33,525 bases of DNA, taken from positions 1 through 33,525 of IMG/VR virus record IMGVR_UViG_3300025647_000144; one strand, written 5' to 3'. Position numbers and translations under genes: made by a program. Numbering within the stretch: the stretch's first letter is position 1; each line of letters begins with the position of its first letter. This DNA comes from a virus. Shown here in pieces: positions 1-33,525 of this stretch. The notes beneath the pieces are model-generated. The model searched no databases. It worked only from the letters and a program-made list of their open reading frames with translations, and had not been told where the DNA came from.

Positions 1-1
1 C

Positions 2-1996
2 ACGCTGCGCGTGGGGTACCAGCGGTTTCGGGATAGCGGCGACCCGGCGAATGACGGCATCACCGCGGGGATCGACTGGTACAATGGGTTCGACAACAAG
101 GTCGGCGAGACTGTAGTCCACTCCGACAACACCCTGCTCGTCAGCTCGTTGCGCCGTGAGTTCTCCTACTCGATCGGCTTCGCCGGCGGGGAGGCGTACG
201 ACGTATATGTCCCATCGTCGGCGCGTTACGGCATCGCATGGTATCGCGCCTATGGTGCCGGGCACCTGACCGACATCGACACGCTAACGCTGTCGCACGC
301 GCAGATGCCCGCGCCGCTTGTCGTATCCGCGGACGAGATCGTCATCCCATCTGATTTCCAGTGGCCTGCAGGGTCGATCCCTGCAGGAGCGGGCGTCGCC
401 GATTCTTACACGGTCGCCCGGACGTTCTATGTCACGATGGGGGGCAGCGACGCCAATACTGGGACAAGTCTCGGTGCGTCTCTGGCGACTGTTGGGGCAG
501 CACTTGTGAAGGCGGCCGCGCTCGGCGTCCCGTGCGGAGTGGTTGTCCACCCGGGCGACTATACCATTCAGCCGGATACGGAAATCCCGACCAACTGCAT
601 GCTCTACGGGTACGACCTCCGCGTCACCAAACTGCGTCTGCCGAACGGCATGTCGCAGAACAACATGTTCCGGCTCACCAGCGGCTGCAAGGTACGTGGG
701 TTCACCTTCACTGGCCTGCAGCATGAGTCGCCCCCTGACTACGCCAGCGTCAGCGTCGGTCTCGCTGCGGTGTCGGATTGGCAGTACTTCACCGTAGGCT
801 CCACGCTCTACCGCAGGGTGGACGGCGCCGCCACGCAGCCCGAGCACGACTATCCGCCGGAGAAGGGGTGGGCTTTTGTGTTCAAGCCCGGTGCCTTCAT
901 TACGCGCTCGCCGTACATATCTGACTGCTCGCAGCTCCACGAGTTCACGCAGGACGAGATGACCCTGCCCATCGACCGCGCCGCTGGCAACCCGCTGATG
1001 CCCCGGGGCGGCGGGAACCTCCGCGCTGATGGCTCAGTGCTGGCTCCCTCGTCGCCGCTTCGCTCCGTGGTGATCGACTCCTTCACAGCCATCAACCCGA
1101 ATGGCTACGCCTACCTCATGGTGCGCAACGCTTTCGTGCAGCTGGTCTCCGTGTTCACGAACTGGAGCCGGTACGGGTTGTGGTGCCACGATGGGGGTCA
1201 GGTTACGGTCGCCAACTCCAACAGTACGTTTGGGGATTATGCGCTCGTCGCGACAGGGTTCCGGTACACCATCCGCATCCCGGACCCTGTCGGCGCGCCT
1301 CGTGGGGTCTACGTCGCCGCCGCGGACGCTATCACCGAGCAGAGCGCCACGATCATCGAGGAGATGTACGCAGAGCTGGCCGATGAGTTCGTGGTGGTGC
1401 AGAATTTTAGCGCCGAGAACGAGGCACTGACGCGACGGGATGCGGCCACGCTGCTCAGGCAGTTGGCCGATGACTTGCGGTCTGGGCAGGACCGGGGCTC
1501 GCAGTACTTCGTGAAGGGGCTGTTCAACTGGAACTCGGAGTACTTCTTCGACCCCAGTCTGCTGCCGATCTTCCTGCGGAGCTGGGACATCATCGAGGAG
1601 CGCATCCTCGCACGGTGCGCGCTGACGTCGCCGGCCGAGAGCATGTTGGACTCGCTCATCACGCTCATCAAGACCAGCGTGGAGACGCCGCCCACCATCG
1701 GGTTCCCGTCTGTTGTAGAGGCGACAGGCCAGCAGTTCAGCTATGTGGGGTCGGGGGTCAACTACAACTCGTTGCCCTTCTCGCAGCGCGGGACTGGGGA
1801 AGCTGCGGACCCCGCGCTCGTCAACCTCAGGATCGACGGCGGCCGTATCTATGCCACTTTCTCCACGGAGCGCGGGGACACCTATCTGGGCGAAGACTTG
1901 CGCGTAGACTTTGAGCGGGGCACGGTAGAGGGGCAAGCGTTCTCTCGCGGTGTCCAGAACATCACCCTCCCCCTCATCCAAGCACTAGGAGGCTGA
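2..1996 (+). CDS. Large tail/fibre protein with beta-helix domain (5' end cut by window)
   Basis: The frame is open from the first bases of the window, so the start is probably upstream; a GTG at 11 is possible but has no clear ribosome binding site. About 660 residues are visible. Around residues 140-420 the pattern FYVTMGGSDANTG followed by short hydrophobic strands and GDYTI / GYDL / GFTF turns is typical of right-handed parallel beta-helix domains of phage tail spikes and fibres. A helical stretch follows (about 445-560: IIEEMYAELADEF, LLRQLADDLRSGQ), then a beta-rich C-terminus. Domain order resembles large tail proteins of marine myoviruses and uncultured marine phages, as far as I can recall. 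No catalytic residues can be assigned. It stops 1 base before the next ATG, so it is the first visible gene of the tail-fibre operon. Confidence 0.6.
   Translation, partial: TLRVGYQRFRDSGDPANDGITAGIDWYNGFDNKVGETVVHSDNTLLVSSLRREFSYSIGFAGGEAYDVYVPSSARYGIAWYRAYGAGHLTDIDTLTLSHAQMPAPLVVSADEIVIPSDFQWPAGSIPAGAGVADSYTVARTFYVTMGGSDANTGTSLGASLATVGAALVKAAALGVPCGVVVHPGDYTIQPDTEIPTNCMLYGYDLRVTKLRLPNGMSQNNMFRLTSGCKVRGFTFTGLQHESPPDYASVSVGLAAVSDWQYFTVGSTLYRRVDGAATQPEHDYPPEKGWAFVFKPGAFITRSPYISDCSQLHEFTQDEMTLPIDRAAGNPLMPRGGGNLRADGSVLAPSSPLRSVVIDSFTAINPNGYAYLMVRNAFVQLVSVFTNWSRYGLWCHDGGQVTVANSNSTFGDYALVATGFRYTIRIPDPVGAPRGVYVAAADAITEQSATIIEEMYAELADEFVVVQNFSAENEALTRRDAATLLRQLADDLRSGQDRGSQYFVKGLFNWNSEYFFDPSLLPIFLRSWDIIEERILARCALTSPAESMLDSLITLIKTSVETPPTIGFPSVVEATGQQFSYVGSGVNYNSLPFSQRGTGEAADPALVNLRIDGGRIYATFSTERGDTYLGEDLRVDFERGTVEGQAFSRGVQNITLPLIQALGG
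365..387. repeat. Perfect 9-bp inverted repeat inside the beta-helix gene
   Basis: CCTGCAGGG at 365-373 is followed by a five-base loop TCGAT and the exact reverse complement CCCTGCAGG at 379-387. It is coding (WPAGSIPAGAG). It can fold as a short hairpin in RNA; no run of T follows, so it is not a standard terminator. Confidence 0.5.
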
Positions 1997-1997
1997 C

Positions 1998-2411
1998 ATG
2001 CCTACGATCACCACACCACGCCCGCCGCTGAACTTGTTCGAGGTATCCCGGATCGAGGTGCCGTCGTTCTGGACGACGATCTTGGAGACGCCGGACTACC
2101 TCATCCCGGTGAATGGGCCCAACCCTGCGCGGTCTGTGCAGGCAGTAGCGCTGCTGACATCGCTGGTCGTGAGCAACAACAGCGAGGACACGCTGCAGCT
2201 GTCGGTGCGGTTCTATGACGCCAACGACGATGCGTGGCTCATCCTGAACCAGATGGATGTGCCGCCCAACGATTTCGCCTTGGTGGAGTTGGGCAAGCAG
2301 AACCTGCCGAGTGGCGACCGGCTGCAGCTGAAGTGCGAGAACTTCCAAGGCGCAATCGCCAGCCTGTCGTACGTGCTCAACCAGCGCGAAGAATATACGG
2401 TGATCACATGA
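1998..2411 (+). CDS. Small virion-associated protein, function unknown
   Basis: A 137-aa protein with a strong ribosome binding site (AGGAGG about 7 bases before ATG 1998). The sequence is beta-rich with alternating hydrophobic residues (SVQAVALLTSLVVSNNSED, LQLSVRFYDANDDAWLIL), as in small jelly-roll-like tail proteins. It has no signal peptide or membrane segment. Its position between the beta-helix protein and the fibres suggests a tail attachment or baseplate accessory role; this is inferred from context only. Its stop overlaps the next start (ATGA at 2408). Confidence 0.6.
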   Translation: MPTITTPRPPLNLFEVSRIEVPSFWTTILETPDYLIPVNGPNPARSVQAVALLTSLVVSNNSEDTLQLSVRFYDANDDAWLILNQMDVPPNDFALVELGKQNLPSGDRLQLKCENFQGAIASLSYVLNQREEYTVIT

Positions 2412-2659
2412 GTGTGACGTTTGCATCCGGCCGAGTTCGGGCCGTCGGTCCGTCGTTGCCGCGCACCACCCCAGTCTCGCTGGACACGGCCGCCTACAAG
2501 GGCGCTATCGTCGCTGGCGAGGATGGCCTTATGCACTACTCCGACGGCACACGCTGGGTGGGACTTGCACCTGTGCTGTCGACGCTGATAGACGCTGGCA
2601 ACGCCGAGACCGACTATACCGGTGGTGCGAAGATTGATCTCGGGAGCGCCCAGACATGA
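2408..2659 (+). CDS. Small tail-fibre-region protein, function unknown
   Basis: An 83-aa protein starting at ATG 2408, overlapping the previous stop by four bases (ATGA), and ending in another ATGA overlap with the fibre gene at 2656. The middle ([26 protein letters not shown]) looks like the short motif seen in many phage fibre proteins, where GxxxYYSDGTxW-type segments precede trimeric fibre domains. A longer in-frame reading begins at 2234, but it would overlap the upstream gene and is not needed. Likely a structural or adaptor piece of the fibre. Confidence 0.55.
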
Positions 2660-3666
2660 CCATCAGTGCCTCGATCTTCCAGCTGTCGCTCAGGGGTGAT
2701 ACGCTTGCGCGGTGGACGTCATTCAACCCTGTACTCGCCGACCGCGAGATCGTGTTGGAGCGAGATACTGGCCAGTTCAAGGTCGGGGACGGGGTGACTG
2801 CGTACCTGAGCTTGCCGTATGGCGGGATCGTAGGGCCGACGGGTCCGCAAGGCGTGTCGCTCAATGTGCTCGGCTCAGTTCCCACTGTTGGTGACCTGCC
2901 CTCGACAGGCAATGACCCAAACGACGCCTACATCGTCGAGGCCGACGGCGATCTGTATGTATGGAGCGGCACTGCTTGGACCAACGTAGGGCAGATCGTA
3001 GGTCCGACCGGACCAACTGGTCCGACGGGTCCGACTGGCCCCACAGGCAACGACTCCACTGTTGCCGGTCCGACTGGCCCCACAGGCAACGACTCCACTG
3101 TGGCCGGCCCGACTGGTCCTACGGGCAGCGACTCCACCGTCGCTGGTCCTACTGGCCCGACTGGTCCTACGGGCAGCGACTCCACCGTCGCTGGTCCTAC
3201 TGGCCCGACTGGTGCGACAGGTGGTGCGTCCACCGTCGCTGGTCCTACTGGCCCGACTGGTCCTACGGGCCCCACAGGTCCAGCGCCCGACACCGCTACA
3301 TACGTCACCCTGACCGGCACCCAGACGCTCACCAACAAGACATATGACGACGCGGTCTTCACTGGCTCAGTCCAAGAAGGGGTCTTCGCCCTGACAGGTA
3401 CGACCCCATCGCTCGATCCCTCCAACGGAACCGTGCAGACCCACACGCTAAGCGGGGCCACCACCTACACCGACGGCTTGGTCTCTGGCGAGGCCATCAC
3501 GCTGATGATCGACGACGGGGCGGGGCAGGCGGTCACGTGGCCCACGACGACGTGGATCAACAACGGCGGCGAAGCCCCCGCGCTGGCGACGACGGGGTAC
3601 ACGACCGTCCAGCTTTGGAAGGTGTCCACAACGCTCTACGGCGCACTCGTAGGGGATGGTTCGTAA
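2656..3666 (+). CDS. Collagen-like tail fibre protein A
   Basis: A 336-aa fibre. Residues 1-60 contain the phage fibre N-terminal signature [19 protein letters not shown] followed by [16 protein letters not shown], as in hyaluronidase/tropism-determinant N-terminal domains that bind the fibre to the tail. Around 70-115 there is a small beta module ([20 protein letters not shown]). Residues 116-209 are Gly-Pro-Thr collagen-like triplets. The C-terminal ~125 residues ([14 protein letters not shown] and on) form a beta-rich tip, the likely receptor-binding part. It is paralogous to the fibre at 6877-8400: N-terminal and DLYVW modules match closely, while the tips differ. Starts in an ATGA overlap and ends in a TAATG overlap with the next gene. 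Confidence 0.8.
3001..3282 (+). repeat. Collagen-like Gly-Pro-Thr repeat tract of fibre A
   Basis: Nine-base triplet units (GGT CCN ACN) occur in tandem, interrupted by NDSTVA, SDSTVA or GASTVA spacers in larger units of about 12-18 residues. The bases 3208-3261 are identical to 7501-7554 in the second fibre gene. Tract length is likely to vary by recombination. Confidence 0.85.
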
Positions 3667-4586
3667 TGCTGAAGCGGGGACTTATTGGTGCTGGTGGGGT
3701 TGGTGGCGGTGGAAGCCTACCCTTTGCGGGGCCTCGCGGTGTGTTTGGTGGTGGAAACACTTCGGGCAACACCATCGACTATATCACTATCGCTACGACA
3801 GGCAACGCCACAGACTTTGGTGATCTGACGGTGGCTAGGTCTGGCCTCGGTGCCACAAGCGACGGGTCAAGAGGTGTGTTTGGTGGTGGAAACACTTCGG
3901 GCAGCACCATCGACTACATCACTATCGCTACGACAGGCGACGCCACAGATTTCGGTGATCTGACGCTGGCTAGGTATGCTCCCGGTGCCACAAGCGACGG
4001 GTCAAGAGGTGTGTTTGGTGGCGGCGCAAATAGCGGTTTTAGTCCGGTCAACACCATCGACTACATCACTATCGCTACGACAGGCAATGCCTCTGACTTC
4101 GGTGACTTGACGGTGGCTAGGTCTGGCCTCGGTGCCACAAGCGACGGCTTAAGAGGCGTGTTTGGTGGGGGTTATACAGGCTCCGCCAGCAACACCATCG
4201 ACTATATCACTATCGCTACGACAGGCAACGCCACAGACTTTGGTGATCTGACGGTGGCTAGGTCCCAGCTCGCAGCCACAAGCGATGGCTTAAGAGGCGT
4301 GTTCGGAGGTGCGCTTGGTGCGGCCAACTCCGTAACAAACACCATCGACTACATCACTATCGCTACGACAGGCGACGCCACAGATTTCGGTGATCTGACG
4401 CTGGCTAGGTATGCTCCCGGTGCCACAAGCGACGGGTCAAGAGGTGTGTTTGGTGGCGGCGCAAATAGCGGTTTTAGTCCGGTCAACACCATCGACTACA
4501 TCACTATCGCTACGACAGGCAATGCCTCTGACTTCGGTGACTTGACGGTGGCTAGGAGAGAAGTTGGAGCAGCATCAGGTGGATAA
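3666..4586 (+). CDS. Kelch-like repeat tail protein
   Basis: A 306-aa protein starting at ATG 3666, which overlaps the preceding stop (TAATG). After a glycine-rich start ([17 protein letters not shown]) it consists of six repeats of about 45 residues: RGVFGGG, variable loop, NTIDYITIATTGNATDFGDLT then VARS and ATSDG. The FGGG turn plus regular beta strands is kelch/propeller-like; six units would suit a closed propeller. Similar NTIDYVTIAS-type repeats occur in fibre-region proteins of marine cyanophages, from memory. Units are nearly identical in DNA, including a perfect 217-base duplication. Likely a virion-surface or receptor-binding protein; the role is inferred from neighbours. Confidence 0.65.
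   Translation: MLKRGLIGAGGVGGGGSLPFAGPRGVFGGGNTSGNTIDYITIATTGNATDFGDLTVARSGLGATSDGSRGVFGGGNTSGSTIDYITIATTGDATDFGDLTLARYAPGATSDGSRGVFGGGANSGFSPVNTIDYITIATTGNASDFGDLTVARSGLGATSDGLRGVFGGGYTGSASNTIDYITIATTGNATDFGDLTVARSQLAATSDGLRGVFGGALGAANSVTNTIDYITIATTGDATDFGDLTLARYAPGATSDGSRGVFGGGANSGFSPVNTIDYITIATTGNASDFGDLTVARREVGAASGG
3905..4121 (+). repeat. 217-bp perfect direct repeat, copy 1
   Basis: Read base by base, 3905-4121 and 4340-4556 are identical. The offset of 435 bases is a multiple of three, so the reading frame is kept. Each copy spans one complete kelch-like unit with the loop ANSGFSPV and parts of its neighbours. Confidence 0.9.
4340..4556 (+). repeat. 217-bp perfect direct repeat, copy 2
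   Basis: Exact second copy of 3905-4121, ending a few codons before the stop of the kelch-like gene. The lack of even silent differences indicates a recent duplication or gene conversion. Confidence 0.9.
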
Positions 4587-4587
4587 T

Positions 4588-5376
4588 ATGAGCACAGAAA
4601 TCACCACCACGCAGAGCAACTTCACCGCGCTGGCACCGGCCAAGGCGGTAGAGCTGGCATCTGCGCGCCTGCCTGAGATGGTTGCCAAGACGCAATCCTT
4701 CGGGCGCAGCAACAGCCAGACGACGACGAGCCTGATGAGCCTTACCATGCTCACGGGCCAAGCGCCACATCGGCAGGTGCGTCAGGTTCTCGCGGAGATT
4801 TCCAAGCGGCAAGCCGCTCTGGCCGAGGCACAGGTCAGCTACGTCGAGCTGGCCGAGAAAGAGCCGGAGGAGGGGTGCTCCGAGGCACTGCACGAGGCCA
4901 AGCAGCGGCAGAAGGCGTTCCAGATACAGCAGATGGAAAACCACATCTCCGGCGCGGTCAAGGACATCGCGGTCCTGATCGCGGCCTATGACAACCTCGT
5001 CGCCACGCACGGCATGGAGAATTGGACCGAGGAAGACTTCGAGCGCCACGAGAACAAGTTTCACGTCCGGCGCGGGTTTGAGCTTCTGTACCGCAACTTG
5101 GTTGAGCTGGGCCGCGGCAAGGAGGCGTCGATTGAATACCTCCAGCAGTTCGGAGTGCATATCCAGATCGCCTTGCGCGAAGTTGGCGGATACATCGCCG
5201 CCACCGACGAGAGCATCAACAACGGTGCCCGGCCCACGGCGGCAGACCTCGAGGACTTCCTCGACCAGATGGCTGATAAATACGAACACTGTGCTGTGGA
5301 AGTCACCCAACGGATGTTCGGGGTGGAGAGCATCACCAAACCTGAATTTATGTCGCTACCCAAAACGGAGGCTTAG
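4588..5376 (+). CDS. Conserved phage protein of unknown function, mostly helical
   Basis: A 262-aa protein starting at ATG 4588 behind an AGGTGG site. It is predicted mainly alpha-helical from its heptad-like pattern (RQVRQVLAEISKRQAALAEAQ, LHEAKQRQKAFQIQQMENHI), with no membrane segment and no recognisable catalytic motif. The early segment AVELASARLPEMVAKTQ then SLMSLTMLTGQ is reminiscent of proteins next to fibre genes in marine phages. It could be a structural adaptor or fibre chaperone. I do not recognise a characterised family. The stop TAG is directly followed by the next ATG. Confidence 0.55.
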   Translation: MSTEITTTQSNFTALAPAKAVELASARLPEMVAKTQSFGRSNSQTTTSLMSLTMLTGQAPHRQVRQVLAEISKRQAALAEAQVSYVELAEKEPEEGCSEALHEAKQRQKAFQIQQMENHISGAVKDIAVLIAAYDNLVATHGMENWTEEDFERHENKFHVRRGFELLYRNLVELGRGKEASIEYLQQFGVHIQIALREVGGYIAATDESINNGARPTAADLEDFLDQMADKYEHCAVEVTQRMFGVESITKPEFMSLPKTEA

Positions 5377-5814
5377 ATGCCACATCTGAAGATCACAAAC
5401 GGCCAGCCTGAGATTTACTCAATCGGGCAACTACGTCGTGACAATCCGAACACGTCCTTCCCGAAGTCGCCGAGTGACGCGCTTCTGGCGGACTGGGGCG
5501 TCTACCCCTACACCGTGCAGGATCAGCCGACGGTCGACTACATGACCCAGACGGTCACGCCGATTGCGATCACAGAGGTTGACGGTGCGTGGACCCAAGG
5601 CTGGGAAGTCAGCAACCTGTCCGCCGAGGATGCGGGGCGCAACATCAGGTCGCAGCGCGACAGCTTGCTGCCCCCGACCGACTGGATGGCCCTGAGCGAT
5701 GTCACCATGTCCCCTGAGTGGGAAGTGTACCGTCAGGCGCTGCGCGACATCACCACGCAAGAGGGCTTCCCCTACTCGGTCATCTGGCCGACAAAGCCGG
5801 AGGCCGCACAATGA
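5377..5814 (+). CDS. Tail fibre assembly chaperone-like protein
   Basis: A 145-aa protein with a GGAGG site upstream of ATG 5377. The C-terminal third carries the pattern RSQRDSLLPPTDWMALSD, then WEVYRQALRDITTQEGFP and IWPTKPE, the hallmark of the phage tail assembly chaperone family (Phage_tail_APC type). Such proteins are encoded beside fibre genes and help fold or attach fibres, or form part of them. The N-terminal part (IYSIGQLRRDNPNTSFP) is also typical. It ends in an ATGA overlap with the glycosyltransferase gene, indicating translational coupling. Confidence 0.75.
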   Translation: MPHLKITNGQPEIYSIGQLRRDNPNTSFPKSPSDALLADWGVYPYTVQDQPTVDYMTQTVTPIAITEVDGAWTQGWEVSNLSAEDAGRNIRSQRDSLLPPTDWMALSDVTMSPEWEVYRQALRDITTQEGFPYSVIWPTKPEAAQ

Positions 5815-6875
5815 AAATCGCAGTCTACGCCATCAGCAAGAACGAGGCCAAGTTCGTCGAGCAGTTCTGTGAGTCCGCCAAGGATGCAGACCTGATCCTC
5901 ATCGCGGACACCGGCAGCACCGACGACACTGTCGAGCTGGCCCGGGCCTGCGGCGCAACGGTACCTGAAATCTGCATCACCCCGTGGCGGTTCGACAAGG
6001 CGCGCGACGCAGCGCTCGCGCTCATCCCGCGCGACATCGACGTGTGCATCAGCCTCGACCTTGACGAACGGCTGGAGCCCGGCTGGCGCGAGGAGATCGA
6101 GCGCGTATGGGAGATGGGCAAGACTACCCGGCTCCGCTACAAGTTCGACTGGGGCGCTGGCATCCTGTTCTTCTACGAGAAGATTCACGCCCGCCACGGT
6201 TACCATTGGCACCATCCGTGCCACGAGTACCCCCGCCCGGACGGCCGGATCAAGGAGGTCTACGCGCACACCGACATGCTGCTGGTGAGCCACCACCCGG
6301 ACCCGACCAAGAGCCGGGGGCAGTACATGGACCTGCTGGAGCTGTCGGTGCAGGAGGACCCTGCCTGCCCGCGCAATGCGTTCTACTACGCCCGTGAGCT
6401 GACGTTCGGCCGCCGGTGGATCGACGCCATCGTGGCGCTGCACAAGTACCTCGAGAACCCCGGCGCGAACTGGGCGAATGAGCGGTGCTACGCCATGCGC
6501 ATCATGGCGCAAGCGTACGAGGCGCTGGGCGACTGCGGGCAGGCGCAGGTCTGGCTGGACAAGGCCACGAGAGAAGCGCCGAATACGCGCGAGCCGTGGG
6601 TCGAGCTGGCGGACCTAGCGCGCAGGACAGAACAGTGGCAGTTGAGCTACAAATGTGCTAGGCAGGCGCTGACGATCAAGGACAAAGCCTTGGTCTACAC
6701 GATGGACCCGACTGTCTGGGGGGCACGGCCGCACGATCTCTTGGCGCTGGCGGCCTACCACATCGGAGAGGCAGACGAGGCCGTAGAGCACGGCACGATT
6801 GCAGTGGAGCTTGTGCCACATGACGATCGGTTGAAGCGCAACTTGGAGTTCTACTCCACCGACAAGGCGGCCTGA
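5811..6875 (+). CDS. GT2 family glycosyltransferase with TPR-like C-terminal region
   Basis: A 354-aa protein. The N-terminal half is a GT-A fold family 2 glycosyltransferase: nucleotide-binding strand with [20 protein letters not shown] at residues 33-40, [11 protein letters not shown] (59-69), and the metal-binding DLD at 83-85 in [12 protein letters not shown]. The second half (about 215-350) contains helix pairs with TPR character ([25 protein letters not shown]). Such enzymes transfer sugar from a nucleotide-sugar to protein or glycan. In a fibre cluster it may glycosylate a virion protein or modify host surface sugars to block superinfection; the target cannot be read from sequence. Start ATG 5811 overlaps the previous stop; the alternative start at 5718 would overlap that gene needlessly. 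Confidence 0.8.
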
Positions 6876-6876
6876 T

Positions 6877-8400
6877 ATGCCCGGACCAACACCCTCCTCG
6901 ACTATCGGCTTTGCCCTCCGTGGCGACACGCTTGCCCGCTGGACCGAGTTCAATCCGATCCTCGCAGACCGGGAGCTCGTGTTGGAGACAGACACGGGGC
7001 AGTTCCGGATCGGCAACGGGGTAGACAACTACCTCGACCTGCCCTACGGCGGGGTGGTTGGTCCGACAGGTCCTACGGGCAGCGACTCCACCGTCGCCGG
7101 TCCTACTGGGCCTACAGGTGCAACAGGTGGTGTGTCTACAGTCGCTGGTCCTACTGGTCCGACTGGTGCGACAGGTGGTGCGTCCACCGTCGCTGGTCCC
7201 ACTGGCCCGACTGGTGCGACAGGTGGTGCGTCCACTGTTGCCGGTCCGACTGGCCCGACTGGTGCGACAGGTCCTCAGGGTACGTCCATCAACTTCGTAG
7301 GGTCCGTAGCCACAGTAGGCGCCCTACCCGCGACTGGTAACACGGTCAACGACGCCTACCTCGTGCAGGCTGACGGCGAACTGTATGTGTGGGACGGCAC
7401 CGCATGGGACAGCGTCGGGCAGATCGTGGGGCCGCAGGGTCCTACTGGCCCGACTGGTGCGACAGGTGGTGCGTCCACCGTTGCTGGTCCTACTGGCCCA
7501 ACTGGTGCGACAGGTGGTGCGTCCACCGTCGCTGGTCCTACTGGCCCGACTGGTGCGACAGGTGGTGCATCCACCGTTGCTGGTCCTACTGGCCCGACTG
7601 GTGGTGGGCCAACCGGCCCAACTGGCCCCACAGGCCCGGAACCGGCTACAGTCGCCATCGCGTCACGGGCGCAGGCGCTCGCAGGGTCGAACAACACCAC
7701 GATAATGACCCCGCTGCGGGTGGCACAGGCTATCAGCGCGCGGGTAGCCACGTACGAAACTTTCGAGGCAGATGGTCTTTGGACTAAGCCTGACACAGCA
7801 TCTGATGACGCCTTTGTCCTGATTGAGGCATGGGGCGGCGGCGGGGCTGGTGGGTCAATTCGCACTGTCTCTAATGGGAGTACTTCTGGCGGCGGGGGTG
7901 GGGGATATGTCAGTCGGATATTCCGGCTGGGAGACCTGCCAGCATCGGTGGCAGTCACCATTGGTCAAGGTGGCGTAGCAGGGGCAAACGACACCGCCGG
8001 CACGGACGGCGACAACACCACCTTCGGCAGTCTGCTCACGGCCTACGGCGGCGCGGGCGGCCGCGTGGGGAACGACAACGCCAATGCCCCAACCTCTTAC
8101 GGCGGCGGCCTCTTGGGACAGACCGCCACGGGCGATCAGTATTATACGGGCGGTAAGGGCAATATCGGTGCGGGGTCGGCAGCCTTCATGGGCGGCGGCG
8201 GCGGCGGTGGCAGCAGCATGGTCAGTGGTGCCACGCTGGGCGGAACCAGTGTGGGCGGTGGCGCTGGCGGCGGAGGCGTCCGCGTGGGCACAGCGGGCGC
8301 TGGCATGGCCCCCGGCGGCGGTGGCGGGGCGGCGGCGAACAGCGGAACTATTGGGGGCGCGGGTGCCCGCGGGGAACTGCGCATCATGGTGGTGGGATGA
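6877..8400 (+). CDS. Collagen-like, glycine-rich tail fibre protein B
   Basis: A 507-aa fibre paralogous to the one at 2656-3666. Residues 1-60 ([31 protein letters not shown]) give the tail-binding N-terminal module. Two collagen-like Gly-Pro-Thr tracts (about 62-135 and 185-254) flank a small module ([20 protein letters not shown]) that is also in fibre A. A linker ([22 protein letters not shown]) follows, then a glycine-rich tip from about 295: [31 protein letters not shown] in two blocks, with many GGGGGG runs. This is the glycine-rich receptor-binding domain common on tail fibres. Starts one base after the glycosyltransferase stop; its stop overlaps ATG 8397. Confidence 0.8.
7060..7281 (+). 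repeat. Collagen-like repeat tract 1 of fibre B
   Basis: Tandem 48-base units encoding [16 protein letters not shown] with very few base differences between copies, ending in a GPQGT exit from the triplet pattern. Confidence 0.85.
7429..7638 (+). repeat. Collagen-like repeat tract 2 of fibre B
   Basis: Starts [14 protein letters not shown] and repeats the same 48-base unit as tract 1, ending in [13 protein letters not shown]. It shares a 54-base identical block (7501-7554) with 3208-3261 in fibre A. Confidence 0.85.
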
Positions 8401-8438
8401 CTGGGTCTACACGTGCGACAGGTAATGAGGGCGTGGCG

Positions 8439-8948
8439 ATGAAGCCGCTCTGGGAAGCCACACGTGATCTGCACCACGCCTGCGAGGAACACCTCGTGGG
8501 CGCGGCCATGGCGTCCGGCAAGCCGCCCATGCCGTGGTATGCTGATTGGCTCTATGCGATCCATCGCATCCACCACAAGATCGACCCCACGCTGCCGGCG
8601 GCACTGCGCCGCACTGCGCGGTTGGAGGAGGACATCACGGCGACAGGGCTTGTCAGCACGCCAGTGCCTGCCGCTTGTGCGTACGCCGAGTCGCTGGACA
8701 CAGCAGACAAGATCGCCGGTGCGGCCTACGTGCTGACCGGCGCGCACCTGATGGGGGGCGAGATCATGCGCCGCCGGCTTGTGGGGTACCCAACCACGCA
8801 CCTCGAATGGGACGACCGCAAGGTAGCGCTCGAGGAGTTGAAGGTGTACCGTGTCCGTAGTGAGCTTGCCACTGAGGCGCGGGAGTGTTTCGCCGCGCTG
8901 CTCCGCATAATGGATGAGATACAGGAGCGTACCGATGGACGTGATTAA
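8439..8948 (+). CDS. Heme-oxygenase-like protein
   Basis: A 169-aa protein. The start region LWEATRDLHHACEEHL matches the first helix of heme oxygenases, where an EAT-x-x-x-H pattern provides the proximal heme ligand; here H12 is the candidate. The helix AAYVLTGAHLMGGEIMRRRL (96-113) matches the distal helix with its GxxxxGG bend (G101, G106, G107). Active heme oxygenases open heme to biliverdin, CO and iron. The protein is short for the family, so enzyme activity is not certain; other heme-oxygenase-fold proteins do different chemistry. I chose ATG 8439 because GAGGG lies just upstream and homology begins there; ATG 8397 (ATGA overlap with fibre B) would add 14 residues. It overlaps the holin-like gene by 14 bases. 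Confidence 0.65.
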   Translation: MKPLWEATRDLHHACEEHLVGAAMASGKPPMPWYADWLYAIHRIHHKIDPTLPAALRRTARLEEDITATGLVSTPVPAACAYAESLDTADKIAGAAYVLTGAHLMGGEIMRRRLVGYPTTHLEWDDRKVALEELKVYRVRSELATEARECFAALLRIMDEIQERTDGRD

Positions 8949-9159
8949 CACCATCATGCAGTGGATTGTTGCACCGGTTGCGGCCTTTGTGTGGCTACTG
9001 CACACCAAGACGCAGGCGAACACAACAGACATTGCCGTCATAAAGGCGCAGACGGCGGCGTCCAAAGAAGCATCTGACCGCGAGTTCAAAGAGGTCAAGG
9101 AGAGCTTCAAGACGGTTCTTGAAAAACTCGACAGCATCGAGCAGCATCTGAGGAAGTGA
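8935..9159 (+). CDS. Holin-like small membrane protein
   Basis: A 74-aa protein starting at ATG 8935 behind CAGGAGCG. Residues 4-23 (INTIMQWIVAPVAAFVWLL) form one membrane segment, followed by a charged helical domain with coiled-coil character (SDREFKEVKESFKTVLEKLDSIEQHL). One membrane helix plus cytoplasmic coiled coil is seen in single-pass holins and in related small phage membrane proteins. Being directly before the endopeptidase supports a holin or lysis-timing role. It starts inside the end of the heme-oxygenase-like gene and ends 1 base before the endopeptidase ATG. Confidence 0.6.
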   Translation: MDVINTIMQWIVAPVAAFVWLLHTKTQANTTDIAVIKAQTAASKEASDREFKEVKESFKTVLEKLDSIEQHLRK

Positions 9160-9160
9160 T

Positions 9161-9781
9161 ATGCGGAAGTACAGCGCGCGTAGTCTGAAGAATCTGGATG
9201 GCATCCACCCGGACCTGCGAGAAGTGATCGACCGCGCGCTGCAGGACAGCCCACTCGATTTCGTCGTGATCGAGGGCCTCCGCACGCTGGATCGGCAGAG
9301 GCAGCTGGTCGCCAGCGGCGCATCGAAGACGCTCAACAGCCGTCACCTTACGGGTCATGCTGTGGACCTCGTGCCGATTGGGCCCAACGGCAAGGCGGCT
9401 TTCGACTGGCCGCTGTATGACCGGCTGGGTCCGGCAGTGAAGGCCGCTGCCGAGAAGCTGGGCGTAAAGCTCGTCTGGGGCGGGGATTGGAGCTCGTTCA
9501 AGGACGGGCCGCACTTCGAGCTAGACCGCAACGAGTACCCGCCCGACGACTGGGCGAGCGAGGCCAAGCCGCCGGCTGAGCGCACGAGCCCGGTGCAGTC
9601 CTCGACCATCCAAGCCTCGGCAGTGCAGATAGTGTCCGGCGCAGGTGCCGGTGTTGCCGCTGTTGGTGCGCTTGATGGCACCGCGCAGATCGTGGCGTTG
9701 GCCTTCGCGGGCATCGTGGTCTTGGCAGCCCTCTGGATCATGCGGGAGCGCATCCGGAAGTGGGCGGGAGGCGACCGGTGA
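9161..9781 (+). CDS. M15 family endopeptidase (endolysin) with C-terminal membrane domain
   Basis: A 206-aa protein. Residues 1-125 are an M15/VanY-type L-alanyl-D-glutamate peptidase that cuts the peptide stems of peptidoglycan: the SxHxxGxAxD motif is S60-R-H62-LTG-H-A-V-D69, and the DxxH motif is D115-GP-H118, giving zinc ligands H62, D69, H118 and catalytic D115. A linker follows, then two hydrophobic segments (about 151-168 and 173-194, ending LWIMRERIRKWAGG). This tail makes the enzyme membrane-bound, perhaps a fused holin or a signal-arrest-release type anchor. AGGAAG site before ATG 9161. Its stop overlaps the spanin start (GTGA at 9778). Confidence 0.85.
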   Translation: MRKYSARSLKNLDGIHPDLREVIDRALQDSPLDFVVIEGLRTLDRQRQLVASGASKTLNSRHLTGHAVDLVPIGPNGKAAFDWPLYDRLGPAVKAAAEKLGVKLVWGGDWSSFKDGPHFELDRNEYPPDDWASEAKPPAERTSPVQSSTIQASAVQIVSGAGAGVAAVGALDGTAQIVALAFAGIVVLAALWIMRERIRKWAGGDR

Positions 9782-10011
9782 TTGCGAAGCTGCGACTTTG
9801 GCTCGCCGCTGTGGGCGTAGTGCTATCGGCGCTGGCAGCAATGTGGCTTGCCGGCAGAAAGTCCGCTCACACTGACATCAAACTTCAGGCGGCCGAGGGG
9901 GCGCTCAAAACTGCGCTGCGCGCTGAGGAGGTTGAGAATGAAGTCGAAGCCCTTAGGCCCGATGCTCTTGCTGCTCGTTCCGCTAGGTGGGTGCGCGGTA
10001 CCGGCGAGTGA
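9778..10011 (+). CDS. Rz-like inner-membrane spanin
   Basis: A 77-aa protein from GTG 9778, overlapping the endopeptidase stop by four bases. One N-terminal membrane helix (LWLAAVGVVLSALAAMWLAG, about 7-26) is followed by a charged helical domain (IKLQAAEGALKTALRAEEVENEV). This is the architecture of an i-spanin, which spans the periplasm with its partner to fuse inner and outer membranes in the last step of lysis. It is short for an Rz protein. The partner gene starts inside it in another frame at 9938. Confidence 0.7.
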   Translation: MIAKLRLWLAAVGVVLSALAAMWLAGRKSAHTDIKLQAAEGALKTALRAEEVENEVEALRPDALAARSARWVRGTGE

Positions 10012-10138
10012 GTGTGTCTGGACCGACACGCTATACTACGACAGCACAGATGTGGTAGACTGGCTATCACGGAACGACCCGTCGCTGCTGACGGATGTAA
10101 CGGCCCACAACGAAAAGCGAGAGGAGTTCTGCAGATGA
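9938..10138 (+). CDS. Rz1-like outer-membrane lipoprotein spanin
   Basis: A 66-aa protein starting at ATG 9938 inside the Rz-like gene, in a different frame, with a GAGGAGG-like site upstream. Residues 1-18 are a lipoprotein signal (MKSKPLGPMLLLLVPLGG) ending in an LGGC lipobox with C19 as the lipidated residue. The mature part has two more cysteines and a TAHNEKREEFC ending, typical of o-spanins in which the C-terminus meets the i-spanin. Overlapped out-of-frame Rz/Rz1 pairs are the normal arrangement. Its stop overlaps ATG 10135 of the next gene. Confidence 0.75.
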   Translation: MKSKPLGPMLLLLVPLGGCAVPASECVWTDTLYYDSTDVVDWLSRNDPSLLTDVTAHNEKREEFCR

Positions 10139-10236
10139 AGAAACCTACCCCCAAGTTCAAGCCGTGTCCCGGCTGCCCCAACCCGAAGAAGTGCGGCGCC
10201 ATGGGTTCGTGCATGAAGAAAGCCGCGAAGAAGTGA
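10135..10236 (+). CDS. 33-aa cysteine-rich basic protein
   Basis: ATG 10135 follows GAGGAG and overlaps the o-spanin stop (ATGA); the stop TGA 10234-10236 overlaps GTG 10233 of the next gene. The protein is lysine-rich with four cysteines arranged C-x2-C-x5-C-x5-C (PCPGCPNPKKCGAMGSCMKK), which could bind a zinc ion. Tight overlaps at both ends and a good ribosome site argue that it is translated. I do not know a characterised function. Confidence 0.6.
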   Translation: MKKPTPKFKPCPGCPNPKKCGAMGSCMKKAAKK

Positions 10237-12665
10237 CGTCCACCAAGATCATCGAGTTCAAGGGCACTATGCCACGAGTATCCCCGGAGTTGCTCCCGGG
10301 GACTGCAGCGCAGGTTGCACGCAACGCGAAGCTCTACTCCGGTGATCTTATCCCAACTCCGGAGCCGGTTGTCTTTGCCGCGGCGGGCCGCTCTGGCGTT
10401 ATCCGCACGCTCCACGCGCTGCGTGATCCGGACACTGATGCGCTGCGGTGGCTGACGTGGGCGCAGGAGGTGGACATTGCCTCCCCCGCCGCGGACGAAC
10501 TCGACGAACAGCGCTTCTACTACACTGGCGATGGTAGCCCGAAGGTCAGCACTTACGCACTGGCCACGGCTGGTGCGGGGCCCTACCCCACCATCGGCGG
10601 GTATTACGACTTGGGGTTGCCGCTGCCGGAGGATACGCCTGTGGCAACCCCGACGGCCTTCGTGCCGGCTGCCTCAGCGAGCTTTGCGCGGGACAGCGGC
10701 GGCAACGTCACGTTTGTCTGCGGCACCCCGCACGCCCTCAAAGACGGCGCGTTGGCAACGGTGTCCGGGTTCTCCTACAGGGCCGGTACCTACGAGCGCT
10801 TGGACACAACGATCACCGTCATCATCACCGGCCATGGCCTTGTGACAGGGACGCGCATCTACATCGAGTTCACCTCGGGGACTGCGACGACCAACGCCTA
10901 CACCGTCACCGTGACCGGGACGGACACATTCACCTTGCAGGACACGGCGTCTGGAGCGACCAGCGGAGCGTGCCGGTGGGACATTCGTGACCTGAATACC
11001 ACGACGACGATGACGGTCATCAACGCCACCACGCTGTCCTACTTCTCGCCGGGCGCGCAGGTGGGCACGACCGCCAGCACTGAGGGGAAACTCGAGCTCG
11101 GCGGGTTGGTTCAGTCGCGCAACTACCTCTACACGTGGTACTCCCCGTGGGACGAGGAGTCGATCGGCTCGGAGCCGTCGTCGGCGATCTTCATCAAGGA
11201 AGGCCAGATCGTCACCGTGACCGGCCTACCCACCGCCCGCCCGGCGGGGGACAACTTCATCCGTGGCATACGCATCTACCGTACTCTGTCCGCCACGGCG
11301 CAGTCCTTTGACGCGGACTACTTCCGTCTCGCCACACTGTGGTTCCCGCAGCCGATCCGGACGGTGGCCCGGGCGTCGGGGGTGACAACCCTGACTTTCG
11401 CAGAGCCGCACAAGTTCATCAAGGACGACCGGCTGAAGCTCGCGGACTGCACCGTGGCCGGGTTCGACGTGGTCGACGCTGTTGTCACCAGCACGCCCGA
11501 CCGGTTTACAGTGACTTTCGCGCAGGCTGGCTCCTTCACCAATACGACGCTGGCCACGGGTACGGTCTATTATGATAGCGCGGAGAACCCTTCCGAGGAC
11601 CCGGCTCGGTATTGGGGTAGCACGTCCTACGACTTTGTTGACGACTTTAACTATCGCGCCCTGACTTCGGTACTGGCGTCGAACGACTATGATGCCCCGC
11701 CCGCAGAGCTGCAGGGACTCGTGGCAACGCAGAGCAATATCCTCGCGGGCTTCGTGGGGAACGACATCTACTTCTCGGAGCCCGGCAAGTTCCATGCTTG
11801 GCCGACCAAGTACAAGCTGTCGCTGGAGTACAACATCGTCGGCCTAGTATCGCTCGGCGCCGACCTGTTTGTGGTGACCATGGGGTACCCGTATATCATT
11901 TCCGGGTCTGATCCCGCAGTGCTGTCCACCAGCCGGTACCCGACGAACTACCCGTGCCTGAGCAAGCGCAGCATTGTCCAGACGGACTTGGGCATCATGT
12001 ACGCCACCCATGATGGGTTGGCGGTAGCGTCCTTGTCTGGCGGGGTGCAGATCATAACCGCCGCAGTCCATAGCCCTGACACGTGGAAGGCTGCGCTCGA
12101 TCCCAGCACTGTAGTCGGGGCGTTCTACGACGGGATGTACTTCGCGTCACATAGCACTGGGTCGTTTCTGTACCGGCGCGGGCAGGACTCCATGGGTGAC
12201 ATACTGGACCAGTCCGTAACCTTCACGGCCGCATGGTTCGATTCCGTGAGCGGGTTTCTGTACTACATCTCCGGCACCGCCGGCGACATCCTGCGCTGGG
12301 ACGATCCCACGCAACCAGACACCGCCTACACGTGGCGCTCAAAGGTCTTCGTGACGCAGGCACCCTTCAATATGGGGGCGGCGCGCGTTGTCGCAGACTA
12401 CAGCGGGACGGTGACTCCCCCAGCTTGGGGTGAGTACGATGTGAACTGGAGCCTCGCTGACCTCACGTGGAGTGCCGCGGCGCCAGTGGTGTTCAACCTC
12501 TACGCCGACAAGGCGCTTGTGTTCACGACGTCTCTGCGGGACAGCGACGTCTTCCGGCTGCCGGCCGGGTACAAGACGGACACCTACGAGGTAGAGGTTG
12601 TGGGCTCCACGCGTGTGCGCGCAATCCATCTCGGCGCGACGCCCTCCTCGCTGGCGAGGTCGTAG
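10233..12665 (+). CDS. Large tail protein, nozzle (gp12)-like
   Basis: An 810-aa protein from GTG 10233 (VTSTKIIEFKGTMPRVSPEL); longer readings to 10164 would cross the small upstream gene. The opening (MPRVSPELLPGTAAQVARNAKLYSG) is the type seen in podovirus tail nozzle proteins, which begin with a statement-like segment wrapping the tail channel. The rest is beta-rich, with inserted beta-sandwich modules (about 165-285) and propeller-like strands in the second half (VSLGADLFVVTMGYPYI, IMYATHDGLAVASLSGG). It is likely the tail nozzle or a propeller-rich tail hub. Its stop TAG shares its last base with GTG 12665. Exact homology to T7 gp12 cannot be shown by eye. Confidence 0.6.
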   Translation: MTSTKIIEFKGTMPRVSPELLPGTAAQVARNAKLYSGDLIPTPEPVVFAAAGRSGVIRTLHALRDPDTDALRWLTWAQEVDIASPAADELDEQRFYYTGDGSPKVSTYALATAGAGPYPTIGGYYDLGLPLPEDTPVATPTAFVPAASASFARDSGGNVTFVCGTPHALKDGALATVSGFSYRAGTYERLDTTITVIITGHGLVTGTRIYIEFTSGTATTNAYTVTVTGTDTFTLQDTASGATSGACRWDIRDLNTTTTMTVINATTLSYFSPGAQVGTTASTEGKLELGGLVQSRNYLYTWYSPWDEESIGSEPSSAIFIKEGQIVTVTGLPTARPAGDNFIRGIRIYRTLSATAQSFDADYFRLATLWFPQPIRTVARASGVTTLTFAEPHKFIKDDRLKLADCTVAGFDVVDAVVTSTPDRFTVTFAQAGSFTNTTLATGTVYYDSAENPSEDPARYWGSTSYDFVDDFNYRALTSVLASNDYDAPPAELQGLVATQSNILAGFVGNDIYFSEPGKFHAWPTKYKLSLEYNIVGLVSLGADLFVVTMGYPYIISGSDPAVLSTSRYPTNYPCLSKRSIVQTDLGIMYATHDGLAVASLSGGVQIITAAVHSPDTWKAALDPSTVVGAFYDGMYFASHSTGSFLYRRGQDSMGDILDQSVTFTAAWFDSVSGFLYYISGTAGDILRWDDPTQPDTAYTWRSKVFVTQAPFNMGAARVVADYSGTVTPPAWGEYDVNWSLADLTWSAAAPVVFNLYADKALVFTTSLRDSDVFRLPAGYKTDTYEVEVVGSTRVRAIHLGATPSSLARS

Positions 12666-13012
12666 TGGCACGCTTTACCGGCATCCCCAATCTGCCACAG
12701 GTCGGTGTAGAGGAGTGGCAGTACCGCTTCCTAAGCGCCATGAAGCAGAACGTAGAGTTGCTGACTGGGACCCGGGGTGAGCAAGACTTCACCAGCCGCG
12801 CCCTACTGAAGTCGTCTGTCGCATTGCGGACAGCACCAGAACCTTCCATTCGAGCTGTATCTGCTGTAGGGTCTGGACTCACAGTCGGTGGTGCGCAAGT
12901 GCCGTCATTGGCGGACTATCAGACACTGGTGCGAGATGTGCAGGCACTTGTAAACGATGTGGCGCAGCTCAGGACAACCCTGAACACGCTACTCCAGCAG
13001 TTGAGGAGCTAG
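12665..13012 (+). CDS. Small virion-region protein, function unknown
   Basis: A 115-aa protein starting at GTG 12665 in the stop of the nozzle-like gene. The N-terminal VARFTGIPNLPQVGVEEWQYRFLSAMKQNV segment, in two short helices, is followed by a loop and a C-terminal coiled coil (LVRDVQALVNDVAQLRTTLNTLLQQL). Small proteins of this design follow tail genes in several podovirus-like genomes, often as minor virion parts. No enzyme motif. Confidence 0.6.
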   Translation: MARFTGIPNLPQVGVEEWQYRFLSAMKQNVELLTGTRGEQDFTSRALLKSSVALRTAPEPSIRAVSAVGSGLTVGGAQVPSLADYQTLVRDVQALVNDVAQLRTTLNTLLQQLRS

Positions 13013-13014
13013 TT

Positions 13015-14352
13015 ATGGCTGGTACTACCAAGGGTGTTTACACTGGCCTGCGCGACATGTTCGATGGTGGCGGGGCAGGTCGTACTGGCGACACGTTTGA
13101 GGGTGGGGGTGCGCTCTCACGCTTCTCGAACTCCATGGGCATTGCCCCGGCCGGTTCCCGGGGTGGCGCCTCTGCCCCATCTTCGGCTTCCCGCTCGCGA
13201 GCCCGGCCGGACGTCGTCCGGGTCGGCGAGGGCGAGAACCGTGGGTACCTCGACACGCGCACAGGGATACAGACCGCAGAGCCGTCCTACGGCGCGTTCT
13301 CGATTCAGGGGCTGACCTCTAGCGACCCGGCAAACGTGGCGCGTAACCGCTACGGCGCCGCCATGAACATGGCCACCCCACAGCCCATGCCAATCCGCAC
13401 TGGCGGCCGCGCCGCTGCGCTGCCCGCTATGATGGCGCCGTCTGTCGCTTTGGGCCAACTTGACTCGACTGGCGCTGACGTCAGTCGCATGAATGAGGAG
13501 CGCTCGCGCGTACCCACGTATGAGGCCGGCGGCTACGTCGGCGAAGGCGGTGTGCCAATGCGGCCGTCGACGACGTCACTTGACCTGCCCCCCGCGCTTG
13601 CGCGCATGCTCGCCATGCCAGCGCAGTCTTACGCCGAGGGCGGGATGGTCGGCCCCGGTGGGGTGCCGCAGCGTCCGATGGCATCTTCGCCTATGGCGAT
13701 GAACGTCGCGCAGCAGGGCGGGGCCCCTGTTGTGGGTCTGGCCCCCCAAGGCGGGCAGGGCCGCCCACTGAACTTCGCCGCGATTGACCAGCAGGCGCAG
13801 CAGTTCATGCAACAGCAGCCGCAGCAGGTCGAGCAGATCAAGGCGCAGGTCGAGCAGGCCATGGCCTCTGGTGAGATCGACGCGCAGAGCCTGAACATGT
13901 TTGTGCAGATCGCCACCACGGCGCTGCAGAGCCCTGAGATGTGGCCGCAGTTGCGTCAGGTCCTGATCCAGCAGGGCATGCTGGATGCTGAGGATGTCGG
14001 CGAGGAGTACGACCAAGGGTTCCTGATCGTCCTCTACATCATCGGGAAGACCATGGGCGGCGGGCAGATGACGACCCCGGGCCCGCAGCAAGGGGCGCCG
14101 CAGCAAGGCATGCCGATGTCTGCCGGGCAGTCCCCGCAGATGTCTATGGCCAAGGGCGGTGCCCTGCCCACCAAGAGTGCGAACCCCGACGGGTCGATCC
14201 CGATCAACGCACACGAAGGCGAATATGTGATCCCGGCCGATGTCACACGCAAGTTGGGTACAAACCACTTCGACAAGATGATCGCCAAGGCTCGCGGTGT
14301 CGACATGAACGGTGGCGACGATGACAGCTACAGCGAAGAAGGAGTGTCGTAA
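13015..14352 (+). CDS. Internal virion protein with GEYVIPADV motif
   Basis: A 445-aa protein with GAGGAG before ATG 13015. The N-terminal half is low complexity, rich in Gly, Ala, Pro and Met (AEGGMVGPGGVPQRP), with a repeated YxxGGYVGEGGVPMRP-type segment. A Gln-rich helical stretch (AQQFMQQQPQQVEQIKAQVEQ) and a helical domain follow. The C-terminus has INAHEGEYVIPADVTRKLG then THFDKMI-like residues (NHFDKMIAKARG), a motif I know from many phage ejection or internal virion proteins. It probably sits inside the head or tail and is ejected with DNA. Stop overlaps the next ATG (TAATG). Confidence 0.65.
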   Translation: MAGTTKGVYTGLRDMFDGGGAGRTGDTFEGGGALSRFSNSMGIAPAGSRGGASAPSSASRSRARPDVVRVGEGENRGYLDTRTGIQTAEPSYGAFSIQGLTSSDPANVARNRYGAAMNMATPQPMPIRTGGRAAALPAMMAPSVALGQLDSTGADVSRMNEERSRVPTYEAGGYVGEGGVPMRPSTTSLDLPPALARMLAMPAQSYAEGGMVGPGGVPQRPMASSPMAMNVAQQGGAPVVGLAPQGGQGRPLNFAAIDQQAQQFMQQQPQQVEQIKAQVEQAMASGEIDAQSLNMFVQIATTALQSPEMWPQLRQVLIQQGMLDAEDVGEEYDQGFLIVLYIIGKTMGGGQMTTPGPQQGAPQQGMPMSAGQSPQMSMAKGGALPTKSANPDGSIPINAHEGEYVIPADVTRKLGTNHFDKMIAKARGVDMNGGDDDSYSEEGVS

Positions 14353-15275
14353 TGGGGTTCTTGTCTAAGGTATGGGGCGGCATCAAGAAGATCGCCGGTG
14401 CTGCAGCCATGATCGTGGCGCCCTTCATTGCGGGGCCCATTGCAGGCATGATCGGCATGTCAGGCGCACTCGGTACAGCGCTCATCGGCGCGGGTATCGG
14501 CGGCCTTGGAGCCGGCGCAGCGGGGGTAAACCCGCTGATCGGCGCAGCTCTTGGTGGTCTTGGCGGTTTTGCTGCGGGTGGTGGGGGTGCTGCGGGCGGA
14601 GCCGCCGCTGGCAAGGGCGGCCTCTTTGGTGGGCTGTTCGGCGGTGGGGGTGCTGCGGGGACTGCTGCGGGGACTGCTGCTACCGCTGCTACTGCGGCGC
14701 CGGCCGCCGCGGGCCTGACTGCTGCAGCTGCGCCGGCGGCGGGCGGGTTCCTCTCTGGTCTCAATATCGGGAACCTCGCACCACTGGCGTTTGCCATGTA
14801 CGGCAAGGGGCCGCAGAACCTGACTGACGTTGAGCGGCAGAACCTGATCGACAACGCGCAGAACGCCGCCGTTGAGCGGGGGGTCTTTGACGAGCGCCTC
14901 GCTGGCGCGCGGTCGTTGTTGCAGCAAGGTGAGGCCAACCCGGAACGCGCCTTCGCCGAGACGCAGATGGCCACGCAGCGCGGGCTGCGCGACGTCGAGC
15001 GGACTGCCGCACTGTCCGGCCGTGCCGGGTTGCAGGAGTCGGACCGTCGGCGCGGCGCAATCGAAGGCGCCCGCATGGGTACCGCTGCAGTCTCGGGCGA
15101 GCAGGCGCGTGCTGCGCAGACCAAGGCCGCTGGGCTCTCCGCCCTGCCCACCAGTGTGCCGACATCCGCCTCTGAGCTGGACAAGACCATCTACGCGGAT
15201 ATGTACAAGCGGCGCGCGGATTACACCCGAGACTTGGCCGGCGGTTTCGGTCAGATGTACGGCAACATCGCCTGA
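14352..15275 (+). CDS. Internal virion protein with hydrophobic Gly/Ala-rich N-terminus
   Basis: A 307-aa protein behind an AAGGAG site, with ATG 14352 overlapping the previous stop. The first 80 residues are hydrophobic and glycine-rich (AGAAAMIVAPFIAGPIAGMIG, ALGTALIGAGIGGLGAGAAG), able to insert in a membrane, then an Ala/Gly linker. Residues 155-300 are helical and charged (VERQNLIDNAQNAAVERGVFDERL). Membrane-active N-terminus with helical body suits a protein that builds the ejection channel across the cell envelope, like T7 gp14; this is an analogy of architecture, not sequence homology. Confidence 0.6.
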   Translation: MGFLSKVWGGIKKIAGAAAMIVAPFIAGPIAGMIGMSGALGTALIGAGIGGLGAGAAGVNPLIGAALGGLGGFAAGGGGAAGGAAAGKGGLFGGLFGGGGAAGTAAGTAATAATAAPAAAGLTAAAAPAAGGFLSGLNIGNLAPLAFAMYGKGPQNLTDVERQNLIDNAQNAAVERGVFDERLAGARSLLQQGEANPERAFAETQMATQRGLRDVERTAALSGRAGLQESDRRRGAIEGARMGTAAVSGEQARAAQTKAAGLSALPTSVPTSASELDKTIYADMYKRRADYTRDLAGGFGQMYGNIA

Positions 15276-15287
15276 TAGGAGACTTCC

Positions 15288-17180
15288 ATGGTACAAGTAT
15301 TCGGCAACCGCGTCCTTGGTGGTATCGGCGCTCCGGGTGGCGGGATGTCCGAGTCCTTTGGCGCTGGCGTCAACACAGCGCTCAATCAGCGCACAGCGCG
15401 ACAGGCCATGGTCGGCGAGGGGCAGCGACAAAGCATACTTGCGCAGGAGCAGGCGTTCAGGGTCGAGGACCGCGAGGAGGCCAAGCGGCGCCGAGCGGCA
15501 GCAGAGGCTGCTGCAGCGTCGAGCCGTGCACGGGCGGCTGGGCTGCGTACCACGTACCAGAGTATCTACGGCACCGATGTGGGCGGCAGTACCGCGGCGG
15601 GCGTCAACTTCTCGGCCACCAGTGGCGCGGCTGTCACCCCCTCCAGCCGAGACGGCGCCCCCGTTGGGCGGCTCCCTGCAGCTGCTCGGCCCGGACAAAC
15701 TCGGCCATACGTGGAGCCCGGCCTTACATTCGGCGGGGGTGCCCCCGCACCCATGTCAGGTGGGGGCGGAGTAGGCGTAACCGGCGGTTCTGGGAGTGAC
15801 CAGCTTGCTGGAGTCAGGGCCCCGACAACCATGCTCGGGGCACAGGGCTTTGAGCGGCGCACTGGGCTGCCCGCTGACCTTGACGCGTACCTAAGCCGTA
15901 TTGAAGCACGACGTGACCCTGCCGCATTGGCGACCTATGGGGTTTCGGCGGGCGTCGCGCCACCGCCCCCGGCGGTCGCCCCGTTTGCCACTCAGGCCGG
16001 AGCCGGTGTGGCGCTCCCATATACCGAGGGGGCGCTCCCAGCGTACGTAGATGCCCCCGGGTTGTTCTCCGCTGCTGCCGGCGGCCTGCCCGGCGCCGCC
16101 AATGCCGAGGTCCTGTTTCGCGAGGGCTGGATCGACGAGACAGAGTACCAACAGCTGGTTCGCGGATCGCGCACCCAACAGGGCGAGGTGCTGGCCAAAG
16201 CCGCGCGGCGCCAGATGGGCGTATCCGACCAGCCGCCCATGCCAGTTGGCGGGCCACCTGCAGCACCGGCTGTCGTCACGCCAGCCAGCGGCACGGTCAC
16301 CGTCGCCATGCCAGATGGCTCCGTACTGCCGTTGAGCCTTGGTACTGAGGCACCTGTCGAGCCGACGCAGCTTGGGTTTGGCCCCAAGCTCGGTGCTGCT
16401 CCGGAGACGCGGGACGAGATAGCGCTGATGGAGTTTGCGTCTGCGACGGGCTACGACCCGAACGCGCCGGCCCCTCCCCCCATGAAGCAGCCGGGCGCAC
16501 CGAACCGCGCCATCAACCGGCTTATGGAGGAGCGCGGAAAACTTGTGCAGTGGACGCAGGCGCTGATAGACGCCGAGCAGTACGAGGACGCAGCGACTGC
16601 GCAAGCAGAGCTTGCGAATATCGACTCCAAGTTGGAGGCTTCGATCGGTCGACTGGCGCTCCAAGAGGCCACAATGTTCAATGCACCTCAGCGCCTCAGC
16701 GCTGTCTGGTCTGATGTGAGTGGACAGCAGTATGAGTTCCGGCCGTCCGCCGGTGGGGGGCTAGATGTGTACGTTAACGGTGAGTTGCTGGACGAAAACC
16801 TCTCGATGGACATAATCACGACGAACACGCTGTCGATGACCGACCAAGTCTTCGCGCAGCGTCAGGCAGAGCTTGCGATGCTGACCGAGACAGAGCGTGC
16901 CAAGGGCATGGGTCAGGCCGAAGCCAACGTGTACGAGTACGGACAGAAGGCCGGCATCGACGTTCAGAAAGCATTGCAGGTTGGTCTAACTGAGATCGAC
17001 CTGCTGGCCATGAAGCGTGATCTTGGGTTCGGGGAGAAGGACCAGATCGACTTCGAGAAGGACGACCAAACCGGCATCATCATAGTGTTCCGCAATGGCG
17101 TGCGGGAGGCGCAATATGGGCCGACGACTATTGCCCCCGAGGGTGCAGAGCCGTACGTCTCCTTCCAACGCCTAGATTAA
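15288..17180 (+). CDS. Internal virion / ejection protein, function unknown
   Basis: A 630-aa protein with AGGAGA before ATG 15288. A helical N-terminus rich in Gln, Arg and Ala (QAFRVEDREEAKRRRAAAEA) is followed by a long Pro/Gly/Ala-rich low-complexity region (about 90-390), and a better ordered C-terminal 240 residues with helices (NRAINRLMEERGKLVQWTQ) and a beta portion (YEFRPSAGGGLDVYVNGELL). No catalytic motif was found. Size, composition and place between two other internal virion candidates suggest a protein ejected into the host. Confidence 0.6.
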   Translation: MVQVFGNRVLGGIGAPGGGMSESFGAGVNTALNQRTARQAMVGEGQRQSILAQEQAFRVEDREEAKRRRAAAEAAAASSRARAAGLRTTYQSIYGTDVGGSTAAGVNFSATSGAAVTPSSRDGAPVGRLPAAARPGQTRPYVEPGLTFGGGAPAPMSGGGGVGVTGGSGSDQLAGVRAPTTMLGAQGFERRTGLPADLDAYLSRIEARRDPAALATYGVSAGVAPPPPAVAPFATQAGAGVALPYTEGALPAYVDAPGLFSAAAGGLPGAANAEVLFREGWIDETEYQQLVRGSRTQQGEVLAKAARRQMGVSDQPPMPVGGPPAAPAVVTPASGTVTVAMPDGSVLPLSLGTEAPVEPTQLGFGPKLGAAPETRDEIALMEFASATGYDPNAPAPPPMKQPGAPNRAINRLMEERGKLVQWTQALIDAEQYEDAATAQAELANIDSKLEASIGRLALQEATMFNAPQRLSAVWSDVSGQQYEFRPSAGGGLDVYVNGELLDENLSMDIITTNTLSMTDQVFAQRQAELAMLTETERAKGMGQAEANVYEYGQKAGIDVQKALQVGLTEIDLLAMKRDLGFGEKDQIDFEKDDQTGIIIVFRNGVREAQYGPTTIAPEGAEPYVSFQRLD

Positions 17181-17190
17181 GGGGGCCCCC
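17181..17190. other. GGGGGCCCCC palindrome filling the spacer before the 2508-aa gene
   Basis: The ten bases between stop TAA (17178-17180) and ATG 17191 are a perfect palindrome, GGGGGCCCCC. The G run doubles as the Shine-Dalgarno sequence. The C run, or the nearby hairpin at 17253-17276, could mask it. Confidence 0.6.
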
Positions 17191-20100
17191 ATGGCCGACG
17201 AGTTCTTTGGAAGTCCAACGGGTAGATCAATGGGCCTCGGCCTCCGGGTTCCGGGTTCCCCCGTTGCGGGGGACCCATCTACGCGCATGGGTCTCGGTGG
17301 CCTGCAGAGCACGCAGGCCGACCCTCTGGTGGCCGGGACGGAGTATGTCCCCGGGCAGTACGCATTGCAATCTGCGCAGCGCCTGAAGGCACCTGACGCG
17401 CAAGCACGGATGCCGGCAGCCTACTTCAACCAAGCCACCAACGAGATGTACGCAGGCGACCGCGCCTTTGCGGCCACGGATGTGCGCTCTGCGCTGGAGA
17501 CGGCGCAGGCCCCCGTGACTGTTGCGCCGCAGGGGGCGGGGTGGGTGCCCCTGCCCGCAGCTTCCTACAGCTCCTACCTCAAATCACTGTCCGAGCGCCG
17601 CAGCCCCGGCGAGCTGCTAGGCCGGGGGGCTAAGAACGTGGCCTATGGTCTCGGCACGCTGCCGGGTACGGTTGCCTCGCTGGCGGGCTTTGAGGAGACG
17701 GGCGCTGCTCTGCGCGCACCCGTCGAGTCCTTCCTCGGTGACTCCGAGAACGAACAGTTGCGGTCCTCGCTCATCGCTGAGAACAGCACGCTGTGGGAGA
17801 AGATCAAAGACGCCAGCGTCGAGTCCATCCCATTCCTCTTGACCTCCTTCGCCGGCGGCTTAGGCGGCGCTGCCCTTGCGGGACGCGGGGTGGGGTTGAC
17901 CGCTGAGGCTGCCTTGGCAGCCAAGGCCACTGGCGCTATTCGCGGTGCAACCTACGTCAACCTGCCGACGCACCTTGCGAGCATGTACGACGCGGCTGTG
18001 CAGAATGGACAAGACCTATCTAGCTTGGACACCAAAGCGTTCATCCTCGGCGGGGCGCTGGCTAACACGGCGATCGAGCGGTTCGGCATCGAAGGTCGGC
18101 TGTTCTCCCCCGCGGTCAAGGACGCAGTGACCAAGTCTGCGATGCGCACTGTCCGAGACCGACTGGTTACTGGCGGCCTTGTTGGTTTGCAGGAGGCTGG
18201 CACCGAGGTCTTCCAGACGGCTACGGAGACGTTGCTGTTCGACCCCGAAGTCCGTAGCAAGTTCACGCCGCAGGACTGGAAGACGATCCTGCCCTACGCA
18301 CTGGAGACCTACGGTGAAAGCTACCTCGTCGCGGCTGGCGCCGGTGCGCTGCTCGGCGGCGGTATCGGTACTGTCCTACCGCAGGGCGCAGAAGCGCCGC
18401 GCACCAAGACGCAAGTCGATACAAGCACGCCGCTCGACCTGAACACCACTGCGACTGGTCAGGTCGCCGAGAAGGAGGCACCGTCTGATCTGTACGGCCA
18501 GCAGTCCTTCCAGCCACTTGGCCTGCCCTACATCCCGGGTGCCGAAACGATCGGTGCACGGCCCGTGGCCCCCATAGGTGGCGAGCAGGTGATCGACCCC
18601 AATCGGCCGCTGACCCTACAGCAGGTCGGACTGATGCGCGGCGCGACTCAGGGCCTGCGCCCCGAAGACCGTATGGCGGGCAACATCACTGTCCCCGGCG
18701 GCGAGCGTGCCGCCGTCCTTGAGGGTGAGGTGTTGCCGCCGGCGCCCCCCGCTGCCCGACTTCGCCGTGGTCTGCCGCCGCCCTCACCTGTTGCTGGCGC
18801 CTTGCCCGCGCCCGACATGGCCGCAGCTGACTTCACTGCTGGCGCCGAGGGTGTCACACCGACGGGCGCTACTCCTGCGGCGGCTCCTACCGCACAGGCC
18901 GCGCCTGCTCAGCGCCTTCGTGTTGGTGCACCCCCCGCTACTCCACTGGTGACCGGGCAGACCACGGACACTGCGATGGGTAATCAGCTGGCTGCCCAAC
19001 TGGCTGCCCGTAGGGCCGCAACCCAGCAGGCAGAAGCACAGGCTGCGGCCGAGGCTGAGACCGCACGGCAGGCCCAGCAGGCTGCAGGCGCACGCGGTGC
19101 AGAGATCGAGACGGCCTACGCGCAACGCGCGGCGCAGGCTGCGACCATGCGGACGGCCGAAGAACAGGCTGCCTACGACCAGCTGTCAGCTGAGCAGAGG
19201 GCCTATGTGGACGCCGACGCCACATGGGAGACCTTCCGCCCGCAGGACGGCAAGAAGCAGAGCGGCGTGACGCTGCGCGACCTCGCACCCAAAGCGCAGC
19301 GCGAGTGGGTGGCCGCAGTCCAACAGGGTGAAGCAGACCAGACGCTGTACGAGAAGTTTCGCACCCGCCGCCCGGTTGGCAGGGCTGCTCCCCTTGTGGA
19401 TGTGCCCACCGTCCTGCAGCCCAAGAAGGTGGCGCCGGCGCCGAGGCCCAAGGCGCCGCCGAAGCCCGCTGTGCTCACCAAGAAGCAGCGGGCTGTGGCC
19501 GAGCGCTTCCTTGCGCTGGCTCCCGAGCAACAGGCTGCAGTGGTGCGGGCACTTGGTAGTACCGAGGCGGAGACAATGGCGCTGTTGCGCAGCGACCCCG
19601 ATGCGGTGAACGCCGCGATTGACAGCGTGGTCACACCGCCGGACACCACACCGCCGGACACCACACCAACGGGCACCAAGGCCGCCGCGCTTCGGGCCGG
19701 TGCGGCACCGAGACCCGCAGCAGGGGGGCTCAAGCGTGGCGCTACGGCGCCTAAGCCCCGGGCCGAGGCAGCGCCGGAGGTGGCACCCACACCCGTGGCA
19801 CCTGAGCCCACGCCCGAGCCGGAAGCAGCACCTGAACCCACGCCCATGGCAGAGGTACAGGCCACCGCGGTGGAGGCAGCACAGGCGCCGACCAGCGGGC
19901 GCAAGCCGAGGACGCGGCAGCCGGTCGAGGCCGTCAAGGCTGTGGACGAGTTGGATGCTGACATCAACGACTTCATCACAGTGCTCGGCGCGTCTGAGGA
20001 TAGGGCCAACCGCAACGCTGCCATATCGGGACTGCAGCTCGCGCTGGTGGACACGGCGATGACGCCCAAACTTCGCGTCAAGGTCAGGAACTACCTCGCC

Positions 20101-23100
20101 AGCCTCGGGACTGAGGCGGGTGCCGCCGGCCTCTCGGATATGACCGGGGTAAATACGGCCGTAGCCGATCTGTCCGAAATGATTGAAGCGTTTAACCTTG
20201 CGCCCGGCCCGATCACCGGCACGTGGCAGAACAAATTTCGCGACCTGATTGTCGAGGTAAAGAAAGAAGACCCGGATGCAAGGCTCGGTGATGAAGGTCC
20301 GCTACTCAGAAGTTTCGCAAAGTCCGACACCGACACTAGCCCCAACATCCAGAAGGGGAGGCTGGTGCCCCGTAGCGGCTTCTCAGCCCCCGCTGCCCCC
20401 GCTGCCGCCGATCCGACCGGCAGGCCCTTCCTCGCCAACTGGAACACCATAGACGGGGCTGTCGACCTCGATGGCAAGTCCGTCACTCCCATGGCTACGG
20501 GTCGGGTGCAGCTTCTGGTGCGCAACTTTGTGACAAAGCTGGCCCGGCCACCCAAGGTGACTGTGGCGCGCAATCAGGCCGACCTCAAGACCAAGAACCC
20601 GGGGCTCTACGCCCGCGCTGTGGCAGCCCGGACGCAGGGTGACTTCGACACCGCCCAAGCCATGGGGTACTCCTTCGGCGACGGCGAGGTGATCGTCTTC
20701 TCTGACCGCATTGCCACCGAGCAGCAGCTGAGCTTCGTCCTCGCCCACGAGACGCTGGGCCACTACGGGCTGCGGGCCATCATGCCTGCCGGCAAGTTCG
20801 ATGCCCTGATGGAGCTGATCTACAAGGGCGACTCGCGCACACAGCGGGCTGTGGACGCAGCCATGAGCACGAACCCAAGCATATCGCGGGCTGAAGCTGT
20901 GGAGGAATACCTCTCTGACTACGCCGCCGTGCTGGACACCAGCATCGTGGCGCGCGTGTGGAACGGGATCAAGGGGTTCCTGAACAAGCTAGGCATCCGC
21001 ACCGGCGACGAGATGACCCGCTACCTGCTGGATCAGGCCCGGCGGTACGCGCGCACCAAGACTGGCGCCGCATTCGATGCGCAGGCCGTCGGCAGCCGCT
21101 TGCATGCGGTCGAGTCCTTCGGTGGCACGGGTCGGTTCTCCACTGCTCCGGCCCTCCGCGACGTGAACATCTCCGCTGGCCTGCTGCGGGACGAGATCGG
21201 CGGCCTCCCCATGAGCATCGAGGAGGGCTGGGCCTACATCAAAGGCCAAGGCGTCAACTCGGTAACCACATGGGACGAGTTCAAGGCCAAGTTCCTGAGC
21301 CTCACCAACTTCCGCGCCCGCCAGAACCCCGGACTGGCACGGCTGGAGGAGCTGATCGACGAGACCCGCAACATATCCATGTCGCTAAAGGTCAGCTACA
21401 ACGAGCGCCTGCGCGACGTACTGAACCGCGCCATCGCGGGCGAGGTGGGTGGCATCTCGGACAAGCAGACCGGGACGGTCAATCAGATGCTCTATGCCGG
21501 TCAGCGGGCGGCCGTGGCGAAGACCCGACAAGTAGATGATCTGGGCAACGTCCCGCTGTTCACCATGGTGGATGGCAAGCTCACCAAGAACACTGGCGAG
21601 ATCGAGCGTCTGCGTGCCATCGGGCACCGCAGCCTCGCTGAGATGCGCGACGGGTTCGAGTACGACGTGACCTTCGACGAGGCAGGCCAGACCATCACGA
21701 AGAAGGAGCGTTTCGCCGGGGTCAGCGGGCTGACTGCGGACAGCATCGAGTGGAAGGGCTACACCAAAGTCCGTGAGGCGATGGACGACATCGAGCTTGA
21801 GCTGCTGAAGGCCCGATACGACGGCTCCCTGCAGGAGCGCGACCTTGCGTTCCGCCAGATCGCCGCGACCGTACCCGAGGGGGAGTTGAGCGCCGCCGAG
21901 CGAGAGGTCATGACCACGCTGTCGCAGACCTACGGCAACCTCTACACATCGAACATCACGCAGGATGCAGCCGGCCGGGCTATGATGGATGTGGACTTCC
22001 AGACATATGCCAACGACATCCTGCGCACCGCCAACAGTGCACTGATCGGCAAAGACTCGGATCGCTTCGACACCCTGCGCCAACTGTTGGTTGAGGACCG
22101 GGTCTTCTTGGACAAGGACGGCACGGAGCGCCGGACTCTGTCCGCTGTCATGCAACCCCAGATGGCCGACGACCTGATCGTCAAACTGCAGGCGTTCAAG
22201 GCGCGCGCAAAGCTGGGCGAGAACAGGTACGTGGTGCAGGACAAGATCAAACAGATCATCATGTCCGACATTGCCAGCAAGGATGCCGACAAGTCCACCA
22301 AGACTACCATCGTCACTGGCTACACACCCATCCTGCGCGACGGCAGATTCCAGATGCGGGTGGAAGCCTACGTCGGCGGCAAGACCGTGCGGCTGCAGGA
22401 CAGCTACCGCGAGCAGCTGGTCTACTCCCAGTTCGACTCGGCGTCCGAGTCCATGGAAGCTGTGCAGAAGACGAACACCCTATTTGGCGCCACCGAGTTC
22501 GAGGTCATGGCCTATGACCAAGACGCCGGGCAGTACACGCTGCAGAAGGTGAAGCTGCGCGCTGTCTCGGAGCGGGCCCTCGACGCCATCGCCGCGCCGC
22601 CGGAGTTGAACCTGAACGAGTTCGTTCGTGGCCTGCGCCAGTTTGACATCACCCTCACCCCCGAGAAGATGGAAGACGTCATCGTTGCCCTGACCCGTCA
22701 GAACAGCAACGCTCGTAACCGGCTGGAGCGTTCGTTCACTCCGGGCGCCAAGATGGATGGCGTCATGGCAACCATGCGCCACATCGAGAGCCGCGCCTCT
22801 ACCATCGCCAAGGTGATGATGCGTCCGCGGCTGGCCGAGCTCATGGATCGCAGCATGGAGTCCACCAACCGGCTGTGGAACGGCGATGCCAAAGCACTGC
22901 AGGACCTGAAGGACAGGGCCGCCTCGCTGGCTGCCAACCCGACGGCACGCAAGGAGGAGATCGCGGACGCGCAGCGGGCCTACGAGCAGTACGCCTACAT
23001 GTACAACGAGACCAACCCGGGCGGGGGCAAGCCGCGCAGGACCAACCAGTTCTACAATGAGGCGGCCAACACGGTCTCGTTCCTCGATGGGAACAAGAAT

Positions 23101-24717
23101 GTGGACGAGTCGGACTTCGGGTCTGGTCCTATGGTGTCGCGCATCCGCGCCGCCACTTCCATGATGCAGCTCGGCGGCTCTGTCGCCACCGGCGCGCTGA
23201 ACGTGTTGTCGCTTGTGACCAACGGGGTGCCGTACCTGTCCAGCTACAACCCCAAGACCGGCTTCGGTGGTGGGTTCGCGGTCGGCAATGTTGTGTCAGC
23301 GATGTCCATGGCAGGGAAACAGGTCGGCGCCCCGGGTGTCACCAGCCGCGAGGTCAACACCGCCGAGTTCTACGACAAGGTCTCTACCGATACGTCGCTG
23401 CAGAAGAAGTACGGGATCAACGCCCGCGAGGCAGCGTTCATCGCGCAGGAAATCCGTGATGGGGCCATGATCCCGGCCCAATCCAACGCGCTGGTCGGCA
23501 CGGCCCGTGGCCGTACCTCCTCTGGCTTCGCCCAGAAGTTCCTCGATGGCTGGATGTGGACCTTCAACGTCACGGAACAGGCCAGCCGCCGGACACTGGG
23601 GCTCGCGTCCTACCGGCTGGAGTTCGCGCGCAAGCTCGCCGCCGGCAACAACGAGGCAGATGCAGACGCCGCCGCCCGGGCCTTCGCCGTCAAGGCGCTG
23701 CAGTACACCATGGGGGAGTACTCCGTCCTCAACCGTCCGCCGGCATGGCGGTCTGGTATCCAGTCCTTCATGTACATGTACAAGGTCTTCCCGACCACGT
23801 CGGTGCAGATGTTCATGAACCTGTCGCGCAACGGGAAGCTCGGCATGGTCGCCGGGATTGTCCTGCTCAGTGGCATCGCAGGTCTGCCTTTTGCTGAGGA
23901 CTTGGAGGACTTGGCCGACACGCTGGCACAACGCCTCAAGATCACGGGGTGGCAGGGCGCGAGGTTCGAGACAGCCAAGTTCATCGACAGCATCCTGCCG
24001 GGTATGTCCCCTGCACTGCTCAAGGGGTTCGTCAACGAGTACGTCCCCGCCGACATTGCGGGCCGCACGTCGCTGGGCAACCTGCTGCCGGGCACCGACA
24101 TCCTGTTAGCTGGCAGCGATCCGGCACGCGGACTAGGGGAAATCTTCGGCCCCGCACCGTCTATGCTGATCGGCACAGCCGGGTTCGCGGCGGACCTCTT
24201 GGCGCTGCCGTTCTCCTCCACGGTCAGCGTGGAGGACGTGGTGCGGGAGGCGCCCATCACAATGCTGCGGGCACTGGGGGATACATCTGCCTACCTGCAG
24301 ACAGGCGCCATCGTGGACCGGCGTGGGTACGTTGTATCGAACGAGATGACCGCAGGCACCGTGCTCGCCCGGGCGCTGGGCTTCTACCCGGCTGCGGCGG
24401 CCAAGCAGTACGAGATGATCCGGGCAGCCAAGCGCATGACGGACTACCAACGCGAGGTTGCCACCGGCTTTCGGTCAGCGTGGATCAGGGCGACAATGCG
24501 CAGCGACCGCGCCCGCGCCCGTGAGATCGAGGCAGCCGTGGCCGACTGGAACGCCGCATCCAAAGGGACAGCCATGGAGATCAGGAACTTTGTCCAGAAC
24601 TCACGCCGCGCCCTGAAAGAAGCGCGGCGCCCAGCCATGGAGCGGACACTACGGTCCGCCCCTGATGCAGCTGAGCGTGATCTGCGCAGCTTGGTGGACC
24701 TGTGGACGTCGAACTAG
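17191..24717 (+). CDS. Giant polyvalent-type ejection protein with zincin-like metallopeptidase motif
   Basis: A 2508-aa protein. Residues 1-200 are low complexity; hydrophobic stretches follow at about 205-260 (SIPFLLTSFAGGLGGAALAG). Residues 500-900 are Ala/Pro/Gln-rich linkers and coiled coil (TTQ-like AQAAAEAETARQAQQA). Around 1150-1260 lies a peptidase-like domain: FVLAHETLGHYGLR with H1186, E1187 and H1191, then EAVEEYLSDY near 1237, which may supply the third metal ligand. A long helical second half follows, with a further hydrophobic segment near 2219 (GMVAGIVLLSGIAGLPF) and a C-terminal region resembling large polyvalent-protein-associated domains. Such proteins are packaged and injected to act on the host at the start of infection. 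Last gene of the plus block; its stop overlaps the convergent primase-helicase stop. Confidence 0.7.
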   Translation: MADEFFGSPTGRSMGLGLRVPGSPVAGDPSTRMGLGGLQSTQADPLVAGTEYVPGQYALQSAQRLKAPDAQARMPAAYFNQATNEMYAGDRAFAATDVRSALETAQAPVTVAPQGAGWVPLPAASYSSYLKSLSERRSPGELLGRGAKNVAYGLGTLPGTVASLAGFEETGAALRAPVESFLGDSENEQLRSSLIAENSTLWEKIKDASVESIPFLLTSFAGGLGGAALAGRGVGLTAEAALAAKATGAIRGATYVNLPTHLASMYDAAVQNGQDLSSLDTKAFILGGALANTAIERFGIEGRLFSPAVKDAVTKSAMRTVRDRLVTGGLVGLQEAGTEVFQTATETLLFDPEVRSKFTPQDWKTILPYALETYGESYLVAAGAGALLGGGIGTVLPQGAEAPRTKTQVDTSTPLDLNTTATGQVAEKEAPSDLYGQQSFQPLGLPYIPGAETIGARPVAPIGGEQVIDPNRPLTLQQVGLMRGATQGLRPEDRMAGNITVPGGERAAVLEGEVLPPAPPAARLRRGLPPPSPVAGALPAPDMAAADFTAGAEGVTPTGATPAAAPTAQAAPAQRLRVGAPPATPLVTGQTTDTAMGNQLAAQLAARRAATQQAEAQAAAEAETARQAQQAAGARGAEIETAYAQRAAQAATMRTAEEQAAYDQLSAEQRAYVDADATWETFRPQDGKKQSGVTLRDLAPKAQREWVAAVQQGEADQTLYEKFRTRRPVGRAAPLVDVPTVLQPKKVAPAPRPKAPPKPAVLTKKQRAVAERFLALAPEQQAAVVRALGSTEAETMALLRSDPDAVNAAIDSVVTPPDTTPPDTTPTGTKAAALRAGAAPRPAAGGLKRGATAPKPRAEAAPEVAPTPVAPEPTPEPEAAPEPTPMAEVQATAVEAAQAPTSGRKPRTRQPVEAVKAVDELDADINDFITVLGASEDRANRNAAISGLQLALVDTAMTPKLRVKVRNYLASLGTEAGAAGLSDMTGVNTAVADLSEMIEAFNLAPGPITGTWQNKFRDLIVEVKKEDPDARLGDEGPLLRSFAKSDTDTSPNIQKGRLVPRSGFSAPAAPAAADPTGRPFLANWNTIDGAVDLDGKSVTPMATGRVQLLVRNFVTKLARPPKVTVARNQADLKTKNPGLYARAVAARTQGDFDTAQAMGYSFGDGEVIVFSDRIATEQQLSFVLAHETLGHYGLRAIMPAGKFDALMELIYKGDSRTQRAVDAAMSTNPSISRAEAVEEYLSDYAAVLDTSIVARVWNGIKGFLNKLGIRTGDEMTRYLLDQARRYARTKTGAAFDAQAVGSRLHAVESFGGTGRFSTAPALRDVNISAGLLRDEIGGLPMSIEEGWAYIKGQGVNSVTTWDEFKAKFLSLTNFRARQNPGLARLEELIDETRNISMSLKVSYNERLRDVLNRAIAGEVGGISDKQTGTVNQMLYAGQRAAVAKTRQVDDLGNVPLFTMVDGKLTKNTGEIERLRAIGHRSLAEMRDGFEYDVTFDEAGQTITKKERFAGVSGLTADSIEWKGYTKVREAMDDIELELLKARYDGSLQERDLAFRQIAATVPEGELSAAEREVMTTLSQTYGNLYTSNITQDAAGRAMMDVDFQTYANDILRTANSALIGKDSDRFDTLRQLLVEDRVFLDKDGTERRTLSAVMQPQMADDLIVKLQAFKARAKLGENRYVVQDKIKQIIMSDIASKDADKSTKTTIVTGYTPILRDGRFQMRVEAYVGGKTVRLQDSYREQLVYSQFDSASESMEAVQKTNTLFGATEFEVMAYDQDAGQYTLQKVKLRAVSERALDAIAAPPELNLNEFVRGLRQFDITLTPEKMEDVIVALTRQNSNARNRLERSFTPGAKMDGVMATMRHIESRASTIAKVMMRPRLAELMDRSMESTNRLWNGDAKALQDLKDRAASLAANPTARKEEIADAQRAYEQYAYMYNETNPGGGKPRRTNQFYNEAANTVSFLDGNKNVDESDFGSGPMVSRIRAATSMMQLGGSVATGALNVLSLVTNGVPYLSSYNPKTGFGGGFAVGNVVSAMSMAGKQVGAPGVTSREVNTAEFYDKVSTDTSLQKKYGINAREAAFIAQEIRDGAMIPAQSNALVGTARGRTSSGFAQKFLDGWMWTFNVTEQASRRTLGLASYRLEFARKLAAGNNEADADAAARAFAVKALQYTMGEYSVLNRPPAWRSGIQSFMYMYKVFPTTSVQMFMNLSRNGKLGMVAGIVLLSGIAGLPFAEDLEDLADTLAQRLKITGWQGARFETAKFIDSILPGMSPALLKGFVNEYVPADIAGRTSLGNLLPGTDILLAGSDPARGLGEIFGPAPSMLIGTAGFAADLLALPFSSTVSVEDVVREAPITMLRALGDTSAYLQTGAIVDRRGYVVSNEMTAGTVLARALGFYPAAAAKQYEMIRAAKRMTDYQREVATGFRSAWIRATMRSDRARAREIEAAVADWNAASKGTAMEIRNFVQNSRRALKEARRPAMERTLRSAPDAAERDLRSLVDLWTSN
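17253..17276 (+). other. GC-rich hairpin in the 5' coding region of the giant protein gene
   Basis: GGGTTCCCCCG (17253-17263), loop TTG, CGGGGGACCC (17267-17276): ten base pairs with one bulged T. It encodes residues about 21-29 (VPGSPVAGD). No T run follows, so it is not a typical terminator; it may affect translation or RNA stability. Confidence 0.45.
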
Positions 24718-27578
24718 ACTGTCCGCAGCTGGCCCAGCGTCATCGCCTCCGGCCGATCATCTTCATTCTCCAAGAGAGTGCGGAGCCGGTCGTGGGCGAT
24801 GTTGATCCCCAGCACATAGGTCTGTGGTAGCCTGAGCTCTGGGATGCCGCGACCGAGGATGGCCTTCTTGGAAGCCGGCGTTGCGTCGATGCTGTCCGCC
24901 ACGAGGGTGTCACCGAACTTCTTCCAGTCCCCGCCCCGGCTCGCCATCCACTTGCGCAGGTGCGCCCTGTCGAGTAGCAAGATGCCGCGGTCGTTCTTGG
25001 CGTTGATGGTCTTGCGGTAGAGGTCGAAGCGCACGCGCACCTCCGCCCGTGGCAGCCTGAGTGCGTCGTAGATGGGCAGGTCACTGCCATCCACGTGTGA
25101 CACGATGACCGTCGCCGCCCGCATCTCGTTGAGGTACTCGCCGAGCAGATCGAACTCGTCGGTCTTGGATGCGCTGATGCTGCGCCGGGTCATGCCTGCC
25201 TGCGCCAGTGCGTAGTCCGTGGCAGGGACATAGTCGTAGTCGACCCACCCACGCTCCTTGGCAACCTTGTTCATCAGGTCAGCCAGCACGATCATGACCT
25301 CCCAGTACCGCTCCTCACCGCTGAACCCGACCTTGTACTTCTTCTCGAAGGCAACCATGTGGTCGGCGATCATCTTCTCAATCGCAGCCGCGCCCAGCTC
25401 CACTAGCCACTGCAGGATCAGCAGCCCGACGTGGCCATAATTGCGGGTCACTGTATCGTAGAACTTGCGCCCTACATCGGTGCTCTTGGTGAAGATGTCC
25501 GCGCTCTCCAGCGAGAGCTCCAGCATCCGCGCCATTTGCGCGTCAGTCTCGAAGGTCGCCGCCAGCAGCTTGCCGCCCATGGGGCGGTTGGTTGAGAGGG
25601 TCACGGGCGCCGCCCATGTCCGTGGGTCACGCTCCTCGACGCGGGCGTTGAGGCGGCTCTTGTCCCGGCCCTGTGTCACGCCATAGATGAAGTCGCCGAC
25701 CTCCTTGTCGGGCATCATGGTCGTCTCGTCGATGGTCATGGGGAGGTTGTTGTAGAACGACAGCCGGGTGAACAGGGCGTTCTGTGTGTACTTGGACTGG
25801 AAGTGCAGCTCGACAGGGTTGCCCCACACTGACTGCATCGCCAGCTGGGCCAGTGACTTGCCGCTGCCCGTCGGACCGTAGAGCGAGAGCACCCCGCCCT
25901 TGAGGCCGGTGAAATTGTAGAGCGGGGCCGACATGGACACACCCATGGCGAAGATGTGCGCGTTGAGCCCGGCCAGCTCCATCAGCTTGGTGACCTTGAG
26001 CCACTTCTCATGGCTGCCCTTGGTGCCATACATCCCCGTGCTGACGCGCTGGACCGCCGAGGAGAGGACCACGTCCTCCACCACAACCTGCCCCGCCTCA
26101 TCCTTGCGGACCTGTTTATCCCCGATCACGAACAGGGCGTCCTCGTCCTTCCACCCGAGCGAGGTGTAGAGGTTGGTGGTGGTCCGAAGTTTCCGGAGCT
26201 CATCCATATACGCACGCAGCATGTACTGAAACCTTTCGGTCAGACCTTTGAACGGGAGTACGATCCCTTGGTCAGCGATGGCAGTAGGGAACTCCCGGTT
26301 CCCGTCGGCGAGGTAGGCTTGGCGGAACTTGATCTCCTGCCACCCTTTGTGCGGCCGCTTCCAGTGGAACCGGACCACCTCGTAACCCAGAGCCTCGTCC
26401 TTGCCGTAGCTCACAGGGTACAGGTCGAAGGGTACGACCTCGATGTCAGTGTCGTCGATGGTCTGGGCGAGGCCGCCGGCCTTGGTGCGCTTGAACCCTT
26501 GGGGCAGCGGCACCTCATTGGCGACGACGTCGATGACGTCCGCAGCAGGACCCTCGGCCTCAGCCATCTTGCGGCCGATCTGGCAGGGCGTGGTGATCTT
26601 GCCAGCATAGGGGCACTTGCTGCATCCAGCGGAGCGCAGGTCCTTGAACTTGGCACAGGTGGTCGGGCCCGTCGCCCGGCCGCGCCACTGCTCGATCTTC
26701 AGGACGGTCTTGGAGTAGTCGTAGCCCGGGTGCTGGTCTGACCACGCAACGGCGGTGCCCTCCGGGTCATCGCAGAAGGCGGCGATCCCGAGCAGTGCGT
26801 ACCAGAAGGGCTCCTCCACATCGGTCTGGTTGTTCGCTGCCCATCGCACCTGCGCGCATCCACCAATTATGTTCCCTGCAACAGCGGGCTCGTACTCCGT
26901 GCCGGACCCAAGCGACGCCGTGATGCTGGACACAGGCTTGGCCTGAGCGGTGAACCCGCGCTTGACGGGGGCCCTGTGCATGAACTGGGCCAGTGCTGCC
27001 CGCATACCGCCGGGGGTGTTGTCCGGCGCGTCCTTGATGAGCGCGACCTCGGCCCCGTTCTTTGGGTTGTGAGTGCCCACAGGGCGCAGCACACGGGCGC
27101 TGTCAGCTGTGACGGCCGCGTCGATCTGGAAGTCGTGGTGCTTGGCGCACTCCTTGAGTGCATCAGCCAGAGGCTGCCAGTCCGCAGGTGCAAGCGCCTC
27201 GGTCAGTGGCCAGTACACGTGCAGACCACGGCCCGAGTTCACGATCATGGGGGCGGGTAGGCCGCTGGCCTTGAGGAATACTTTGAGGGCTTTGGCGCCC
27301 TCGCGCTGGTCGACGAAGGGTTTGTCCTCACCGCAGTCGATGTCGATGAACAGGGACTTGGTGAGTTCGACGTTGATCTGCTTGCGGTTCCCCGCCTCAA
27401 CGAACGAGGACATTGCGTAGTAGACGTTGCCACCTGCGATGTCGATCCTGATGACGGCATTGGCCAGCGCGTCTATGGTCTCGTATGATTTCTGCGCACG
27501 TCTGTCTGGGTTTATGACTGTGGCGACGTAGTAACCGGTGTCGGGCAGCACCCGACTGAAGAACTCTGTTGTGTCCAT
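24714..27578 (-). CDS. Primase-helicase (AEP-type primase fused to AAA+/SF3-like helicase)
   Basis: A 954-aa protein. The N-terminal domain has the three motifs of archaeo-eukaryotic (PrimPol-type) primases: FIDIDCGED near residues 75-82 (catalytic acids), NSGRGLHVYWPL near 114-125, and RVLRPVGTHN near 163-172. A cysteine group (C-x10-C-x2-C-x9-C around 306-330, in TTCAKF / GCSKCPYAG / PCQIG) may hold a metal or Fe-S cluster. The C-terminal half is an ATPase with Walker A GPTGSGKS near 566-573 and Walker B MTIDETTMM near 613-621. It would make primers and unwind DNA for the polymerase encoded upstream. The start follows an AGGGTAGGGA purine stretch and a hairpin; the end overlaps the convergent giant gene by CTAG. 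Confidence 0.8.
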   Translation of the reverse strand: MDTTEFFSRVLPDTGYYVATVINPDRRAQKSYETIDALANAVIRIDIAGGNVYYAMSSFVEAGNRKQINVELTKSLFIDIDCGEDKPFVDQREGAKALKVFLKASGLPAPMIVNSGRGLHVYWPLTEALAPADWQPLADALKECAKHHDFQIDAAVTADSARVLRPVGTHNPKNGAEVALIKDAPDNTPGGMRAALAQFMHRAPVKRGFTAQAKPVSSITASLGSGTEYEPAVAGNIIGGCAQVRWAANNQTDVEEPFWYALLGIAAFCDDPEGTAVAWSDQHPGYDYSKTVLKIEQWRGRATGPTTCAKFKDLRSAGCSKCPYAGKITTPCQIGRKMAEAEGPAADVIDVVANEVPLPQGFKRTKAGGLAQTIDDTDIEVVPFDLYPVSYGKDEALGYEVVRFHWKRPHKGWQEIKFRQAYLADGNREFPTAIADQGIVLPFKGLTERFQYMLRAYMDELRKLRTTTNLYTSLGWKDEDALFVIGDKQVRKDEAGQVVVEDVVLSSAVQRVSTGMYGTKGSHEKWLKVTKLMELAGLNAHIFAMGVSMSAPLYNFTGLKGGVLSLYGPTGSGKSLAQLAMQSVWGNPVELHFQSKYTQNALFTRLSFYNNLPMTIDETTMMPDKEVGDFIYGVTQGRDKSRLNARVEERDPRTWAAPVTLSTNRPMGGKLLAATFETDAQMARMLELSLESADIFTKSTDVGRKFYDTVTRNYGHVGLLILQWLVELGAAAIEKMIADHMVAFEKKYKVGFSGEERYWEVMIVLADLMNKVAKERGWVDYDYVPATDYALAQAGMTRRSISASKTDEFDLLGEYLNEMRAATVIVSHVDGSDLPIYDALRLPRAEVRVRFDLYRKTINAKNDRGILLLDRAHLRKWMASRGGDWKKFGDTLVADSIDATPASKKAILGRGIPELRLPQTYVLGINIAHDRLRTLLENEDDRPEAMTLGQLRTV

Positions 27579-27599
27579 TTCCCTACCCTGCTCGGTTGA

Positions 27600-27619
27600 A
27601 TGGGGGCCCGAGCCCCCAT
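27600..27619 (-). promoter_or_regulatory. Intergenic hairpin between HTH gene and primase-helicase
   Basis: ATGGGGGC and GCCCCCAT form a perfect 8-bp stem with a four-base loop in the 43-base gap between the two genes, one of the longest gaps in the block. On the minus strand it is followed by TCAACC rather than a T run, so it is a weak or Rho-aided terminator, an attenuator or an RNA processing site. It sits about 22 bases before the primase-helicase ATG. Confidence 0.5.
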
Positions 27620-27621
27620 CC

Positions 27622-27912
27622 CTATACTACCCGGATCAGTTTTTGTAGCTCGATGAGCCGGTCGTCCTGATCCATAGCCACGACAGCGGGTGTCGGCCAC
27701 GCGTGTTCCACCATAACACGCAGCAGGTCTTTCAAGATAGCCCGCGTCTTGGTGACGTTTCGCTCAGCTGGGCGCCCGACGCTTCGCCAGTTGTAGTAGG
27801 TTACTCGGGACACCCCGAGTAACCGTGCCATCTGGGTATTCGTCAGAAGCATGTGCCTACGGAGCGCGTCGATCTTCTCGAACGTGACCCCCTTAGGCTC
27901 AGTCGTCTGCAT
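27622..27912 (-). CDS. Small HTH DNA-binding protein
   Basis: A 96-aa protein. Residues about 13-50 form a helix-turn-helix of the Cro/XRE or bacteriophage-CII-like sort: LRRHMLLTNTQMARLLGVS then RVTYYNWRSVGRP. The pattern T-x-x-Q-x-A-x-L-L-G-V-S is characteristic. It could regulate the minus-strand block or the switch to late genes, or act in replication initiation; no operator was identified. Start ATG 27912 lies inside the end of the ssDNA-binding-like gene (14-base overlap). A hairpin follows its stop. Confidence 0.7.
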   Translation of the reverse strand: MQTTEPKGVTFEKIDALRRHMLLTNTQMARLLGVSRVTYYNWRSVGRPAERNVTKTRAILKDLLRVMVEHAWPTPAVVAMDQDDRLIELQKLIRVV

Positions 27913-28900
27913 CCATGTCCTCCATCAGGGATGCGATCTCGTCTGCCAGAGACGATGGCGCCTTCTCGACCTTGGGCGCTGCAGCCTTGGCGGCGGGCTT
28001 GGCGGCAGGCTTCGGCTTGGGTGCCGGAGCTTCTGCCTTCTCCACCGCAGCGGGGGCCGCCTTGGCACCGAACCCACGCTTGGGCGCGGGCGCTTCTTCC
28101 GGCTCCGGCTCCGGCTCTGGTGCAGGCGCAACCTTGGCAGCTGGCTTGGCGGCAGCCTTCGGCTTGGGTGCCGGGGCTTCCTCCTCGGCAGCGGCGGCGA
28201 CCTTTTCGCCCGTGATCTCCATCACCTTGTCCGATCCGAACAGCTCCTCGACTGCGGCATACTCGTCCGCCTCAAGGAAGCCGCCGAACTTGAACGCGAG
28301 CTTGGGGAAGCTGGCATCGGTGTCGAAAGTCACGACGGTCTTGACCGCCTCAACCGGGATGCCACGAACCGACAGCTCCTTCTGGTAGGACGCCAGACCC
28401 TTGAGGGCAGCAGGCGTGATCTGCAGCAGGTACACCGGCCCGGTCGGATCGTTCGAGGCGACGACAGCCAGACGCTTCTGGTCTGCGCAGGCCTTGATCT
28501 GCTGACCCATCGGCGTGATCTTGGAACCCCAAGCGTTCATGGGGCAGCCGGCGCAAGCGTCGTTCTGTGGGTCGGTGCTGTCAGCGGCAGGCCGCACGCC
28601 GTCCAAGGAGTAGCAGTCGGGCGAACTGGGCTCGGCGTCGGGGGTCCACTGCTTTGCGTAGTACGTCTTCGACAGACGGGCGTTGGCGCCCACGACGACA
28701 ACCGACAGCTTGGTGTCTTCGAGCACGGTCTCGGTGCCGCCTTCGACGATGCGGAAGCGCGAGCCCTTGATGGAGATGCGCGGGTACTCTGCGCCGCCTG
28801 CCAGCCCACCGGCCAGCGCGGCCGACAGAGCAGAGGGTTGGCCTACCAGACGTGCGAGGTGGGCCGGGATTTGGATATTGGTCGGTACGATGTTGCTCAT
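27899..28900 (-). CDS. Putative ssDNA-binding protein with acidic C-terminal tail
   Basis: A 333-aa protein with a strong GAGAGGAAA site before ATG 28900. Residues 1-215 are a beta-rich domain with a cysteine cluster (DCYSLDGVRP, then DACAGCPMNAWGS and IKACADQ) that may bind zinc. A long Ala/Pro/Lys/Glu-rich linker (about 220-315) leads to an acidic end (LADEIASLMEDMDADD). Ordered domain, flexible linker and acidic tail are the hallmarks of phage single-strand DNA-binding proteins such as T7 gp2.5, and the neighbours are replication genes. Direct homology to a named SSB cannot be claimed by eye. It overlaps the HTH gene by 14 bases. Confidence 0.6.
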   Translation of the reverse strand: MSNIVPTNIQIPAHLARLVGQPSALSAALAGGLAGGAEYPRISIKGSRFRIVEGGTETVLEDTKLSVVVVGANARLSKTYYAKQWTPDAEPSSPDCYSLDGVRPAADSTDPQNDACAGCPMNAWGSKITPMGQQIKACADQKRLAVVASNDPTGPVYLLQITPAALKGLASYQKELSVRGIPVEAVKTVVTFDTDASFPKLAFKFGGFLEADEYAAVEELFGSDKVMEITGEKVAAAAEEEAPAPKPKAAAKPAAKVAPAPEPEPEPEEAPAPKRGFGAKAAPAAVEKAEAPAPKPKPAAKPAAKAAAPKVEKAPSSLADEIASLMEDMDADD

Positions 28901-28914
28901 GGTTTCCTCTCGGG

Positions 28915-29157
28915 TTAGCGGGCAGACGCAACGAAGGCACGGACATTGGCGTCCTTGGCTTCGAGCAGTTTGCGGAGTGCGACAGTGCGCTCCGGGTTGC
29001 GCGGTGTGGTGTCGATGATCTGACGGGCCACATCACAGAACGGTCTGGACCGGGATTGCAGCACATCCGGCAGATGTGCGTAGTGGAAGAACTGCAGGAC
29101 GTGATCCTGCTCGATCTCCTCCTCGGTGAACTCCTGCGGAGATGGGTGAAGTGTCAT
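28915..29157 (-). CDS. Acb2/Tad1-hairpin-like small protein (possible cyclic-nucleotide sponge)
   Basis: An 80-aa helical protein with GAGAGGGAA before ATG 29157. The pattern F-x-Y-x-x-L-P (FFHYAHLP, 23-30), then A-R-x-I near 44-47, TPRNPERTVALRKLLEAKDA (51-70) and VRAFV matches my memory of the Acb2/Tad1 hairpin family, in which F-x-Y-H-x-P and E-x-x-x-A-L-x-x-L-x-x-A are conserved. Acb2 proteins of phages form hexamers that trap cyclic di- and trinucleotides and so block CBASS and Thoeris immunity. The assignment rests on pattern only; binding residues are not verified. It sits in an early/replication block, where anti-defence genes are plausible. Confidence 0.5.
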   Translation of the reverse strand: MTLHPSPQEFTEEEIEQDHVLQFFHYAHLPDVLQSRSRPFCDVARQIIDTTPRNPERTVALRKLLEAKDANVRAFVASAR

Positions 29158-29184
29158 GGTGTTCCCTCTCTGAGCTTAGGTTAT

Positions 29185-29583
29185 TCAGTCTTCGGTCGAC
29201 GCCTTGCGGACGTTGATCCCGATCTTGCTGCCGTAGGTGATGCCCGGCGGGACGTCGCCAGTCTCATCCATGTGTGCCCGGACCGCGGTCTTGGACACAC
29301 GCTTCTCCAGCATGTCGAACGCATCGTTCTCCTTGATGAACGTGAGCACAGCATCCCAGTCAGCGACGTTGGCGAAGTCCGTGGTGGTCACGAACGCAGT
29401 GCCAGCGGTGGTCTTGAAGGACGTCACGCCGTCCTCGTCCGCCTTCTGCATCAGCCACGACTCCAGCTTCGTCATCTTGGCCTTGAGCTCGGCGACCCTG
29501 TCCTTGGTCTCGTTCTCTACCGCCTCCTTCTTCCTCCGAAGTTTGAGGTACGTCTCCACCACCTGCTCAACTGTGAAGCTCAT
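29185..29583 (-). CDS. Conserved phage protein of unknown function in replication block
   Basis: A 132-aa protein starting at ATG 29583, whose first bases overlap the upstream stop (ATGA). The N-terminal half is a coiled coil (YLKLRRKKEAVENETKDRVAEL, in two turns, then KAKMTKLESWLMQKADEDG). The second half (TSFKTTAGTAFVTTTDFANV, DWDAVLTFIKENDAFDMLE, KRVSKTAVRAHMD, VPPGI) is a pattern I have seen in hypothetical proteins in many phage replication modules. Its function is not known; an upstream reading to 29676 would overlap the next gene and is not preferred. Confidence 0.65.
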   Translation of the reverse strand: MSFTVEQVVETYLKLRRKKEAVENETKDRVAELKAKMTKLESWLMQKADEDGVTSFKTTAGTAFVTTTDFANVADWDAVLTFIKENDAFDMLEKRVSKTAVRAHMDETGDVPPGITYGSKIGINVRKASTED

Positions 29584-29807
29584 TCCAGCCTCCATACCCG
29601 GACGCCAGTCTGGCCGTCCTTCTCTGCCTTGGACGTCACGAACCGGCCGCCATAGCGCTTGCCCGCCCGCTTGCACAGCGCGGACATCTGCGTGGTATCC
29701 TTGTTGGCGACGAAGAAGCTGTCACCCAGCTCCAACTGGTCGAACGGATACTTCCACCGCACGTTCTTCTGCGGCAGTGGTACATCCTTCTCGATAACAA
29801 AGCTCAT
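29580..29807 (-). CDS. Small conserved phage protein, function unknown
   Basis: A 75-aa protein from ATG 29807, 1 base after the SNF2 helicase stop. The sequence (WKYPFDQLELGDSFFV then RAGKRYGGRFVTSK and GVRVWRL) resembles small hypothetical proteins found in many phage genomes, with a beta-rich fold and a C-terminal VRVWR strand. It is co-translated with the next gene through an ATGA overlap. No motif gives a function. Confidence 0.6.
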   Translation of the reverse strand: MSFVIEKDVPLPQKNVRWKYPFDQLELGDSFFVANKDTTQMSALCKRAGKRYGGRFVTSKAEKDGQTGVRVWRLE

Positions 29808-29808
29808 C

Positions 29809-31356
29809 TCAGTCCTTTCCCATCTGGGCTATCAGGTCCAGCAGCACACCCTGTAGCTTCTGCTTATTCTGCAGTCGCTCATAGATGCGGTGCTCTACCT
29901 CGGTTGCTTCTATGTGTACGACGTTCGACACGTGCCTCTTGCCTATGCGTTCGACGCGGCCGTTCGCCTGAACATACTGTTCGTTACTGGTTATAGGTCC
30001 GTACCATACAACAGTTGACGCTGCTGTCAAGGTCAATCCATGCGCCATTGTTGCAGGATGTGCAATAAGGATGCGTGGGTCACGGGCGTTCTGAAAGTTG
30101 TGGAAGATGTCGTTGCGCTTGGCTGAGGACACCTCGCCGTTGACGACAGCCACAGTCCAGTGCTTGGACAGCTCGCGCTCCAGCATGCGCAGGGTGCCTG
30201 TCAGCGGGACGAACAGGATGACCTTCTCCCCCGCCTCCTCGATGACCTCCTTGACCGCGTTGATGCGTGGCGCGCAGTCCAGCTCCAGCCTCTCGCCGTG
30301 CTCGCCGTAGGCCACGCCAAGCGCGATCTGAATGAGCTTCTGCGCCTTGACTGCCTCGTTGACCGCCGTGATCGTGCCGCCCGCTACCTCGGTGACCAGC
30401 TGCTTGACCATCTGCTTGTAGTGCTTGGCCTGCTCTGCGGTCATCTCCACCTTGCGGGTCTGGATGACGGTGTCCGGCAGGTCCAGACAGTCCTCTCGGG
30501 TGAAGCGGATGGATGGCTGGAGCACGTGCTTCACAATGTCCACGCTGTCCGGGCGCGGGACGAACTTCCACTGGCCGATCTTGGTCATGACCTGCTCTCT
30601 GAAACCTGTGTAGCTCTTGGACATGTGCGGGCTGTTGACCAGCTTGGCCAGCGCCCATGCGTCAGTCGGCTCGTTGGGGGTAGGCGTGCCGGTCATCAGC
30701 CACAGGTTCAGGTCGGGCTGCACCTGCAGCCATCGGTAGAACTGCTTGAACCGCCGGGTCGACGGGTTCCTGTAGACTGCTGCCTCGTCGATGATGACGA
30801 GGTCGAACTTGTCCAACGCCTCCTTGGCGATGATCGGAAAGCCGTCGTGGTTGATGATGTAGAAGTCGGCCTCGGTGTTCAGCATCTTGATGCGCCGCTT
30901 GGCGTCGCCATAGAGGGTCACCGACTTGCGGTGAAAGAACTCCTTGAATACAGCGTCGCCCCACACCCGCTCCAGCGTGGACAGCGGGGATAGGATCAGC
31001 ACCTTCTTGATGATGCCGGCGTTCATCAGGTAGTCGGCCGCCCACAGAGCGCTGACTGTTTTGCCTGTACCGATCGAGTTCAGCACAAGGCAGCGCTTGT
31101 GCAGAGTAAGGAAGTCGGCCGTGGATTTCTGGTGGTCGTAGGGCGTGAACTGCCCGGGCCAGTCGTACTGGTAGCCGATGGGCGATGGCGGGTTGAACCC
31201 CAGCTCCTTGAGGCGCTGCATCTCGCGCACGCGATGCGGGACCACGACGATGCTGGGGTCAGACGGCAGCTGCCGCGACTTGGGTATGCACTCTAGGACC
31301 CTGTGTGGGTCATTCAGTTTGAGGGCCACGGCCCTCGCGGACTCGACGACAAGCAT
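29809..31356 (-). CDS. SNF2/DEAD-type superfamily 2 helicase
   Basis: A 515-aa protein with all main SF2 motifs: the Q-like YDHQKSTADFL before motif I, Walker A SIGTGKT near residues 93-99, motif Ia VLILSPLSTLERVW, motif II IIDEAA near 186-191, motif III LMTGTPTPN, and the second RecA domain with ILIAHPATMAHGLTL (motif V) and QANGRVERIGK (motif VI, near 457-467). The order and spacing are those of SNF2-family translocases used by phages for DNA remodelling, recombination or replication. Its start overlaps the VRR-NUC gene by 47 bases, so the two proteins may be coupled. Confidence 0.85.
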   Translation of the reverse strand: MLVVESARAVALKLNDPHRVLECIPKSRQLPSDPSIVVVPHRVREMQRLKELGFNPPSPIGYQYDWPGQFTPYDHQKSTADFLTLHKRCLVLNSIGTGKTVSALWAADYLMNAGIIKKVLILSPLSTLERVWGDAVFKEFFHRKSVTLYGDAKRRIKMLNTEADFYIINHDGFPIIAKEALDKFDLVIIDEAAVYRNPSTRRFKQFYRWLQVQPDLNLWLMTGTPTPNEPTDAWALAKLVNSPHMSKSYTGFREQVMTKIGQWKFVPRPDSVDIVKHVLQPSIRFTREDCLDLPDTVIQTRKVEMTAEQAKHYKQMVKQLVTEVAGGTITAVNEAVKAQKLIQIALGVAYGEHGERLELDCAPRINAVKEVIEEAGEKVILFVPLTGTLRMLERELSKHWTVAVVNGEVSSAKRNDIFHNFQNARDPRILIAHPATMAHGLTLTAASTVVWYGPITSNEQYVQANGRVERIGKRHVSNVVHIEATEVEHRIYERLQNKQKLQGVLLDLIAQMGKD

Positions 31357-31639
31357 GTATCCATTCCCTTACCTGCTCAATCGTGGCCTTGTCATAGACC
31401 ACGAAACACTTCCCACCCGCTGCCTCAATGTCTGCCATGCACTTGATCTGCAGTGCCGTAGGCTTCTTAGTGGCGTCAGCTTTACACTCGATACCCACGA
31501 ACAAGCCTTCCACAACCGCAACTCGGTCTGGAATACCTGCACTACCAAATGGTCCGGCCTGCGGGGGGTAAAACCACACCCGCTCAGCCTTCATCATCTT
31601 GTCGAGCGCTGTCTTGATACGCCCCTCTGGAGTAGCCAT
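31310..31639 (-). CDS. VRR-NUC domain nuclease
   Basis: A 109-aa protein built as a stand-alone VRR-NUC fold: E5 near the N-terminus, then GSAGIPDRVAVVEGLFVGIE and CKADATKKPTALQ, giving the PD...ExK core (D in GIPDR, E-x-K in IECKA) and the conserved Q of TALQ. These small PD-(D/E)XK enzymes act on branched or gapped DNA; in phages they are usually paired with an SNF2 helicase, exactly as here (47-base overlap). ATG 31639 is chosen because the family begins at TPEGRIK. Confidence 0.85.
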   Translation of the reverse strand: MATPEGRIKTALDKMMKAERVWFYPPQAGPFGSAGIPDRVAVVEGLFVGIECKADATKKPTALQIKCMADIEAAGGKCFVVYDKATIEQVREWIHACRRVREGRGPQTE

Positions 31640-31662
31640 GGTGTCACCCCTCTACTTTACAG

Positions 31663-32334
31663 TCAAGACGCGAACTCGCAGAAACCTTTACACGGGCAGA
31701 ACTTGCACAGTCCGCTCGGCTTGGCTGGCCAGTTGCCTGTCTCCAGCGACTTCTCCACCCGGTGGATACGAGTGAGCAGCTTGGTCCACATGCCGTCGGC
31801 ATGCTCGCGCTTGTACGTCTCGCGGTCGGTGGCGTTCTCCTTCGTCCACACAAACATGGACGTGACAGCGGTGACCTCCGGGTTGAAGGCGAAGGTTGCA
31901 AGGGCAAACATCTCCAGCTGATCGAAGTCGGGGCGGCGCTTGCCAGTCTTCCAGTCCACCACGATGGCCTTGGCATCGGGCCGGATGATGAGCACGTCCA
32001 GCTTGAACCGCAGCCATGCGTCTGCGTCGAACCAGCCAGTGGGCTGGAGGTCACTGTTCAGGGTGTACTCCTGCTCGATTGTGAGGGTGGCCCCACCCTT
32101 GGCGACGTGCGTTGCCAGCACATCACACAGGGGCTGCAGCGACACTGTCTCTGCGGGCAGCGGGGCGGCGCCCTTGAGCGCATCCTCCAGCTGCTTGTGC
32201 ACCCGCTCGCCATAGACGGTGGCCGCGCCGACGCTGTCCTTGACCTCCTTGGTGATGCGCTGGTGGTAGTACCGCTTGGGACAATTCTCGTACATCTTGA
32301 GGGCGGTGTAGGAGTGGGCGAGTTTGGTGGTCAT
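31663..32334 (-). CDS. Cas4/RecB-like PD-(D/E)XK exonuclease
   Basis: A 223-aa protein. ATG 32334 overlaps the polymerase stop (TGATG). The start SYTALKMYENCPKRYYHQRI has the S-x(5)-Y-x-x-C-P-x-x-Y/F pattern of the RecB/Cas4 group. The catalytic core is RFKLDVLIIRPDAKAIVVDW then KTGKRR: D of LDV, D-W-K of VDWKTG, followed by a Q-x-x-x-Y-like QLEMFAL. The C-terminal cysteines (LCKFCPCKGFCEF) plus the N-terminal C18 suggest a 4Fe-4S cluster. It probably works as an exonuclease in replication or recombination. It is translationally coupled to DNA polymerase; longer readings to 32397 lie within polymerase coding sequence. Confidence 0.8.
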   Translation of the reverse strand: MTTKLAHSYTALKMYENCPKRYYHQRITKEVKDSVGAATVYGERVHKQLEDALKGAAPLPAETVSLQPLCDVLATHVAKGGATLTIEQEYTLNSDLQPTGWFDADAWLRFKLDVLIIRPDAKAIVVDWKTGKRRPDFDQLEMFALATFAFNPEVTAVTSMFVWTKENATDRETYKREHADGMWTKLLTRIHRVEKSLETGNWPAKPSGLCKFCPCKGFCEFAS

Positions 32335-33525
32335 CACGTATCTCCATAGGTGTAAGCTGTGCCTGCCTCGCAGGCCACGGGCAGGTCGGGCGCCCAAGTG
32401 GGGGCGGTGGACATGATGGCCACGATGTCCTTCTCCGCCTGCTCTGCCTGATCCTCTGGCACTATGCAGACGTTCTCGTCGTGGACTTGGAAGGCGACGT
32501 GGTACCCGGCGTCCCTGATTGCCAGCATCTGCTCGGCCACCACGATGCGGGCCAGCGCTTGGGTGCAGTTGTGCACTATGAAAGGTCCCGAAGAACCTCG
32601 GACCACGAAGCGCGAGTTGGGTCCAGCGTTGCGGAGGTCATAGACAGGTTCCGGTGCCACCGATAGAGCAACGTCGACTTCGGCACGCCCGTCAGATTGT
32701 GTGCTTTGGTCAGGTCCACAGATAGAGCCCCGCGTCTGTTCCCAGCCTGCACGGTGTGGGATGTCCAGCGGCAGTTCTTGGGTGTGTAGTCCCCGTCGTT
32801 GTCCTTTCGGTCCAGTGTCAGACCAGACTGGTAGGCGGGGCCCATGTCCCGCCAGAACGCCGCGAAGGAGGCGTCCCACTCCGGGCATACCCTGATCCCG
32901 CGTGCCCCGTAGTTGCGCCACGCTTGGTGCGAGGGCAGCCGGCACCGGTCCCGCATGGAGCGCCATACCCAGTAGGCCGGGTGATTGGTCATGCCGTGAG
33001 TCTTGTTCGCCGCCGCCGCCATGCAGCCGCACGAGGAACTCCCGCCACGCCGTGCCCACTTCTCCGCACCACTGGCTACGCGCGTCACCTCCGTCCCGCA
33101 TATGCACTGGAATACCCACAGTGAACGGCGACCGTTCGTGCCCTGATACCGTACTCCCGTCAGGTAACCAAAAGTCTGACCTGTATAGTCCTTCGCACGA
33201 TGATGCACGGCGCCACCCTTTCTCGGTTAGGACCTCATGGTCCGGGGTCATGCGGACCCCATCGAGTTTGGTAGTAGACTGTTCGCCTTGACTAATCAAC
33301 CCGTCATGCTGCACCCATTGCACGCCATCCCAGAGTTGGTCGTCAGCCTGCACGCCTACGATCGGAGTCCACCCCCGCTGGGTAAGTACTTGTGTGTCGC
33401 CAGCCAAACAGTTCTCCACCACCATCGCGCCGTAGATGCGGCTCTGGCCGGGGATCGTGCCCTTGTCCGCGTCCTTCGTGTCGCCAGCCAACCGAGCCTT
33501 CATAGCTCTGTCAAACATGCGCCTG
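32334..33525 (-). CDS. Family A DNA polymerase, C-terminal part, interrupted by an intein (5' end outside window)
   Basis: Reading leftward from the window edge, 38 residues of N-extein (MKARLAGDTKDADKG, then GQSRIYGAMVVEN) are followed by a 281-aa intein and 77 residues of C-extein: CTQALARIVVAEQMLAI, then VAFQVHDENVCIVPED. HDE is motif C of family A (Pol I/T7-like) polymerases, carrying a catalytic aspartate; VEN-CTQALAR is the conserved helix just before it. Removal of the intein restores a continuous polymerase with EN joined to CTQ. The enzyme replicates the phage genome. The stop TGA 32336-32334 overlaps the Cas4-like start. Motifs A and B and the exonuclease domain, if any, lie beyond the window. 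Confidence 0.85.
   Translation of the reverse strand, partial: RRMFDRAMKARLAGDTKDADKGTIPGQSRIYGAMVVENCLAGDTQVLTQRGWTPIVGVQADDQLWDGVQWVQHDGLISQGEQSTTKLDGVRMTPDHEVLTEKGWRRASSCEGLYRSDFWLPDGSTVSGHERSPFTVGIPVHMRDGGDARSQWCGEVGTAWREFLVRLHGGGGEQDSRHDQSPGLLGMALHAGPVPAALAPSVAQLRGTRDQGMPGVGRLLRGVLAGHGPRLPVWSDTGPKGQRRGLHTQELPLDIPHRAGWEQTRGSICGPDQSTQSDGRAEVDVALSVAPEPVYDLRNAGPNSRFVVRGSSGPFIVHNCTQALARIVVAEQMLAIRDAGYHVAFQVHDENVCIVPEDQAEQAEKDIVAIMSTAPTWAPDLPVACEAGTAYTYGDT
32568..33410 (-). mobile_element. Intein in DNA polymerase with open frame through a nested endonuclease gene
   Basis: A 281-aa Hint-type intein. Block A is CLAGDTQVLTQRGWTPI with the nucleophile Cys1; block B is GVRMTPDHEVLT with T55 and H58 (TxxH). 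Block F is VYDLRNAGPNSRFVVRG and block G is GPFIVHN, ending His280-Asn281 before Cys+1. All canonical class 1 splicing residues are present, so it is probably active. Residues about 68-255 do not look like protein of any family: they are the out-of-frame reading of the homing endonuclease gene at 32576-33208. The intein therefore carries its endonuclease as a separate overlapping gene instead of a fused domain. Confidence 0.85.
32576..33208 (-). CDS. HNH-like homing endonuclease, nested out of frame inside the intein
   Basis: A 210-aa protein of a family common as free-standing mobile endonucleases in phages. The N-terminus has KDYTGQTFGYLTG, then a zinc-ribbon-like region (FQCICG ... SCGC). 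The core is HGMTNHPAYWVWRSMRDRC, NYGARGIRVCPEWDASFAAF, RDMGP and LTLDRKDNDGDYTPKNCRW, the diagnostic pattern with the D-R...N...NCRW catalytic-like segment. A C-terminal HTH-like part (NLTGVPKSTLLYRWHRN) may bind DNA. Start is GTG 33208 with a GAGAAAGGG site upstream and an in-frame TAA before it; stop is TAG 32578-32576. The frame is shifted by one from the intein. It would cut intein-less polymerase genes to spread the element. Confidence 0.85.
   Translation of the reverse strand: MHHRAKDYTGQTFGYLTGVRYQGTNGRRSLWVFQCICGTEVTRVASGAEKWARRGGSSSCGCMAAAANKTHGMTNHPAYWVWRSMRDRCRLPSHQAWRNYGARGIRVCPEWDASFAAFWRDMGPAYQSGLTLDRKDNDGDYTPKNCRWTSHTVQAGNRRGALSVDLTKAHNLTGVPKSTLLYRWHRNLSMTSATLDPTRASWSEVLRDLS

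Follow-up and report, generated by a model that had tools for sequence, protein, structure and literature searches.

A stand-alone heme-oxygenase-like protein family of phages with a plant-type Ala-His pair in the distal helix

The heme oxygenase-like gene and its surroundings

The stretch of viral DNA analysed here, which we call the window, comprises 33,525 nucleotides (positions 1 to 33,525 of IMG/VR record IMGVR_UViG_3300025647_000144). A gene for a heme oxygenase (HO)-like protein lies on its forward strand, between a tail fiber gene and the lysis genes, the location given in the original prediction. The features considered in this work are the following:

6877..8400, + strand, collagen-like (GPTGPTG) tail fiber, the upstream neighbor (genomic context)
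8439..8948, + strand, heme-oxygenase-fold protein of 169 aa, with H12, E16, Y97, A102-H103 and G106-G107 (open reading frame, alignment, predicted fold and dN/dS)
8472..8474, + strand, codon of H12, presumed to be the proximal ligand of heme and aligned with His25 of HO-1
8745..8747, + strand, codon of the invariant H103, which corresponds to the catalytic Asp140 in HO-1 and to His150 in the soybean enzyme (PMC7948506)
8914..9159, + strand, 81-aa holin-like or small membrane-type protein, overlapping the 3' end of the HO gene (context)
9161..9781, + strand, M15 peptidase endolysin (context)

The open reading frame at 8439-8948 (+) starts with an ATG preceded by a weak GAGG-type site, and encodes 169 residues followed by a stop codon. 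The same frame has an alternative opening 42 bases upstream, at 8397, but in the homologues the start corresponds to 8439. Between the window gene and its close relatives dS amounts to 0.7-1.4 and dN to 0.04-0.11, and purifying selection on the gene is strong (dN/dS about 0.06-0.1). This large excess of dS over dN, together with the conservation of the protein, indicates a real and selected gene. The two motifs from which an HO had been proposed, EAT-x-x-x-H and GxxxxGG, are found as E6-A7-T8-RDL-H12 (EATRDLH) near the N-terminus and as G101-AHLM-G106-G107 (GAHLMGG) in the middle of the chain.

The gene order in this part of the window is collagen-like fiber, HO, 81-aa membrane-type protein, M15 endolysin and Rz-like spanin. 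For the endolysin there is a match to PHROG 5115 (E 5e-22), a PHROG with the label 'ferredoxin' that is probably mislabelled or contains fusions. There are two collagen-like (GPTGPTG) fiber genes, at 2656-3666 and 6877-8400, the second of which encodes no histidine, and between them, at 5718-6875, lies a gene for a glycosyltransferase with TPR repeats (PHROG 13126), which could glycosylate the Gly-Pro-Thr repeats. The largest gene of the window is a single open frame of 2508 aa at 17191-24717. Similarity of the internal virion protein to its counterparts in Burkholderia Bcep22-like phages (BcepMigl, DC1) and in Microcystis phages makes the window look like a podovirus.

A protein family found only in viruses

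Relatives of the protein, with 47-91% identity, were found at 61 loci on viral contigs of IMG/VR, and a second scan with the alignment as query gave 67 loci; pooling both scans yielded 46 distinct proteins, on records of up to 110 kb. A T4-type capsid gene (gp23) is present in at least five of the carriers, whereas the window is podovirus-like, which indicates that the HO gene travels between unrelated tailed phages. One family member (L043:5989-6669) is extended at its C-terminus by about 55 residues, among which Trp and acidic residues are abundant.

No relative above chance was obtained when 50,697 phage records were searched by tblastn with the window protein and a second family member (L117), and none was found in about 85,000 GTDB genomes scanned with exact motifs, a type of scan that distant cellular relatives could escape. 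The pattern GAHLMGGE gave 48 matches in GTDB, none of which is a clear relative by profile, and in 398 genomes of one phylum there was no family member, the one weak match being an ordinary BphO-type HO. NCBIfam names no family member as an HO, and neither NCBIfam nor PHROGs gives the family a name. Thus, the family is previously unrecognised and, among the data searched (IMG/VR contigs, 50,697 phage records and GTDB), exclusive to viruses.

In an alignment of 37 phage sequences the invariant residues are H12, E16, H45, D49, Y97, L99, A102, H103, G106, G107, E108 and F151, while R58 and the basic stretch R111-R113 that follows the distal helix are near-invariant, and D65 is invariant or nearly so. 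The apparent exception at H12 and E16 (L058/L115) is due to a frameshift in the contig, and the corresponding LHHACEEH is found in the next frame.

Homology to heme oxygenases

The AlphaFold2 model of the 169-aa protein has a pLDDT of 95.2 and a pTM of 0.91. In a Foldseek search of the PDB all of the best 50 matches are heme oxygenases, and when these hits were re-ranked with VIA-align (a list from which families that also match may be absent), 167 of the 169 residues aligned with rat HO-1, with a Z-score of 19.2. A search of the viral structure library BFVD gave good matches only to two proteins of uncultured phages, annotated as heme oxygenase or heme oxygenase-like, with 20% identity.

At the sequence level, the window protein alone scores below the cut-off of 23 bits for the Pfam Heme_oxygenase family PF01126 (12.4 bits, E 0.14), and this family is matched by 26 of 33 family members (best E 2.9e-6). 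Human HO-1 is the first, albeit weak, match of the family profile in the PDB (E 0.12). A profile-profile alignment by hhalign, with HOs from bacteria, cyanobacteria and cyanophages combined in one profile, extends over the whole length with a probability of 98.7 and an E-value, for this single comparison, of 2.5e-15. In a maximum-likelihood tree, which has long branches and from which plant sequences were left out, all phage proteins fall together (98/94) and are separated from the HO-1/cyanophage and BphO groups. Fold and family membership, as judged from the model and the alignments, are therefore well supported. The original prediction of an HO-like protein, against which an unrelated fold or the lack of a heme pocket would have counted, agrees with this full-length predicted fold and with a pocket that, judged by alignment, contains H12 at the place of the heme ligand of HO-1.

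The predicted heme pocket and its plant-like distal helix

The pocket residues were paired through the alignment of the family profile with human HO-1, extended by hand along ungapped helices, so that the geometry described here derives from alignment. H12 pairs with the iron ligand His25 and E16 with Glu29, Y97 with Tyr134 (the propionate Tyr), R58 with Arg85, D65 with Asp92 and F151 with Phe207, and G106-G107 are in register with the Gly143-Gly144 kink; roles of several of these HO-1 residues have been described (PMC5623701). H45 and D49 sit at the places of Tyr58 and Glu62. R111-R113 fall at the place of the basic residues Lys148-Lys149 of HO-1, and are likely to form a redox-partner surface. 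The places of Lys18 and of the invariant His132 of HO-1 are taken by Trp5 and Ala95, respectively, and the counterpart of Arg183 is uncertain.

A surprising difference lies in the distal helix, where every one of the 37 phage sequences in the alignment has H103 and L99 instead of Asp140 and Arg136 of HO-1, with A102 also invariant. The assignment of GxxxxGG to an HO distal helix thus holds for the motif and the glycine kink, but the distal motif is not of the usual HO type. It is in register with that of plant HO-1, YNIYFAHSAGGRMIGKK (7cka, 7eqh), against YVLTGAHLMGGEIMRRR in the phage protein: an Ala-His pair occupies the Gly139/Asp140 places and the glycine pair follows two residues on (A102-H103-L-M-G106-G107 versus AHSAGG in 7cka and 7eqh). 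In soybean HO-1, which is an active enzyme, Ala149-His150 build an alternative hydrogen-bond network (PMC7948506), and in the Arabidopsis enzyme water serves as the distal ligand and His206 takes part in the network (PMC9433822). A His at the Asp140 place is therefore compatible with catalysis, and the interpretation that it must abolish activity was dropped as the main reading. Plant HOs are absent from the PDB matches of the family profile, and the fold comparison with the plant enzyme 7eqh gives a Z-score of only 13.5; the shared Ala-His motif may therefore be convergent.

Partner genes

The original prediction had seen no bilin reductase, and a search for the ferredoxin-dependent bilin reductase family (PF05996) gave the same result in 48 records, comprising the window and 47 related records, many of which are fragments (0/48). 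Known phage HOs are accompanied by bilin reductases, and pigment synthesis is accordingly taken as their role; the absence of such a partner from the HO gene here makes iron release, or heme removal, the probable outcome instead.

In one record (L115, IMGVR_UViG_3300000385_000009), a gene for a 244-aa FAD/NAD-binding reductase of the ferredoxin-NADP reductase (FNR, Fpr) type, at 7202-7936, ends a few bases before the start of the HO gene, which is split there by the contig frameshift. FNR relatives on other viral contigs (L203-L205) have no HO beside them, so the FNR-HO pair rests on this one record. FNR can feed electrons directly, without ferredoxin, to AtHO-1 and LiHO (PMC9433822). As for a ferredoxin partner gene, the only candidates were two sub-threshold, stop-riddled matches, which were rejected. 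A ferritin/Dps gene is present in 6 of the 48 records, and in five of them it lies about 2 kb downstream of the HO gene. Dps/ferritin-like genes (PF00210) of T4-like contigs are found at L073:10085-10528 and at equivalent positions in L076, L078, L083 and L086, and a further record (L109, G439) has two ferritin-type matches. The FNR and Dps links, seen in few records, suggest redox use and iron handling.

Proposed function and alternative explanations

We consider it reasonably probable, from the sequences and the predicted model, that the protein is an active stand-alone HO of a new, virus-only clade, whose purpose is probably iron release or heme removal. Catalytic activity is likely on the same basis, and iron release as the purpose is our best guess and no more. 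In such an enzyme, host heme would be bound between the first helix, in which Glu16 would hold the ligand His12, and the distal helix, which is kinked and carries Ala102-His103 and Gly106-Gly107. His103 and Leu99 would occupy the place of Asp140 and Arg136, with His103 probably relaying protons as His does in plant HO-1, and His45 and Asp49 would stand in for Tyr58 and Glu62. With O2 and electrons from host ferredoxin or ferredoxin-NADP reductase, the heme ring would be opened to biliverdin, CO and Fe2+, and iron would be set free from host heme late in infection.

The invariant pair of histidines also accommodates a different function, in which the protein binds heme but has no oxygenase activity, the iron being ligated by both His12 and His103, and serves to store, carry, sense or buffer heme, or acts as a weak peroxidase. 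Lightning et al. reportedly described, in 2001, bis-His ligation and peroxidase activity in the Asp140His mutant of human HO-1. This replacement strongly reduces the activity of the human enzyme (PMC7948506), but plant HO-1, an authentic HO in which water is the distal ligand, has this Ala-His pair as well (PMC7948506, PMC9433822). The near-invariant basic residues after the distal helix, and the FNR gene adjoining the HO gene in L115, also speak against this function, and we regard a heme protein devoid of oxygenase activity as unlikely. Unlikely, too, is the broader proposal that this virus-only branch of the HO fold uses its H12/H103 pair either as a bis-His heme protein or as an HO with altered ring opening, for the control of heme and iron during lytic infection by unrelated phages. 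It is very unlikely that the protein no longer uses heme, having turned into an oxidase with a non-heme metal (of the diiron type), or into some other enzyme, that works through His45, Asp49, His103 and Glu108. The motifs H45-x3-D49 and H103-x4-E108 are indeed invariant, and in some relatives with the HO fold, or of the ribonucleotide-reductase-like type, these helices bear metal ligands (PMC5623701). Yet ordinary bacterial HOs of the BphO/HemO type have residues corresponding to His45 and Asp49 (for instance FHKAVD in L178, FHRSID in L179), neither the proximal heme His nor its Glu varies in the family, and all top folds are heme oxygenases rather than HO-like diiron oxidases or thiaminases. 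The remaining diiron ligand positions of ribonucleotide reductase (PMC5623701) look unoccupied in the phage family, in a cross-superfamily register that is uncertain.

Other alternatives concern the purpose of the protein. An active HO could be valued for CO or biliverdin, as signal, antioxidant or feedstock for host bilin enzymes, or for the destruction of host heme and the resulting shutdown of respiration. The chemistry would be the same as in the preferred explanation, and the late position beside the lysis genes of the window fits it; but the lack of a bilin reductase in all 48 records, and the Dps gene near the HO gene in some carriers, favor iron handling. No finding truly separates these outputs, and we judge this alternative quite unlikely. 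An action of the protein on the neighboring tail fiber, or assembly with it, is extremely improbable. Of 41 loci, 25 do have a fiber-like ORF whose end lies no more than 2.5 kb upstream, podovirus-like and T4-like genomes being both represented, and in the window a glycosyltransferase gene adjoins the fiber gene; but tail-fiber regions are general insertion hot spots, and the other 16 loci have no such neighbor, including a T4-like group, where RNase H-like, L,D-transpeptidase and Dps genes are found instead. Metallation of the fiber by iron released by the HO was rejected, since the collagen-like fiber next to the HO gene of the window has no histidines for iron binding.

The presence of an HO family in a Bcep22-like podovirus and in T4-like phages, with no bilin partner, suggests that the breakdown of heme itself (for iron, CO or heme removal) is what has been selected. 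The long-discussed interference of phages with host iron becomes testable through one small gene, and the family provides a compact natural protein in which a plant-type His replaces the catalytic Asp.

Comparison with known heme oxygenases

The HO fold itself was already known, and what is new is a stand-alone, virus-only HO clade with a plant-type distal pair. Compared by fold, its closest viral relatives are the BFVD proteins A0A6J5KN38 and A0A6J5RJ96 (uncultured Caudovirales, 'heme oxygenase(-like)'), which have a similar length and TM-scores by query length of 0.86-0.89, but only 20% identity. Phage-borne HOs in non-cyanobacterial settings are also known from the vHemO of hemO-pcyX/pcyA-alaS cassettes (pelagiphages and CB_2), and the freshwater phage HO of CB_2 is biochemically active (PMC11480375). 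These cassettes include a bilin reductase and often alaS, whereas no bilin reductase was found in the 48 records of the present family, a contrast that concerns gene content.

The mammalian, cyanobacterial and cyanophage HO-1 and HmuO (PF01126) share with the phage protein the full-length fold (Z 18-19), the proximal His, Glu29, Tyr134 and Gly143-144. They have 200 or more residues, with Asp140/136 and Arg136/132, whereas the phage family has 169 residues with His and Leu at these places and forms a separate clade; the cyanophage copies carry GDLSGG. The proteobacterial BphO/HemO-type HOs (PigA, NmHO) have in common with the family the H-x3-[DE] of helix 2 and the YV-x-x-G that opens the distal helix, and W124 and F151 have counterparts in them. 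In contrast, their distal motif EGS-x-LGG is one residue shorter than TGAHLMGG, and they lie on a separate branch of the tree; a motif scan and tblastn searches for viral HOs of the BphO type gave no match.

The distal pair is shared with plant HO-1 (soybean GmHO-1, 7cka; Arabidopsis HY1/GUN2, 7eqh), which has the HO fold in common with the phage family. Both contain Y-x-[IL]-x-x-A-H-x-x-G-G (YNIYFAHSAGG versus YVLTGAHLMGG) and both are devoid of Arg136 (PMC7948506). The plant protein differs in being a longer, plastid enzyme that feeds bilin synthesis, with little overall sequence similarity to the phage family.
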